Origin: Thermosipho affectus
Lineage (GTDB): Bacteria > Thermotogota > Thermotogae > Thermotogales > Fervidobacteriaceae
Assembly: GCF_001990485.1 (NCBI RefSeq)
Contig: NZ_LBFC01000003.1
Span: 1-64,000 of the forward strand
DNA: 64,000 nucleotides
Direction: 5' to 3'
The notes beneath the pieces were generated by a model. The model made no database searches. It was given only the letters and a program-made list of their open reading frames with translations, and was not told the origin of the DNA. The position numbers and the translations under genes were made by a program. Below, piece after piece: positions 1 through 64,000 of the stretch (the stretch's first letter is position 1; every line of letters starts with the position of its first letter).

Positions 1-351
1 TTAACTATAGAAAATTAAATTTAATATTATTAAAAACAACGAAAAATAATGCTTAAAAGATTTCATGAAATATTATTATTGGCAATGTAAAATAAAAGCT
101 GTAAAAACAAAAAGTGACATGTGTTTTGGAATAAATAAGTGAAAAAACTTATTACAAATGAGGAGTATATGGCGTGGCACGGAAATCAAAAAAGAATAAG
201 TCAAAATTGGCTACACAAAAATAAAACTTATTGGAATTAAAAAAACACAAATTATAGCTTCTTCATTTTTTTCAATTATATAAATTATCATTTTAAAGCT
301 ATAATTTGGTTTATATCCATTAACAAAATAATATTTTCAAGAATTCCACAA
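1..351. other. AT-rich intergenic stretch, no convincing gene
   Basis: No ORF of normal size and no recognisable RNA gene. The only structure I see is a perfect 13-base inverted repeat, with arms at 248-260 and 296-308 and a 35-base spacer. A short hairpin-like AATAAGT/ACTTATT dyad lies near 133-153. Two overlapping tiny ORFs follow a GAGGAG sequence near 160 but are too short to support as genes. Confidence 0.6.
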
Positions 352-1140
352 CTAAAACTCAAATACACTTCCTGCAAGACATTCACAAATTTTTGTTTTT
401 AGGTTCTTTTTAAAAATGTCAATTGCAATATCTCCCGTACAATGACAAGGATAAAGCACATCAATTTGAAAATCATTTAAAAGATTTGAAATTTGTAAAA
501 GTTCCTCATTTGTCTTATTTAAAAGATGAAATCCTCCGATAACCGTCTTAATCTTACCTTTTTTTGATAAATGAAAAATTATATTTACTATTCCCCTGTG
601 AGAACAACCTGTAAGTACAATAGCACCATCTGATGATTCAATAAAAAGATATAACTCATCATCAAACAAATCCTGTTCTTTTTTAGAACCAATTTTAAAT
701 TTTTTCTCTGAATATTTGGAAGTTTTCAAAGGTGCAGCTGTAATAATCTTAACACCTTTAAATATTTCCAAATCATTTTGAACAATCTCAAAATTTCCAC
801 CAATTCTCTCGTAGAAAATTCTATTATGTTTAATACCAGCATACTTTTCTCCACTATACCTAAGGTTAAAAAATCCATCTCCTACATAAATTTTTTTAGG
901 CCCAATTTTTTTTAATAAAAATTCCAATCCATTTCCGTGATCATAATGTCCATGACTTATGACAACTGCATCTAAATCCAAAAGATTTAAATCCAATTTT
1001 TCTACATTTTTTAGAAAAAGATCGCTTTGTCCTGTATCAAAAAGAATTTTCTTCCCATTAACCTCAGTTAATACACTAAAACCATGTTCAGAATAAAACC
1101 CGCTTTTTGCTTTATCATTCATTAAAATCCAAATCTTCAT
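352..1140 (-). CDS. MBL-fold metallohydrolase (dihydropterin phosphate synthase-like subgroup)
   Basis: A 262-residue metallo-beta-lactamase-fold protein. The metal motif S-HGHYDH-G gives H63, H65, D67 and H68. A later GCSHRG and a C-terminal PCHCTGD segment supply the remaining family positions. This arrangement is typical of the archaeal and thermophile subgroup often annotated as 7,8-dihydropterin-6-methyl-4-(beta-D-ribofuranosyl)aminobenzene-5'-phosphate synthase, whose real substrate is mostly unproven. The protein is cytoplasmic, without a signal peptide. The ATG start has a GGTGAGG ribosome site. It lies 47 bases downstream of the amidase gene on the same strand and may be read through from the sugar transporter operon. 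Confidence 0.8.
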   Translation of the reverse strand: MKIWILMNDKAKSGFYSEHGFSVLTEVNGKKILFDTGQSDLFLKNVEKLDLNLLDLDAVVISHGHYDHGNGLEFLLKKIGPKKIYVGDGFFNLRYSGEKYAGIKHNRIFYERIGGNFEIVQNDLEIFKGVKIITAAPLKTSKYSEKKFKIGSKKEQDLFDDELYLFIESSDGAIVLTGCSHRGIVNIIFHLSKKGKIKTVIGGFHLLNKTNEELLQISNLLNDFQIDVLYPCHCTGDIAIDIFKKNLKTKICECLAGSVFEF

Positions 1141-1187
1141 ATCCTCACCACCGATTAAATAGAGATTTGCTCTTAATTAAAAATAAC

Positions 1188-2591
1188 TTATTTTTCAAGT
1201 GGTATTTTTCTTATTGGAAAATTTTTTTCAAATAAATATGCTAAAGAAAATAATTTTTCCTCTTCAAATTCTCTTGCAGAAAAAGTTAATCCAAAAGGTC
1301 CTGTATCGGTATACCCAGCAGGTACAGTTATTGAAGGATATTTTGCCTTTGCAGTTATGTGAGCACCATAATTTGCGGGAAATAAAAGTGCTGTTAAGTT
1401 ATATTTTTCAAATAACCAATCTATTCCCCCTTTTGCATACTTTCTATCATTTAATAATGACTCTATATATTCTCTTTCATTAATATCTGTTGTATCTGAT
1501 CTTAATAAAATACTTTGTCCATATGGAATTGCATCTTTATTTTTAAAATTAAAATTAATTACATCTGTTAGCGTTTTAACTTGCAAATCTTTATCCTTCA
1601 AATAATTATTTATTCCATGTTTAAATTCATAAAATAAAACATTTATATTATTTATCTTATCAAGATTTTCAAACTTTATTTCAACTACTTTTCCATTTAA
1701 TTTTTCAACCTTCTTCAAACTATCTTTAAATAACAAAATCTGTTCATGTGTCAACCAATTAAAAAATTGTTTGCTATATCCAAAAATCATTCCAGAATAA
1801 TCAGATATTTCTTTTATCTTTTCTGGAACTTTTTTATTTTTTACTATATAAGTTGCAGGATCATTTAAATCAAAACCATATATAATCCTAAATACTTCAA
1901 ATGCATCTTCAACTGTTCGAGTTATAGGTCCAGCTGTATCCTGTGTATATGATATAGGAATAATTCCATTTCTACTAACTGTACCAACAGTTGGCTTTAA
2001 TCCAACACATGAATTACTACTTGAAGGTGAAAGTATTGAACCTGATGTTTCAGTACCAATTGAAACAAGCGCAAAATCAGCTGCAACAGCCACTGCAGAT
2101 CCCGAACTTGAACCACCAACATCAAAATTTCCATACGGGTTTTTCGTCTGTCCACCCAACCTACTATAACCATTAGGCATCTCATACGACACAAAATTTG
2201 CAAATTCAGTTAAATTTGACTTACCAATTATAACCGCTCCAGCTTCCCTTAATTTTTTTACTAAAAACGCATCATTATTCACATAATTTCCTAAAAGTGC
2301 CTTTGCACCTCCTGTTGTTTGCATTTTGTCTTTTGTATCAATATTTCCCTTGATTATTACCGGAACCCCATGCAAGTTACTCCGTTTTTTGTTATTTTTT
2401 CTTTCCTCATCCATTGCTCTTGCGATAAATAAGGCATCTGGATTAATTTCCAAAACAGCATTTAAAGAAATACTTGAAATACGTTCCAAATAAAATTCCA
2501 CCAATTTTTCAGAAGTTATTTTACCTTCATCGTATAGTTTATTAAATCTCTTAATAGTTAAATCTCTCAAAATAATAGTTAAATTTCTCAA
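1188..2591 (-). CDS. Amidase signature family amidase
   Basis: Amidase signature (GatA-like) hydrolase of about 467 residues. It shows the catalytic Lys in HGVPVIIKGN (about residue 81), the GGSSSGSA serine loop (about 160-166) and IGTETSGS (about 178-185), which together form the Ser-cisSer-Lys triad of the family. No GatB or GatC is nearby, so it is probably a free amidase rather than a tRNA amidotransferase. The TTG at 2591 is preferred because AAGGGGTGA sits just upstream. The first 42 bases are a 21-bp tandem duplication that also offers a second TTG at 2570. The gene follows the permease gene after only 5 bases. The substrate cannot be read from the sequence. Confidence 0.85.
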   Translation of the reverse strand: MRNLTIILRDLTIKRFNKLYDEGKITSEKLVEFYLERISSISLNAVLEINPDALFIARAMDEERKNNKKRSNLHGVPVIIKGNIDTKDKMQTTGGAKALLGNYVNNDAFLVKKLREAGAVIIGKSNLTEFANFVSYEMPNGYSRLGGQTKNPYGNFDVGGSSSGSAVAVAADFALVSIGTETSGSILSPSSSNSCVGLKPTVGTVSRNGIIPISYTQDTAGPITRTVEDAFEVFRIIYGFDLNDPATYIVKNKKVPEKIKEISDYSGMIFGYSKQFFNWLTHEQILLFKDSLKKVEKLNGKVVEIKFENLDKINNINVLFYEFKHGINNYLKDKDLQVKTLTDVINFNFKNKDAIPYGQSILLRSDTTDINEREYIESLLNDRKYAKGGIDWLFEKYNLTALLFPANYGAHITAKAKYPSITVPAGYTDTGPFGLTFSAREFEEEKLFSLAYLFEKNFPIRKIPLEK

Positions 2592-2596
2592 AAAAA

Positions 2597-3436
2597 TCAC
2601 CCCTTAACAGATCCAGCAGAAAGACCTGCAATAATCTTCTTTTGAAAAATCAACACAAGTGCTACCAATGGAGTAGTAACAATTACAGCAGCTGCCATAA
2701 TCTGTCCCCACGGTATTTCATACTGTGAAGCACCTTTAAACAATGCAATTGCCACTGGAACCGTATATTTACTGGGCCTTTGCATAAACGTAAGTGCATA
2801 TAAAAATTCATTCCAAGCTGATATAAAAGTTAAAAGTCCAGTAGCCACAAGCCCTGGAGCAGACATAGGTAAAACAATAGACCATAAAGTTCTAAATCTT
2901 GAACAACCATCAATGGCAGCTGATTCCTCAACTTCTTTAGGAAGTTCTCTAAAAAAATTCTGTAAAATCCAAGTAGTCAACGGAAGCGTCATAGAAACGT
3001 ATGGAAAAATAAGTCCCGAATACGTATTTATCAACTTAAACTTTCTTAAAATTACAAACAAAGATCCCAAAATGGATACCTGTGGGAACATACTAACCGC
3101 CAAAATTAAAGACATAACAACTATTTTTCCCTTAAATTTAAGTCTTGCAATTGCGTATGCAGCAAGTGAACCAATCGCCAGTGAAAACAACGTAGTAATT
3201 CCTGAAACAACAATACTATTCCAAATATTTATATGAAAAGGCCTTTCAGAAAAGACTTTTATATAATTTTCAAATGTAATTTGCCTTGGAAAAAGTGAAG
3301 GATTTAATTCGAATAAATCCTTGTCAGGTTTTAAAGATGACACAATAGCCCAATAAAACGGAAAAACACACCATATAAAAATCAAAATAACTGCTAAGTA
3401 CAAGAAAAATTTATAAATCACTCTTTTATATTTCAC
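2597..3436 (-). CDS. Sugar ABC transporter permease, MalG-type
   Basis: Inner-membrane permease of about 279 residues with six predicted hydrophobic segments. It carries the EAA-type loop EESAAIDGCSRFRTLW, which docks on the ABC ATPase. This is the MalG/carbohydrate uptake type 1 family. The longer reading frame begins at 3445, but that GTG abuts the ribosome site; the GTG at 3436 has AAGGAG at proper distance and gives an N-terminus MKYKRVIYKF. It is the second permease of the operon, 3' of the MalF-type gene. No ATPase is encoded locally, so a shared MsmK/UgpC-type ATPase elsewhere is likely. Confidence 0.9.
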   Translation of the reverse strand: MKYKRVIYKFFLYLAVILIFIWCVFPFYWAIVSSLKPDKDLFELNPSLFPRQITFENYIKVFSERPFHINIWNSIVVSGITTLFSLAIGSLAAYAIARLKFKGKIVVMSLILAVSMFPQVSILGSLFVILRKFKLINTYSGLIFPYVSMTLPLTTWILQNFFRELPKEVEESAAIDGCSRFRTLWSIVLPMSAPGLVATGLLTFISAWNEFLYALTFMQRPSKYTVPVAIALFKGASQYEIPWGQIMAAAVIVTTPLVALVLIFQKKIIAGLSAGSVKG

Positions 3437-3448
3437 GATTCTCACTCC

Positions 3449-4330
3449 TTAGTCAATCTGCAATTTTAACGATTTAATATAAATTATCGCAAAAATGGAA
3501 ATCAACAAAAAAATGACCACAGAAAGACTAGAACCGTATCCAAACCATCTTCCTGTAAAAGCCCTGTCCATCAAAAGAGACCTATTATACACAGATAATG
3601 TTTCGGTACCTACACTCCCACGCGTCATAACATATACAACATCAAAAACTCTCAACGCATCTAAAGTTCTGAATATTAAAGCAATCCCAATAGTTTGCAT
3701 AATTTGAGGTAGGGTAATTTTAAAAAATCTCTGTACCATGTTAGCCCCATCAATTTTAGCAGCTTCGTATAATTGTTCTGGAATTAACTGTAACCCTGCT
3801 AAAATAAGTAGTGCCATAAACGGTGTAGTCTTCCATACATCCACTTGTATAATTGCCCATAAAGCAAGTCCCGGTCTTCCCAAAATTGGAGTCCCAGGTT
3901 TTATTATTCCTAGAGCCTCATACAACTTAGAAATAATACCAAATTGATCGTTAAACATCCATCTCCACATTTGAGAAGAAATTGCTGTGGGAATCGCCCA
4001 TGGAATTAACATAGCAGCTCTTACTAATCCTCTAAATTTAAAATTTTGATGCACCACTAAAGCAATCAAAAGTCCCAAAACAGTTTCAAGCAACACAGAA
4101 ACAACTGTAAAAATTATTGTTGTTTTAAATGCCGCCCAAAATCTACTATCATTAAATAGTTTAATATAATTTCCAAAACCAACAAACTCTCTTTTAAACA
4201 TAGGATTCAATCCAAAGTCAAAAAAACTATCGTAAAATGTCTTGAACAACGGAAAAAACGCAATAACTGAGATCACAAAAATGGCAGGAAAGATCATCCA
4301 AAAGGCCACAATTGGTTCTTTTTTATTCAT
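3449..4330 (-). CDS. Sugar ABC transporter permease, MalF-type
   Basis: Permease of 293 residues with about six membrane segments and the coupling loop YEAAKIDGANMVQRFFKITLPQ near residue 190. It pairs with the MalG-type permease downstream to form the membrane channel of a carbohydrate ABC importer. It lies 3' of the binding-protein gene, separated by a GC-rich hairpin at 4352-4376 that could set expression lower than that of the binding protein. The start is ATG with AGGTGG upstream. Divergence from a trehalose synthase gene suggests a disaccharide such as trehalose or maltose, but this is contextual. Confidence 0.9.
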   Translation of the reverse strand: MNKKEPIVAFWMIFPAIFVISVIAFFPLFKTFYDSFFDFGLNPMFKREFVGFGNYIKLFNDSRFWAAFKTTIIFTVVSVLLETVLGLLIALVVHQNFKFRGLVRAAMLIPWAIPTAISSQMWRWMFNDQFGIISKLYEALGIIKPGTPILGRPGLALWAIIQVDVWKTTPFMALLILAGLQLIPEQLYEAAKIDGANMVQRFFKITLPQIMQTIGIALIFRTLDALRVFDVVYVMTRGSVGTETLSVYNRSLLMDRAFTGRWFGYGSSLSVVIFLLISIFAIIYIKSLKLQID

Positions 4331-4351
4331 TCCTCTACCACCTCACATTAA

Positions 4352-4376
4352 AATCGGGGGGTATTCCCCCCCAGAT
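4352..4376. promoter_or_regulatory. GC-rich hairpin between binding-protein and permease genes
   Basis: Six G (4356-4361), loop TATT, and six to seven C (4366-4372), extended by AATC/GATT flanks. Read on the minus strand it is followed only by ATTTTAATG, so it is at best a partial terminator. Such hairpins after ABC binding-protein genes commonly protect the upstream message and reduce read-through to the permeases. Confidence 0.6.
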
Positions 4377-4380
4377 TTTT

Positions 4381-5619
4381 TTATTTATTAAGAAGCATTT
4401 TTAATTCTTTTTCAAGATCCTTTATAGCTTGTTCTGGAGTTACCTGCCTTGTTAAAGCAGCATGTACATGCCTTTGTATTGCATCTGAAATTTCAGCGTA
4501 ATTTACCGCCCTTGGTCTTGGCAAAGCGTTAATAAATACATCAAATAATTCGACCATAAATGGGTTTGCCTTTTTTAATTCTGGCACCTCATACACTTCC
4601 ATCCTTGTTGGATTTTGTCCTGCATTTACCGCCTTATACAACTGTTCCTTTGAACTTGTTAAAAACTTTATTAATTTCTTAGCAGCTTCTTTTTCTTTCG
4701 GAGAAGAATTTGCATTTATTCCCAAATTCCAACCACCTAAAGTTGCAGCATGCTTTCCACCAGGACCTTTTGGCAATGGAGCAATACCAACTTTTCCATT
4801 AATTGGAGAATCATCTGAATTTGCAAGTGACCATGCATACGGCCAATTTCTCATAAAGACTGCATTACCACTCTGGAAAATCCTTCGTGCATCTTCCTCC
4901 ATATACGTAGTAACACCTTCAGGTGAAATTCCATCTTTATAAATTAGATCTACCATAAATTGTAATGCTTCAATAGCTTTTGGATTGTTTACAATAATAT
5001 TACCATTTTCATCAAGTACGTCTGTACCAAAGGACCACAAGTACTCCATAAAATCACAAACAAGTCCTTCATACCTTGCTCCTTGCCAAACAAAGCCTTC
5101 AATTCCCTCTGCTTTTGAGATCTTTTTAGCCATTTCTACAAGTTCGTCCCATGTTTCAGGTGGTTTTTTGTAACCATACTTCTCAAGCAAATCCTTTCTG
5201 TAGTACAAAAGACCCGCATCTGTAAACCAAGGCACTGCAACAATTCTTCCCATTACAGTAACAGACTTTACAGTTCCAGGTAAAAACTTGTTCAATTCAA
5301 AATAATCATAATCAGCTGTTAAATCTTCTAAAAATGGAGCAAATTCTGGTGGCCAAATAACATCTAGCATCAAAACATCTGGATCACTTTCTCCTGCAGC
5401 CAAATACGTAACGTATAAATCATGCCTTTCTGTTGACGAATCAGGCATTGGTATTACGGTTACAACAATATCTGGATTTTGCTTCATAAATTCTTTTAAC
5501 TGAGCATAAAGTACCTCAAGTTCTTTTCCAACCCCACCCGATGTCATTGTTATGGTAGTAATAGCAAATGAAAAAGCAAACACAAATACCAACATACTCA
5601 AAACAAACAGTTTTTTCAT
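4381..5619 (-). CDS. Sugar ABC transporter substrate-binding protein
   Basis: Extracellular solute-binding protein family 1 (MalE-like), 412 residues. It has a clear signal peptide (MKKLFVLSMLVFVFAFSFA) and no lipobox cysteine that I can see. The central region has the family's conserved aromatic-rich hinge (PWFTDAGLLYYRKDLLEKYG). The reading frame extends to 5670, but the ATG at 5619 is preceded by AAGGAGGTG and begins the signal peptide, so it is the start. First gene of the minus-strand transporter operon and divergent from treT. Trehalose or maltose is a reasonable guess for the ligand; the sequence does not prove it. Confidence 0.9.
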   Translation of the reverse strand: MKKLFVLSMLVFVFAFSFAITTITMTSGGVGKELEVLYAQLKEFMKQNPDIVVTVIPMPDSSTERHDLYVTYLAAGESDPDVLMLDVIWPPEFAPFLEDLTADYDYFELNKFLPGTVKSVTVMGRIVAVPWFTDAGLLYYRKDLLEKYGYKKPPETWDELVEMAKKISKAEGIEGFVWQGARYEGLVCDFMEYLWSFGTDVLDENGNIIVNNPKAIEALQFMVDLIYKDGISPEGVTTYMEEDARRIFQSGNAVFMRNWPYAWSLANSDDSPINGKVGIAPLPKGPGGKHAATLGGWNLGINANSSPKEKEAAKKLIKFLTSSKEQLYKAVNAGQNPTRMEVYEVPELKKANPFMVELFDVFINALPRPRAVNYAEISDAIQRHVHAALTRQVTPEQAIKDLEKELKMLLNK

Positions 5620-5951
5620 ATTAAAACACCTCCTTTTTTTGATGTTCAAAGTAATAGTAACATAATACAATGGAAAAATCTAAATTATATAAGATTCAGA
5701 ATTTTATCAATAATAAAAAATATATTCTTATAATACCGGATAACTCAAAATATTTAATATTGGAAATGTTTCAAATAAAAAGATTTACACTTAGAAATTA
5801 ATAGAAAAATAATATATTATTCTAAATTATTCTTAAATACATATTTTAAATTATGTATTACTTCAAATTGCTTAAATTTGCTCTATTTTTCAAATACAAT
5901 TAATGTGTTAGAATTATTTCGATAATCGAAAAAAGTCGGGGGTGCTTATAT
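5620..5951. other. Divergent regulatory region between sugar ABC operon and treT
   Basis: 332 bases with no gene, between two divergent sugar operons. It holds the ribosome site of the binding-protein gene at the left edge and the CGGGGGTG ribosome site of treT at the right edge. A perfect palindrome lies at 5917-5931. The rest is very AT-rich, and I could not assign -35/-10 elements with confidence. Confidence 0.6.
5917..5931. promoter_or_regulatory. Candidate ROK-regulator operator
   Basis: Perfect 15-base palindrome TTTCGAT-A-ATCGAAA, located 20 bases upstream of the treT ATG. ROK repressors bind palindromes of this general form, and a ROK regulator gene is the second gene of this transcript. 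Binding here would block treT and the regulator itself. The assignment is an inference from position and symmetry. Confidence 0.5.
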
Positions 5952-7163
5952 ATGAAAGTACAACTTCCTCAAAAAAGTATAAAAGATTACTTAAAAATTG
6001 CCAAAGAAGATGTAGAAGAGTTATTTGAAATGGCAAAGGACTTAAAAGATCTAAAAATAGTACACGTAAATGCAACATCATACGGTGGTGGAGTTGCTGA
6101 GCTTTTATACACCTTAATTCCCTTAATGAACAACTTAGGTATAAATACCCAATGGGAAATACTTGAAGCACCTATGGAGTTTTTCAACGTAACAAAGAAA
6201 CTACACAATGCATTTCAAGGTGCCAAAGTTGATTTAATTGATGAAGAACTTGATCTTTATGTTAAAATAAATAAAGAAAATGCAAAGAATTTAGATTTAG
6301 ATGCAGATGTTATAATTATACATGATCCACAACCTTACTTAATTCCAATATTTAAAGAGGGTAAATACATATGGAGATGTCATATAGACACTTCTACGCC
6401 AAATAAAAAGATATGGAATAAAATAATACCCATGGCATGTGATAAATATTCAAAGGCATTATTTCATCTTGAAGAATACATACAAAAGCCTTTTGAACAA
6501 ATTGCCATAGAATTTCCGCCAAGCATAGATCCACTAAGTGATAAAAACAAAAAGCTCTCGAAAGACCAAATACAAAAAATAGCAAAAAGGTACAACATAG
6601 ATCTTGAAAGACCGATAATCACCGTTGTAGCAAGATTTGATCCCTGGAAAGATTTAAAAAGTGCTATTGATGTTTATAGAATTTTAAAAGAAAAATCTGA
6701 CATTCAACTTTTAATAGTTTCTGCAATGGCAAAAGATGACCCAGAAGGTTGGATTTTATTTGAAGATATTTTAAGATATGCAGGAACAGATCCTGATATA
6801 CACTTTTTAACTGATTTAAAAGGTGTAGGACATTTAGAAGTTAATGCATTTCAAACTATTTCTACTGCAGGACTCCACACAGCAACTAAAGAAGGATTTG
6901 GTCTTGTAATTGCAGAAATGTTATGGAAAGGAAATCCTATAGTTGCACGACCTGTTGGTGGTATAAAATTACAAGTAATTGATGGATACAATGGGTATTT
7001 AAACACAGAAGTTAATGAACTTTCAAACGCATTGTATAAAATAATTTCAGACAAAAGTTTAAAAGATGAACTGGGAAAAAATGCCATAAAGAGTGTAAAG
7101 GAAAAATTCTTGACAACTTCACATTTAAAAAGATATTTGAAAATCATAAAAGAGGTGATTTAA
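5952..7163 (+). CDS. treT: Trehalose synthase TreT (GT4 glycosyltransferase)
   Basis: GT-B fold glycosyltransferase of 403 residues. The N-terminal VHVNATSYGGGVAELL segment is characteristic of TreT, which makes trehalose from NDP-glucose and glucose, and in several organisms can run in reverse. The C-terminal half has the EGFGLVIAE motif of retaining GT4 enzymes (E-x7-E, about residues 315-325). No signal peptide, so it acts in the cytoplasm. The ATG is preceded by GGGGGTG. It starts an operon with the ROK regulator and is divergent from the sugar ABC genes, consistent with uptake and processing of trehalose. TreT is the best match; another GT4 specificity cannot be excluded. Confidence 0.85.
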   Translation: MKVQLPQKSIKDYLKIAKEDVEELFEMAKDLKDLKIVHVNATSYGGGVAELLYTLIPLMNNLGINTQWEILEAPMEFFNVTKKLHNAFQGAKVDLIDEELDLYVKINKENAKNLDLDADVIIIHDPQPYLIPIFKEGKYIWRCHIDTSTPNKKIWNKIIPMACDKYSKALFHLEEYIQKPFEQIAIEFPPSIDPLSDKNKKLSKDQIQKIAKRYNIDLERPIITVVARFDPWKDLKSAIDVYRILKEKSDIQLLIVSAMAKDDPEGWILFEDILRYAGTDPDIHFLTDLKGVGHLEVNAFQTISTAGLHTATKEGFGLVIAEMLWKGNPIVARPVGGIKLQVIDGYNGYLNTEVNELSNALYKIISDKSLKDELGKNAIKSVKEKFLTTSHLKRYLKIIKEVI

Positions 7164-8278
7164 TGGAACTTACTACAACAAAAAAAATACTTTTAGAATT
7201 ACTTATTAAAAAAGAAACAAGTAGAAAAGAACTTGAAGACGCATTAAACATTACATCTTCCACCCTTTCATATACATTAAAAAAAATAAAAGACTACATT
7301 CTAATTTCCAATAAAAAAAGTATTGGTCTTGGAAGACCAACACAATATGTACTTTTAAATCCAAATTATTGGTATTCAGTCGGAATAAAAGTAGGAAGAG
7401 ATTACATAAATGCCACAATATTTAACTCAAAATTTGAAATCTTAGAAAAAAATGCATTGAAGATCACAAAAGAATACATGGGAAATGAAAACATTTCCAA
7501 GCTACTAGATTCCGTACTCTCAAAGCTAAGTCTAAAAGACAAAATAAAATCCATTGGCATAGCATTTTCTGGTAATGTAATTGATAAAAAAGTTAATTCC
7601 TACATATTAAAACTTAAAGACTACTCACCAAAAGATATCATTAAAAAGCATTTTGGTAATATCCCATTTACAATTTTAAATGATGTTGAAGCAATAGCAA
7701 CGGAAGAATTTGTAAATCACGCTGGAGAAAAAATACTTGTTTTAAACTATGGAACAGGTATTGGCGCTTGCTACCTAGAATCATTAGACTATTTCAATAA
7801 AAACTATAAAAAAATAATAGAACTGGGACACTTTTACGCAGGTGGCAATGAAAAATGTTATTGTGGTTCAACAGGTTGTCTTGAAACTCTTGCATCAGAA
7901 TACGCTATACTAAAAAAATATAAATTTAGAGACTTAAAAATTACAGAATTTATAGAAAATGAGGAACAATACGAAATAGATTTGAAAGAAATAAGAAAAT
8001 TATATAAAAATTTCAAAAAGAAAGCTGAAATAATTTATGAAGATGTATTTAAACATCTAACCGTGTCTATTATTAACACGTTTAAACTCTTATCACCCAA
8101 AAAAATAATTTTGACAGGTGAGGGAGTTACCCCTTGGTTTTCGCAAGTTCTACAAAAAAAAGTTCTATCTGTTAGTAAAGAACCTATACCAATTGTATAT
8201 AGAGGAATTGAAAGCAACATAGAACTTGGTGCAGCAATAACCGCATTGCAATATTACATTATTCAAAGCAAATTATAA
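7163..8278 (+). CDS. ROK-family transcriptional regulator
   Basis: 371 residues. Residues 1-60 form a winged helix-turn-helix (SRKELEDALNITSSTLSYTLKKI). The remainder is a ROK sugar-kinase-like domain, with NYGTGIGACYLE near 195 and a zinc motif GHFYAGGNEKCYCGSTGCLET near 222-243 (consensus CxCGxxGCxE). It probably senses a sugar or sugar phosphate and represses the trehalose genes. The ATG overlaps the treT stop by one base. Its 3' end overlaps the convergent phoR-like gene by 20 bases, with no terminator between them. Confidence 0.85.
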   Translation: MELTTTKKILLELLIKKETSRKELEDALNITSSTLSYTLKKIKDYILISNKKSIGLGRPTQYVLLNPNYWYSVGIKVGRDYINATIFNSKFEILEKNALKITKEYMGNENISKLLDSVLSKLSLKDKIKSIGIAFSGNVIDKKVNSYILKLKDYSPKDIIKKHFGNIPFTILNDVEAIATEEFVNHAGEKILVLNYGTGIGACYLESLDYFNKNYKKIIELGHFYAGGNEKCYCGSTGCLETLASEYAILKKYKFRDLKITEFIENEEQYEIDLKEIRKLYKNFKKKAEIIYEDVFKHLTVSIINTFKLLSPKKIILTGEGVTPWFSQVLQKKVLSVSKEPIPIVYRGIESNIELGAAITALQYYIIQSKL

Positions 8279-9197
8279 CTTCCGTACCTATTAAATAATC
8301 GGAGTTTATCTTAAGCTCACAATTTAAAATCTTACAAATATGCTTTACAATTGATAATCCTAATCCAGAACCATATGCCATTTTAATGGCATCTTTGCTT
8401 CTATAAAATCTTTCTGTAACTTTTTCAACTTCCTCTTTTTTTATTCCAATTCCACGATCTTTAACACGTATTTTATCTTTTTCAACGGTAATATAAATTT
8501 TGGAATCTTCATAAGAATACTTTATAGAATTAGAAATAATATTTTTTAAAATTGTGTATAACATAAAACTATCGTTAAAAAATTCCTTTTGAAATACTGA
8601 TATTTCAAAAGACAATCTTTTTTTGTTAATCCTTTCAGAAAATTCCTCTAAAATTTCTTTTAAGATTTTTTCCACATCAACGACATTTTTCTGTGGAGTA
8701 TACATACCAAGTTCCAACATTGCGATAATTTTTAACTGCTTAATTATCCTTTCCATGCGTTTTATAGCATGTTCCATTTGTTCCAAAGGTTCTATATCTC
8801 CAAAAGTATCCCTTAATAGATACAAATTCCCCTTTATAACAGAAAGTGGTGTAAAAAGTTCATGTGAAACAGATGTTGTAAAATTTACTTTTGCCTCATT
8901 AATTCTCATTTCATCTGTTAAATCTTTAATATAAATAAAACCGTTAAAATACTTTAATCGAACATATCTTTCATCTGAAAGATAAAAGAAATAAAACTTA
9001 TCTTCTATCATAAAATTTTCTTTTTTGATTATTTTCTCCACCACTACATCAACTTTCTCAAAAGTAAAAACCGACAGTATGTCATTTCCTTCAAAAAAAC
9101 CAAGAGATCTCGCAACTTCGTTAGAATTTAAAATTTTCAAAAAATCGAGTTTTATTATCGCATCATCGAAATTTTCAAAAAAACTAAAGTCTTCCAT
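8259..9197 (-). CDS. phoR: Soluble PhoR-like sensor histidine kinase
   Basis: Histidine kinase of 312 residues without any membrane segment. An N-terminal PAS-like region (about 1-100) is followed by the HisKA H-box TSVSHELFTPLSVIKG and the HATPase motifs NIISNSIKYS, DRGIGIKKE and GSGLGLSIVK. It is the last gene of the pst-pho operon and overlaps the phoB-like gene by 14 bases, so it is the cognate kinase. Lacking a membrane sensor, it presumably reads phosphate through PhoU and the Pst transporter. The ATG at 9197 is chosen over 9212 because GAGGGG lies just upstream of it. Confidence 0.85.
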   Translation of the reverse strand: MEDFSFFENFDDAIIKLDFLKILNSNEVARSLGFFEGNDILSVFTFEKVDVVVEKIIKKENFMIEDKFYFFYLSDERYVRLKYFNGFIYIKDLTDEMRINEAKVNFTTSVSHELFTPLSVIKGNLYLLRDTFGDIEPLEQMEHAIKRMERIIKQLKIIAMLELGMYTPQKNVVDVEKILKEILEEFSERINKKRLSFEISVFQKEFFNDSFMLYTILKNIISNSIKYSYEDSKIYITVEKDKIRVKDRGIGIKKEEVEKVTERFYRSKDAIKMAYGSGLGLSIVKHICKILNCELKINSDYLIGTEVIICFE

Positions 9198-9858
9198 TAT
9201 ATCCCCTCGCATTAAATTTATAACCTGCTCCTCTAACAGTAATTATCCATTCCTTCCCCAATTTGTTTCTTATATTACTTATATGTACATCCACCACTCT
9301 ATCGGAAATGAACTCATCCTTCCACACTAAATCTAATATTCTATTTCTCGAAAAAACAACATTTTGATTTTTTGCAAGTAGACATAAAATCTCAAACTCC
9401 TTAGCCGTCAAATCCACTTCTTGACCTTCTTTTAATACCACATAATCATCACAGTATATTTCCAAATTACCAAAGCGCAGTACTTCTTTCTTCCCGGAAA
9501 CCCTTCTAAAATAAGCCTTTATTCGTGCCACTACCTCTCTTGGATTAAAAGGTTTTGTAATATAATCATCAGCTCCTATTTCCAATCCAAATATTTTATC
9601 ACTATCACTATCCTTTGCAGAAATTATAATAATTCCAACTTCGGGATACTCTACCTTAATTTCAGGTAGTTCATCTGTAGATAATCCATCTGGCAACATT
9701 ATATCTAACAGTATTAAATCGTACTTTCCTTCCTCCAATTTTTTTCTCAAATCAAAAACACTTTCAACTTCATCAATTTCAAATCCTTCTAATACAATAT
9801 ATTTCTTTAATACATCTCTTATCAAAGGATCATCCTCAACTATTAATATTTTTTTCAT
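9184..9858 (-). CDS. phoB: PhoB-like response regulator
   Basis: OmpR/PhoB-family regulator of 224 residues. The receiver domain (1-115) has acidic DD near residue 9, the phosphoacceptor Asp in LILLDIMLPDG, and the conserved Lys in ITKPF. The C-terminal winged helix (about 125-220) has the typical LTAKEFEILCLLAKN and DVHISNIRNKLG segments. It is co-transcribed with phoU upstream (ATGA overlap) and phoR downstream. Role: activation of phosphate-starvation genes, probably including this operon. Confidence 0.9.
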   Translation of the reverse strand: MKKILIVEDDPLIRDVLKKYIVLEGFEIDEVESVFDLRKKLEEGKYDLILLDIMLPDGLSTDELPEIKVEYPEVGIIIISAKDSDSDKIFGLEIGADDYITKPFNPREVVARIKAYFRRVSGKKEVLRFGNLEIYCDDYVVLKEGQEVDLTAKEFEILCLLAKNQNVVFSRNRILDLVWKDEFISDRVVDVHISNIRNKLGKEWIITVRGAGYKFNARGYNGRL

Positions 9859-10499
9859 ATATCTAACTCCTTCAATTCTTTACCTGTTTCAATGTAAACA
9901 ATTTCCTCACACAAATTATTTAAATGATCTCCAATCCTTTCAAGATCTCTTGCAATTAGTATGTTAGTAATCATTATATCTTTCTCTTCCAATTTCGATT
10001 TTTCTCTTATTTCAATCTCTATTCTATCTAATTCTTTATCGCGTTCCCATATCTTCTTTAAAAGTTTTACATCTTTTGTTGAAAACGCCAAAAATGTATC
10101 GTGAAGCATTTTCAATGCAACACCAAACATTTCCTTTATCTCTTTAATTATCCTGTATTTTATTCCTTTTTTTGTAACATCCAAAACCTTCTCAGCTATA
10201 TTACAGGACAAATCGGCAATTCTTTCCAAATTATTCGAAAATTTTATCATCGTAATCACATATCTTAAATCTTTTGCTTTGGGGTTATATCTTGCTATAA
10301 TCTCATAAATTTTCTCTTCAATTTCCCTATTTAAAAGATCTATTGCATCATCATCTTCTATAACTTTATTTGCAAGATTTACGTCTAAAAACTCTAACGA
10401 ATCGATTGAACTTTCAAATGATTTTGAAACAAAAGATAACATCTTTGAAATATCTGCTTTCAAAAGTGCATATTCTCTTTCAAAATGTAATGTCTCCAT
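9855..10499 (-). CDS. phoU: Phosphate transport regulator PhoU
   Basis: All-helical PhoU protein of 214 residues with the usual two repeats; N-terminal FEREYALLKADISKML and the metal-binding helices (NNLERIADLSCNIAE; DLERIGDHLNNLCEE) are clear. PhoU links the Pst transporter to the PhoR kinase and represses the Pho response when phosphate is ample. It lies 11 bases after pstB and overlaps phoB by four bases. That position fits a relay to a kinase with no membrane domain. Confidence 0.93.
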   Translation of the reverse strand: METLHFEREYALLKADISKMLSFVSKSFESSIDSLEFLDVNLANKVIEDDDAIDLLNREIEEKIYEIIARYNPKAKDLRYVITMIKFSNNLERIADLSCNIAEKVLDVTKKGIKYRIIKEIKEMFGVALKMLHDTFLAFSTKDVKLLKKIWERDKELDRIEIEIREKSKLEEKDIMITNILIARDLERIGDHLNNLCEEIVYIETGKELKELDI

Positions 10500-10510
10500 C
10501 TTATCACTCC

Positions 10511-11257
10511 TTAACCTATTTTTCCATTCAAATACGCTTCTGTTAATTTCGATTTTGGCTTTTTCACCATAGAAGAAGTATCTGAAAACTCCACTAATTC
10601 TCCCTGGTACAGAAAAGCGATATAATCTGATATCCTTATTGCCTGTGCAAGGTTGTGAGTTACTATTACTATTGTATAACTTTCAGATAACTTTTCCAAT
10701 AGAGATTCTATCTTTTGAGTAGCAATTGGATCCAAAGCAGAAGTTGGCTCATCTAAAAGCAATACCTCTGGTTCGATAGCTAGAGTTCTTGCAATACAAA
10801 GTCTTTGTTGTTGACCTCCAGATAGAGCATTTGCGCTTTTTTTCAATTCATGTTTTACCTCATCCCATAGAGCTGCTTGCTTCAGAGACTTCTCTACTAT
10901 TTCGTCCAATTTATTCTTTCCTTTTATACCATGTATTTTCAATCCAAATGCAATGTTATCATATATACTCATAGGAAAAGGTACGGGTTTTTGAAATACC
11001 ATTCCAATTTTCTTTCTCAAAATAGTAATATCGTCTATTTCTCTATAGATATCTTTTCCCTCAAATAATATTTGACCTTCAACTCTAAATCCAGGAATCG
11101 TATCATTTATTCTATTGATACTCCTCAAAAGTGTTGACTTACCACAACCAGATGGTCCAATAATAGCGGTAATTTTATTTTTTGCCACATTAAAACTTAC
11201 ATCTTTTACCACCTTTTTATCGCCATAGTATGCACTAAAATCCTTTATTTCAATCAT
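10511..11257 (-). CDS. pstB: Phosphate ABC transporter ATPase PstB
   Basis: ABC ATPase of 248 residues. Walker A is GPSGCGKS (34-41), the signature is LSGGQQQR, and Walker B is VLLLDEPTSALDP. The GFRVEGQILFEGKDIY stretch is typical of PstB. It energises phosphate uptake through PstCA. The start overlaps the pstA stop by four bases (ATGA), implying translational coupling. Confidence 0.95.
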   Translation of the reverse strand: MIEIKDFSAYYGDKKVVKDVSFNVAKNKITAIIGPSGCGKSTLLRSINRINDTIPGFRVEGQILFEGKDIYREIDDITILRKKIGMVFQKPVPFPMSIYDNIAFGLKIHGIKGKNKLDEIVEKSLKQAALWDEVKHELKKSANALSGGQQQRLCIARTLAIEPEVLLLDEPTSALDPIATQKIESLLEKLSESYTIVIVTHNLAQAIRISDYIAFLYQGELVEFSDTSSMVKKPKSKLTEAYLNGKIG

Positions 11258-12066
11258 CTCTTGATACCTCCAATTTTAAAAGCTAAAAAATATAAAATTA
11301 AAACAAAAATCAGGAGTAACGCCGCACTTGCGCTAGCCATCCAAATTGAACTCTTTCCATATGCAGCTATAAGATAGTAAATATGTGTGGGCAAAGTCAT
11401 AACTGGAGAGAAGATGTTTTTTGGTAATGAAGTTGCGTAAAAAACAGCACCAGTAATTAAGATTGGAGCGGTTTCTCCTAAAGTTCTACCAAAACCTATC
11501 AAAGAAGCAGTAACTATACGTGTTCTTGCCGCAGGAATCAAAACTTTAAAAATCACCTCATTTTGCTTTGCACCTAGCGCATAAGCTGATTCTTTCAACT
11601 CATTTGGTAAACTTGATAAAGCCTCCTTAACCGAAGAAGAAATAACAGGCAACGTCATTAAAGAAAGAGTAAGTGAAGCAGAAAGAACACTTGTTCCAAA
11701 TCCCAACGCAATGGAAAACATAGCATATCCAAAAAGTCCAAATACAATTGAAGGAAGTCCACTCAAAGAAGTTACAGCCCAATCAACTATCCTAGATAAA
11801 ATACTATTTTTATATTCTTCTAAAAAAACGCCTGTAAAAATCCCAAGTGGTATTGAAAAAGCTGCACTCACAGTCACTATATAAAAACTTCCCAAGATCG
11901 CCGGAAAAATCCCTCCTTTTTTCATTCCATCTGAAGGATATTTAGTAAAAAAATCCAAAGAAAAATACCTTATACCATCGAATATTACAGACATAATAAG
12001 TGCTAATATCAAAAAAACCACAAAATAAGTTAATACCTTTAAAAAATAATTCATAAACCTATCCAT
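11254..12066 (-). CDS. pstA: Phosphate ABC transporter permease PstA
   Basis: 270-residue permease with about six membrane helices. The coupling loop LKESAYALGAKQNEVIFKVLIP matches PstA/PstC. It overlaps the 3' end of pstC by eight bases. With PstC it forms the membrane channel for orthophosphate. Confidence 0.94.
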   Translation of the reverse strand: MDRFMNYFLKVLTYFVVFLILALIMSVIFDGIRYFSLDFFTKYPSDGMKKGGIFPAILGSFYIVTVSAAFSIPLGIFTGVFLEEYKNSILSRIVDWAVTSLSGLPSIVFGLFGYAMFSIALGFGTSVLSASLTLSLMTLPVISSSVKEALSSLPNELKESAYALGAKQNEVIFKVLIPAARTRIVTASLIGFGRTLGETAPILITGAVFYATSLPKNIFSPVMTLPTHIYYLIAAYGKSSIWMASASAALLLIFVLILYFLAFKIGGIKR

Positions 12067-12916
12067 CTATTCTACCCCTTTTCTTTGCATAATAAGTAAG
12101 TATTAAAGATATACACAAGAGTATTAAACCAGCAAGGAACAAAGCATGATAATGCATACTATTTACACCTGCTTCTCCAATTTCACTTGCAATTGCCGCA
12201 GTAAGAGGTTTTATTGGATCAAAAATTGAAGTGGGAATTATTGCCGCACCACCACCAACTAGTAACACAACCATTGTCTCACCAATAACCCTATTTATAG
12301 TTAATACCGCAGCATTAAGTATTCCATTTATAGAAGCCTTTGTTGTTATTTTTAGTGTTGTAATAAATTTACTTGCACCAAGTGCCAGTGAACTTTCTTC
12401 TAGCTCTCTAGGTACATCTTCTAACGAATCTGTCATTAATGATACTGAATAAGGCAACGAAAGGAAAGATAACCCTAATACAGCAAGAAAAAGATTTTCC
12501 GTTGACCAAATATCAAAATTAAGTAAAATAGGAGAAACAAATATTAAAATTGCTGCACCAATAATTACTGATGGAACACCAGATAAAACTGAAATAATGT
12601 ATTTTATTATATGTTTTTCTCTATCACTTGCATATGTATGCAAATAAAAGGAAATAAAATAACCAAGTGGAATGGTAATCACAGAAGAAAGTACAGTAAC
12701 AAGCAATGTATCCACTATAAGTGCAAGCATTCCAAACTCTGGTGGATCGTAAGTAGGATACCAATACAAACTTATAAAAGGTTTTATTTTTAAATGTATA
12801 ATTGCAGGCAAGGATTCCTTTACTATGAAAAATATCAAAAAGATGAGCGCTGCAATGGAAAACAGCGCAAATGTAAATATTAAAGTCAACTGAAAATAAT
12901 ATTTTATATTTCTCAT
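12059..12916 (-). CDS. pstC: Phosphate ABC transporter permease PstC
   Basis: 285-residue permease with about six membrane helices and the coupling loop LEESSLALGASKFITTLKIT. It pairs with PstA. It lies 10 bases after pstS with its own ATG and AGGAGG-like site, in the canonical pstS-C-A-B order. Confidence 0.94.
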   Translation of the reverse strand: MRNIKYYFQLTLIFTFALFSIAALIFLIFFIVKESLPAIIHLKIKPFISLYWYPTYDPPEFGMLALIVDTLLVTVLSSVITIPLGYFISFYLHTYASDREKHIIKYIISVLSGVPSVIIGAAILIFVSPILLNFDIWSTENLFLAVLGLSFLSLPYSVSLMTDSLEDVPRELEESSLALGASKFITTLKITTKASINGILNAAVLTINRVIGETMVVLLVGGGAAIIPTSIFDPIKPLTAAIASEIGEAGVNSMHYHALFLAGLILLCISLILTYYAKKRGRIDG

Positions 12917-12926
12917 ATAATTCCTC

Positions 12927-13748
12927 CTAAAATCCGTATGCTGCTACATATCCAGCTTTTTCAACTAATTCTTGTCCTTCTTTAGATAATCCAAATGTAA
13001 TGTATTTTTTTATAGCTCCTGAATCTGGATATCCATTTGTTGCATCCAAAAACATATAAAGTGCTCTTGAGATTGGATAAACTCCATTTAAAATATTTTC
13101 TTTTGTCGGTAAAATACCTTCAACCTTTAACACTCTCACATCATCTGTAACATATCCAATACCAACGTATGCTATTGCATATGGATTCTTTTCAACTGTT
13201 TCCAATTCAAATCTTGTACTTTCAACCATACGTACCCACGGTGCCATCTTTTCTTTGTTTAAAACAATTTTTTCAAATGTTTCAAAAGTTCCAGATGCTG
13301 TGTTTCTTGAATATATCTGTATTTGTTTTTTAGGTAAATTTGGATCAACCTGATTCCAATATCTAATTTTTCCAGTATATATCTTCTTTAAAGTATTTAA
13401 CGATATTTTTTCTAAGTTCAGATTTTTATTCACAATTATGGCAATACCATCATATCCTATAACAATAGGTATAAAATATCTTCCTTCTTTGTGCATCTTT
13501 GCAATTTCACTTTCCTTTAACCATCTACTTGCATTCGCTATATCCGCAGTTTTGTTAAATAAAGCTGCTATTCCCGTAGATGAACCTGCTCCTTCTAATG
13601 TTATTTCAAGATCAGGATAAATCGTTTTTAATTTCTCAATCCAAAGCTGTGCGATAGGAAATATGGTATTTGAACCCTTTATCACTAGAGTTTCCGAAAA
13701 TAAAAACACAGTAAATACAAAAAGAATTAACACAAGAAACTTTCTCAT
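12927..13748 (-). CDS. pstS: Phosphate-binding protein PstS
   Basis: Periplasmic phosphate-binding protein of 273 residues. The signal peptide MRKFLVLILFVFTVFLFS is followed by the family's phosphate-binding loops (IKGSNTIFPIAQLW; EGAGSSTGIAALF; RNTASGTFETFE). The frame opens with a GTG three codons earlier, but that GTG touches the AGGAGG, so the ATG at 13748 is the start. First gene of the phosphate operon. The ribosome site lies in a predicted hairpin (13757-13781), and the promoter region carries helically phased TTAA repeats. Confidence 0.93.
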   Translation of the reverse strand: MRKFLVLILFVFTVFLFSETLVIKGSNTIFPIAQLWIEKLKTIYPDLEITLEGAGSSTGIAALFNKTADIANASRWLKESEIAKMHKEGRYFIPIVIGYDGIAIIVNKNLNLEKISLNTLKKIYTGKIRYWNQVDPNLPKKQIQIYSRNTASGTFETFEKIVLNKEKMAPWVRMVESTRFELETVEKNPYAIAYVGIGYVTDDVRVLKVEGILPTKENILNGVYPISRALYMFLDATNGYPDSGAIKKYITFGLSKEGQELVEKAGYVAAYGF

Positions 13749-13756
13749 AAAAAACA

Positions 13757-13781
13757 CCTCCTGTTTTTAGTCTCCAGGAGG
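13757..13781 (-). promoter_or_regulatory. Hairpin masking the pstS ribosome binding site
   Basis: In the pstS mRNA leader, CCTCCTG (13781-13775) is perfectly complementary to CAGGAGG (13763-13757), which is the pstS ribosome binding site. The loop is 11 bases. The stem would hide the site until it opens. Whether it is temperature- or ligand-controlled, or simply tunes translation, cannot be told from sequence. Confidence 0.6.
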
Positions 13782-13799
13782 ATTTTCTCAAAAATTTAT

Positions 13800-13833
13800 T
13801 TAAAGTATTTTAAATTATATTAAGAAATGTTAA
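13800..13833. promoter_or_regulatory. Phased TTAA repeats, candidate PhoB-binding region of the pst promoter
   Basis: TTAA occurs at 13800, 13810, 13820 and 13830, exactly 10 bases apart, in the 87-base gap upstream of pstS. A TATAAT on the minus strand lies at 13819-13814. Response regulators of the PhoB/PhoP type bind direct repeats spaced about one helical turn. The region is AT-rich, so part of the pattern could be chance. Confidence 0.45.
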
Positions 13834-13835
13834 GA

Positions 13836-14354
13836 TTACTTCCATTCTCTTCTTAAAAGTCCCATTACAATTACATCCCAATATTTTCCATCCCTAAATA
13901 ACTCTTCCCTTAAAACTCCCTCTTTTTTAAAACCAAGTTTTTCATAACTCCTTATAGCCCTTTGATTAAAAGAATAGACATGTAACTTTATCTTATTAAT
14001 ATTCATTTCTTTAAACACAAAATCTACTAAAAGTTCCATTGCTTCTGTTCCATATCCTTTATTCCAGTAAGACATTCCAAGAAAAATACCAAGTTCACAC
14101 ACCGAATTCTTCCAATCTACCTTATTAACACCACATCCTCCTATATACTCATTGCTTTCTTTTAACTCAATTGCAAAAGAATAGTTATCAGAAAAAGCAT
14201 TAAAACCCTCATACCATTTTATTTCATCTTCTACCCTTAGAGGATATGGAATACCGGGCATTGTGTATTTTAAAACATTGTTCACCATATTTCTTGCTTT
14301 TTCTAAATCCTCCCTTCTGTATTCCCTTAATCTAACCTTTTTACCATCTAACAC
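13836..14354 (-). CDS. GNAT acetyltransferase, RimJ/RimL-like
   Basis: 172-residue GNAT protein with the acetyl-CoA loop LGMSYWNKGYGTEAMELLV and the C-terminal NQRAIRSYEKLGFKKEGVLRE segment typical of the RimJ/RimL/SpeG group. It transfers an acetyl group to an amine; the substrate is unknown. The start is GTG at 14354 with AAAGGAGG. It is divergent from the marR gene across only 51 bases, so the two promoters must overlap. Confidence 0.85.
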   Translation of the reverse strand: MLDGKKVRLREYRREDLEKARNMVNNVLKYTMPGIPYPLRVEDEIKWYEGFNAFSDNYSFAIELKESNEYIGGCGVNKVDWKNSVCELGIFLGMSYWNKGYGTEAMELLVDFVFKEMNINKIKLHVYSFNQRAIRSYEKLGFKKEGVLREELFRDGKYWDVIVMGLLRREWK

Positions 14355-14378
14355 AAATATTCCTCCTTTCTTACAAAA

Positions 14379-14387
14379 TGTTATAAT
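14379..14387 (+). promoter_or_regulatory. Extended -10 promoter of the marR gene
   Basis: TGT-TATAAT at 14379-14387, 18 bases before the ATG at 14406. No good -35 is visible at the right spacing. The short leader carries the AGGGGGA ribosome site. Confidence 0.5.
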
Positions 14388-14405
14388 ATACTTAGGGGGA
14401 AAATA

Positions 14406-14828
14406 ATGGATACGAAAAAAATATTCGAATCAATTTTTAATTTAGTAGTCAACTTTACACAGTTTTTTCAACAAAATAGCACTTTTTCGAAGATGACAAC
14501 AAATGAATTCTACTTATTCTTATTCGTCAATTTTAACTCACCTGTATCTATGAAATATTGCTCTGAAAAAATGGGACTTTCCAAAAGTACTATTACCGTA
14601 CTTATTGACAAATTGGAAAATAAAAAATTGGTTAAACGAAACCGTTCAAGTGAAGATAGAAGGCTCATACTTATTTCCCCCACCAATAATGGTAAAAAGC
14701 TCTTTGAAAGTTTTTCAAAGGATTTTTACAAAATAATAGATTTTACTATTTCAAAGATCCCAGATAAAGAACTAGAAATTATAAATAAAGGATTTGAACT
14801 ACTTCTTAGAAATATCTACAAAAAATAA
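14406..14828 (+). CDS. MarR-family transcriptional regulator
   Basis: 140-residue winged-helix protein with helix-turn-helix MKYCSEKMGLSKSTITVLIDKLENKKLVKR and the DxRx wing (SEDRRLILISPT). It is probably a dimeric repressor sensing a small molecule. It stands between an acetyltransferase (divergent) and an NAD(P)-dependent reductase gene 149 bases downstream, whose promoter carries repeats suited to such a regulator. Confidence 0.85.
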   Translation: MDTKKIFESIFNLVVNFTQFFQQNSTFSKMTTNEFYLFLFVNFNSPVSMKYCSEKMGLSKSTITVLIDKLENKKLVKRNRSSEDRRLILISPTNNGKKLFESFSKDFYKIIDFTISKIPDKELEIINKGFELLLRNIYKK

Positions 14829-14920
14829 CTCTTCTTAATTTTACACCAAAAACAAAAAATTTTTTAAATAACTGTTCATAATCGGCTTTAATAACTTATC
14901 CAATAATTTTGTTTTATTTT

Positions 14921-14963
14921 ATAAATAGTTTATAATATAAATAGTCTAAAATATAAACTATTT
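14921..14963. promoter_or_regulatory. Repeat array in the promoter of the reductase gene
   Basis: The element ATAAATAGT occurs directly at 14921 and 14937 (16-base period) and inverted at the right end. The outer arms, AAATAGTTTATA (14923-14934) and TATAAACTATTT (14952-14963), form a perfect 12-base inverted repeat. A TATAAT lies within the left arm at 14931-14936. This is a plausible operator for the upstream MarR protein. Confidence 0.5.
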
Positions 14964-14977
14964 AAGAAGGTAAAAAA

Positions 14978-15985
14978 ATGGTATTTATAACAGGTGGTTC
15001 TGGACATTTAGGGAATGTCTTAATAAGGAAATTAATATGTAATGGTGAAAAAGTTGTAACTCTTGTTCACCCAAGTGATAAATGCGAAAGTTTAATGGAT
15101 TTAGATGTGAAAATTATAAAAGGTGATGTTAGAGATTATAATTTGGTAAAAAACATAGCAGAGGATGCCGATATAATAATACATCTTGCTGCAATTATTT
15201 CAATCCTTCCATGGAAAAAAAGACAAGTCTTTTCTGTTAATATAAATGGTACAAAAAACATATTAAATATTGGAAAAAGGCTTAACAAAAAAATAATTTA
15301 CGTTAGTTCAGTACACGCTTTTATAGAACCTAAAAAAGGTACAACAATTGATGAAAGTATAGAAATAAATCCCAAAAAAACCGTTGGAATTTACGGAAAA
15401 TCAAAAGCTTTTGCTGCACTTGAAGTCTTAAATGCAGCAAAATCTGGCCTTGATATCATAACAATATGCCCAACAGGTATTATTGGACCATATGATTTTA
15501 AACCATCTGAAATGGGAAAATTCTTTATACACTATTTACAGGGAAAATTAAAATACATAATAAATGGCAGCTTTGACTTTGTCGATGTAAGGGATGTCGC
15601 AAATGGAATTATAAAATTAATAACCCACGGAAAAAAATCGGAATTTTATATTTTAGGGAATGAGACTATTTCAATAAAAAGGATTGTAAAATTATTAAAC
15701 AAAATTACAGGAGAAAAAAAATCCCCAAAAACAATTAACTCACGCTTTGCCTATTTTATATCATGGCTTGCCGCAACATATGGTTTTTTTACAAATACAA
15801 AACCTCTTTTTACACCTTACTCAATCCACACACTTACTAGAAATTACAAATTTTCACACAAAAAAGCAAAAAAAGAAATTAATTACACTCCTCGCCCAAT
15901 TGAAGAGACACTCTTTGATACACTTGAATGGTTTAAAAATTATCTAAGAAATTCTTTAAATTTCACTTATTTCCACCATGTTTAA
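14978..15985 (+). CDS. NAD(P)-dependent epimerase/dehydratase (extended SDR)
   Basis: 335-residue extended short-chain dehydrogenase. The dinucleotide loop is TGGSGHLG (residues 5-12). The catalytic YGKSK (Tyr near 128) follows a conserved VSSVHAF, and there is an ICPTGIIGP segment. It resembles dihydroflavonol-reductase/3-beta-hydroxysteroid-like members, whose bacterial substrates are usually unknown. Its 3' end overlaps the convergent PfkB gene by 30 bases. Confidence 0.8.
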   Translation: MVFITGGSGHLGNVLIRKLICNGEKVVTLVHPSDKCESLMDLDVKIIKGDVRDYNLVKNIAEDADIIIHLAAIISILPWKKRQVFSVNINGTKNILNIGKRLNKKIIYVSSVHAFIEPKKGTTIDESIEINPKKTVGIYGKSKAFAALEVLNAAKSGLDIITICPTGIIGPYDFKPSEMGKFFIHYLQGKLKYIINGSFDFVDVRDVANGIIKLITHGKKSEFYILGNETISIKRIVKLLNKITGEKKSPKTINSRFAYFISWLAATYGFFTNTKPLFTPYSIHTLTRNYKFSHKKAKKEINYTPRPIEETLFDTLEWFKNYLRNSLNFTYFHHV

Positions 15986-16876
15986 CAAATCAATTACATC
16001 TTCTTTTTTACATAATTCTGTGCCAGGCGTCATAACAGCTGCAGTCCCAGCGGCATTTGCCCATCTAAAAGCTTCCTTTCTTCCTAGTTCTCTTTTTAAC
16101 ACATAAGCTGCCAAAAAGGAATCTCCTGCTCCCACAGCACTTTTCACTTCTACATCCAAAGGCTTTGCATAATAACATTCATCTTCTGAAACTAACATAG
16201 CACCCTTACCACCTAAGGTTAAAAGAATTTCCTTTAAATTAAACCTTTTCAAAATCTTCTTACCTTCTACTTTAAAATCTTCCAAACTCTTTAATTTTTT
16301 TCCGACAAGTCTCTGAAATTCATGTTCATTTGGTTTTATAACATCTGGATTTCCAAGAAGTCCCGCCTTAAGCTTCTCACCATCTGCATCAAAATATACA
16401 TATACTCCCCATTGCTTTAACGCAAATATTATTCCAGTGTAAAAATCTGGTGAAACTCCTTTTGGAAGGCTTCCTGAAATTATGATTACATCACCTTCTC
16501 TAACAATTGCATTTAAAACTTCAAGAATCACTTGTAGTTTCTTTTTCGAAATCTTTTCACCTGGCATACTAAATCTATACTGTCCTTCTTTTGTCTCCAT
16601 TATTATATTAGTCCTTGTTTCAACTTCTACCCTTATAGTACTATAAATAACCCCTTCTTTATCAAGCATTTCCTCAATTCTCCGCCCAGTTTCACCACCA
16701 AGTAATGAAATAGCAACAGATACCCCACCAAGTTCTTTAATTACTCTTGAAACATCTATACCCTTTCCCGCTGGATAGTCAACAACATTTTTTACGCGAA
16801 TTGTATCATCCAAAACCAATTTATCAACGTATAAATACCTATCCAAACAAGGATTCATCGTAAGCGTAAAAATCAA
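15956..16876 (-). CDS. PfkB-family sugar kinase (1-phosphofructokinase type)
   Basis: 306-residue ribokinase-fold kinase. The N-terminal TMNPCLDRYLYVD and PAGKGIDVSRVIKELGG, and the C-terminal AVGAGDSFLAAYV with catalytic Asp, match the 1-phosphofructokinase/tagatose-6-phosphate kinase branch. It phosphorylates a sugar phosphate, probably fructose-1-phosphate or similar. No PTS gene is adjacent, so the substrate is open. The start is TTG at 16876 with AAGGGGTGA. A terminator separates it from fabG upstream. Confidence 0.83.
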   Translation of the reverse strand: MIFTLTMNPCLDRYLYVDKLVLDDTIRVKNVVDYPAGKGIDVSRVIKELGGVSVAISLLGGETGRRIEEMLDKEGVIYSTIRVEVETRTNIIMETKEGQYRFSMPGEKISKKKLQVILEVLNAIVREGDVIIISGSLPKGVSPDFYTGIIFALKQWGVYVYFDADGEKLKAGLLGNPDVIKPNEHEFQRLVGKKLKSLEDFKVEGKKILKRFNLKEILLTLGGKGAMLVSEDECYYAKPLDVEVKSAVGAGDSFLAAYVLKRELGRKEAFRWANAAGTAAVMTPGTELCKKEDVIDLLNMVEISEI

Positions 16877-16890
16877 AATTTCACCCCTTT

Positions 16891-16917
16891 CAAAAAGGCC
16901 AGATTAAATCTGGCCTT
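16891..16917 (-). terminator. Intrinsic terminator of fabG
   Basis: Stem AAGGCCAGAT (16895-16904) with ATCTGGCCTT (16908-16917). On the minus strand it is followed by five T. The fabG stop codon (16916-16918) is inside the stem. Confidence 0.85.
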
Positions 16918-17650
16918 AAATTACTAATCCACCATCCACTCCTATTACTTGACCTGTAATGTATGAGGAATCATCAGACGCTAAAAATAGATAAACCTTT
17001 GCAACTTCTTCTGCTTCTCCCATTCTTTTTAAAGGTATTTTTTCATTTAAAGCTTGTATTATTCTATCAGGAACTTTTTCCGTCATTGGTGTTTTAATAA
17101 ACCCGGGAGCTACTGCATTTACCCTAATTTGTGCACCTTTTCTTGCAAGTTCTTTTGCCCATGTCTTTGTCATACCAATTATACCTGATTTTGTTGCAGC
17201 GTAATTTGTTTGGCCTATATTTCCATATACCCCCACAACTGATGAGGTATTTATGATACTTCCTTTTCCATTCTTTAACATTATTGGTGCAACAGCCTGT
17301 GTCATGTTAAAAACACCCTTTAAATTGACATCTATTACTTTATCCCAATCTTCTTCTTTCATCTTTAACAATAAAGCATCTCTTGTAATTCCAGCATTAT
17401 TTACTAAAACATCTATTTTACCGTATTTTTCGACTATTTCGTCCACCATTTTCTTAATTGCACTTCTATCACAAACATCTAATTTATAAGTATCAATACT
17501 TTCATTTTCCTCCTTTAATTTTTTTAAATTTTCCTCAACTACATCACAAGCTATCACTTTTGCCCCTTCTTTTGCAAATAACAAGGAGGCAACTTTCCCT
17601 ATTCCACTACCTGCACCTGTAATTATACAAACTTTTCCTTCTAATTTCAT
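16916..17650 (-). CDS. fabG: 3-oxoacyl-ACP reductase FabG
   Basis: 244-residue classical short-chain dehydrogenase. The cofactor loop is TGAGSGIG (11-18), NNAG is present, the catalytic triad is in SSVVGVYGNIGQTNYAATKSG (Ser, Tyr, Lys), and the C-terminus has the DGGLVI ending typical of FabG. It reduces 3-oxoacyl-ACP with NADPH in fatty-acid elongation. No other fab genes are adjacent. The Thermotogales membrane lipid context fits, but other short-chain dehydrogenase substrates are possible. Confidence 0.85.
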   Translation of the reverse strand: MKLEGKVCIITGAGSGIGKVASLLFAKEGAKVIACDVVEENLKKLKEENESIDTYKLDVCDRSAIKKMVDEIVEKYGKIDVLVNNAGITRDALLLKMKEEDWDKVIDVNLKGVFNMTQAVAPIMLKNGKGSIINTSSVVGVYGNIGQTNYAATKSGIIGMTKTWAKELARKGAQIRVNAVAPGFIKTPMTEKVPDRIIQALNEKIPLKRMGEAEEVAKVYLFLASDDSSYITGQVIGVDGGLVI

Positions 17651-17700
17651 ATTCTAACCCCCTTAAGTTAGTCTTGTTTAACATTTTAATTATACAACCT

Positions 17701-18438
17701 CTATAACTTAAATACAAGAATAAAAATTAAAATAGAAATTGAAAAAATTAAAAATAAAGTATCCCGAATACTCCAACATAATTTATAATAGCTTTTTCTC
17801 TCAAATAACCCGTATTTTCTTGCTTGCAATGCAATTGAAATTTCTTCTGCCTTTCTTATTGATGAAACAAGAAGAGGGACGATTATTACAATTATCGCTT
17901 GAAGTTTATACTTTAGCCCTTTTTGGTCAAATTTTGCCCCTCTTGCAATTTGCGCTTTAATTATTCTATCAACCTCATCAAACAAAATAGGAATAAATCT
18001 AAAAGAAATGGTCATAATCATTCCAAAATCGTCTCTGTATCTTTTTTTTACACCAAAAAATTTTAAAAGATCAGATAACCCTCTTGAAATCAACAATGGT
18101 GAAGTAGTAAAAGTTAAAAAAGATGCAAAAAGTACAACAAATGCAAGTCTAAGTGCTATAAAAATGGACATTTCAAGTCCACTGACAAAATACTGCACTA
18201 CTGAAGCAAATAATATTAAAAACCACATGTTTTTCACAGATCTCAAATACAAAGTAAATCTAATATTTGACAAAAATGATATAAGCAAAAACACAAAAAA
18301 GAATATCAAATACCCTGTTAAATTTTGTACAAATAAAACAGCTGACACTAAAACAAAAGAAGAAATAATTTTTGTTCTTGGATCTAACGCGTGTATTATG
18401 GAATTTCCTGGTACATATCTTCCAAAAGCAAATTTCAT
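17701..18438 (-). CDS. ecfT: ECF transporter transmembrane protein EcfT
   Basis: 245-residue membrane protein with about five hydrophobic helices and the two ATPase-contact Ala-Arg motifs (AQIARGAKF near 168; ALQARKYG near 203). EcfT joins two ATPases (EcfA1/A2) and an exchangeable substrate-binding S component to import vitamins or metals. No EcfA or S component is adjacent. It lies 12 bases after the pyrophosphatase gene and may be co-transcribed with it. Confidence 0.85.
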   Translation of the reverse strand: MKFAFGRYVPGNSIIHALDPRTKIISSFVLVSAVLFVQNLTGYLIFFFVFLLISFLSNIRFTLYLRSVKNMWFLILFASVVQYFVSGLEMSIFIALRLAFVVLFASFLTFTTSPLLISRGLSDLLKFFGVKKRYRDDFGMIMTISFRFIPILFDEVDRIIKAQIARGAKFDQKGLKYKLQAIIVIIVPLLVSSIRKAEEISIALQARKYGLFERKSYYKLCWSIRDTLFLIFSISILIFILVFKL

Positions 18439-18450
18439 ATTACTCCTCCA

Positions 18451-20589
18451 TTAAAAAATGTGAAATTCCAAAAATAAAGGAGCCAAAATTAATGAAATAA
18501 CAGCCATTATTTTTATCAAAATATCCAAACTAGGTCCAACAGTATCTTTTAAGGGGTCACCAACTGTATCTCCTATCACAAGCGCATCGTGTTCTGTTGA
18601 GCCTTTCTCAAGCCCTTTAATTTTCCCCTGTTCTAAATGTTTCTTTGCGTTATCCCACGCACCACCGGCATTTGCACTAAATAACGCTAACATTATACCA
18701 CTTAACGTTGTTCCAACCAATACACCACCGACAAACTCTGTTCCAAGTAAAAATCCAGAAATTATAGGCGTAAGAACTGCAATAAATATAGGTTTGCTCA
18801 TTTGTTTAATTGCTCCTGCAGCACTTATCTTAACACATGTTTGATAATCGGGCTTTTCATCACCTGTCAAAATACCTGGCCTTTCTTTAACCTGACGTCT
18901 AATTTCATCTACCATTAATCCTGAACTTTTTACAACAGACTCTATCAAAATCCCACTAAACATAAACGGTAAAGATGCTCCTAAAATAGCTCCCGAAAGT
19001 GTTTTAGCATTTATGATATTTAAATTCAAAAGATCAAAAACGTTATTAAAAAACGTACCTGGAGATGTTTGGGAAAAAACATACGAAGCAAAAAGTGACA
19101 AAGCAGCCAATGCAGCAGAACCTATTGCAAATCCTTTACCAATTGCGGCGGTGGTGTTACCAACCATATCTAATTTATCCGTAATCTTCCTAACATCTTC
19201 CTCTAATTTTGCCATTTCACTTATTCCACCCGCGTTATCCGCAATAGGCCCATACGAATCAACGGAAACCGATGTTGCAACAAAGGAAAGCATACCTATA
19301 GATGCCATTGCAACACCGTATAGCCCTGAAAAATAATTTGCAAGCAAAATCGCTATAAATAAAAATATTGAGGGTAAAAATACACTTTTCATACCAAGTG
19401 CCAAACCACCAGATATCACAATTGCAGATCCCTGCTTTGATTTATAACTCAACTCCCTTGTAGGCCTAAAGTCATCTGAAGTGTAATATTCCGCCAATAA
19501 TCCAATAATGATTCCTACAAAGACCCCTAAAACTGAAGAAAAATATGGTGAAAATTTTCCAAATCTAAACCCAAAAATTTCCAATTTTTTTACATCTGAC
19601 AAATAATAATTAGTCAAAAGAAAATTTCCAAACAAGCTTAAAATTGCAGATAAAAACAAAGAACTGTTTAAATCTTTATGTGGATTTCCAGATCCTTTCT
19701 TTAATATTACAAAATAAATTCCAAAAATACTCCCGATCAACCCCACAGTAGTATACAAAAACGGGTAATAAATTAACTTCTTTACCGTTTCATAGTATAA
19801 ATTACCTGATAGTGTAAAAATATAAGATGCTAAAACTATAGCAGATAGTATTGAACCCACATAACTTTCTAGCAAGTCTGCACCAAGTCCTGCAACATCT
19901 CCCACATTATCTCCTACATTATCCGCAATTGTTGCTGGATTTCTTGGATCATCCTCTGGTAATTTTAACTCCGTTTTTCCCACTAAATCCGCTGCCATAT
20001 CTGCAGCCTTTGTATAAACTCCTCCTCCCACTCTATCAAACATGGCAATTATGGAGCACCCTAAAGAATATCCAGAAACAGTCATTGCAAATGGTATAAA
20101 ATTAATCCCCAAATAGTTCTTTATAATCACTAAATTTTCTTTATCAAGTTGATAAGAAAAAAGCCAAAAGACTATACCAAGCCCCAGTAGTGCAAAAGAG
20201 GCAACAGACAACCCCATAACAGATCCACCCTGGAAAGCAAGCTTTAATGTTTTGTTTAAATCACGTGTTTCACGTGCAATATTTGAAACTCTTACATTTG
20301 CCCTAGTTGCAATTTTCATTCCTATAAATCCTGCAAGTGAACTCATCAACGCACCAATCAAGAAGGAAACTGATACATACCATGCAGTTATAAAACCAAG
20401 AATTATAGCAATGGGTATAGATATTTTAAAAACAACTGCATATTCATGTGAAATAAACGCATCTGCACCTTCTCTAATTGCAAGAGAAATCTCCTTCATT
20501 TTGTCGTTCCCCTCGGATTTTTTTGTGACAAAATAAAAATTTAATAACGCAAGCCCTATCCCCAATATAGGTATCAATAAATAAACCAT
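18451..20589 (-). CDS. hppA: Membrane-bound pyrophosphatase, potassium-dependent (probably sodium-pumping)
   Basis: 712-residue membrane pyrophosphatase with about 16 helices. It shows the catalytic acidic motifs DPRNPATIADNVGDNVGDVAG and, near the C-terminus, DNAKKHLEQG and DTVGDPLKDTVGPSLD. The GNTTAAIGKG motif has Ala where potassium-independent enzymes have Lys, so this is the K+-dependent class, which includes the Na+-pumping enzymes of Thermotoga. It couples PPi hydrolysis to ion export. The start is the ATG at 20589; the ATG two codons earlier abuts the AAAGGAGGG site. Confidence 0.92.
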   Translation of the reverse strand: MVYLLIPILGIGLALLNFYFVTKKSEGNDKMKEISLAIREGADAFISHEYAVVFKISIPIAIILGFITAWYVSVSFLIGALMSSLAGFIGMKIATRANVRVSNIARETRDLNKTLKLAFQGGSVMGLSVASFALLGLGIVFWLFSYQLDKENLVIIKNYLGINFIPFAMTVSGYSLGCSIIAMFDRVGGGVYTKAADMAADLVGKTELKLPEDDPRNPATIADNVGDNVGDVAGLGADLLESYVGSILSAIVLASYIFTLSGNLYYETVKKLIYYPFLYTTVGLIGSIFGIYFVILKKGSGNPHKDLNSSLFLSAILSLFGNFLLTNYYLSDVKKLEIFGFRFGKFSPYFSSVLGVFVGIIIGLLAEYYTSDDFRPTRELSYKSKQGSAIVISGGLALGMKSVFLPSIFLFIAILLANYFSGLYGVAMASIGMLSFVATSVSVDSYGPIADNAGGISEMAKLEEDVRKITDKLDMVGNTTAAIGKGFAIGSAALAALSLFASYVFSQTSPGTFFNNVFDLLNLNIINAKTLSGAILGASLPFMFSGILIESVVKSSGLMVDEIRRQVKERPGILTGDEKPDYQTCVKISAAGAIKQMSKPIFIAVLTPIISGFLLGTEFVGGVLVGTTLSGIMLALFSANAGGAWDNAKKHLEQGKIKGLEKGSTEHDALVIGDTVGDPLKDTVGPSLDILIKIMAVISLILAPLFLEFHIF

Positions 20590-20660
20590 CAACATCCCTC
20601 CTTTTACCAAATCTTAACTTAATTATAACAAGGTTTTGTTCCAAAATTATGTACAAGTAT

Positions 20661-20689
20661 TTCCAATTTGTTAAAAAATATGATATAAT
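20661..20689 (+). promoter_or_regulatory. Promoter of the response-regulator operon
   Basis: TTCCAA (20661-20666), a 17-base spacer, then TATAAT (20684-20689) with an extended TGA just before it. It lies 50 bases upstream of the response-regulator ATG and is divergent from the pyrophosphatase gene. Confidence 0.6.
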
Positions 20690-20739
20690 GTTTCAAGAAG
20701 ATATCAGTTAACATTTGAATTTGAGAGGAGGTTCCTTCT

Positions 20740-21459
20740 ATGGGAAAAAGGAAAGTTATGGTTATTGATGATCAACCGGAAATTCTTGAATTAATTAGTT
20801 TCACGCTCGAAAAAGAAGGATATGATGTTATACCCGTCGAAGACGCTGAGAAAGCTCTTGAAGAGATTAAAGATAAAGATGTGGATATGTTTCTCGTTGA
20901 TATAATGTTACCTGGAATGGATGGCTTTGAATTTGTAAGAAATATTAGAAGTCAAGAGAAACATAAATTTACACCTGTAATCTTTTTAAGCGCTAAAGGT
21001 GAGGAATTTGATAAAGTCTTAGGTTTAGAATTGGGTGCAGATGATTACATAACAAAACCATTTAGTATTAGAGAACTCCTTGCAAGAATCAAAGCTGTAT
21101 TTAGAAGAATGCAGCTTTCCACTCAAGTAAAAGAAGAAAAACCAAAAAAGATAGTTGCGAAAGATTTGGAAATTGATGTAGATAAGTATGAGGTAAAAAT
21201 AAAGGGTAAAAAAGTTAATTTAACCCCGTTGGAATTTGATCTTTTAAGATTTCTAGCCGAAAATGAAGGGAAGGTATTTTCCAGAAACGTACTTTTAGAC
21301 AAACTTTGGGGGTATGATTACTTTGGTGACACAAGAACTGTTGACGTTCACATAAGAAGGCTTAGAACAAAAATAGAAGAAGATCCTTCGAATCCTAAAT
21401 ATATAGTAACAGTTAGAGGAAAGGGGTACAAATTTAGAGACCCTGGAAAGGAAGAATAA
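20740..21459 (+). CDS. OmpR/PhoB-family response regulator
   Basis: 239 residues. The receiver domain has the DD pair near 10, the phosphoacceptor in MFLVDIMLPGMDG, and Lys in DYITKPFS. A short linker of charged residues follows (about 124-137), then a winged helix (LTPLEFDLLRFLAENEG; DVHIRRLRTKIE). It pairs with the kinase gene three bases downstream. The partners resemble the WalR/WalK and PhoP/PhoR groups, but the signal is unknown. A strong GAGAGGAGG ribosome site precedes the ATG. Confidence 0.9.
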   Translation: MGKRKVMVIDDQPEILELISFTLEKEGYDVIPVEDAEKALEEIKDKDVDMFLVDIMLPGMDGFEFVRNIRSQEKHKFTPVIFLSAKGEEFDKVLGLELGADDYITKPFSIRELLARIKAVFRRMQLSTQVKEEKPKKIVAKDLEIDVDKYEVKIKGKKVNLTPLEFDLLRFLAENEGKVFSRNVLLDKLWGYDYFGDTRTVDVHIRRLRTKIEEDPSNPKYIVTVRGKGYKFRDPGKEE

Positions 21460-21462
21460 TTA

Positions 21463-22734
21463 ATGCTCTATTTGATAATTACTATATTTGTACTATTAAT
21501 GTCTCTCTTTGTTGTAATACACAAATTAAAGAAAATAAAAAAAGAATACGATATACTACAAATTTCCATGAAAAAAATAGAAAAATTGATAGAGGAGGAT
21601 AGGAATTCTCCTCCTCTTTATATTTCAGAAAAAATTAGAAAGAAAATAACGGCTTTAGAAGAAAAAATATATGAACTAGAGTTATCACTAAAAAACCACT
21701 TGACTATTTTAAATAATATAGTTGATCCTATAATAATAGCGAAAAAAGATGGAACTATTACATTTGCAAATATTGAAGCTCGCAATATTACAAGGCCTGG
21801 AGTTGAAGGAAGAAAACTATACGAAGTTTTTGAAGATTATTACGTAAATCAGATGTTCGAAGAAGTTCAAATCAAAAAAGATCTGAAATCCGGAGAAATA
21901 AACCTCTTTGTCAATGGTGAAAAAAGATATTACGAATTAAAAATAGTACCTGTTACACTGGAGCAAAATAACGAAAGGTATATTATAATACTCCATGATG
22001 TAACACAAGAAAGAGTTTTGGAGAATGTAAGAAAAGAATTTATTTCTAATGTTTCTCATGAACTTCGAACACCGCTTACTTCAATTCACGGATATGCAGA
22101 AGCACTTCTTGATGATTCCCTTGAAGATAAGGAATTAATAAAAAGATTTTTAACGATAATTGAATCTGAAGCCGCAAGAATGACCAGATTAATCAACGAT
22201 TTACTTGATCTTGAAAAACTAGAATCTGGAAATACTCAATTTGTATTTGAAAAAATCAACTTCACCGAGATTCTTGAACATGTAAGAAATATAATAGAAC
22301 CATTGGCAAAAGATTACAAAGTTGAAGTCGAGTTTGTCTACCCAGACAATATCGAACTTATAGGTGATAAAGATAGACTAACTCAGATGGTACTAAATCT
22401 AGTTGATAATGCGGTAAAATATACTTCTCTAAAAGAAAAAGGAAAGAAAAAAGTAACTGTTGAAGCATACAAAGAAAATGACAATATAAAACTAATTATA
22501 AAGGATACTGGCGTTGGAATCCCTGAAAAAGCACAAAAAAAGCTGTTTGAAAGATTCTACAGAGTGGATAAAGCCAGAAGCAGAAAAATGGGTGGAACAG
22601 GTCTTGGATTATCAATTGTAAAAACAATTGTAGAAAAACACAATGGTGTAATTGAGTTTTCAAGTAAAGAAGGAGTAGGAACAAAGTTTATCGTTACTTT
22701 ACCAACGGGAGGTAATACAAATGAGACCGTATGA
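21463..22734 (+). CDS. Membrane-anchored PAS sensor histidine kinase
   Basis: 423 residues. There is one N-terminal membrane helix (about 1-20), a coiled-coil linker (about 20-78), a PAS domain (about 80-185), the HisKA H-box NVSHELRTPLTSIHG near 200, and an HATPase with NLVDNAVKYT, DTGVGIP and GTGLGLSIVK. With only one helix and no external domain, it probably senses an internal or membrane cue through the PAS. It overlaps the pyrimidine phosphorylase gene by 14 bases. Confidence 0.9.
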   Translation: MLYLIITIFVLLMSLFVVIHKLKKIKKEYDILQISMKKIEKLIEEDRNSPPLYISEKIRKKITALEEKIYELELSLKNHLTILNNIVDPIIIAKKDGTITFANIEARNITRPGVEGRKLYEVFEDYYVNQMFEEVQIKKDLKSGEINLFVNGEKRYYELKIVPVTLEQNNERYIIILHDVTQERVLENVRKEFISNVSHELRTPLTSIHGYAEALLDDSLEDKELIKRFLTIIESEAARMTRLINDLLDLEKLESGNTQFVFEKINFTEILEHVRNIIEPLAKDYKVEVEFVYPDNIELIGDKDRLTQMVLNLVDNAVKYTSLKEKGKKKVTVEAYKENDNIKLIIKDTGVGIPEKAQKKLFERFYRVDKARSRKMGGTGLGLSIVKTIVEKHNGVIEFSSKEGVGTKFIVTLPTGGNTNETV

Positions 22735-24025
22735 TATTATTCTAAAAAAAAGAAATGGAGAAACTCTTAATAAGGAAGAAATAGAATACATGGTAATGGG
22801 ATATGTAAATAAAGATATACCAGATTATCAGATGTCCGCCTTTTTGATGGCAATATTTTTCAAACACTTAAACAACGAAGAAAGGGCTATTTTGACGGAA
22901 ATAATGGCAAAATCTGGTGATATGTTAGATTTATCAAAAATAGAAGGAAAAAAAGTGGACAAACATTCAACAGGTGGTGTAGGTGATAAAACAACATTAG
23001 TTGTTGCCCCAATAGTCGCATCACTTGGTGTTCCAGTCGCTAAAATGTCAGGTAGAGCTTTAGGCCATACTGGAGGTACCATTGACAAATTAGAATCAAT
23101 ACCTGGATTTAAAACTTCGTTAACACTAGATGAGTTTTTTGAAAATGTAAACAAATACAAAATAGCTGTTGTAGGACAAACTGCAAATCTTGCACCTGCA
23201 GATAAAAAGATATACGCTTTACGTGATGCAACGGCAACAGTAGACGAAGTCTCTTTAATTGCTTCAAGTATTATGAGTAAAAAACTTGCTGGTGGAGCTG
23301 ATGCATTTGTATTGGATGTAAAGGTAGGTTCAGGTGCATTTATGAAAGACATTGATTCTGCAAGAGAACTTGCCAATGCCATGGTAGGTATTGCAAAAAG
23401 TCACAACAAAGAAGCCGTTGCTGTTTTGACTAATATGGATGAACCTCTTGGTTTCTTTGCTGGAAATTCTTTGGAAGTACTCGAAGCAATTGAGACCCTA
23501 AAAGGAAATGGAGATAAAAAATTCGTTGAGTTGTGCCTTACTTTATCCGCATGGATGTGTTATCTGGCTGGAAAAGACTCTTATGAAAAATGTTATAAAC
23601 TTGCGTATGATTCTCTAAATAACGGAGACGCTTTAAATAAGTTTAAAGAATTTATAATCGCACAAGGTGGCAATCCAGATGTAGTACAAAAACCGAAAGA
23701 TATATTACCTATTTCCAACAATTTTGTAGAATTTAAGGCAAACAAAGACGGATATATATCAAAAATAAATACGGAAAAAGTAGGAGTTGCTTGTAATTAT
23801 TTAGGCGCAGGAAGAGTAAAAAAAGAAGACAAAATTGATCATTCAGTTGGTCTAGAATTTTTAAAAAAAATCGGGGATAAGGTCTCAAAAGGTGAAACAA
23901 TAGTAAAACTTTACATAAGTGAAAATAGTGATGTGGAAAGTGCCCTTAATCTTCTTAACGATGCGTATACAATAGGTGACAGCGATGTCCAAAAACTCGA
24001 TATTATTTTGGATATTGTAAAGTGA
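22721..24025 (+). CDS. Pyrimidine-nucleoside (thymidine) phosphorylase
   Basis: 434 residues with the thymidine phosphorylase signature SGRALGHTGGTIDKLES (about 109-125) and the phosphate-binding KHSTGGVGDKTT (about 80-91). It cleaves pyrimidine nucleosides with phosphate, releasing base and (deoxy)ribose-1-phosphate. The C-terminal domain (NKDGYISKINTEKVG onward) is the usual all-beta extension. It is co-transcribed with apt downstream, fitting nucleobase salvage. Bacterial Pdp versus DeoA specificity cannot be decided here. Confidence 0.92.
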   Translation: MRPYDIILKKRNGETLNKEEIEYMVMGYVNKDIPDYQMSAFLMAIFFKHLNNEERAILTEIMAKSGDMLDLSKIEGKKVDKHSTGGVGDKTTLVVAPIVASLGVPVAKMSGRALGHTGGTIDKLESIPGFKTSLTLDEFFENVNKYKIAVVGQTANLAPADKKIYALRDATATVDEVSLIASSIMSKKLAGGADAFVLDVKVGSGAFMKDIDSARELANAMVGIAKSHNKEAVAVLTNMDEPLGFFAGNSLEVLEAIETLKGNGDKKFVELCLTLSAWMCYLAGKDSYEKCYKLAYDSLNNGDALNKFKEFIIAQGGNPDVVQKPKDILPISNNFVEFKANKDGYISKINTEKVGVACNYLGAGRVKKEDKIDHSVGLEFLKKIGDKVSKGETIVKLYISENSDVESALNLLNDAYTIGDSDVQKLDIILDIVK

Positions 24026-24034
24026 GGTGAATTT

Positions 24035-25639
24035 TTGAAAAAGATATTTGTAGCATTTATACTAATCATTGCCCTTGTTTTAAGTGCACATACTATAATT
24101 TATAAAAACCACGCTTTTTATTCGCAATCTGTGTGGATTAACGAAGAAGTATTAAAACAACTAGGTTTTCGTTTTGTAAAAAACGATAAGATATTTATGG
24201 TTTTTAATAATGATCTTATTATAGGTAAAAATGGTGATTTTACGTTAAATTTTGACAAGATTTTTAAAAACGTATATCAAATTAATGATAGTCAACTATA
24301 CGTTAATATAGACTTTATAAAAGACTATTTTAAACTTAATGAATACTCATTAAATGGTCAAAAGATATTGTACGATACTCTCCCTGAACTAAAAAGTGTA
24401 AATTTTGAAAATAACAATTTATCTTTGTATTTTTCTTCAGAAATAACAAAAGAATTCTTAAAATTAGAAGTGGAAAATAGAGATTTAATCATCACTGTTG
24501 AACCTGTAAATGGGGATCCAATAGTAATAGGAAATGTTAATTTGCAAAAATCCCAAAACAAATTTTTGCTTTTTATATTAAACAACAAATTAAAGCCTGT
24601 TCCCATTACTTCATATCAAAAAAATATAGTAAAAATTGCTCTAAACTTTACAGAAGAAGAAAAAAGGGTTATAAAAGATGGCCTTATTTGGGAACGAAAA
24701 GTAGAAACATTTAACAAAGTAAAATATCTAATCAATTATTTAAGAATTGATCCAAAAAAAGTTGAAATACTACCGGTATTTCCACTTAATGGAATTGGTA
24801 CAAGAGAAGATTTAAGACAAATATTAAAAAATAACGGTTGCATTGCTGGAATAAATGCAAATTATTTTGATCCATCAAATAATTTACCTATTGATCTTGT
24901 AATAAAAGACGGCAAAATATTATCAGATAAATACGGGTTAAGACCATCATTTATACTGACATACAACAACGAGGCTTTCATAAAAAGAATAAATCTTGAA
25001 ATTAACATTTACATTGGTGATCTACTCTTTTTAGTTAAAGGTGTAAACACACTGGCAAAAGGTGAGGTATTGCTATACACAGATGAATTCGCTTTAAAGA
25101 TACCAAAGGATGAACAAAAATTATACTTCATCATTGAAAACAACAAAATAAAAGCAATTGGATATATAGATAAGGTTCCAGATGGTGACATGGTTTTATC
25201 AATTGACAAAAAATATAAAAAATATTTAAAAGATGTAAAAAGTGGAACAAAAGTAGATTTAATACTAAATTCGGATTTTCCATTTCCTATAAAACATGCA
25301 ATTGGTGCCGGACCTCTATTGGTCGAAAACGGTAAAAAACTAATAGACGGTGCAGAGGAAAAGTTGAGATATGGTAATGGAATAGCCACTTCAAAAACAA
25401 CTAGAACTATTATTGCTCTAACAAAAGAGGGGAAAGTTGATTTTATAGTAATAGAAGGATATAATAACAACGGCGGAATGGATTACGATATTGCTGCAGA
25501 TTTTCTTATATCAAAAGGATACTTTTTTGCGATGATGTTAGATGGTGGAGGATCAAGTGCTATGGTTATTCAAGATGAAGTGGTTAACCAAGATGGACAA
25601 ATACAAAGAGGTATACCAGTAGGTTTAGGAGTAAAATAA
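24035..25639 (+). CDS. Exported phosphodiester glycosidase (NAGPA) family protein
   Basis: 534 residues with an N-terminal signal peptide (MKKIFVAFILIIALVLSA). The N-terminal half (about 20-220) is a beta-rich region I do not recognise. The C-terminal half (about 250-534) is the phosphodiester glycosidase/NAGPA domain, with GINANYFDPS, HAIGAGPLLVENGK, TTRTIIAL and the hallmark MLDGGGSSAMV. Family members remove sugar-1-phosphate-type groups from glycans or act at the cell envelope. The start is TTG at 24035. It lies within an otherwise housekeeping operon. Confidence 0.85.
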   Translation: MKKIFVAFILIIALVLSAHTIIYKNHAFYSQSVWINEEVLKQLGFRFVKNDKIFMVFNNDLIIGKNGDFTLNFDKIFKNVYQINDSQLYVNIDFIKDYFKLNEYSLNGQKILYDTLPELKSVNFENNNLSLYFSSEITKEFLKLEVENRDLIITVEPVNGDPIVIGNVNLQKSQNKFLLFILNNKLKPVPITSYQKNIVKIALNFTEEEKRVIKDGLIWERKVETFNKVKYLINYLRIDPKKVEILPVFPLNGIGTREDLRQILKNNGCIAGINANYFDPSNNLPIDLVIKDGKILSDKYGLRPSFILTYNNEAFIKRINLEINIYIGDLLFLVKGVNTLAKGEVLLYTDEFALKIPKDEQKLYFIIENNKIKAIGYIDKVPDGDMVLSIDKKYKKYLKDVKSGTKVDLILNSDFPFPIKHAIGAGPLLVENGKKLIDGAEEKLRYGNGIATSKTTRTIIALTKEGKVDFIVIEGYNNNGGMDYDIAADFLISKGYFFAMMLDGGGSSAMVIQDEVVNQDGQIQRGIPVGLGVK

Positions 25640-25658
25640 AAAAACGGAGGTGCCTACA

Positions 25659-26171
25659 TTGGAACTTAAAAAATTTATAAGAGACATTCCAGACTTTCCA
25701 GAAAAGGGAATTATATTTAGGGATATTACACCGCTTTTAAAAGATGCTGAAGCATTCAAGTTTTCTATTGATAGTCTTTCGGAAAAATTAAAAGATATCG
25801 ACTTTGATATTATTGTTGCACCTGAAGCAAGGGGATTTATTTTCGGTGGAGCACTCTCATACAAGTTAAACAAAGGATTAGTTCCCGTAAGAAAACCTGG
25901 GAAATTGCCATATAAAGTAATTTCTGAAAAATATTCACTTGAATACGGAGAAGCAGAACTTCAAATGCACATTGATGCTATTTCAAAAGGACAAAAAGTA
26001 ATAATATTTGATGATGTACTTGCAACTGGAGGTACTGCACTTTCTTTAAAAAAACTAGTTGAAAAATCCGGTGGAGAAGTAGTAGCTATGTCATTTTTGA
26101 TAGAACTTAGTTATTTAAATCCAAGAAAAATCCTAAGTAACGATAAAATTATATCTCTTATTGTATACTAA
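25659..26171 (+). CDS. apt: Adenine phosphoribosyltransferase
   Basis: 170 residues. The PRPP-binding motif VIIFDDVLATGGTA and an N-terminal IRDIPDFPEKGIIFRDITPLL are diagnostic for Apt, which converts adenine and PRPP to AMP. The frame opens with a GTG inside the GGAGGTG ribosome site; TTG at 25659 is properly spaced and gives MELKKFIRD. It is close behind the glycosidase gene. Confidence 0.93.
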   Translation: MELKKFIRDIPDFPEKGIIFRDITPLLKDAEAFKFSIDSLSEKLKDIDFDIIVAPEARGFIFGGALSYKLNKGLVPVRKPGKLPYKVISEKYSLEYGEAELQMHIDAISKGQKVIIFDDVLATGGTALSLKKLVEKSGGEVVAMSFLIELSYLNPRKILSNDKIISLIVY

Positions 26172-26184
26172 AGGGGGAATTTTC

Positions 26185-27534
26185 ATGCTAAAGTTTGATT
26201 TCACTAATCTATTTAGTGAAAGAGTTTTTGACAACATAACAATTGAAGATGTTAAAAATTACGAAGAAAAAATCAATAAAATCGCTAATGAAATTGATAA
26301 AAATAAACCTGGATTTGCTGAAATTGTATTTTCTAGAAAATGGATTGATTCAGTCTTAGATTTAAAAGATTTTATTTTTGAATTTGATAATTTAGTTGTT
26401 TTAGGAATTGGTGGTTCAGCTCTTGGTAACATTGCCTTACAAAACACATTAAAGCCATTTAATTGGAATTTTCTGTCAAAAGAAGAAAGAAAAGGAAAAT
26501 TGAAAATTTTTGTGATAGATAATGTAGATCCAGATTACGTTGCTTCAATACTTGACACAATTGATGTAAACAAAACATTATTTAATGTAATATCAAAATC
26601 TGGTAGCACTGCAGAAGCAATGTCAAATTATCTTATAGCACGTGGTATTATTGAAACGTATGGATTAGATCCAAAAAAACATTTAATATTTACCACAGAT
26701 CCAGAAAAAGGAGTATTAAGAAGTATCGCAAACAAAGAAAGTATAAGGACTTTGGAGATTCCTCAAAACGTCGGGGGAAGGTTTAGTGTTCTTACACCTG
26801 TGGGATTGTTATCTGCATACGCCGCAGGCATAGACATTGAAGCATTGTATGATGGAGCTAAAAACGCTTATAAAAAACTATTAAATCCACTGTTTGAAAA
26901 CCCGGCAGCTTTAATAGCACTTACACACTATTTATACTACAACAAAGGTAGAAATATCTCAGTTATGATGGCTTATTCCAACAAATTATATTATTTAGCA
27001 GATTGGTATAGGCAACTTTGGGCAGAAAGTTTGGGAAAAAAATTTGATAAAGATGGCAACAAAGTAAAAGTTGGTCAAACACCTGTTAAAGCCCTTGGAG
27101 CCGTTGATCAACACTCTCAAGTGCAACTATACAATGAAGGACCGGATGATAAAATAATTACGTTCTTAAAAGTTGAAAAATTCAAAAGAGACATTAAAAT
27201 TCCGCATGTTCATGATGAAGAAGCCCTCTCTTATTTACAAGGAAGCAAATTATCAACTCTTTTGAATAATGAACTTCTTGGAACTGAAAATGCAATACTT
27301 GAACATGGTAAACCATCTTTAAAGATAACATTCCCACAAATCGATGAATTACATGTTGGTGAATTTTTCATGACGTACGAACTTGCTACAGTAATTGCTG
27401 GAAGTCTTTTTAACGTTAATCCATACGATCAACCTGGAGTAGAACTAGGTAAAAAAATAACATACGCATTAATGGGAAGGCCAGGTTTTGAAGAATACAA
27501 AATAAATCCAAGCAGTGAAAGGATAGAGTTATAA
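26185..27534 (+). CDS. pgi: Glucose-6-phosphate isomerase
   Basis: 449 residues. The motifs GIGGSALGN, SKSGSTAEAMSN (phosphate loop), GGRFSVLTPVGLLSA (PGI signature 1 region), the catalytic Glu region RQLWAESLGKK and the His/Lys near the C-terminus are all visible. It interconverts glucose-6-phosphate and fructose-6-phosphate in glycolysis. The ATG at 26185 has AAAGGGGG upstream, so the longer frame from 26161 is not used. The next ATG overlaps the stop by one base. Confidence 0.95.
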   Translation: MLKFDFTNLFSERVFDNITIEDVKNYEEKINKIANEIDKNKPGFAEIVFSRKWIDSVLDLKDFIFEFDNLVVLGIGGSALGNIALQNTLKPFNWNFLSKEERKGKLKIFVIDNVDPDYVASILDTIDVNKTLFNVISKSGSTAEAMSNYLIARGIIETYGLDPKKHLIFTTDPEKGVLRSIANKESIRTLEIPQNVGGRFSVLTPVGLLSAYAAGIDIEALYDGAKNAYKKLLNPLFENPAALIALTHYLYYNKGRNISVMMAYSNKLYYLADWYRQLWAESLGKKFDKDGNKVKVGQTPVKALGAVDQHSQVQLYNEGPDDKIITFLKVEKFKRDIKIPHVHDEEALSYLQGSKLSTLLNNELLGTENAILEHGKPSLKITFPQIDELHVGEFFMTYELATVIAGSLFNVNPYDQPGVELGKKITYALMGRPGFEEYKINPSSERIEL

Positions 27535-27746
27535 TGAAAATTATTAAAATACTAATAAAAGAATTTAATCCCGTTGAAATTTATGAATCAGAAGAATACA
27601 TAACTTTAATTATAAACGATGAGACAAATATAGCGGAAAAATTAAAGCAATTTCCCAAAAAATATGAAGTTGAAAAAAGTCTTAGGATCTTAACCACAGA
27701 AGAGCTTGAAAAATTTTCTGAAAAATTAGGAGTGAAAGTGTATTGA
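27534..27746 (+). CDS. Small hypothetical protein between pgi and coaE
   Basis: 70 residues, highly charged, and predicted to be a small alpha/beta protein (MKIIKILIKEFNPVEIYESEEYI... opening). I do not recognise the family. Its ATG overlaps the pgi stop and its stop overlaps the coaE TTG, so translation is coupled on both sides. That and the normal codon use argue that it is real. Confidence 0.65.
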   Translation: MKIIKILIKEFNPVEIYESEEYITLIINDETNIAEKLKQFPKKYEVEKSLRILTTEELEKFSEKLGVKVY

Positions 27747-28282
27747 AATACACCATCTGCGTTACTGGAAAGATAGGTACAGGGAAATCAACTGTTTCAA
27801 ATTTTTTCAAAGAAAAAGGTTTTAAATACATAAATATGGATGAAATAGGAAAAGAAGTATTTTACTCAAAATCCAAAGAAATAAAGGCACTTTTTGGAAC
27901 AGACAATAGAAAAGAAATATCCAAAATTGTATTTACACAAAAAGATATGTTAAAAAAATTAGAACAAATCTTACATCCACCAATGCTAAAAAAATTGGAA
28001 AATTTAACTCAAAATAACGGTTTATACGTAATAGAAGCAGCAATAAAAAGAAGGTTGAAAATTACATGTGATCTCACAATAACGGTAACTTGTTCAAAAG
28101 ATGTTATTCATAAACGATTGGCAAACAGGGGGCTTAATAAAAGTATGGTAGATAAAATTTTGGAAAATCAAAGTGACATCTTAGATGAAGGAATTATAAT
28201 CAGAAATGATTACTCTTTAGAACTATTAAACGAAAAATTAGAGAAAATATTTGCAATTTTAACTAAAACACTCCCTTGTTAG
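27743..28282 (+). CDS. coaE: Dephospho-CoA kinase
   Basis: 179 residues. P-loop GKIGTGKSTV (about 8-17), the MDEIGKEV segment and LHPPML near 90 match CoaE, which phosphorylates dephospho-CoA in the last step of CoA synthesis. It is somewhat shorter than the usual 195-205 residues. The start is TTG with GGAGTG upstream. The last codons and the stop lie within the stem of the terminator shared with the convergent gene. Confidence 0.88.
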   Translation: MKYTICVTGKIGTGKSTVSNFFKEKGFKYINMDEIGKEVFYSKSKEIKALFGTDNRKEISKIVFTQKDMLKKLEQILHPPMLKKLENLTQNNGLYVIEAAIKRRLKITCDLTITVTCSKDVIHKRLANRGLNKSMVDKILENQSDILDEGIIIRNDYSLELLNEKLEKIFAILTKTLPC

Positions 28283-28296
28283 GGAGTGTTTTAGTT
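28261..28296. terminator. Bidirectional terminator holding both stop codons
   Basis: Perfect 15-base stem: arms 28261-28275 and 28282-28296, with loop TTGTTA. It begins AACTAAAACACTCCC and closes with the complement. The coaE stop (28280-28282) and the stop of the convergent GGDEF gene (28291-28293) both lie in it. The arm sequences supply T-rich tracts in both directions. Confidence 0.85.
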
Positions 28297-29097
28297 TAGT
28301 TTCTTTATTATTTTTTGTCTATACATTTCTTTATCAGATTTATTTATTGCCCCAATTACATCATCAAAACTCCCTGGTATATTTACAGATCCCCATGAAA
28401 ATCTCGTTTTGGTATTTTTTTCAATCCTTTTCACAACCTTTTCTCCATATTCTCCATTCAAAAAGATGACAAATTCATCTCCACCCCATCTAACTATAAA
28501 ATCTCCTTTTCTAATAAACTTCTTAACTGTTGAAACAAACTCCCTTAAAACTTTATCTCCCTCAAGATGTCCATAAGTATCGTTTATTTTCTTTAATCCA
28601 TCTAAATCTACAAAAACTATTGTTCCTATTTTATTTTCCCTTTTTAACTCGTGATATTTTTTAAATAGTAATTCCATACCTGCCTTTCTGCTCAAAGCAC
28701 CTGTAAGTTCGTCATAAAAAGCATTCTCTTTCATCGTTTCAAATTTTTTTACATTTTCATAATGGATTTCAGCTATAGCTAAAATGTACTTCAATAAATT
28801 TTCTTCAAACCGACTAATAGTATTGTAGTAAACTACTATCTTTAAATTATCAAATATATATTCACTAGAATTTCCCTCAACTTTTCCAAATTTATAAGCG
28901 CTTTCCCCATTCTCAAAGATTTCAACACCTAAAATAGAATGCAATATATTAAATATACTCTTGCTAAGCTTTTCTAAAAATTTAATTTTCTCAATTGTTC
29001 CAACAATATCTACAACAAAAATAGAAAAAAGCGGAAATAGTGCTTTCTCTTTTAATTCCTCGTTTGCTTTTAATATAATATCCCCTATCTTTTTCAT
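28291..29097 (-). CDS. Diguanylate cyclase (GGDEF domain)
   Basis: 268 residues, soluble. Residues 1-125 form an unassigned sensory-type region. Residues 130-268 form a GGDEF domain with DELTGALSRKAG, DLDGLKKINDTYGHLEGD and the active-site RWGGDEFVIF, so it should make cyclic di-GMP. I do not see a clear RxxD inhibitory site. It is convergent with coaE and downstream of uvrB on the minus strand. Confidence 0.88.
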   Translation of the reverse strand: MKKIGDIILKANEELKEKALFPLFSIFVVDIVGTIEKIKFLEKLSKSIFNILHSILGVEIFENGESAYKFGKVEGNSSEYIFDNLKIVVYYNTISRFEENLLKYILAIAEIHYENVKKFETMKENAFYDELTGALSRKAGMELLFKKYHELKRENKIGTIVFVDLDGLKKINDTYGHLEGDKVLREFVSTVKKFIRKGDFIVRWGGDEFVIFLNGEYGEKVVKRIEKNTKTRFSWGSVNIPGSFDDVIGAINKSDKEMYRQKIIKKLN

Positions 29098-29124
29098 GTG
29101 CTATCACCTCGTTTGGTTTATCGA

Positions 29125-31104
29125 CTAGTTCTTTAAATTCTTTAACTTTTCCCTCACCTTAAATAGTTCATCTCTAATACGTGCTGCATCTTCATATCTT
29201 AATTCAGATGCAGCTTTGTACATTTCCTCTTCTAATATTGCCATGTATTCTTCCGCCGACAATGTTTCTTTTAGCATAAACACATCCAATCCTTTTTTAT
29301 TGTCTTCTTCATCCATAAATTGTTTAAATATCTCTTCATTCAGTGGTTTTACAATACTCTGTGGCTTTATATTATACTTTTTATTATATTCCAATTGTAT
29401 TTTTCTTCTTCTATTTGTTTCTTCAATTGCTTTCCTCATTGCAGAAGTAACTCTATCTGCATACATTATTACTTTACCATTTTGGTTTCTTGCAACACGT
29501 CCTATTATTTGAATAAGAGTAGTTTCACTTCTTAAGAAACCTTCTGTATCAGAATCAAGAATTGCAACCAGTGAAACTTCTGGTAAATCCAGACCTTCTC
29601 TTAATAAATTTACACCTACAACTACTTCTATATCACCACGTCTAAGTTTTTTCAAAACTTCTACCCTTTCAATAGTATCTAATTCTGAGTGCAAATACAA
29701 AGCTTTTATTCCATATTCTATCAAATATTCTGATAATTTTTCTGCAGTTTTCTTTGTCAAAACCGTTACGAGCGCTCGTTCATTTTTCTCCCTTATCTTT
29801 AAAATTTCTCCAATTAAATCATCCACTTGATTTTGCGTTGGTCTAACCTCAACCTCTGGATCTATCAAACCTGTAGGTCGTATAATCTGTTCAACCACTT
29901 GCTTTGAATTTCTAATCTCAAAATCACCTGGTGTTGCAGAAACAAAGATTATTTGATCTATCTTTTCCCAAAATTCATCAAATTTTAAAGGTCTATTATC
30001 AAATGCACAGGGTAATCTAAAACCATATTCTACCAAATTTTTCTTTCTAGAGTAATCTCCTCTGTACATAGCCCTTAACTGCGGAATTGTTATATGTGAT
30101 TCATCTATAAAAATCAAATAGTCACTACCAAAGTAATCCAAAAGACTGTACGGAGGTTCGCCAGGTTTTCTACCATCAAAGTGTCTTGAATAATTTTCAA
30201 TACCATTACAATACCCCAAAGTTGTAAGCAATTCTATATCATTCATGGTACGCTGTTTTAATCTTTCCGCCTCAAGTATTTTTCCATTTTTCATAAAATA
30301 TTTTACTTGTTGTTCTAGTTCTTCTTTAATAGTATTAACGGCATTCAAAATTTTTTCTTCTGTTGTTATAAATTCCTTTGTAGGATAGATTATTACCCTA
30401 TCAAGTTTTTCAATAATAGTTCTATTCAATGGATCAAAAGTAAAAATTCCATCCACTTCATCTCCAAATAATTCTATTTTTATACCATCATCTTGATAAC
30501 TTGGAAATATTTCTATAGTATCCCCTTTTAGTCTAAAAGCACCTTTTGATTCTACGTCATCTTTTCTTTCGTATCCAATCTTTGCAAGATGCGTCAAAAA
30601 CTTTCCCAATTTAATATTTTGACCTATTTCTACCTTAAAATTTAATGCACTAAAATCTCTTGGATCACCACAATTGTATATAGCAGACACACTTGCTACT
30701 ACAATGACATCTCTTCTTGTGAGTATAGACTTTATAGCACTCATTCTCATGCGGGAAATAATCTCATTAATATCCGCATTCTTTTCAATATACAAATCTT
30801 TTGTTGGAATATAAGCTTCGGGTTGATAATAATCGTAATAGCTTACAAAAAATTCCACCTTATTTTCTGGAAAAAAACCTTTAAATTCAGAATACAACTG
30901 CGCAGCCAAAGTTTTATTTGGTGAAATAATTAAAGTAGGTTTTTGAATATTTTCAATAACCTTTGCCATTGTAAATGTTTTACCGCTACCTGTTATTCCC
31001 AACAATGTCTGAACTTTGTATCCACTTTTTAATCCATTAACTAATTTTTCTATAGCTTTAGGCTGATCCCCAGAAGGAACAAATTCAGAAATTACCCTAA
31101 ACAC
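29125..31104 (-). CDS. uvrB: Excinuclease ABC subunit UvrB
   Basis: 659 residues. Walker A is GITGSGKT (36-43), the beta-hairpin is [12 protein letters not shown], the helicase motifs include DESH, and a C-terminal UVR motif (about 620-655) binds UvrC. UvrB verifies DNA damage in nucleotide excision repair. The open frame extends to 31158, but the GTG at 31104 has AGGAGG upstream and starts at the conserved [14 protein letters not shown], so it is the start. It follows the RqcH-like gene with one base between them. Confidence 0.95.
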
Positions 31105-31105
31105 C

Positions 31106-32704
31106 TTATAACCTCCTAGGTTCCACAAATAGTGTTTTGTAATTACTATATAAAACAAGTCCAGGTTTTAACCCCTTTGTTTTTCTAACATTCTTTGCCT
31201 TGGTATAATCCACAGGCACTTTCCCAGAATTTTTTCCCTTGCTATAACCTGCGGCTAAACTTGCTGCATATTCTATAACATCTTGATTTATTTTCTTTCC
31301 CGCATACTTTATTATTACATGTGCACCTGGCATCCCGCTAACATGTAACCAAATATCTTCATCTTTTGAATCTCTCACCAACATATCATTTTGCTTGTTG
31401 TTTTTTCCAATGTATATTACATACCCATCATACTCAATTTTTATAGGCTTAGATTCTTTATACATCTTCTTTCTCTTCTTTGATCTTACAAGCCCTACAT
31501 TTTCCATCTCATTTCTTATATCTTCAAGTTCATTAAATTCATTTACCTCGTCTAATGTATACCACAGCTGATAAAGATAATCTAATTCCTTTTCTAAATA
31601 TTGTTTTCTTTCCATTAGACCTTTCACTTTTACTTTTAATTTGTTATACCTTTTAAAATAAAAATTTGCATTTTCAATGGCATTTTTATTCTTATCTAGT
31701 CTAACTAAAACAGTTTCTTGAGTTTCCCAATCTACTAATTCAACTTTATCGACACCTTTTGGAACTTCATAGTAATAAGCCTTTAAAAGTTCCCCATATT
31801 TTCTATAATCATCGTAATTTTTTGTCTTTTCCAATTCCTTGTTTATTTTTTCAAGTGCATTTTCAATTTTAATAATCCTTTTCACAATTATATTTTCAAG
31901 ATTTTTTTTCATTTGGAACAAAACACTCTTTTGTTCCTTAAATTCGAAAAACACATTAATAGCGTCTTCTATTTTATCACAATGCCTTTTTTTACTAATT
32001 TGTAAATGATGTAAAGGAAACGCGGAAATCTCAACAGGCATGTTATTTTCATAGTATAAAAATAAATATCCTTTCTCAAAATCATTTAAAATACTTTTCA
32101 GTGCCTCGTTAAAGCTCATGTTCTGCATCCTAAACATTAATTCTTTTACCGTTATTTTTGAAAAACCCTGCACTCTTTTATACAGCATTTCTACATCACT
32201 TTCATCTTCTACTTCATATGGTGTTATCTTTTCGGATTTATAAACAATAAATTCCTCACCAGGATAGATAGTCCTATACCTATTCTTTATTCTTTTATAC
32301 GAATCTAAAATTACTCCATTTTCAACCAAAATTATATTCGAATGTTTCCCCATAATGTCAATATACAACTCATATACGTGTTTTTCACCTACTTCATCAA
32401 TTTTAAACACAACCAATTTGAGTGTCCTTTCAAATTGAAAATCAATAACATCAACAACAATTCCCCCTCTTAATCTACTTCTTAAATATTCTACAAAATA
32501 GTGTCTTTTTGGATCTTGCGGAAGATTTCTTTTTTCAAACGTAATGTATGAAAAATTTGGATTTAATGATACTTTTAAATCAAAGCGGTGAAAACTAATA
32601 TACACAACATTATTTTTGTAGTAAAAATTTCTTATATGCGCATTTAACAACTTTTCTTTTGCATAATCTACAAATCTCTTCATTACAAAACCATCATATG
32701 GCAT
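31106..32704 (-). CDS. rqcH: RqcH/NFACT-family ribosome quality-control protein
   Basis: 532 residues. NFACT-N (about 1-220) is followed by helix-hairpin and coiled-coil segments (about 270-420) and an NFACT-R domain with [22 protein letters not shown] (about 455-476). The family, also called FbpA, binds split 50S subunits carrying peptidyl-tRNA and adds alanine tails. The conserved Asp-Arg pair of NFACT-N appears as Glu-Arg (FERTLKLVV), which may matter for activity. The ATG is preceded by GAGGAGGTAG. Confidence 0.85.
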
Positions 32705-32737
32705 TTTCTACCTCCTCTCACAAAATAAGTATATCAT

Positions 32738-32761
32738 AAAAAAAGCGGCCCAAAGGGCCGC
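32738..32761 (-). terminator. Terminator after the peptide-binding protein gene
   Basis: Stem GCGGCCC (32745-32751) with GGGCCGC (32755-32761), followed on the minus strand by seven T. It lies 32 bases past the stop of the peptide-binding protein gene. Confidence 0.88.
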
Positions 32762-32792
32762 AAGCTCAATTATATCCAATAATTACTAATAA

Positions 32793-34637
32793 TTACTCTT
32801 TTCCTTCGAACCAGTATGAATAGTAGTCATCACCTGGTCTCATTGCGTTTGGATACCAACCTTTAAGCCATTTTCTTTGTACCCTTACTCCAACAGGTTG
32901 ATAAAGTGGTACACTAATTGCGTAATCTATTACAAACTTTTGTACTTTTGCATACAGTTCTGCTCTCTTTGTTGCATCTGTTTCTGCGGCTGCTTGCTCA
33001 ATCAATTCATCCAAACTTCTTCCTCCGAGATCTGGATGAGGAGTACTTACAAATTCGCGGAACTTTTTACCTTGTCTTGGTCCATAATCACCTTTAGAAT
33101 CATAATATGTAAAGATAAAGTTATCTGGGTCAGGGAAGTCTGCAAGCCATCCAAGAATGAATATTGGGAGCTCACCACGTTTCGTTGCATCTAAGAATGT
33201 TGGCCATTGCAATCCAACAACGTCTATTTTAATCTTTGGATTCAACATTTCAAGGTACATCTTAACCATCTCTGCCGTTCTTTGTCTTGCTTCGTTACCA
33301 AGGTTATATGCAACAGAGAACTTAAATCCTTTCTTCCAAGCTTCGCCATTCCATGCTTTCATTAATTCTTGTCTTGCTTTAAACAAGTTGAAATCGTAAA
33401 GCGGAAGTGATGGATCAAATCCAAGTAATCCCTCTGGTAATGCAGTTGGAACTCTCTTTGCAAAGCCTTTCAACACTTCGTCGATCAATGCATCATAATT
33501 TATAACGTGTGCAACTGCTTTTCTTGCATGTACATCGTTAAAGAAATCAACTGGTATACCATTTCCATCAAGTTTTCCACTACCAATGTATTTACTATCT
33601 TCCCTAATTGTCCAATTGAATCCCAATGCAGTAATTGAAAGTGTTGGAAGCCCTTCAATAATTTCAATATCTGGATTACCTCTAACTTGATCAAGGTATT
33701 GTATTGGGATATATGCAATATCTGCGTCACCTTTTTCGAGCATTGCTTTTCTCGTTGAGTATTCATCAATACCCCAAATTATAACTTTCTTAATCTTTGC
33801 AGGTTCTCTCCAATAATTTTCATTTGCTTCTAATATAACTTTTTGTTGTGCCCTATCCCATTCAACAAACTTGTATGGTCCAGTCCCCATCGCTGTTTGA
33901 TAAAGTGGTGAATCTTCTTTTCTTTGATTGTGCCATTTCCACCATGTAGTTGGTTGTCCATCCCAAAGTCCTTGTTCGATACACCATTCTTTATCAAGGA
34001 TTGCTCCCCAGTGTGCAGATTGTGCGATTACGTTCAAAAATGGACCATATGGTCTCTTAAGATGAAATACAACATTATCTCCTTCAACTTCAATTGCTTT
34101 ATCTACTTCATCATATACCTTTTTGAATACTTCCTCAGCTTCTGGAAGTGGATTCCCATTTTCATCGAACAACTCATCATAATCTTTTCCAGAAACTTCC
34201 TTTACTAGATCCTCAACACTCCAAACACCGAAAATCGAATACCAGAGCATCCAAACTGGCCCACCTGCAGGATTGTAAAGTAATCCTCTTTCAAAACTGT
34301 ATTCTACATCTTCTGGTGTTAAATCATTTCCATTGTGGAATTTGACACCTTTTCTAATTGGGAAAATATATGTTTTTCCGCCATCTTTAATAAGTCCGTT
34401 GTCAACCGTAGGAACTTCAGTTGAAAGTCTTGGTAAGAATTTGTTCAAACTTGAGCCATCGTATTGGATAAGGTTTTCGTATACTTGGTAAAGAACTTCA
34501 CCGCTTGAAGTATCATATGCCAAATGTGGATCAAGGGTATCTGGTTCACCAATAGTTGCATCCACCAAAACGTTTGGATCAGCTGCAAACAATGCAACAG
34601 CTAAAACTACCATCAAAAACACCAAAATCTTTTTCAC
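32793..34637 (-). CDS. Peptide/oligosaccharide ABC transporter substrate-binding protein
   Basis: 614 residues of the OppA/DppA type (solute-binding family 5). A signal peptide (MKKILVFLMVVLAVALFAA) precedes the mature part, which begins DPNVLVDATIGEPDTLDPH, a family hallmark. In Thermotogales many of these bind oligosaccharides rather than peptides, so the ligand is open. No permease or ATPase is adjacent and a terminator follows the gene, so it is a stand-alone binding protein. The start is GTG with GAGGGGGGA upstream. Confidence 0.88.
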   Translation of the reverse strand: MKKILVFLMVVLAVALFAADPNVLVDATIGEPDTLDPHLAYDTSSGEVLYQVYENLIQYDGSSLNKFLPRLSTEVPTVDNGLIKDGGKTYIFPIRKGVKFHNGNDLTPEDVEYSFERGLLYNPAGGPVWMLWYSIFGVWSVEDLVKEVSGKDYDELFDENGNPLPEAEEVFKKVYDEVDKAIEVEGDNVVFHLKRPYGPFLNVIAQSAHWGAILDKEWCIEQGLWDGQPTTWWKWHNQRKEDSPLYQTAMGTGPYKFVEWDRAQQKVILEANENYWREPAKIKKVIIWGIDEYSTRKAMLEKGDADIAYIPIQYLDQVRGNPDIEIIEGLPTLSITALGFNWTIREDSKYIGSGKLDGNGIPVDFFNDVHARKAVAHVINYDALIDEVLKGFAKRVPTALPEGLLGFDPSLPLYDFNLFKARQELMKAWNGEAWKKGFKFSVAYNLGNEARQRTAEMVKMYLEMLNPKIKIDVVGLQWPTFLDATKRGELPIFILGWLADFPDPDNFIFTYYDSKGDYGPRQGKKFREFVSTPHPDLGGRSLDELIEQAAAETDATKRAELYAKVQKFVIDYAISVPLYQPVGVRVQRKWLKGWYPNAMRPGDDYYSYWFEGKE

Positions 34638-34739
34638 AAAAATCCCCCCTCTTCTAGAGTATAATAGTGCTCGTAACTATTATACCACAAAAATTACAAA
34701 GAAATCAACTCTTTTACACTTATGAAAAAAATATTTCTT

Positions 34740-35768
34740 TTATTTAACTTTCATATATTTTGCCGTTGGAATAAACACTTTTATCTTTGTCCATGGTAAC
34801 TCAACAATCTTAAAATTTGCATATAAAACTGTCCTATCGACTAATACTTTTCCAATTGGATCAGAAACACTTCCCAAAAAATATACTTTCTTATTTTTAA
34901 AGTTAACCTTATTTGGTGTTATTTTACCAAAATTCTTATACTCATATCTTTTATTTCCATATTTGAAAATTGCAATGTCAAACAAAAAAATTTCATTTTC
35001 AAAAATAAAAGAAGAAATAGTGTAAAGTCCGCTTAAATCATTTGTTATTTCATATGCATAATTTAAATCAAAAATTACTTTCTTAATAGAACTATTTGCA
35101 ATATGTTCCAAATCAGCTATGTATTTATGAAAATTACCTTTTGAAAAATCAAATGAATATATAAAAATTTCCGCAATATCTTTACCATAAACTACTTTAA
35201 TTGCAGGTAATGGGATAAATTTTTCTAGTTCGATAACACTAATATCTAAATTTTCTCCTGGTATATCAATCTTCAACCTCTTTTTCCTAAGTATATCCCC
35301 CAAATACGGGAAAACGTATCTTGCAAAAAATTGCTTTTCCCCATTTCCAAACCTTGAAAAGTATTCTTCTATCTTTACACCATCAACCGCTAACAATTCA
35401 ACATCATTTTTCAATTCACATTGACTATTTATTATAATATATTTACCATTTACGTATCTTAATTCAAAAGGCAAGACATTTGTTGTTTTTGCAGAAATAG
35501 GCAAGAAAAAATATATACCTGGAAGACTTGAAAAACGTTTTAAAAGAAAAACATAAAAATCATAACGATTCATGCTTTTGTAAATTTTTATATAGTCATT
35601 TTGAAAATCTTCCACATAGTGTATCTTCATCTGACTTATTAAATAATCAACATCTTTTTGCAAGGTTTTCTGTGAATATGGCATATATTTAAATAAATAA
35701 GGCGAAACTATAAAAAAAATAATAACTGCACTTACAAATATTAAAGAAAAATTAACAAATTTTCTCAC
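34740..35768 (-). CDS. Exported protein, possible degenerate S41-peptidase-like fold
   Basis: 342 residues with one N-terminal membrane or signal helix (about 6-28). After it, DVDYLISQMKIHYVEDF resembles the start of Firmicutes-type S41 proteases. Later blocks (VIFDLNYAYEITND; KVYFLGSVSDPIGK) sit where that family has its glycine-rich strand and catalytic serine, but the key residues look replaced. I therefore read it as an exported protein with an S41-like fold and doubtful protease activity. Unknown function is equally fair. Confidence 0.6.
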   Translation of the reverse strand: MRKFVNFSLIFVSAVIIFFIVSPYLFKYMPYSQKTLQKDVDYLISQMKIHYVEDFQNDYIKIYKSMNRYDFYVFLLKRFSSLPGIYFFLPISAKTTNVLPFELRYVNGKYIIINSQCELKNDVELLAVDGVKIEEYFSRFGNGEKQFFARYVFPYLGDILRKKRLKIDIPGENLDISVIELEKFIPLPAIKVVYGKDIAEIFIYSFDFSKGNFHKYIADLEHIANSSIKKVIFDLNYAYEITNDLSGLYTISSFIFENEIFLFDIAIFKYGNKRYEYKNFGKITPNKVNFKNKKVYFLGSVSDPIGKVLVDRTVLYANFKIVELPWTKIKVFIPTAKYMKVK

Positions 35769-35818
35769 AAAACTCCTCCCATTCTCATATCATACAAACA
35801 TATTATACAAAAAAGTTC

Positions 35819-35847
35819 TTGATAAAAAAAGAGATTTATGGTATCAT
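35819..35847 (+). promoter_or_regulatory. Promoter of tRNA-Val
   Basis: TTGATA (35819-35824), a 17-base spacer, TATCAT (35842-35847). It lies 10 bases before the mature tRNA, close to consensus. Confidence 0.75.
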
Positions 35848-35857
35848 TTCAATGCAT

Positions 35858-35932
35858 GGGTGCGTAGCTCAGTGGGAGAGCGCTTCCTTCACACGGAAGA
35901 GGTCGCAGGTTCAATCCCTGCCGCACCCACCA
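35858..35932 (+). tRNA. tRNA-Val (anticodon CAC)
   Basis: Complete cloverleaf. The acceptor stem GGGTGCG pairs with CGCACCC, the D arm has GCTC/GAGC, the anticodon stem CTTCC/GGAAG encloses loop TTCACAC giving anticodon CAC (codon GUG), and the T arm is GCAGG-TTCAATC-CCTGC. The discriminator is A and the 3' CCA is encoded. It is transcribed alone and ends in a terminator immediately downstream. Confidence 0.97.
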
Positions 35933-35933
35933 A

Positions 35934-35957
35934 AAGGGGCCTTTAGGCCCCTTTTTG
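35934..35957 (+). terminator. Terminator of tRNA-Val
   Basis: AAAAGGGGCC-TTTA-GGCCCCTTTT, a 10-base stem ending in a T tract, starting right after the CCA end. Confidence 0.9.
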
Positions 35958-35983
35958 TGATAAAATAAATTAGGGGTGAAATC

Positions 35984-36430
35984 TTGAAATATATAACATA
36001 TCTTTTTGGAACTATATTAGCAACATTTGGTTTTATATTATTTTCTTTATACATTTCACTTTTTCTTTTTTCTCCAATAATAGAAAATATTTTTGCAATC
36101 GATATGAATATATCATCTGCATTACTGATAATTTCAGTATCTTTCACAATAACCGGCATTTTCCTAGGATTTTATTCTATTTCAAAAGACAATTGGGAAT
36201 ATGCTAATATATGGATTTTTGTATCTATTATTCTAAGTATTACTTCTTTTATATTTCAACTCTATAAACTTGCATCACTGGGACCAACGTGGATTGGAAT
36301 TGAATTTTTTGGAACAACTGGAAATAAAATTGAAGCAATGTATATCGACATGCTTCTTTTTATAGTAAACCTTTGTGTTTTAGTAATAACATCCACAATT
36401 GGTTATAATATAAAAAGAGGTAAAAAATGA
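35984..36430 (+). CDS. Four-helix membrane protein of unknown function
   Basis: 148 residues with four hydrophobic segments (about 5-30, 42-66, 75-98 and 118-140) and short loops. I do not recognise the family. The start is TTG with AGGGGTG upstream. The end overlaps the tmcAL ATG by four bases (ATGA), so the two are co-transcribed. Confidence 0.7.
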   Translation: MKYITYLFGTILATFGFILFSLYISLFLFSPIIENIFAIDMNISSALLIISVSFTITGIFLGFYSISKDNWEYANIWIFVSIILSITSFIFQLYKLASLGPTWIGIEFFGTTGNKIEAMYIDMLLFIVNLCVLVITSTIGYNIKRGKK

Positions 36431-37734
36431 AAGTTCTAGGTCTCATTGTTGAATACAATCCATTTCATAATGGTCATTTGTATCATCTAAACAAAGCAAA
36501 AGAAATAGTAAAACCAGATTTTACCATTGCCGTTATGAGCGGTAACTTTTGTCAACGTGGTGAGCCTGCAATAATCGACAAATTTTCACGTGCAGAAATT
36601 GCACTTAAAAATGGTATTGATGTAGTTTTTGAACTACCTGTTGTTTATGCGCTACAAGATGCCGGAGGTTTTGCATACGGTGCTATTAGTCTTCTTGATA
36701 AATTAAAAACTGTTACTGATATTGTTTTTGGGAGCGAAAGCGCTGACAAACAATTTATAACAGAAGTTGCAAAAACACTTTCGATTAATTCCAAGGAATT
36801 TGATAAATTACTAAAAAAAGAACTTAAAAAAGGCATGTCATTTCCAAATGCCAGAAAATTTGCTTTAAAAGAATTTCTAAAAAAAGATGTAAATTTTATC
36901 AAAAAAATAGAAAATTCAAATGATATACTGGGAATTGAATATGTAAAATCTATACTAAAACTAAATAGTAACATAAAATACAACGTAATCAAAAGAATTG
37001 GTGCAAGATATAATGAATTAAACTTGACAAATAAATATTCATCTGCAACTGCTATTAGAAATGCAATAAAGATGGATAAGGAATTTAAAGAATTTGTACC
37101 GGATTCTTCATATGAGATTTTAAAACATACCTTCTTAAAAGGAAAAGGTCCTGTGTTTTTAGAAGACATGGAACAATTCATACTGACATTTTTGAGATTA
37201 AAAAGAAGAGAAGACCTAAAAAAAACATACAGTTTTAATGAAGGATTAGATCAACGATTCATTAATACAATTAAAAATTCTACAACACTTTCTGAATTTC
37301 TCGATAATGTAAAAACAAAAAGATTTACTTATTCAAGAATTAGAAGGGCAATATTTCACGCAATATTCAATTTTGAAAAAGAGTACATTGATTTTTCAAA
37401 TAAGTTAGGTGTGCAGTACGCCAGAATTCTAGGCTTTACAAGAAAAGGACAAAAATTACTCTCCAAAATCAAAAATGTCTCAAAAATTCCAATAATTTCA
37501 AATCCTTCATTAAAAGACAAAATTTTAAAAAAGGCACTATCTAGTGAAAAATTCGAAATCAACAAATGTTTATTTAATTGGCAATTCGAAAAAGATATCT
37601 TGGCATCAAATATATACACAATGTTTTATCCTAAAAAAACTCAAAGAAAATACGGAGTTGATTTTAGAAAACCAATAATAATTGAGGGAGAAAATGAACG
37701 AAATAATTATCGTTCCGACAGAAAAAGAATGTAA
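36427..37734 (+). CDS. tmcAL: tRNA(Met) cytidine acetate ligase TmcAL
   Basis: 435 residues. The N-terminal EYNPFHNGHLYHL (HxGH nucleotidyl-transfer motif) and MSGNFCQRGEPAIIDKF, and the central SSATAIRNAI, are diagnostic of the YlbM/TmcAL family, which makes N4-acetylcytidine at the wobble base of elongator tRNA-Met using acetate and ATP. The 3' end overlaps the mfd start by 41 bases, in a different frame. Confidence 0.9.
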   Translation: MKVLGLIVEYNPFHNGHLYHLNKAKEIVKPDFTIAVMSGNFCQRGEPAIIDKFSRAEIALKNGIDVVFELPVVYALQDAGGFAYGAISLLDKLKTVTDIVFGSESADKQFITEVAKTLSINSKEFDKLLKKELKKGMSFPNARKFALKEFLKKDVNFIKKIENSNDILGIEYVKSILKLNSNIKYNVIKRIGARYNELNLTNKYSSATAIRNAIKMDKEFKEFVPDSSYEILKHTFLKGKGPVFLEDMEQFILTFLRLKRREDLKKTYSFNEGLDQRFINTIKNSTTLSEFLDNVKTKRFTYSRIRRAIFHAIFNFEKEYIDFSNKLGVQYARILGFTRKGQKLLSKIKNVSKIPIISNPSLKDKILKKALSSEKFEINKCLFNWQFEKDILASNIYTMFYPKKTQRKYGVDFRKPIIIEGENERNNYRSDRKRM

Positions 37735-40393
37735 TATAAACGGGTATTTTCACATTCCATCTTATGATATCTTCCCATTTGAAGAAATAGAAAATTCTTG
37801 GTATGTACGCTCCAAAAGAATATACGCGCTTTATCTTGCACTTGAAGGAAAATTAAAAGCCGTTTCCACACTTTATTCCTTAACAAGATACGTCATGCCG
37901 CCTAATGTTTTCGAAAAATATATTTTTAAATTAAAACCAGGTGATAAACTCAATTCACCTGAAATGTTATTTTCAAATTTAGGATATGAAAGAACATACA
38001 ACGTAACAGAAGGAGGACAATTTTCAATAAGAGGAGATATAATAGATTTTTTTGGTCCCAGTAATATTCCAACTCGTATTGAATTATTTGAAAATACAAT
38101 AGAAGAAATAAGAATATTTGACGTTGCAACCCAAAAAAGTATTAAAAATATCGAATGTGCTCTAATTCTACCGGCCAAAGAATATATTGAAAAAGTAACA
38201 CATGAAACTATCTTAGGCGAAAAATACAACGGTACATTTATAGACTACAATATAGAATTTAAAATAGTAGATAAAAAAAGATGTATTGAAGAATACGTAA
38301 AAAAGGAAAGAGAAATAAGGGAACTTATAATAAATCAAGACTTAAGAAAAAAGTATATAAAATTTTCGGGAATAGATTACACAAAAATTATAACTCTATC
38401 GAAAGAAAGCGACATAGAATTAAAACCTGTAAAATTTGAAAAAGAAATTAATTCCATACCAGTTATAAGCGAAGAAGAGTTCGAAATGGGAGAACTAGTC
38501 GTACATAAAGAATACGGTATAGCAAGATTTGAAGGTACTACAAAAATATTACAAAAAGGTCTTGAAAGAGAATTTCTAATACTTCAATTTAAAGATTCAA
38601 AACTATTTGTACCAACTGATAGATTAGATTTAATCCAAAAATATATTGGGGCAAAAGATACCATACAATTAGATAGTCTGAAAAAAAATAACTGGCAAAA
38701 AAAGGTTAAAAAAGTTAGAAAAGAAATTCAAAATACAGTAAAAGAACTCCTGAGATTAAATGCACTAAGAAAAAAAACAAAAGGGTTATCACTTCCAGGA
38801 GATCCTGAACTTGAAAAAGAGTTTGCAAAAACTTTTCCACACATTGAAACAGAAGATCAGCTAAAGGCTATAGAAGAAGTAAATAATGACTTAATGTTAG
38901 ATAAAAACATGGATAGACTTATTGCTGGAGACGCCGGTTATGGAAAAACAGAAGTTGCCATGCGCGCTGCTTTTAAAACTGTTGTTTCTGGAAAACAAGT
39001 AGCAGTTTTAGTTCCGACGACTGTACTTGCAAGACAACACTTTGAAACATTTAAAAAAAGGGTTGAAAAATTTGGAATAAAGGTAGAACTATTCGACAGC
39101 TCTCTTACCCAAAAACAAAAGGAAAAAGTTAAAGAAAATATAAAAAAGGGAATCACAGATATTGTAATAGGAACACATGGAATTATCTCTTCGATAAAAT
39201 TCTCCGATTTGGGACTTTTAATAATAGATGAAGAACAAAAATTTGGTGTCCATCAAAAAGAGGCATTTAAAAAAGTAAGAATAAATTTGAACATCCTTTC
39301 AATGAGTGCTACACCAATTCCGCGTACTCTACATATGGCATTAAGTGGTCTTAAAGACATGTCCATTTTAAAAACTCCACCTATTGGAAGAAAAAATATA
39401 CAAGTTTTTGTGAGTAAATTTGATGAAAAAATTACTAGACATGCTATCTTAAGAGAAATAAACAGAGGAGGTCAAGTAATCTACGTACACAACAGGGTAA
39501 ACTCCATTGAAGAAGTAGCAAATAATCTTAAAAAGATAGTTCCAGAAGTAAAAATAGATATTATCCACGGCCAATTACCAAAAAGAAAAATGGAAAAAGT
39601 TATAAAGGAATTTTACAATGGGAAATTAGATGTACTTGTTTCAACATCTATTATTGAAAATGGAGTTGATATACCAAATGCAAACACATTAATAGTTGAC
39701 GATGCTCACAGATATGGCCTTTCACAACTTTATCAACTAAGAGGCAGAGTGGGAAGATCAAAAAAAAGGGCATTTGCATACTTTTTTTATCCAGAAAAAA
39801 TAAATAAGGTTGCAACAGAAAGGCTTAAGGCAATTAAAGAAATTATGGGACCGGGAAGTGGTTTTCAAATAGCTTTAAAAGATATGGAAATAAGGGGAAT
39901 TGGAAATATTTTGGGACTTGAACAACACGGCTTTATAAATGAAATAGGCTTAAATTATTATTTTGAAATATTAGATGAAGTATTGTCAAATATGGAAGGA
40001 AAAATACAATCAAAAGTAACTACAGAATTGTTAGGAATGAAAGGTTCAATTGTTATTCCAGATAATTATGTAAATGATCCTGTTGAAAGGCTCAGACTCT
40101 ATAGAAGAATTTCTTCTTTTTCTAATGAAAATGAAATAAATGAAATATACGATGAATTTAAAGATAGATTTGGAACACCTCCTCAAAGTGTTTTAAATCT
40201 TCTAAAATATGCCAAAATAAGAATTTTAGCTTCAAAAAAAGGGATTTCAAAGATTATCTTTAAAGATGAAGCAATAATTGCATACACAAACGACAACTTA
40301 AAAATTGACCTTCCTCATATATATAACGAAAGAGAAAAATCATATATAATATACTCAGATGAAGAAACGTTTCTAAAATTTTTGCAGAAATAA
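37694..40393 (+). CDS. mfd: Transcription-repair coupling factor Mfd, short form
   Basis: 899 residues against about 1150 in most bacteria. The N-terminal UvrB-homology module is heavily reduced (about 1-240). Then come the RNA-polymerase interaction domain (GELVVHKEYGIARFEG, about 262-277), the translocase with Walker A GDAGYGKTE, the DEEQKFGVHQKE box, MSATPIPRTLHMALSG and RGRVGRS, and a C-terminal TRCF domain. Mfd removes stalled RNA polymerase and recruits excision repair. The ATG at 37694 is preceded by GAGGGAG; the TTG at 37682 is less likely. Confidence 0.9.
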   Translation: MNEIIIVPTEKECNINGYFHIPSYDIFPFEEIENSWYVRSKRIYALYLALEGKLKAVSTLYSLTRYVMPPNVFEKYIFKLKPGDKLNSPEMLFSNLGYERTYNVTEGGQFSIRGDIIDFFGPSNIPTRIELFENTIEEIRIFDVATQKSIKNIECALILPAKEYIEKVTHETILGEKYNGTFIDYNIEFKIVDKKRCIEEYVKKEREIRELIINQDLRKKYIKFSGIDYTKIITLSKESDIELKPVKFEKEINSIPVISEEEFEMGELVVHKEYGIARFEGTTKILQKGLEREFLILQFKDSKLFVPTDRLDLIQKYIGAKDTIQLDSLKKNNWQKKVKKVRKEIQNTVKELLRLNALRKKTKGLSLPGDPELEKEFAKTFPHIETEDQLKAIEEVNNDLMLDKNMDRLIAGDAGYGKTEVAMRAAFKTVVSGKQVAVLVPTTVLARQHFETFKKRVEKFGIKVELFDSSLTQKQKEKVKENIKKGITDIVIGTHGIISSIKFSDLGLLIIDEEQKFGVHQKEAFKKVRINLNILSMSATPIPRTLHMALSGLKDMSILKTPPIGRKNIQVFVSKFDEKITRHAILREINRGGQVIYVHNRVNSIEEVANNLKKIVPEVKIDIIHGQLPKRKMEKVIKEFYNGKLDVLVSTSIIENGVDIPNANTLIVDDAHRYGLSQLYQLRGRVGRSKKRAFAYFFYPEKINKVATERLKAIKEIMGPGSGFQIALKDMEIRGIGNILGLEQHGFINEIGLNYYFEILDEVLSNMEGKIQSKVTTELLGMKGSIVIPDNYVNDPVERLRLYRRISSFSNENEINEIYDEFKDRFGTPPQSVLNLLKYAKIRILASKKGISKIIFKDEAIIAYTNDNLKIDLPHIYNEREKSYIIYSDEETFLKFLQK

Positions 40394-40515
40394 AGGAGAT
40401 CTTTTCCTAAAAAATACTAAAAATCTTTTTGATTGGATACTCTACATTATAGCTTTTCTCTATTTTGAAAAAAGCCTTAAGCTAAATAAAAAAATTTGAA
40501 ATTTTTCAAAAAAGA

Positions 40516-41586
40516 TTACTTAGAAATTTTATTCCTCATAGAATTTATACTATCTATTATTGCCGTAGCACGCTTTTCTCCTATACCTTCAACCTCTTTT
40601 AATGCAGAAAAATCAGCGTTACTCAAGGAAAAGACATTTCCAAATGCCTTGACCACATTGTGCGTTATATTCATTGGGATCTTTGCCACATTTCTCAACA
40701 ACCTATATCCCCTTGATTGTACATGATAATCACTTAATTGATTTATATTTGCAATGTCATCATATCCCAGCAACCTTGACGTAGATATTGGCCTTCTTTC
40801 TTTATAATTTTTTAAAGTACTTATTATTTGTTCTACTACATCTTCATCTTCTATATCTTCTTTGTAATAATCCAATATAAGGTTTTTGATTATATCTTCA
40901 ATATCAACCATTATTTCTTCCAGTTGCATTGATGCTAACCTTCCCTCAACTCCGAGTTCTATTACATAAGGATCTATTTCCTCTCTAATTTTCAAAATTT
41001 CAATGCCCTTGTTTATAATTTCAACCACATCGATTAAATTGACTCTGTTTTCAATTTCAAGAATATCTAAATTCAGAATCATTTTATCAAAATTTTGTCT
41101 GTATTTTTCCAGTGTATTTAATGCTTGATTAACTCTCGTAATTAAAAAGTTAATATCGTTAATTATATACCTGTAATTTTTGTAATACAAACTAATAATG
41201 TTCCTTCTTTTTGATACAGCAATCACCAATTCTCCTATCTGCTTTGCCACTCTCTCTGCAGTTCTATGCCGTGTACCAGTTTCACTAGTTGGTATACTTG
41301 CATCTGGCACAAGATGCACATTTGCAGCAAGTATTTTTGTTACATTATCATCTACCAAAATTGCACCATCCATCTTTGCAAGTTCATACAGTTTTTCTGG
41401 CATAAAAGGTATATCAAGCTTAAACCCTGCCTGAAAAATTTCCTCATTTTCTTTAAATTTTTCCTCGGGAATAAATACAATTAAAGCACCAAAATTTGCC
41501 AAAACTATATCATCTAATGCCTTTCTGAGTTTTGTACCTGGTGCTAGCAACTTTATTTTCGAAACCAACTCTTGCGGAATAGACAT
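40516..41586 (-). CDS. disA: DNA integrity scanning diadenylate cyclase DisA
   Basis: 356 residues. The DAC domain has DGAILVDD (73-80) and SETGTRHRTAER (101-112, the RHR motif), so it should make cyclic di-AMP from two ATP. A helical linker follows, then a C-terminal helix-hairpin-helix (LKEVEGIGEKRATAIIDSI, about 328-346) that binds branched DNA. Full length for the family. Convergent with mfd; I see no strong terminator in the 122-base gap. Confidence 0.95.
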   Translation of the reverse strand: MSIPQELVSKIKLLAPGTKLRKALDDIVLANFGALIVFIPEEKFKENEEIFQAGFKLDIPFMPEKLYELAKMDGAILVDDNVTKILAANVHLVPDASIPTSETGTRHRTAERVAKQIGELVIAVSKRRNIISLYYKNYRYIINDINFLITRVNQALNTLEKYRQNFDKMILNLDILEIENRVNLIDVVEIINKGIEILKIREEIDPYVIELGVEGRLASMQLEEIMVDIEDIIKNLILDYYKEDIEDEDVVEQIISTLKNYKERRPISTSRLLGYDDIANINQLSDYHVQSRGYRLLRNVAKIPMNITHNVVKAFGNVFSLSNADFSALKEVEGIGEKRATAIIDSINSMRNKISK

Positions 41587-41629
41587 AAAACCCCACCTTG
41601 TATTTTTTTACACAAAAAGATTATAACAT

Positions 41630-41658
41630 AAAAAAACGTGCTTGGTAAAACCAAGCAC
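41630..41658. terminator. Terminator of the pdxT-ended operon
   Basis: Stem GTGCTTGGT (41638-41646) with ACCAAGCAC (41650-41658), loop AAA. On the minus strand it is followed by seven T; on the plus strand by TTTTATTTT. It begins two bases after the pdxT stop. Confidence 0.88.
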
Positions 41659-41660
41659 TT

Positions 41661-42224
41661 TTATTTTACCATATTTAAGAAATATTTGTGTACTCTAGTA
41701 TCATCAGTCAATTCAGGATGAAAAGATGCCACAAGAACATTCTTTTGTCTTAACAAAATTGGCGAATTTTCATAAGTTGATAAAACTTCCACATCGTTTC
41801 CATAACCCACAACCTTTGGAGCTCTTATAAACACCGCCTTATATGCCTTTTCAAATCCTTTTATTTCAACTTCCGTTTCAAAACTGTCAACCTGTCTTCC
41901 ATATGCATTTCTCTCAACCTTTATATCTATGACTTTTAGGGAATCCTGTTTGAAATTTACCACTTCTTTCGAAAGTAATATCATACCTGCACATGTACCA
42001 AAAACTGGAAAACCATTTGAAATTCTTTCTCTTAATTTTTCATACAAATTTACCATCTTCATTATTCTTATCATCGTAGTAGATTCCCCACCTGGTATAA
42101 CCAATCCATTAACTTCATCCAAATCTTCGGGTTTTCTGACTATCAAAACCTCCACACCAAGTCTTTCAAGCATTTGTTTGTGTTCTCTAAAATCTCCCTG
42201 TATTCCAGAAACTCCTATTTTCAA
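41661..42224 (-). CDS. pdxT: Pyridoxal 5'-phosphate synthase glutaminase subunit PdxT
   Basis: 187 residues. Class I glutaminase with GGESTT, the nucleophile Cys in [10 protein letters not shown] (about 76-85) and a C-terminal SFHPELTDD with the catalytic His and Glu. It supplies ammonia to PdxS. The start lies one base after the pdxS stop. Last gene of the long minus-strand operon. Confidence 0.95.
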
Positions 42225-42225
42225 A

Positions 42226-43104
42226 TTACCATCCCCTCTCTTGGAGTCTCACATCAAGCTCCTCTATTTCAATCCCCTCCATTGGTTGACCTATATCTTC
42301 TGAAATTTTCAACAACATTTCTGGATCATTCCAATACGTTACAGCCATAACTATTGCCTTTGCCATTTTAGCCGGATCTTTAGATTTAAATATACCACTT
42401 CCAACAAATACCCCATCAGCTCCCAACATCATCATCAAAGCTGCATCCGCAGGAGTGGCAACTCCCCCAGCTGCAAAATTAACAACGGGCAGCCTTCCAA
42501 GCTCTTTTATCTTTGCTACCAAATTAACTGGTGCACCTATATTTTTTGCAAAAGTTACAAGTTCTTCGTCTGGCATGTTTTTAACCATTCTAATCTCATC
42601 CATAACTGTTCTCATGTGCTTTACGGCTTCAACAACATTTCCCGTACCTGCTTCACCTTTCGTTCTAATCATTGCAGCACCTTCCGCAATTCTTCTCAAA
42701 GCTTCTCCTAAGTTTCTTGCTCCACAAACAAATGGCACATTAAAATCCCATTTATTTATATGATATTTATCATCAGCTGGTGTAAGCACTTCTGATTCAT
42801 CTATAAAATCAACTCCCAAAGTCTCTAAAATTCTTGCTTCTGCAATATGTCCAATTCTCACTTTAGCCATAACTGGAATTGAAACTGCTTCCATAATTTC
42901 TTTAATTTTAGAAATACTTGCCATCCTTGCAACTCCACCTGCTTTTCTTATATCAGCAGGCACTCTCTCCAAAGCCATTACCGCTACTGCACCAGCTTCT
43001 TCTGCAATTTTTGCTTGTTCTGCAGTTGTAACATCCATGATTACTCCACCTTTAAACATCTCTGCAAATCCTTCTTTAACCATCCATGTTCCCTTTTCAT
43101 TCAT
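42226..43104 (-). CDS. pdxS: Pyridoxal 5'-phosphate synthase subunit PdxS
   Basis: 292 residues, TIM barrel. The active-site Lys is in [14 protein letters not shown] and a second conserved segment is [17 protein letters not shown]. It builds PLP from ribose-5-phosphate, glyceraldehyde-3-phosphate and ammonia. The ATG at 43104 with GGAGGTG is chosen over 43119. It follows the mutase gene after 16 bases. Confidence 0.96.
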
Positions 43105-43120
43105 TTTAAACACCTCCAAA

Positions 43121-44800
43121 TCATATTATTATTGTCTCCGTATATTCTCCAAACACTCCCCTTAACGCATTACTAATTTCCCCCACAGTTGCATAAGATT
43201 TTACTGCTTCAATAATATAGGGCATCAAATTTTCATCAGAAGATGCCGCTTTTTTTACATTTAAAAGCGCTTTTTTTACTTTTTCGTTATCTCTTTTTTC
43301 TTTTAACTTCTTCAATTTTGCTTTTTGCTTTTCCTCAAGTTCCGGTTTTACCTTTAACACCTCTTTTTGTGATAAATCCTCTTCTATTTGGAATTTATTT
43401 ACCCCCACTATTATTTCTTCCCCATTCTCTATAGAAAGCTGCATTTTGTACGCACTTTCATGTATTTCCTTTTGTACATAACCCGTTTCAATAGCCTTGA
43501 CCATTCCACCCATTGCATCTATCTTTTCAATATACTTCATTGCCTCTTCTTCTATTTTGTTTGTCAAAGATTCAATAACATAAGAACCACCAAGTGGATC
43601 TATGGTATCTGCAACGCCAGATTCATACGCAATAATCTGCTGTGTCCTCAATGCAATTCTAACTGATTCTTCAGTTGGTAAACCTAATGCTTCATCATAA
43701 CTATTGGTATGGAGCGACTGTGTACCACCTAACACAGCAGCAAGCGCTTGTAAAGTTACCCTTATTATGTTATTTAAAGGTTGTTGTGCAGTTAATGTTG
43801 ATCCACCTGTTTGAGTATGAAATCTCAACATCATTGCTTTCTCATTTGTAACACCAAATCTCTCCTTCATAATCTTTGCCCAAAGCCTTCTTGCAGCCCT
43901 AAACTTTGCTATTTCCTCAAGGAAATTATTATGCGCTGCAAAGAAGAAAGAAAGTCTTCTTCCAAACACATTTGGATCTAATCCTGCTTTAATTGCAGTT
44001 TCCACATAAGCAATAGCATCTGCAAGCGTAAATGCTACTTCTTGTACTGCTGTGGACCCAGCTTCTCTTATATGATAACCACTAATACTTATCGGATTCC
44101 ATTTTGGCATATTCTTGGAACAGAATTCAAATATATCTGTTATTATTCTCATAGAAGGTTGTGGTGGGAAGATATATGTTCCTCTTGCAATGTATTCTTT
44201 TAATATATCATTTTGAATTGTACCAGATAATTTTTCCATTGGAACTCCTTGTTTTTCTGCAACTGCAATATACATCGCAAGAAGAATTGAAGCAGTACTA
44301 TTTATAGTCATTGAAGTGCTAACTTTATCAAGTGGTATCCCATCAAAAAGCACTTCCATATCTTCCAGTGAATCTATAGCAACACCTACTTTTCCAACCT
44401 CACCTTCGGCCATTGGATCATCTGAATCATATCCTATTTGAGTTGGTAAGTCAAAAGCAACAGACAACCCCATCTGACCTTGTTCTAGCAAATATTTATA
44501 CCTCTCATTTGATTCTTCTGCTGTTCCAAATCCCGCGTACTGTCTCATAGTCCAAAACCTTGCCCTGTACATAGTAGGTTGAACTCCTCTTGTGAAAGGA
44601 TAACTACCGGGAAATCCTAGATCTTCTAAGTAATTAAACCCCTCAATATCAACCGGAGTATACAACCTTCTAAATTCATATCCAGAAGTAGATTTAAATT
44701 CACTCTTTCTTTCTGGAAACCTCTCAACGGCCTTTTTTACTTTTTCTTCATAATCTTTCATTTTTGTCTCTATTTCTTTTAGTTTTTCTTCATCGAACAT
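43121..44800 (-). CDS. Methylmalonyl-CoA mutase, large (catalytic) subunit
   Basis: 559 residues. TIM-barrel mutase domain with [55 protein letters not shown] and [14 protein letters not shown], all typical of the archaeal/bacterial split methylmalonyl-CoA mutase. It ends without the C-terminal cobalamin-binding domain (no DxHxxG), so a separate small subunit is needed and is not in this window. The enzyme interconverts succinyl-CoA and methylmalonyl-CoA. Related isobutyryl- or ethylmalonyl-CoA mutases cannot be excluded. The ATG at 44800 follows GGAGGTC. Confidence 0.88.
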
Positions 44801-44833
44801 ATTTTGACCTCCTTGTATTGTCTTACACAAATA

Positions 44834-45472
44834 TTATCCAATATCTTTTTTAATCTGTCTATAACCGTTTAAATACTTATTTCTCAGTATAACCGCGTCT
44901 TCATAACTAATTGTCGAAAAATTTCCAATATTCAAAGTATATAAATATATTTCAGCTGTCTTTTCACAAACTAAGCTTGCAGTCAATGCTTCATCAATAT
45001 CAAAACCTACTGTAATTAGCCCGTGGTTTTTTAATATAACTGCATTGTTATCAGAAAGAGCATCTACAACATTTTTTGCAAGTTCAATACTTCCAGGAAG
45101 AGCGTATTCTGAAACTTTAATTTCTGGTCCTAAAATCATAACTGCATCTTCTATCAATGGGGGTATTTCACTTGATACTACTGAAACAGTGGTCGAAAAC
45201 ACAGGATGCGTATGGACTATTGCATTAACATCTTTGCGATTCTTATAAATTTCCAAATGCGTCGGAAGTTCTGAGGAAGGTTTCAAACCATCAATCAAAC
45301 GCCCATTAAAATCAACAACACTTATCATTTCTTCTTTCAACTTATCATACGGTATACCTGATGGCGTTATATAAACATAATCTTTATCCCTAATTGAAAC
45401 ATTTCCCCAAGTTCCTTTAACTAATCCATTTTCCACAATAAATCTAACAGCTCTTAATATCTCTTCTTTCAT
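44834..45472 (-). CDS. Class II aldolase/adducin family protein
   Basis: 212 residues, with the zinc-binding VHTHP and KNHG motifs and an N-terminal GTWGNVSIRD. It is related to L-fuculose-phosphate aldolase, L-ribulose-5-phosphate 4-epimerase and methylthioribulose-phosphate dehydratase. It probably acts on a sugar phosphate, but no other gene of those pathways is nearby. The ATG overlaps the stop of the small helical gene upstream (ATGA). Confidence 0.82.
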   Translation of the reverse strand: MKEEILRAVRFIVENGLVKGTWGNVSIRDKDYVYITPSGIPYDKLKEEMISVVDFNGRLIDGLKPSSELPTHLEIYKNRKDVNAIVHTHPVFSTTVSVVSSEIPPLIEDAVMILGPEIKVSEYALPGSIELAKNVVDALSDNNAVILKNHGLITVGFDIDEALTASLVCEKTAEIYLYTLNIGNFSTISYEDAVILRNKYLNGYRQIKKDIG

Positions 45473-45771
45473 CCTTTTCCTTTAAACCTCCCACCTTCAT
45501 TTTCTAAGCCAAAGATATTACCATACCCTTTCAAGGCTTTTTCGCCAGCTTTTAAATCTTTGGCTTGAACTTTTAATTTATCTATAATTTTTTTTATCTT
45601 TTTCTTTCGTATTTGATCCTTTTCATAAATCAATTTTAACACTTCTTTTGGAAGTTTAGAATTTATAAATTTTTCACGTTCATCAAGTAACTTATTTAAC
45701 AATTCAAAATCTTCTTTTTCAATACACTCATCTATCTTTCTTTCTAAATCTAGTAACTTTTCAAATTCCAA
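45469..45771 (-). CDS. Small helical protein of unknown function
   Basis: 100 residues, almost entirely predicted helix (two long charged helices about 1-70) with a glycine-rich tail (GYGNIFGLENEGGRFKGKG). The layout recalls flagellar export chaperones of the FlgN/FliT type, but I cannot confirm it. The TTG at 45771 has GGGAGGT at correct spacing. It overlaps the AcpS-FolK gene upstream by 22 bases and the aldolase gene downstream by four. Confidence 0.6.
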   Translation of the reverse strand: MEFEKLLDLERKIDECIEKEDFELLNKLLDEREKFINSKLPKEVLKLIYEKDQIRKKKIKKIIDKLKVQAKDLKAGEKALKGYGNIFGLENEGGRFKGKG

Positions 45772-46565
45772 TGTATTACCTCCCAATCTTTTTCAAAACT
45801 ATCCGCAAAAGACTTCATCGAAATATTTGCTACGGGATGTTTGAAATTTTCCAATATCTCTGCCATAGGAACCACAAAAAAACTTCTTTTTTCAAAATCA
45901 TAATGTGGAACTTTCAAATTTTCCATATCAACAACCAAATTACCGTAAAACAAGATATCAATATCTATGATCCTTGGGCCCCATTTTATCGTCCTTTTTC
46001 TTCCCATATTATTTTCTATCTTCAATAACTTATTCAAAAGCTTCAATGGCGATAAATCTGTATCAATTTCCACAACAATATTGTAAAAATCATCTTGCTC
46101 TGTATATCCATAAGGCTTTGTAACATAAATGCTTGATACTTTTAATATCTTTAAATTTCTTTTTTCCAGTAAAGTCAAAGCATCTATTAAATTCCTTTCC
46201 TTGTCTCCTATATTTGTTCCCAATCCTAAAAAAACTTTCCCAAATTGACGTTCCAAAATAACAGTGGAAAAGGCAAATGTATCATGCGATAATGATATGT
46301 GACAAAAATTAAATCCTCCAAAATCTTTGTGAAAAATAACATAAGGTTTTCCACGTTTATTGTTCAAGATTGAAATATCTTTAAAAGAATTACCGTCAAT
46401 TCCTGTCCCAAGGGCCTTAAAAAAAGATTCCTTTAGAGAAAAACGCCCAGCTATATATTGGGCGTTTAATTTTTCTTTCTTTTCTATTTCAGTTAAAACT
46501 CTATTTGCTACCTTCTCTGAAACACGCTTAATATTAACAATATCTGTACCTAATCCAATAATCAA
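45750..46565 (-). CDS. Fused holo-ACP synthase and HPPK (AcpS-FolK)
   Basis: 271 residues with two enzyme domains. Residues 1 to about 107 form a compact AcpS (GLGTDIVNIKRV; AGRFSLKESFFKALGTG; GKPY; ISLSHD), which attaches phosphopantetheine to acyl carrier protein. Residues about 109-271 form HPPK/FolK (GLGTNIGDKERNL; KPYGYTEQDDFYN; KWGPRIIDIDILFYG), which pyrophosphorylates hydroxymethyl-dihydropterin in folate synthesis. There is no stop or frameshift between them. The TTG start overlaps the carboxyltransferase stop by four bases, with GGAGGTT upstream. No other folate genes are adjacent. Confidence 0.85.
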   Translation of the reverse strand: MIIGLGTDIVNIKRVSEKVANRVLTEIEKKEKLNAQYIAGRFSLKESFFKALGTGIDGNSFKDISILNNKRGKPYVIFHKDFGGFNFCHISLSHDTFAFSTVILERQFGKVFLGLGTNIGDKERNLIDALTLLEKRNLKILKVSSIYVTKPYGYTEQDDFYNIVVEIDTDLSPLKLLNKLLKIENNMGRKRTIKWGPRIIDIDILFYGNLVVDMENLKVPHYDFEKRSFFVVPMAEILENFKHPVANISMKSFADSFEKDWEVIHWNLKSY

Positions 46566-47938
46566 ATGGGATAACCTCCTTCATATTCATCCACCAACGC
46601 AAAATCAACGCGTATTTTTTCCTCATATTTTTCCCTAAGATATTTTCTTCCAACTTCACCTAAAATTGCATAAATCAACAAATATTCGTCTGTATCAGCT
46701 AATATCCCTATTTCTCTCTTCAATTTTTCTAACTCAGGTTCAAGTAAATCTGCCGGTCTACAATCTATAGGTTTTTCATCACCTAAAATTTTTTCCATTA
46801 ATTCTTTATCAATTGGGGCAGGAGGTCTTCCATACATTCCTTTCACATAATTCTTCACTTCATTTGTAACCTTTTTATACCTTTCGCCAGATAAAACATT
46901 TAGGACTGCCTGTACTCCAACAATTTGACTAGTTGGAGTAACAAGTGGAGGATATCCTAAATCCTTCCTCACTCTGGGTATTTCGTCTAAAACATCTTGA
47001 AGCTTATGTAACATCTTTTGTTCTGAAAGTTGTTTTACCAAATTTGAATACATTCCACCTGGAACTTGTGAAACTAAGATCCTATAGTCTATACTTTTCA
47101 TCATTACATCATATTCTTTGTATTTTTCTCGTATCTTTGTAAAATATTCCACAAGATAAGCTATACTTTCCCAGTTTATCTCAGGAATATTTCTATATTC
47201 TCTAACTGCATAATACATCGATTCAAATGGTGGTTGAGCGGTTCCAGATGCAAAAGGTGATAAAGCGGTATCCAAAATATCAACACCAGCTTCAACTGCT
47301 GAAATGTAATTTAAATCTCCCAATCCAGATGTACAATGTGTGTGTAATTCAACTGGTACATTAAATCTTTCTTTTAATGTTTTTACCAATTCAAAACTTT
47401 TTTTTGGAGTTAACAACCCCGCCATATCTTTTATACACAAAGAATGCACACCACGTTCAACTAATTTCTGTGCAAAGGAAATATAATATTCAGTTGTGTG
47501 AACAGGACTTATCGTGTAGGAAATAGCTCCTTGCACATGGGCCCCGTTTGTCAAAGCCACCTCTATACTTTTTTCAAGATTTCTTATATCATTCAACGCA
47601 TCGAAAATCCTTATTTTGTCCACACCATTTTCAATCGCTTTTTTTACAAACAATTCAACTACATCATCGGCATAATGCCTATACCCAACTAAATTCTGCC
47701 CTCTAAGCAACATCTGAGTTTTTGTGTTTTTTAATTTAGACTTAATTGTTCTGATGCGCTCCCATGGATCCTCTTTTAAAAATCTTACACATACATCAAA
47801 AGTTGCGCCACCCCAAACTTCCATAGCATTAAATCCCAAAGAATCCATGGATTCCAATGCAGGAATCATATCAATTGTTCTCATTCTAGTTGCAATTAAA
47901 GACTGATGACCATCCCTTAGTGTGGTATCTACAAACAT
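46562..47938 (-). CDS. Biotin-dependent carboxyltransferase subunit (oxaloacetate/pyruvate type)
   Basis: 458 residues. The HMGL-like TIM barrel opens with DTTLRDGHQSLIATRMRT, and a conserved carboxyltransferase domain includes HTHCTSGLGDLNYISAVEAG and QVPGGMYSNL. It matches the alpha subunit of oxaloacetate decarboxylase, PycB and the 5S subunit of transcarboxylase. It ends before any biotinyl domain, so the biotin carrier is a separate protein. It moves CO2 between oxaloacetate/pyruvate and biotin. It lies one base downstream of infB; the ATG at 47938 follows GGAGAGG. Confidence 0.88.
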   Translation of the reverse strand: MFVDTTLRDGHQSLIATRMRTIDMIPALESMDSLGFNAMEVWGGATFDVCVRFLKEDPWERIRTIKSKLKNTKTQMLLRGQNLVGYRHYADDVVELFVKKAIENGVDKIRIFDALNDIRNLEKSIEVALTNGAHVQGAISYTISPVHTTEYYISFAQKLVERGVHSLCIKDMAGLLTPKKSFELVKTLKERFNVPVELHTHCTSGLGDLNYISAVEAGVDILDTALSPFASGTAQPPFESMYYAVREYRNIPEINWESIAYLVEYFTKIREKYKEYDVMMKSIDYRILVSQVPGGMYSNLVKQLSEQKMLHKLQDVLDEIPRVRKDLGYPPLVTPTSQIVGVQAVLNVLSGERYKKVTNEVKNYVKGMYGRPPAPIDKELMEKILGDEKPIDCRPADLLEPELEKLKREIGILADTDEYLLIYAILGEVGRKYLREKYEEKIRVDFALVDEYEGGYPI

Positions 47939-47939
47939 A

Positions 47940-50012
47940 TTATTCCTCTCCTTTTTCATTTTCAAAATTAAGTTTTCTAGAAACTTTCTTTAACATTACA
48001 AACTCTAGTTCATCACCTTCTTTGATATCATCAAAATTTTCCAATTTAATACCACACTCTTGAGGTGCTTCTACTTTCTTAACATCTTGTTGGTAATGTT
48101 TTAGCGATTCTATCTTTCCCTCGTAAATTAACTTTCCCTCTCTATACAACTTGACCATTCCATTTCTTTCAACAAATCCTTCAAGCATTTGTACACCTGC
48201 AATACTTCCAACTTTCTTTATCTTAAAAACTTTTTTAACTTCTCCCCTACCTGTTATTTCTTCTACTTCTTCAGGTTCAAGCATTCCCTCAAGAGCTGCT
48301 TTTAAATCTTCTATCAATTTGTAAACTATTGAGTAAGTTTTTATTTGAATACCTTCGGCTTCTGCCATTTTTCTGGCTTTGCCGTCTGCTTTTACTCTAA
48401 ATCCTAAAATTATCGCATCAGAAGCCGTAGCAAGCATAACATCACTACTTGTAATTGCACCTACACCAGAATGAATTATATTAATTTTAATCTCCTCACT
48501 CTGCAACTTATTAATCGCGCCCTTTAATGCTATCATAGAGCCCTGTGTATCAGCTTTTAAAATCAACTTTAATTCTTTCTTTTCCGATTCTTCCATCATC
48601 TTTAATATTTCTTCTAACTTCATATGTCTTTTTCTCTTTAACTCCTTTTGTTCCTGTTCTGCTATTTTTCCTGTAATTTCCCTTGCCTTCTCCAAACTTT
48701 TTACGGTATAAACTACTCCGTGGGAATTTGGTAACTCTTCAAAACCTACGACCATAACAGGAGTTGAAGGGCCAGCTTCCTTTATTCTTTGACCTTTATC
48801 ATTTACCAATGCTTTAACTTTTCCCATAACTTTTCCCGAAATTACATAGTCGCCCACTTTCAATTTTCCATCTTTAATAATTACATTTGCAACGGGCCCA
48901 AATCCTCTATCAAGTTTTGTTTCGATTATCACAGCTCTCACAGGACCATTTGGAAGTCCCTTTATCTCTTGCATTTCCGCAACTAATAAAATCATCTCAA
49001 GTAATGTGTCTACATTTTGACCTTTTTTTGCGGAAATGGGAACAACTATGGTATCCCCACCCCATTCTTCTGGTATTAAGTTCAATTTATTTACAAGTTC
49101 TTGTTTTGTTTTTTCTACATTGGCATTTGGTTTATCTATCTTGTTAATTGCAACAATTATGGGCACATTAGCAGATTTTGCGTGGTTATATGCTTCAACA
49201 GTTTGAGGCATAACACCATCATCAGCTGCAACAACGAGAACTGCTATATCCGTTGCTTGGGCACCTCTTGCGCGCATTTCTGTAAAAATTTCGTGCCCTG
49301 GAGTATCTATAAAAGTGATAATTTTCCCATTTGTTTCCACTTGATATGCACCTATACTTTGTGTTATCCCCCCTTCTTCTCTTTCAGCCACCCTAGTTTT
49401 TCTTATAAAATCCAAAAGAGTTGTTTTACCATGATCAACGTGACCCATTACAGTAACAATAGGAGGTCTTTCTACTAAGTCCTTTCCTTCGGAATATTTT
49501 TGCTCAAAATATCTTTCAATTTCTTCCAACGGATTTTCTCTAACTTCTTCTTTTTCTTCTACATCAAAGGATATTTTCGCATCATACATCTTTGCTATCT
49601 TTTTTGCAAGTTGCAAGTTCAAAGTTTGCCCAGGCTTTAGAACTTCACCTTTCATAAAAAAATCTTGTATTATTCTATTTTGAGGAACCCCTATTTTTTT
49701 GGAAAATTTATCTAATTTCAAATCTTCTTCATTAAGTTTAATTATATCCTTCTTTTTCTTTGTTATCTCCTCTTTTTCCACACTCTCTTTTTTCTTTCTT
49801 TTTACTTTTTCCTCTTCATCATCAAGAAGCTCATACTCTTCATAAATTAATTCTTCTTCTCCGTACATTTCAAGCAATAAATTTACCGTTTCCTCATCAA
49901 TATAACTCATATGGCTTTTTATTTCAATACCTAAATCAGCCAATTCCTTCATTAAATCTCTCGTATCCATTTCAAGCTGTCTTGCAAGCTCATATACTCT
50001 TAATCGAGCCAT
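47940..50012 (-). CDS. infB: Translation initiation factor IF-2
   Basis: 690 residues. An N-terminal IF2N helical domain (1-50), a charged linker (about 55-90) and a second IF2N (about 90-140) precede the GTPase with GHVDHGKT (P-loop), DTPGHE and NKIDKP, then domains II-IV with the C-terminal initiator-tRNA binding part. Standard factor for 30S initiation. It is followed without a gap by metabolic genes rather than the usual rbfA/truB. Confidence 0.97.
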
Positions 50013-50034
50013 TGAATCACCTCCAAAACTCCTA

Positions 50035-50235
50035 TTATTTCCTCATTTTTTTCATAACTTTGTGCTCCTTTTCAATTTCAACTATTAAATCGGAAAGTTT
50101 CCAATTCAAATTAGTTGGGGTGGTAGTTGCAAAAATCAACTCCTTTTCTGGAAAATTTTCCTTTAATATCTTCATTACTTTAAATATATCATCTTTTTCA
50201 AATCCGTGTAATATAACAAACCTTTTGTCCTCCAT
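50035..50235 (-). CDS. DUF3783-type small protein
   Basis: 66 residues. The [25 protein letters not shown] segment matches the small DUF3783 family, whose function is unknown to me. It sits 22 bases upstream of infB and 17 bases after the chemoreceptor gene, within the operon. Confidence 0.7.
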
Positions 50236-50252
50236 ATAATCTCACTCCTAGA

Positions 50253-51092
50253 TTATAACTTCAAGTCTTTTAACGACTTTTGGGAATTCACAATAGACTT
50301 TATCACTTCTACTATAACACTAAATTCATTAGACGTCTCTGATAATATATTAACCGATTCAGACAAAACTGTTGATTCTTCTTTTAAATTTTCCTCAGTT
50401 ATATTAAGTAAATTTCTAGAGTTTTCCATAACTTTAATGTTATCTTTCATGTAATCCATGGAATTTGCCAAAGCATTTTGTACCGCATCAAAAAGCTTTT
50501 GAATCTCATTTAAAGAACCAAGTGAATCCTTTATAGAAGTAGATATTTCCGCAATAATTTTTGATATATTATTTGATGCACTTTGAGATTCCTCTGCAAG
50601 TTTTTGGATTTCTGAAGCAACCACTGCAAATCCTCTTCCGTATTCTCCGGCCCTTGCTGCTTCAATTGAAGCGTTTAAAGCTAATAAATTTGTTTGTTTT
50701 GCAATCTTTTGTATAGCCTTCACCAAATCTCCAACTTTGCTAAATTTTTCAAAAGTTTCCGATGTTTTTTGTATAGTCTCACTAAATTTATTTGAAACTG
50801 TATTTACATCTGTTCCAAGATTTTTTAAATCATTATCTATCTTTTTATTTATTTCATAGGCATTTTCTATATTTTTCAATATCTCATTACTTTCCCTTGA
50901 AAAATTTCCCAAAAGATTATCAATATCTTTACTCAGCTTTTCAAATCTTTCCGTTATTTTCTCAATTTCCCATTTTATTTCAGAAATCCTTGAAACTAAA
51001 ACCTCATCTAATTGATCCATAAAGGATAACATTAAATTTTGCACGTAAAAAGCAGAAGAAAGTGTATTCAACGTATCTTTATCTATCTTCAT
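50253..51092 (-). CDS. Soluble methyl-accepting chemotaxis protein
   Basis: 280 residues, no membrane segment, long coiled coil. The signalling tip is [40 protein letters not shown] (about residues 130-170, quoted here as [20 protein letters not shown] then [18 protein letters not shown]). It lacks its own sensor domain. It lies five bases after a flavodiiron-like gene, which matches the arrangement described for ODP sensors and cytoplasmic receptors in Thermotoga and Treponema. The ATG at 51092 is chosen because GGGAGATG precedes it. Confidence 0.88.
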
Positions 51093-51096
51093 ATTA

Positions 51097-51861
51097 TCAT
51101 CTCCCGTAAAATTCTTCAATTATGTCAACTCCACATTTTAAGTTTTTAAACCAATTTAAAAAATCTCTTGCTGCTTTATCTTTTAACAATGTTCCATGTT
51201 GAGGAGCAATTATAGAAATCTCATATTTTGAAACCATATTCACCCATTTACTACACGCCTTGTTTGAACTCATATACCTTTTGTGAAATCCTTCCATGTA
51301 TTCTAACAATTCACCAAAATTATCCTCAATCATTTGTACTCTTTTATTAAACGGTAAAACAGAAACACCAATATCACCCGAAAAAAGAATTTTCGAAATA
51401 GGATCATACACATTAAAATTTCCAGGTGCATGTAAAAAATGGGCTGGAATAAAATCTAATTTATATCCGCTAAAATTCATATTAACATTGCCTTTATCTT
51501 TAATTCCAACAACTCTTCTTTTATCATACACACCAAAATGTGGTAAAAATCTCACCCAAAGTTCAGATATATATATTTTTGCATTAGTAGCTATAGAAAG
51601 CCACATTGTAACACCAGAAGATACATCGGGATCCTGGTGAGAATAAAAAATACCTTCTATATTCTTCGGAGATATTATCTCTGAGACATTTGCAAGTACT
51701 CTCGGAAAGACATGCGCACCACCTGGATCAAGCAAAAAACCTTTATTTCCATGGACGATTAAATACTGATTTGTAGGTACTAAACCACCTTCTTCTGTTT
51801 CTTCCCAGCCAAGTAAATAATATTTATGTTCACCGTCATCGTACAAACACAAATTTTTCAT
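51097..51861 (-). CDS. ODP-like diiron sensor (flavodiiron-related MBL-fold protein)
   Basis: 254 residues. It has the metallo-beta-lactamase domain of flavodiiron proteins but no flavodoxin domain. Likely metal ligands are H75, D77 and D79 in HQDPD, H141 or H144 in [12 protein letters not shown]163 in SGDIG, and H222 in APQHG. Where canonical flavodiiron enzymes read HxExDH, this one has D for E and V for the last H. Proteins of this form (oxygen-binding diiron protein, ODP) act as oxygen/iron sensors for cytoplasmic chemoreceptors; the partner gene follows directly. AAGGAGG precedes the ATG. Confidence 0.82.
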
Positions 51862-51893
51862 ATTTGCACCTCCTTCTACCGCTTTATATTATA

Positions 51894-51902
51894 TTATACC
51901 AG
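51894..51902 (-). promoter_or_regulatory. Extended -10 promoter of the ODP-led operon
   Basis: On the minus strand TGG-TATAAT (51902-51894), about 32 bases upstream of the ATG. It is a plausible start of the long operon running to pdxT. A TTGGTA lies further upstream, at a slightly short spacing. Confidence 0.5.
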
Positions 51903-51963
51903 ATATCTAAAACTACCAATTAAGATACTCTTACAATTTTAACAGATTTTACAATATTTTTAC

Positions 51964-51992
51964 TTGAAAAAAAGGCAATTACATTATAGAAT
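51964..51992 (+). promoter_or_regulatory. Promoter of the queuosine-precursor transporter gene
   Basis: TTGAAA (51964-51969), exact 17-base spacer, TAGAAT (51987-51992), 37 bases before the ATG. I looked for a preQ1 aptamer in the leader and found none. Confidence 0.65.
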
Positions 51993-52028
51993 TAAATGCT
52001 AAAAATTTGAGATAAAAGGAGGAAAAAG

Positions 52029-52661
52029 ATGGAAAAATACTATGAAAAACTCATTACACTTTCTGGGATTTTTACCGCCGTTATTATAATCTCAAACATT
52101 ATTGCAGGTAAATTAGTTAATATAGGTCCTTTTGTTATCACTTTATCTGTATTAATATATCCTCTAAGTTTTGGAATATCAAACATAGTATTTGAGATAT
52201 ATGGAGAAAAAATCGCAAAAAAAGTTATCAAGATTGGATTTATATCATCTTTAATATTGGTTATTTATTCTTATATTGTAATTCTTTATCCACCTGCAAG
52301 TATTTTTAACAAAAACAACGCTTATGTAGCTGTGTTTAATTCTACTCCGAGAATAATTCTTGCTAGTTTTTTTGCTTATCTTTCCGCACAATATACAAAC
52401 GTTTGGGCATTTAACTTGCCCAAAAGGTTATTTAAAATAAACAACGTAATATTTAGAAATACATTTTCAATGGTTATAACTCAACTAGTTGACTCTATAG
52501 TATTTGTTTTAGTCTCTTTCTTATGGACTTATGATCTAAATGTATTAATGAACATGGTAATATCCCAATATATCGTAAAGTTAATACTCTCGAGTCTAAA
52601 TAGCCCAATAATAAACATAAGTATTCAAAGATTAAAAAAAGACCTGGCATTTGAAGAATAA
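52029..52661 (+). CDS. Queuosine precursor transporter (YhhQ/QPTR family)
   Basis: 210 residues with about six membrane helices. The N-terminal IIISNIIAGKLVNIGPFVI and SFGISNIVFEIYGEKIAKKVI segments, and a late LVDSIVFVLVSFLW, are characteristic of the VUT/YhhQ family that imports preQ0, preQ1 or queuine for tRNA modification. GGAGGAAAA precedes the ATG. It is monocistronic, with its stop codon in the terminator stem. Confidence 0.88.
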   Translation: MEKYYEKLITLSGIFTAVIIISNIIAGKLVNIGPFVITLSVLIYPLSFGISNIVFEIYGEKIAKKVIKIGFISSLILVIYSYIVILYPPASIFNKNNAYVAVFNSTPRIILASFFAYLSAQYTNVWAFNLPKRLFKINNVIFRNTFSMVITQLVDSIVFVLVSFLWTYDLNVLMNMVISQYIVKLILSSLNSPIINISIQRLKKDLAFEE

Positions 52662-52683
52662 CCCGCAAAAGTTGCGGGTTATT
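52657..52683 (+). terminator. Terminator of the YhhQ gene
   Basis: Perfect 12-base stem AATAACCCGCAA (52657-52668) with TTGCGGGTTATT (52672-52683), followed by CTTTTATTTT. The stop codon (52659-52661) is within the stem. Confidence 0.88.
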
Positions 52684-52699
52684 CTTTTATTTTCTTCAT

Positions 52700-53956
52700 T
52701 TAAAACTCACGTGAAAGAGAATATCCAAGTAATCTTGATATTATCCTTGGTATATCCGTGTTGTCCATAAATCCATTGAAATTTTCCGCACCTGGACCAA
52801 ATGCAAATATTGGAACTGGAGCTGCCGTATGTTTATAAGTAGTCCAACCAACAAAGGCTTTTTCGCTTAATATTCTTCCAAGCAAACTTGTTGCTTTATA
52901 TGGATTACTTGAATTTTTTGTTCGTTTTAATAATTGAATTTCCTTATCTGAAAGTTCAACGTTGAAATAACGCTTTATAGTTTTCCTAAATTCTTCTTCA
53001 TTGTTAACATCGTAGTTTTTCATTATCCAGTCTGCTGTCTTTTTATACCCTTTTATTACATCTATATATAATGAATATTCCCCTGTTGAAAGACCTAACC
53101 CTCCTGTTTCATGATCACTTGTAATAACAATTAACGTATTTGGATGTGTTTCAAGAAATTTTAATGCCACTTCCACTGCTTTATCAAATTCCACTACTTC
53201 TTTCCACACACCATATACATCATTTCCGTGGGCTTCCCAATCAATTTGTGAACCTTCTACCATTAAGAAAAATGGCTTTTCATCTTTGGAAAGTAGGTAA
53301 AGTGCCTTTTCGACCATTTCATAAAGCATAGGTTGTTCATCTGTACGCTCACTTGCTGCATTTAAATGACTATCAGAAAAAAGCGCTAATAATTTATCTC
53401 CTGTATAATTCGCAAATTCAGATTTACTTTTAATATAGTCAAACCCCTTTTCACTTACTATCTTCTCATCAAAATATTTCCAACCTCCCCCCATCACCAC
53501 ATCTAACTTACTATTTAACAGCTGATTTGCAAGTGTCTTTTCATCTTTTCTAGTTTTTACATGTCCATAAAAAGCACCAGGAGTCGCATGGGTAACTCTA
53601 CAAGTTACAACTATTCCCGTTTTCATACCATATTTTGAAGCTATTTCAAAAATAGTTGGAACTATTGTTCCATCTGGGAGCATGCCAATCATACCATTAT
53701 TTGTTTTAAAACCAGTGGCTAGGGCAGTACCTGCAGCTGCAGAATCTGTAACAAGTGAGTTTGCAGAGTATGTCGTAACATAACCAACAAAAGGTGATTT
53801 CATAATATTTAATGTTTTTCCTTCAAGAAGACTTGTCAAAACCAGATGATTAATTCCCATTCCATCACCTATGAAGTATATAACATTCTTTACTCCAAAA
53901 TTGCCAAAAACCACAACCATAAAAAACAAAATTAAAATACTGAAGAACTTTTTCAT
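52700..53956 (-). CDS. Exported alkaline phosphatase (PhoA family)
   Basis: 418 residues with a signal peptide (MKKFFSILILFFMVVVFG). The metal ligands IGDGMG, the catalytic Ser in TDSAAAGTA (about 77-85), EGSQIDWEAHGN and SDHETGG, and a C-terminal His (KHTAAPVP), all match PhoA. It releases phosphate from organic esters outside the cell, so it may belong to the Pho regulon, though I see no phased repeat here like that before pstS. The ATG at 53956 has GGGAGGTGAGG upstream. Confidence 0.92.
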   Translation of the reverse strand: MKKFFSILILFFMVVVFGNFGVKNVIYFIGDGMGINHLVLTSLLEGKTLNIMKSPFVGYVTTYSANSLVTDSAAAGTALATGFKTNNGMIGMLPDGTIVPTIFEIASKYGMKTGIVVTCRVTHATPGAFYGHVKTRKDEKTLANQLLNSKLDVVMGGGWKYFDEKIVSEKGFDYIKSKSEFANYTGDKLLALFSDSHLNAASERTDEQPMLYEMVEKALYLLSKDEKPFFLMVEGSQIDWEAHGNDVYGVWKEVVEFDKAVEVALKFLETHPNTLIVITSDHETGGLGLSTGEYSLYIDVIKGYKKTADWIMKNYDVNNEEEFRKTIKRYFNVELSDKEIQLLKRTKNSSNPYKATSLLGRILSEKAFVGWTTYKHTAAPVPIFAFGPGAENFNGFMDNTDIPRIISRLLGYSLSREF

Positions 53957-54133
53957 GATCCTCACCTCCCGATTTTTCATATCAGTAAAGAGTTTTACAA
54001 AAAAATATTTACCCTTTTTTTAATTTTATAAAGAAAGTTAAACTCATAAATCTTAAAAAAACTTGAAATTCTAAGTTTTTTTTAAGTTTTAATCTGTATA
54101 AATAAAGTAGAAACAAATAGGAGGTGATTTTTG

Positions 54134-54397
54134 ATGTACTGGTATCATAGACCCTTTATTTGGCACAGTGGATGGTTTAGTTGGATAGCCCCAGTTATAG
54201 GCTTAATTGTTTTAATCTTTTTTGCATTCTTAATTTACAAATTAATCAAAAACTCTGAAAGACATCCAGATTTTCGCTATGAAAAAAATTTTGAAACATA
54301 CGATAACAGTCTAAAAATTTTGAACGAAAGACTTGCCAAAGGTGAAATTAGCGAGGAGGAATACAAAAAATTAAAAAACCTTATCCTAAAACACTAA
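54134..54397 (+). CDS. SHOCT-domain membrane protein
   Basis: 87 residues. One membrane helix (about 16-38), a short linker, and a C-terminal SHOCT motif (LKILNERLAKGEISEEEYKKL). Such proteins are common, small and functionally obscure. The ATG at 54134 follows AGGAGGTGA and is preferred over the TTG just before it. A small hairpin follows the gene. Confidence 0.75.
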   Translation: MYWYHRPFIWHSGWFSWIAPVIGLIVLIFFAFLIYKLIKNSERHPDFRYEKNFETYDNSLKILNERLAKGEISEEEYKKLKNLILKH

Positions 54398-54960
54398 CTT
54401 TAAAAATCAATAATGAAAATAAAGTGAGGCGTTAGTAAAGCGCCTCATTCTAAATACTTATTATCTCTTGTAATTTTCTTACCCTACGTTTTGGATTCTT
54501 GTTTATCTTAACTCATAATTTTTTCTTTAAATATAACAAGTCTTGGATCGATATATATAATTTTTGTAACCTCTAATTTTAAGACATTCCATTTAGACTA
54601 CATTTTTTCTAAAACTTCATAATTTTTATTTTATCTTTTCCATTCATTATTTTAAAAAACAATAAAGTCTTTTCTGAATATTAAAAATTACTTTCTTTGA
54701 AAAATAAAGTAAGCGGAAAGTCCTTTTTATCCAAATGTTTGAAATATAAAAAATCTAAATTTCAATAAATCAAAAGTCTTTTCCTCTTCTCTATCTTCAT
54801 TTTTATATAAGTCTTTGTATATCTATTTTTAAACATATTACCAAATAATGATATTTTTTGTATTTTTTCCAATTTAAATTCAAAATAATACACGTCTAAT
54901 CTGATTTTTTTATTTTCAATTTTTAAAACTTGATGATATAATAACATTGAAAATTAAATA
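54398..54960. other. AT-rich intergenic region before the cobalamin riboswitch
   Basis: 563 bases without a supported gene. A stem TGAGGCG/CGCCTCA at 54425-54447 is a weak terminator for the SHOCT gene. A 61-codon minus-strand frame at 54762-54947 has no ribosome site and atypical composition, so I do not call it. The right end holds the promoter of the riboswitch transcript. Confidence 0.6.
54934..54942 (+). promoter_or_regulatory. Extended -10 promoter of the cobalamin-controlled operon
   Basis: TGA-TATAAT at 54934-54942, about 20 bases before the aptamer. A TTTTCA lies at about -35. Confidence 0.6.
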
Positions 54961-55128
54961 CAACGTGGAATAAAGGTGCCTATGGCTTAATAGGGAAACT
55001 GGTGAAAAACCAGTGCGGCCCCGCCACCGTAACTGGGGACGAAAGCCACAACCAGCCACTGGGGAAACCTGGGAAGGCGTGGTAAGTAGGAAGATCCAGG
55101 AGCCGGGAGACCTGCCTTTATTCCAACG
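54961..55128 (+). promoter_or_regulatory. Cobalamin riboswitch aptamer
   Basis: The closing helix pairs GGAATAAAGG (about 54968-54977) with CCTTTATTCC (about 55114-55123). Inside are the conserved elements: GGGAAACTGGTG...CCAG, the L5 segment GCGGCCCCGCCACCGT (55015-55030) and the B12 box GCCACTGG (55055-55062), followed by GGGAAGGCG and GGAAGATCCAGGAGCC. All core features of an adenosylcobalamin-type aptamer are present. It controls the succinyl-CoA synthetase-like operon. Confidence 0.95.
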
Positions 55129-55130
55129 TA

Positions 55131-55168
55131 TTTCTCAATCTCGCGGGTAGATTGAGAAAAATTTTTTT
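55131..55168 (+). terminator. Riboswitch terminator with kissing-loop sequence
   Basis: Stem TTTCTCAATCT (55131-55141) with AGATTGAGAAA (55149-55159), loop CGCGGGT, then AA and seven T. The loop's GCGGG (55143-55147) is complementary to CCCGC of L5 (55020-55024), so the hairpin may serve both as the L13 kissing partner and as the terminator. Confidence 0.8.
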
Positions 55169-55188
55169 GCGAAACGGGAGGTGTGAAA

Positions 55189-56205
55189 GTGAAAATTCAT
55201 GAATTTGTAGGAAAAAGGATATTAAAAGAGGGGGGGATCTCTGTTCCTGAAAGTTATCTTATTTCCAATGATAGGGAAATTGAAGTGAAATTTTTACCTG
55301 CTGTCCTGAAAAGTCAGGTGCTTGTTGGAGGCAGAATGAAAGCTGGAGGAATTTTATTTGCACAAAACAAAGATGAATTTTTAAAATTCTCAAAAAAACT
55401 ACTGCACAAAAAAATAATGGGTGAAACACCTTATGGAGTTCTAGTTGAAAAAATGGTAAATATCGAAAAAGAATACTACTTATCTTTATACATCGATAGA
55501 TATGAAAAAGAAATAAAAATATTATTCTCACACTTTGGCGGAATTGATATAGAAGATAATAAAGATAAAATTGAACGACATAGTTTATCAGATATCCAAA
55601 AACTTCCAAAAAAAATCCAACCAATAGTCCAAAAATTACACAAAATAATGAAAGAAAAAGATTTAACTCTTTTGGAAATAAATCCATTAGTAAAAACAAA
55701 AGAAGGAAATATAATGGCACTTGATGCCGTATTACACTTAGATGATAATGCGATTTTTAGGCAACAATGGGCAAAAAAATTTGTACATGAAGAATATCCT
55801 TTTCATTTTGTAAAACTCGATGGTGATATTGGAGTAATTGGCTGTGGAGCAGGTATAGTAATGGCAACAATGGATGCAATAAGTTTGTATGGAGGTAAAC
55901 CTGCAAATTTTCTTGATCTTGGTGGAGGTGCAGATACAAAAACTACAATTAAAGCGCTTGAACTTTTAAAATCTCTTTCGTTAAAAAATATTGTCCTAAA
56001 TATATTTGGTGGAATAACAAAATGCGATGAAATAGCAAAAGCGATTGTAAGTTTCAAAGAAAAAAATGATGATATAAAACTTTTTGTTAGAATTACTGGA
56101 ACTAACGAAAATGAAGCAAAAAAAATTTTAAAAGAACACAATATTCACTTTTTTGACGATATGTATGAAATGATCAAAAGTGCTGTAAAGGGGGACTTCA
56201 TATGA
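55189..56205 (+). CDS. sucC: Succinyl-CoA synthetase beta subunit-like protein
   Basis: 338 residues against about 385-400 in typical SucC. It has an ATP-grasp N-terminal half (MKIHEFVGKRILKEGGISVPES; VGGRMKAGG; EINPLVKTKEG) and a CoA-ligase domain with DGDIGVIGCGAGIVMATMD and NIFGGITKCDEIA. The shortening is in the region linking the two ATP-grasp lobes. It should make or use succinyl-CoA with an NTP; malate or citrate thiokinases are related alternatives. GTG at 55189 fits GGGAGGT; the GTG at 55183 abuts it. It is controlled by the cobalamin riboswitch and overlaps sucD. Confidence 0.87.
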   Translation: MKIHEFVGKRILKEGGISVPESYLISNDREIEVKFLPAVLKSQVLVGGRMKAGGILFAQNKDEFLKFSKKLLHKKIMGETPYGVLVEKMVNIEKEYYLSLYIDRYEKEIKILFSHFGGIDIEDNKDKIERHSLSDIQKLPKKIQPIVQKLHKIMKEKDLTLLEINPLVKTKEGNIMALDAVLHLDDNAIFRQQWAKKFVHEEYPFHFVKLDGDIGVIGCGAGIVMATMDAISLYGGKPANFLDLGGGADTKTTIKALELLKSLSLKNIVLNIFGGITKCDEIAKAIVSFKEKNDDIKLFVRITGTNENEAKKILKEHNIHFFDDMYEMIKSAVKGDFI

Positions 56206-57041
56206 TAAATGGTACAGAAAGAGTATGTGTACAAGGTATAACTGGAAAGTATGGTAGTTTCCACACAAAAAAAATGTTAAAATACGGCACAAACATAGTA
56301 TGTGGTGTCTCAAAAAATACAAAGATAAAAGAAATTGAACATGTTCCTGTTCTTCATAACATGTACGATGCTGTTGAAAAATTCAGTTGTGATACGAGTA
56401 TTGTATTTGTACCGGCAAAATTTGCCAAAGACGCAATATTTGAAGCAATAGATGCGGGAATTAAAAAGATCATAACCATTACAGAACACATTCCACAAAT
56501 GGATATGCTAGAAATATACAAATACGCAAAATCAAAAAATGTTACCTTTGTAGGTCCAAATTGTCCTGGAATTATTTTACCAGGTGTTTCTAAGATTGGA
56601 ATAATGCCTGAAAACGCATTTAAACCAGGGGATGTTGCAATAATTTCCAAAAGTGGTACTCTAATGTATGAGATAGCAAACTTTATCTCAAAAAAATCAA
56701 CAGGAATTAAAATTGGCATAGGATTAGGTGGAGATCCCATAATCGGCACAAGTGTTTACGAAGCACTTTTGTATGTTTCAAAACTTAATCCAAGAAAAAT
56801 AATAATAATAAGCGAAATTGGTGGTAATGAAGAAATTTTAGACGTGGAAAGATTTCTAAATAAAGGGTACAATTCTAATATACAATTTTTCTTTGCTGGA
56901 AGAACAGCTCCAAAGGGAAAAAGAATGGGGCATGCTGGTGCAATTGTCGAAGGTTTAGAAGGTACAATAGAATTTAAAGAAAAAAAATTAGAAAATTTAA
57001 ACATTCCAGTAGCAAAATACATAGAAAACTTATTGGGGTGA
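56202..57041 (+). CDS. sucD: Succinyl-CoA synthetase alpha subunit-like protein
   Basis: 279 residues. The CoA-binding Rossmann part has QGITGKYGSFHTKKM and VGPNCPGIILPG. The ligase domain carries the phospho-histidine in GKRMGHAGAIVEG (about residue 246) and GIGLGGDPIIGT. Length and motifs fit SucD. The ATG overlaps the sucC stop by four bases, so the two subunits are translationally coupled. Confidence 0.9.
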   Translation: MINGTERVCVQGITGKYGSFHTKKMLKYGTNIVCGVSKNTKIKEIEHVPVLHNMYDAVEKFSCDTSIVFVPAKFAKDAIFEAIDAGIKKIITITEHIPQMDMLEIYKYAKSKNVTFVGPNCPGIILPGVSKIGIMPENAFKPGDVAIISKSGTLMYEIANFISKKSTGIKIGIGLGGDPIIGTSVYEALLYVSKLNPRKIIIISEIGGNEEILDVERFLNKGYNSNIQFFFAGRTAPKGKRMGHAGAIVEGLEGTIEFKEKKLENLNIPVAKYIENLLG

Positions 57042-57045
57042 TCAA

Positions 57046-58167
57046 ATGCTAAATCCTTATCTTTTATTGTTTTTAAGCATTTTTTTCGGGATGTTGTTGG
57101 GAAACATAAAGATCAAAAATTTCAAATTAGGAACTTCTGGAACACTTTTTAGTGGTTTATTTTTTGGCTGGTTATTTCCACATTTTGTTTCTTCAGAAAA
57201 ATCTTTTCAAAATACTTTTAACATTTTTTTTCAATTTTCTCTTATACTTTTTGTGACATCTATTGGCTTAATAGCATCAAAAGAAATAAAAGAAATATTA
57301 AAAAAATACGGCATGAAGTTTCTCATACTCTCACTTACAATAACTTTTTCAGGTTTCTTACTCACTGTTACATTTATTTTAATTCTAAAACTTAATCCAT
57401 ATAACCTAATAGGTGTATTTTCAGGAAGTCTCACAAGCTCACCTGGTCTTGCCACAGCTCTTGAAAGTGTGAATCACACAAGCGAAGTGGTATTTGGATA
57501 TACAGTTGGTTATATACCAGGCGTACTTGCCGTTATTTTCTCCATATACTTAATACCATCAATCTTCAAAATAAAAATATCACAACAAAAAAAATTACCG
57601 GAAAACAAAAAAGAAGCAAAAGAAAAAACGTTCAACTTGTTATCATATTCTTTAGTTATTGCAATAGGAATTATTATAGGTAATATCCCATTAAATCTTG
57701 GCTTTTCAACTATAAAGTTGGGAATTACAGGTGGCCTATTAATATCTTCACTTACACTTGGTTCTATAGGAAATATTGGAAAAATAAATTTTTCTTTCAA
57801 CACCAATCTTCTGAAAAATATTCAGAATCTTGGGCTTGTAATGTTTCTATCATCAATAGGCCTTAAATCAGGATACAAAGTAATTGAAAATTTTAATGGA
57901 TATAGTTTGATCTTAATGGTTATATCATTAATAATAGCATTATTTTCTATATTCATCGGCTTTTTCCTGGGAAAATACGTATTTAAATTGGATTGGGAAA
58001 TTTTAGCCGGTGCTATAACTGGTGGTATGACAAGTACTCCAGGACTTGGAGCAGCTCTAGAATCTACAAAAAGTAACCTAGCAGTTGCAGGATACGGTGC
58101 AACATATCCTTTCGCCTTATTGGGCATGGTTGTATTTAACAAAATATTAACATTATTAACATTTTAG
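57046..58167 (+). CDS. AspT/YidE-type carboxylate exchanger lacking the RCK domain
   Basis: 373 residues, about ten membrane helices in two homologous halves. Each half has the family signature: FSGSLTSSPGLATALES (about 125-141) and TGGMTSTPGLGAALES (about 325-340). Typical AspT/YbjL proteins are about 550 residues with TrkA-C domains between the halves; here the linker is short and charged. Relatives exchange aspartate for alanine, and SucE1 of Corynebacterium exports succinate, so a dicarboxylate exporter fits its place after sucCD. The substrate is inferred. Confidence 0.8.
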   Translation: MLNPYLLLFLSIFFGMLLGNIKIKNFKLGTSGTLFSGLFFGWLFPHFVSSEKSFQNTFNIFFQFSLILFVTSIGLIASKEIKEILKKYGMKFLILSLTITFSGFLLTVTFILILKLNPYNLIGVFSGSLTSSPGLATALESVNHTSEVVFGYTVGYIPGVLAVIFSIYLIPSIFKIKISQQKKLPENKKEAKEKTFNLLSYSLVIAIGIIIGNIPLNLGFSTIKLGITGGLLISSLTLGSIGNIGKINFSFNTNLLKNIQNLGLVMFLSSIGLKSGYKVIENFNGYSLILMVISLIIALFSIFIGFFLGKYVFKLDWEILAGAITGGMTSTPGLGAALESTKSNLAVAGYGATYPFALLGMVVFNKILTLLTF

Positions 58168-58190
58168 TGATTTTTATATTTGTTTTTTTT

Positions 58191-58199
58191 TGGTATAAT
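58191..58199 (+). promoter_or_regulatory. Extended -10 promoter of the lysine operon
   Basis: TGG-TATAAT at 58191-58199, 11 bases before the riboswitch P1 strand. Confidence 0.6.
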
Positions 58200-58210
58200 T
58201 TAGCTAAATA

Positions 58211-58380
58211 CGATCGGAGGTGCGTCCAAGAAGAGTAGGATTCTCCATCAATGGGAGAATATTGGGAGAATCTGAAAGGCGAGGACGCCGAAGGGTGTAG
58301 AGTTTCTCCCACTCTACATGCCTGGGGGTACAGGGAATACCTGTGCCACTGTCACGGAAATATCCGTGGAGAGCCGATCG
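58211..58380 (+). promoter_or_regulatory. Lysine riboswitch (L box)
   Basis: The P1 helix pairs CGATCGG (58211-58217) with CCGATCG (58374-58380). Conserved L-box parts are present: GAGGTGCG, CCAAGAAGAGTA, the paired GATTCTCC/GGGAGAATC arm, AAAGGCGAGGACGCCGAAGG, the TGCCTGG...CCACTGTCA segment, and CACGGAAATATCCGTGGAGAG. It lies directly upstream of asd and the dap genes. Confidence 0.93.
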
Positions 58381-58435
58381 TTGGGAAATAAATATATTTT
58401 TCTCAACGACGCCTCTTCACGAGGCGAATTTTTTT
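58378..58435 (+). terminator. Expression platform of the lysine riboswitch
   Basis: A hairpin pairing TCGTTGGGAAA (58378-58388) with its complement near 58399-58409 shares its first three bases with the 3' P1 strand. It is followed by the terminator stem CGCCTC/GAGGCG (58410-58426) and AATTTTTTT (58427-58435). The start codon of asd is 16 bases further on. Confidence 0.8.
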
Positions 58436-58450
58436 ATGGAGGTGTTTGAT

Positions 58451-59410
58451 GTGGTAATAGGTATTGTGGGTGCAACCGGCGAAGTAGGCAGAACCATGAT
58501 AAAAGTATTGGAAGACTTCAAAATACCCGTAAAAAAACTAAAATTATTTGCTTCTAATAAATCCAAGGGGAAGTTTCTTGAATTTAACGGCAAAAAAATA
58601 AAAGTAGAAGAATTAACAGAAAAATCAATGAAAGAAAAATATGACTTTCTTCTCTTTTCAGCAGGAAAAAATATCTCCACACATTTTGCACAAATTGCAG
58701 CCAATCATGGAAATATAGTAATTGATAATTCTTCAGCATTCAGAATGGTTCCAAACATTCCGCTTGTCGTCCCAGAAATAAATGGACATCTGGTAAAAAA
58801 CTACAAAGGTATTATTGCAAATCCAAACTGTTCAACTATACAAATGGTTCTTTCAATACACAAAATTCATGAATTTTTAAAAATAAAGGAAATATATGTT
58901 TCAACTTATCAGGCTGTATCAGGTGCCGGACATAAAGCATTAAAAGAATATTTAAACCAAATTAGCGGTAATAACGAAAAAAATGTATTTCCAAAACAAA
59001 TTGCTCACAATGTCATCCCCGTTATCGGAAACATATTAAACGACAATTTTTCTGAAGAAGAATACAAAATGATAAATGAAACCAAAAAAATATTAAACGA
59101 CAACTCTATAAAAATATATCCTACAACCGTTCGGGTTCCTGTAAAATACGGACATTCTGAATCTATAATCATCAGAACCGAAAAAAAGTTTAAAATATCA
59201 CAAATAAAGGAACTTCTTTCAAAATCGGAAAATGTAATATATACCGAAGATTCAACAACTCCTTTAGATGTAGAAGGAAAAGATATAGTATACGTTTCAC
59301 GACTTAGAAAATTTGATGACTATACATTTTCAATATGGAACGTTGCAGACAACATAAGAGTGGGCGCAGCCACAAATGCGATTCGAATATTAGAGGTGAT
59401 GAGAAAATGA
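58451..59410 (+). CDS. asd: Aspartate-semialdehyde dehydrogenase
   Basis: 319 residues. NADP loop GIVGATGEVG, catalytic Cys in NPNCSTIQM, and the later TYQAVSGAGHK and VRVPVKYGHSESI segments are diagnostic. It reduces aspartyl phosphate to the semialdehyde, the branch point to lysine. The frame is open far upstream through the riboswitch. GTG at 58451 is best spaced from GGAGGTG (58438-58444) and starts MVIGIVGATG. First gene of the lysine operon. Confidence 0.93.
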   Translation: MVIGIVGATGEVGRTMIKVLEDFKIPVKKLKLFASNKSKGKFLEFNGKKIKVEELTEKSMKEKYDFLLFSAGKNISTHFAQIAANHGNIVIDNSSAFRMVPNIPLVVPEINGHLVKNYKGIIANPNCSTIQMVLSIHKIHEFLKIKEIYVSTYQAVSGAGHKALKEYLNQISGNNEKNVFPKQIAHNVIPVIGNILNDNFSEEEYKMINETKKILNDNSIKIYPTTVRVPVKYGHSESIIIRTEKKFKISQIKELLSKSENVIYTEDSTTPLDVEGKDIVYVSRLRKFDDYTFSIWNVADNIRVGAATNAIRILEVMRK

Positions 59411-60099
59411 AAAAATACACTGCAAATGGTAATTCTTTTGTACTATTTGATATTTCAAAAACCAGTATTTCAGATAATGAAAAGAAAAAATGGGTTTTGG
59501 AAAACTGTAAAGATAGAGATGGTGCTTTATTCGTAGAGAAAAGAGATGGAATATATTATATGGATTATTTTAACAAAGATGGAAGTAGAGCACCATTTTG
59601 TGGGAACGGAGCAAGGGTTTTTTTTTATTATCTACAAAACGAAAAAAAAGAAAATGTATCAAAATTTCTAACCGATGCCGGATTAGTTTTTGGAAAAATA
59701 TACAACGGAAAAATACTAATTAAAATGCCAAAGCCTTCTATTGCACAAAAAATAAAAATTGAAAACTTTAGCGGATATCTTCTAAAAGTAGGAGTACCAC
59801 ATTTTGTTACGTTTGTAGATAATGTAGACAAAATAATGATCAACAATATTGGAAAAAAACTAAGAAAAAAATTAAACGCAAACATTAATTTTGTACAAAA
59901 ACTTTCAAAAAATACAATAAAAGTTAGGACATTTGAAAGAGGGGTTGAAGGAGAAACATTATCGTGTGGAAGTGGCTCAACGGCATCAGCGATTATATTA
60001 AATGAAAATAAAGTTAAAGTAATAACAAAAGGAGGCATATTATACGTACATATTTTAAATGATGGTTTTTACCTTGAGGGAGGTGTAGAAAATGTTTAG
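59407..60099 (+). CDS. dapF: Diaminopimelate epimerase
   Basis: 230 residues, shorter than the usual 270-280 but with both catalytic cysteines: PFCGNGARVF and LSCGSGSTASA. The N-terminal TANGNSFVLFD is typical. It interconverts LL- and meso-diaminopimelate. The ATG overlaps the asd stop by four bases; the longer open frame upstream is inside asd. Confidence 0.9.
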   Translation: MKKYTANGNSFVLFDISKTSISDNEKKKWVLENCKDRDGALFVEKRDGIYYMDYFNKDGSRAPFCGNGARVFFYYLQNEKKENVSKFLTDAGLVFGKIYNGKILIKMPKPSIAQKIKIENFSGYLLKVGVPHFVTFVDNVDKIMINNIGKKLRKKLNANINFVQKLSKNTIKVRTFERGVEGETLSCGSGSTASAIILNENKVKVITKGGILYVHILNDGFYLEGGVENV

Positions 60100-60958
60100 T
60101 GGAATCGGAACTGCTATTATTACACCATTTGAAAATGGTGTAATAGACTTTAAAGCACTTGAAAAACTTCTTAAAACTCAAAGCAACATTGATGCCATTG
60201 TGTTACTGGGAACAACGGGTGAAGCTCCAAACATATCAATAGAAGAGAGAAATAAGTTAATCTCCTTTGTTAAAAACTTTTATCCAAATAAACCATTAGT
60301 GGTTGGAGCTGGGACAAACAGTTTAACTCACACCTTGAAATTGATTAAAAATGCCGAAAAAAATGGTGCAGATGCATTACTTATTGTCACACCTTACTAC
60401 AACAAACCCACTCAAGAAGGATTATATCACTATTACAAATATATCTCAGAACATACAGATTTAGAAATAATAATATACAACGTGCCCAGTAGAACAGGTG
60501 TAAATATTTTACCTGAAACAATATACAATCTTGCAAATGATTGTAAGAATATTGTCGCACTGAAAGAAGCAAATTCATCTTTTGATCAAATTAACAAAGT
60601 GATGCTTCTTAAAAACGAAAACTTTAAGGTGTTTTCCGGTAATGATGACACATCATTCCAATTTCTAGTAAGTGGTGGTGATGGTGTCATATCTGTTGCA
60701 TCAAATATTATTCCAAATCAAATGGTGGAAATGTTTAAATTAATTAAAACAGGAGAAATAAAAAAAGCAAGAGAATTGTTCTACAGATACTATCCCCTTT
60801 TTAAAGCCCTATTTGTAGAAACAAACCCTATACCGGTGAAACTTACCTTAAGTCTAATGGGATTAATTAAGAATGAACTAAGACTTCCACTTTATCCTGC
60901 AAAGGAAGAAAGCAGAAAAATTTTAGAAAAAACATTAAGGGAGTGTAATTTAATATGA
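60092..60958 (+). CDS. dapA: 4-hydroxy-tetrahydrodipicolinate synthase
   Basis: 288 residues, TIM barrel. Conserved [25 protein letters not shown] (Tyr of the catalytic triad), [11 protein letters not shown] and Lys in [10 protein letters not shown] (Schiff base, about residue 160). It condenses pyruvate with aspartate semialdehyde. GAGGGAGGTG precedes the ATG; it overlaps dapF by eight bases. Confidence 0.95.
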
Positions 60959-61608
60959 AATATGGCGTTATAGGTTACAAAGGAAAAATGGGAAGACTAA
61001 TAACCAAATTATTCAACGAGAAAGGACATACCTCTGTGTTATACGTGGACAAAAATAGTATAAAACAAACAGACATTCCTGAGATAATAATTGATTTCTC
61101 TTCAAAAGATGCGTTGCCACATACTATAGAACTCTGTATTAAAAATAGCGCTAACCTCGTCATTGGAACAACTGGTCTTTCAAATGAAGATATATCATCC
61201 TTAAAAGATCTTTCAAAAAAAGTTGCAATCTTACAATCATATAACTTTTCATTTGGAATAAATATAATTGTAGAAATTCTTGAAAAATTCAAAACACTTT
61301 TTAGTGATTGGGATTGTGAAATCTTTGAAATACACCATTCTGAGAAAAAAGACAAACCTTCTGGTACAGCCTTTATGCTTGAAAAAGCTATCAACAGAAA
61401 AATAAATATAACTTCCGCAAGAATAGGAGGAATACCTGGAGATCATACGATTTTATTTGCAAATCAAGGAGAATTAATTTCAATATCACATAGGGCAATT
61501 TCCAGAGAAGTATTTGCCCTTGGTGCACTCAAAGCTTCTGAATGGTTATTAAGTAAAAAGAAAGGTTATTATACCTTTAAAGACGTAATAAAGGAGGGAT
61601 TAAAGTGA
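60955..61608 (+). CDS. dapB: 4-hydroxy-tetrahydrodipicolinate reductase
   Basis: 217 residues. NAD(P) loop GYKGKMGRL, the TTGL segment, catalytic [18 protein letters not shown] and a C-terminal domain ending [10 protein letters not shown]. It is shorter than the usual 240-270 residues but complete in motifs. It overlaps dapA by four bases. Confidence 0.93.
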
Positions 61609-62300
61609 ATACACAGGAAATAATAGATCTTATCTCTAATTCAAAGAAAAGGACCATTACAAAAGCATATATATCTGGTAACTTAAAAGACATAAATTTT
61701 AAAAGTGTTGAATTTGTAGGCACCGAATCATTTGGGATAATATTTGGAGACTACGAGGAAATAGAAAAAATTGTAAAAAATCCTGCAATAAAAAAATTCA
61801 AAACAGAAATCTTCTCAAGAAACTCAGCCATTCCTCTTGCAAATTTAACGAAATACAATGCAAGAATTGAACCAGGAGCAATAATAAGAGACATGGTAGA
61901 AATAGGTGACGGTGCAGTAATTATGATGGGAGCTGTAGTCAATATAGGTGCCCAAATCGGAGAGAAAACAATGATAGATATGAATGCCGTTATAGGAGGT
62001 AGGGCAATAATTGGGAAAAATTGTCACATAGGTGCCTGCGCTGTAATTGCCGGTGTAATAGAACCGCCAAGTGCAAAACCTGTAGTTATAAAAGATAACG
62101 TTATGATAGGCGCAAATGCAGTAGTTTTAGAAGGTGTAGAAATAGGTGAAAATAGCGTTGTTGCAGCTGGTGCTGTTGTAATAGATGATGTTCCTCCAAA
62201 CTCAGTTGTCGCTGGAATTCCAGGAAAAATAATTAAAAAAGTTGATGAAAAAACAAAGGCAAAAACACAAATTGTTGAAGGTTTAAGAAATATGAGGTGA
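61605..62300 (+). CDS. dapH: Tetrahydrodipicolinate N-acetyltransferase (DapD/DapH)
   Basis: 231 residues. An N-terminal helical domain precedes a left-handed beta-helix of hexapeptide repeats (about 85-205, e.g. [19 protein letters not shown]). The length and sequence match the acetyl-using DapH enzymes rather than succinyl DapD. This indicates the N-acetyl branch of diaminopimelate synthesis. The start is GTG with AAGGAGGG; it overlaps dapB by four bases. Confidence 0.92.
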
Positions 62301-62304
62301 TTAG

Positions 62305-63504
62305 ATGGTTGTTGTTCAAAAGTATGGAGGATCATCTGTTGCAGATAAAGATAAAATACTAAACGTTGCAAAAAAAATTAAAGCACGAATTGAAAAAGGT
62401 GATAAAGTTATAGTAATAGTTTCTGCAATGGGGAAGACCACTGATAATTTAATCAACCTAGCAAAATCTATAAGCAATAAACCGCATCCTAGAGAGATGG
62501 ACATGCTTTTAACTACAGGGGAACAAGTTTCAATTGCTCTACTTTCAATTGCTTTGAATGAACTTGGAGTAAAAGCAAAATCTTTCAACGCTTTTCAACT
62601 TAACATCTTAACAACACATGAGCACACTAAAGCAAGAATTAAAGATATAAACTCTAGCAAAATACTAAAAGAACTTAAAAAAAATGCCGCTATTATAATA
62701 GCAGGTTTTCAAGGTATCACAGAAAGTGGTGATTTGACAACTCTCGGCAGAGGGGGTTCAGACACAACCGCAGTTGCAGTTGCGGGGAAATTAAATGTCC
62801 CTTGTGAAATATACAGCGACGTTGATGGAATTTATACATGTGATCCAAGAATCATACCAAATGCAAAAAAGATTTCTTACATAACCTACGACGATATTCT
62901 AGAACTATCTTCTCTAGGGGCAAAAGTTCTCCATTCAAGGGCAGTAGAACTTGCAAAAAAATACAATGTTAAATTATACTGTGCCTCTTCATTTTCAAAC
63001 AAGGAGGGAACATGGGTGGTTAACAAAATTCCAGAATGGCTTGAACAACCCGTAGTAACAGGTGCAACAATTGAGAAAAATCAAATAAAAATTACACTAA
63101 GTAATTTGCCAAAAAATGAGACTCTCATAGAAAGAGTTTTTAAAGTCTTAAGTGAAAAAAATATTAACATAGATATGATATCCATGTATTCAGATGAAAA
63201 ATATTACCATCTCTCATTCTCCATATTAGATGATTTAAAAAAAATTATAATAGACGCCATAAAAGAAATTGATAGTTCTCTAAATATAACCTATCAAGGA
63301 CCCTTTGACAAAGTTTCAGTAGTAGGCGTAGGCATGAAATCCAGTCCAGGTGTTGCAGCAAGATTTTTCAAAACAATTTCAAAGATAAATGCAAAACCTG
63401 AATTGGTAACTACTTCGGAAATTAAAATATCCGTTCTAGTTCTAAAGGAATTTTCGCAAATTCTGTTAAATGCATTAGCAGATGAATTTTCACTAAAGGA
63501 GTGA
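62305..63504 (+). CDS. lysC: Aspartokinase
   Basis: 399 residues. Kinase domain with VQKYGGSSVAD, TTGEQVSIALLS, TLGRGGSDTTAVAVA and DVDGIYTCDPRI, then two ACT domains (about 265-399). It phosphorylates aspartate. The ACT domains imply feedback control by an amino acid, in addition to the lysine riboswitch. The ATG at 62305 follows AGGTGATTAG, four bases after the dapH stop. Confidence 0.95.
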   Translation: MVVVQKYGGSSVADKDKILNVAKKIKARIEKGDKVIVIVSAMGKTTDNLINLAKSISNKPHPREMDMLLTTGEQVSIALLSIALNELGVKAKSFNAFQLNILTTHEHTKARIKDINSSKILKELKKNAAIIIAGFQGITESGDLTTLGRGGSDTTAVAVAGKLNVPCEIYSDVDGIYTCDPRIIPNAKKISYITYDDILELSSLGAKVLHSRAVELAKKYNVKLYCASSFSNKEGTWVVNKIPEWLEQPVVTGATIEKNQIKITLSNLPKNETLIERVFKVLSEKNINIDMISMYSDEKYYHLSFSILDDLKKIIIDAIKEIDSSLNITYQGPFDKVSVVGVGMKSSPGVAARFFKTISKINAKPELVTTSEIKISVLVLKEFSQILLNALADEFSLKE

Positions 63505-63508
63505 AATT

Positions 63509-64000
63509 ATGTTTATTTCAAATACATACAATAGATTTCCTATAAAAATTAAAAAGGCAGATGGGATATGGATTTTTGATGATAAAGGAAACAAATATCT
63601 TGATACTTTTTCCGGTATAGGTGTAACATCTTTTGGACACTGTAATGAAGAAATTTCTAATGCAATAATAGAAAAATTACAAAAATATAGTCATATATCA
63701 AATTTTTTCCTAGATGAAGATGCAATAGAAGTTTCAGAAAGATTGGTAAAAGAAACCGGTAAAAACGGAAAAGTATATTTTTCAAACTCAGGAACAGAAG
63801 CAAATGAAGCAGCACTAAAAGCTATTAAAAAAACAAAAAAGGGAGCTATAATCTCATTTTTTGGAAATTTTCACGGTAGAACAATAGGCTCTCTATCAAT
63901 AACCGGTTTTCCAAATATAAGAAGTAAATTTTTACCATTACTTAACAATGTTATCTTTCTACCATTCAACGATATAAAATCATTTAAAGATGTTTTTAAA
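63509..64000 (+). CDS. Class III aminotransferase, N-terminal part (cut by window end)
   Basis: 164 codons are visible from ATG 63509, after the lysC stop with AAAGGAGTG upstream; the frame is open at the edge. ADGIWIFDDKGNKYLD, FSGIGVTSFGHCNEEI, NSGTEANEAALKA and FFGNFHGRTIGSLS match ArgD/N-acetyl-diaminopimelate aminotransferase. In this operon it is most likely the PLP-dependent transaminase acting on the N-acetyl intermediate made by DapH. Absence of the C-terminal half prevents a firm call. Confidence 0.85.
   Translation, partial: MFISNTYNRFPIKIKKADGIWIFDDKGNKYLDTFSGIGVTSFGHCNEEISNAIIEKLQKYSHISNFFLDEDAIEVSERLVKETGKNGKVYFSNSGTEANEAALKAIKKTKKGAIISFFGNFHGRTIGSLSITGFPNIRSKFLPLLNNVIFLPFNDIKSFKDVFK

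Follow-up and report, generated by a model that had tools for sequence, protein, structure and literature searches.

The window (the whole stretch of DNA analysed, 64,000 nucleotides) contains a gene in which holo-ACP synthase (AcpS) is naturally fused, in one frame, to the folate enzyme HPPK (FolK), and the same fusion recurs in two families of the order Thermotogales, intact in 30 related thermophilic bacteria. The N-terminal AcpS would move 4′-phosphopantetheine from CoA to acyl carrier protein, and the C-terminal HPPK, joined to it via a fixed 4-residue linker, would pyrophosphorylate 6-hydroxymethyl-7,8-dihydropterin with ATP for folate, so that the cell would depend on this one protein for both activities. 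In a third family of the order, AcpS carries a short C-terminal tail that resembles the core of the fused HPPK. The explanation as a whole, in which a bifunctional fusion was ancestral to the order and had its HPPK half pruned in that third family, is given a probability of about two in three.

The fusion is encoded in a single uninterrupted frame with 0 internal stops, preceded by a strong Shine-Dalgarno sequence, and its start codon shares the letters TTGA with the stop of the upstream carboxylase subunit gene, the TGA of which overlaps the TTG (Table 1). The Pfam family ACPS (PF01648) matches residues 4-95 (E 5.4e-15; 55.8 bits against a curated cut-off of 25) and the Pfam family HPPK (PF01288) matches residues 112-238 (E 1.6e-38; 132.1 bits against a curated cut-off of 25.7). 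The NCBIfam models TIGR00516 (acpS) and TIGR01498 (folK) score the fusion protein at 66.2 and 144, respectively, with cut-offs of 59.8 and 54.1. A sequence-only reading of the window had proposed a natural fusion of this kind, with AcpS in the first ~107 residues and HPPK thereafter; the domains of both collections bear this out. The same reading had called for a search for separate acpS or folK genes elsewhere in the genome, and none was found: besides the fused halves, which are the sole matches, the assembly (1.77 Mb, 27 contigs, 99.83% complete) contains no second HPPK and no other 4′-phosphopantetheinyl transferase of the AcpS/Sfp superfamily.

Table 1. Coordinates in the window of the fusion gene, its parts and the adjoining genes.
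Feature	Position	Strand	Details
acpS-folK fusion gene	45750..46565	(-)	271 aa + stop; TTG start, GGAGG Shine-Dalgarno
AcpS half	46245..46565	(-)	residues 1-107; Mg-site D8 + E46; K45, K50, H94 invariant
Linker E-R-Q-F-G	46239..46253	(-)	residues 105-109; pattern E[KRE]xxG
HPPK (FolK) half	45753..46241	(-)	residues 109-271
Upstream gene, oxaloacetate/pyruvate carboxylase B-type subunit	46562..47965	(-)	HMGL-like + PYC_OADA
Downstream gene, small helical protein (~100 aa)	45469..45771	(-)	likely start TTG 45771, GGGAGG site

AcpS and HPPK were located in each of 103 genomes of the phylum. They form one frame in 20/20 genomes of the window's own family (f1) and in 10 of the 11 genomes of a second family (f2), the sole exception being a 71%-complete assembly in which neither gene is present. 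Every f1 and f2 genome that yielded the genes has them fused, with no split or lone acpS or folK. A third family (f3) and eight families further removed either encode AcpS and HPPK separately or have no HPPK. The solved chain 5XUM has the same sequence as one AcpS of f3, and Thermotoga maritima, used as a control genome, gave matches for both the ACPS and the HPPK families; f1 is therefore probably the Fervidobacteriaceae (Thermosipho and Fervidobacterium), f2 the Pseudothermotoga group and f3 the Thermotogaceae. A scan of contigs of named genomes, which detects close relatives only and from which genomes very near that of the window may be missing, returned as relatives only the standalone HPPKs of Macrococcus, Aquicultor and Gordonia, and the viral contigs scanned gave no match. 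A sequencing or assembly error joining two genes, which the sequence-only reading had raised against its own proposal, is ruled out to the point of near certainty by the presence of the same fusion in 30 genomes of two families, 11 of which are assembled as a single contig.

That the protein has both activities can be inferred from several observations: its catalytic residues do not vary, both halves are under purifying selection, the genome holds the other folate genes and it has no alternative copy of either enzyme. The AcpS residue D8 is invariant in 29/29 fusions covering the position, and K45, E46, K50 and H94 are invariant in 30/30. The HPPK residues N118, N162, E184, R189, R191, W195, R198, D201, D203, H221 and R227 are likewise invariant (30/30 fusions); they are equivalent to N10, N55, E77, R82, R84, W89, R92, D95, D97, H115 and R121 of the E. 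coli enzyme. In close pairs, dN/dS is about 0.06-0.27 in both halves, indicating purifying selection, and the length of the linker is constant in all 30 fusions and in the 13 AcpS tails of f3. A structure model built from the single sequence had a pLDDT of 39. When 10 HPPK relatives were added, only the HPPK half was modelled well, the AcpS half being unreliable (pLDDT <50). The modelled HPPK half (residues 107-218) matches solved HPPKs with a Z of 15.0 and an rmsd of 2.4 over 110 residues, the remaining model being of low confidence. Because the sites are invariant, both halves are under selection, the linker is fixed and a folate route is present, the fusion is, as judged from sequence, most likely a working bifunctional enzyme. 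Given that AcpS in general forms homotrimers, with active sites where the subunits meet, it is plausible that three HPPK domains would be displayed on an AcpS trimer.

The genome also encodes FolE2 (E 9.4e-97), PTPS (E 5.4e-40; CExxHGH motif) and FolP (E 2.9e-87), so that HPPK would have both a source of substrate and a consumer of its product. None of the 45 genomes of the order has FolB. The only PTPS-family enzyme of the window's genome (L162, G000:C22:41435-41779) is the likely FolB bypass; its CExxHGH motif is that described for a PTPS-I/III hybrid that can act in folate as well as queuosine synthesis (PMC5041015). Two observations concern other f1 genomes. In genus g4 (G081-G084), FolP is the only pterin-binding protein found and the MetH-type pterin domain seems to be missing. 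Genome G083 encodes, besides FolE2, a full-length type IA FolE (C10:25664-26149; E 1e-46) with a second PTPS nearby. The folate genes of f3 are of two kinds. In genera g12 and g13 the genes for PTPS, FolE2, FolP and a free-standing FolK are clustered (L164, G090:C1:38300-41200), whereas in f1 and f2 they are scattered; the cluster may have been re-acquired by transfer. Genera g10, g11 and g14 (e.g., L103, L105 and L113) have a MetH-type pterin domain only, with no FolE2, PTPS, FolP or FolK, and de novo folate synthesis appears to have been lost in them.

The AcpS proteins of f3 differ in length both from the fusions and from the AcpS of other families. The number of residues after the His of the SHD/SHE motif is 16-20 in the other families measured, about 160-185 in the fusions and 69-88 in f3; this length comparison gave no sign of an AcpS shortening specific to the fusion. 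The f3 tail of ~55 residues opens with the fusion's own junction, E[KR]xxG followed by a hydrophobic strand, as in VVLEKTEGGIFIRG of f3 and VVLEKTTGGIYIGIGSN of f2. Aligned to the HPPK core with MAFFT, the tail matches, in order, strand 1, part of helix 1, strands 2 and 3, helix 2 and strand 4, with FEVLERS paired with IKILKVSS in strand 2, EIETSLPPF with EIDTDLSPF in strand 3 and LVRYGNIL with DILFYGNLV in strand 4. These elements presumably occupy the corresponding places in the ferredoxin-like topology of HPPK. The tail lacks the TKPYG..QxxFxN region that binds the pterin, the catalytic loop RxRxxKWGPRxIDID and all that follows strand 4, PHYDxxxR included.

Profile comparison of the f3 tail with the fused HPPKs gave a P of 5e-5 and a score of 30.6, which was reached by 0/1000 column shuffles (maximum 23.9), and the reversed profile gave a P of 0.51. 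When genera were taken as subsets, g12 with g13 and g11 alone were both clear (0/300 shuffles each), and g14 (0/300, only just) and g10 (2/300) were both marginal on their own. The similarity is too low for Pfam to detect, and the hhalign probability is only about 64-85%. The locus is also shared, as the downstream neighbour of acpS in f3 is the same small-protein gene as in f1 and f2. Together, these comparisons strongly suggest that the f3 tail is a relic of the fused HPPK core minus its active-site loops. The tail is retained in g10, g11 and g14 despite the missing folate pathway. No assigned origin was found for the extra tail of 5XUM; this chain is not among the listed fold matches of the structure model, a list filled by HPPKs that has no bearing on the tail.

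Under the favoured history, which is also the simplest, the fusion would have originated once, before f1, f2 and f3 separated. In f3, HPPK would next have become superfluous or lost its use, and its loops for substrate and metal would have disappeared. What remained would be a scaffold of ~55 residues, still attached to AcpS and kept because AcpS by then relied on it. That a dead scaffold is retained suggests that the HPPK-derived core may now help AcpS to fold, assemble or stay stable, which could explain why the fusion never split. The odds are about even for this account in its specific form, namely that a fusion ancestral to the Thermotogales had its HPPK turned into a structural part of AcpS and that Thermotoga-type members, which can dispense with the fused HPPK, lost the catalytic loops and kept the core fold.

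Trees of infB, HPPK and AcpS give no firm branching order for f1, f2 and f3. A clade of the two fused families is rejected in none of them (AU p of 0.31 for infB, 0.41 for HPPK and 0.23 for AcpS), a result compatible with a fusion that arose in a shared ancestor of f1 and f2 alone, in which case the f3 tail would be an unrelated extension; that the tail has no match in Pfam also fits such a history. Such a late origin is nonetheless unlikely, because the tail matches the fused HPPK far above shuffles, begins with precisely the junction of the fusions, has its core elements in the same order as they do, and belongs to an AcpS encoded in the same locus beside the same downstream gene. Furthermore, its comparison with standalone HPPKs gave a P of 0.03, hence the likeness is to the fused form. 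In the best infB and AcpS trees, parts of f3 group closer to f1 or f2; such a placement would speak for the ancestral fusion, but support is weak.

Why the two enzymes are joined is a separate question, and no metabolic reason is apparent in the sequence. The fixed linker and the retention of a core stripped of its loops suggest that AcpS may rely structurally on the HPPK core, and speak less for channelling. Neutral linkage, in which independent domains share a chain with no gain, would fit the lack of an obvious common substrate or product of the two reactions, as well as the flanking genes (oadA, aldolase and mutase); no folate or lipid gene lies in the co-directional run around the fusion. 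It is nevertheless rather unlikely, given that the length of the linker is unchanged in 30 sequences, that the genes are neither split nor single in any f1 or f2 genome that yielded them, and that f3 keeps its tail without HPPK function; its likelihood overlaps with those of the historical readings, which are thus not shares of one whole. A coupling through substrates or nucleotides, by which the linkage would tune folate and CoA/ACP metabolism together, is suggested by pathway knowledge only. PanB, in pantothenate synthesis, uses 5,10-methylene-tetrahydrofolate and hence needs folate one-carbon units, and AcpS releases 3′,5′-ADP, an adenine nucleotide that could bind HPPK. This coupling is improbable: the sequence holds no evidence for it, the AcpS and HPPK steps are not adjacent and the f3 relic is devoid of a nucleotide site.

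With AcpS-type synthases (PF01648, TIGR00516; nearest solved chain 5XUM), the fusion shares the full domain, the Asp/Glu metal site and the KE and SHD motifs, and it is also the sole phosphopantetheinyl transferase of its genome. Unlike the AcpS of the other families measured, which end shortly after the His, it adds a whole second enzyme C-terminally. With HPPK/FolK (PF01288, TIGR01498; structure Z about 15), it shares all canonical ATP, Mg and pterin residues, but its HPPK is neither free-standing nor joined to a folate enzyme, the partner being AcpS. Both partners are already known from other composite proteins, HPPK joined to enzymes of adjacent folate steps and AcpS domains as parts of fatty-acid synthases. 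HPPK-DHPS (7mpy, 2bmb, 4pzv, 3mcm) and the DHNA-HPPK of Streptococcus (2cg8) likewise combine HPPK with another enzyme in one chain; their partners catalyse a neighbouring folate step, whereas the partner here belongs to lipid/ACP metabolism. The fungal fatty-acid synthase (7bc4, 7q5s) likewise holds an AcpS-like domain within a larger polypeptide, but in that case it is joined to the ACP pathway itself. The tailed AcpS of f3 (5XUM; PRK14661/NF011255) has the same junction and locus as the fusion and a tail alignable to the HPPK core, but it is devoid of the HPPK active-site loops and is accompanied by a separate folK or by no folate pathway. What distinguishes the present case is that the fused enzymes come from unlinked pathways, that their fusion is conserved and that it has a probable pruned derivative. 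To the sequence-only reading, the pair was not a known bifunctional enzyme. No paper on AcpS-HPPK was found in the open-access literature, the coverage of which is incomplete, so that this speaks only weakly for novelty.

Fused enzymes usually catalyse neighbouring steps within a single pathway, whereas AcpS-FolK joins unlinked pathways and is fixed across two bacterial families. The apparent loop-stripped relic on a solved protein, 5XUM, offers a testable case of an enzyme domain becoming a structural scaffold. If this is true, an enzyme domain would have turned into a structural part with both the intact and the pruned states preserved. The fusion is also a warning that fusion-based (“Rosetta stone”) inference of functional links can mislead.

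The fusion lies in a co-directional run that comprises IF-2, the carboxylase subunit, the fusion, the small protein, a class II aldolase, a methylmalonyl-CoA mutase-like protein, PdxS, PdxT and DisA. The carboxylase subunit gene adjoins the fusion in both f1 and f2. The gene of the small helical protein, which has no significant Pfam family, overlaps the 3′ end of the fusion and is kept beside acpS in f1, f2 and f3, with no copy detected in f3 genus g14 or f1 genus g4. In one f1 genome (G071), for which the contamination estimate is 3%, there are two full-length IF-2 genes (infB), at C1:1868357-1870378 and C1:1625575-1627617.
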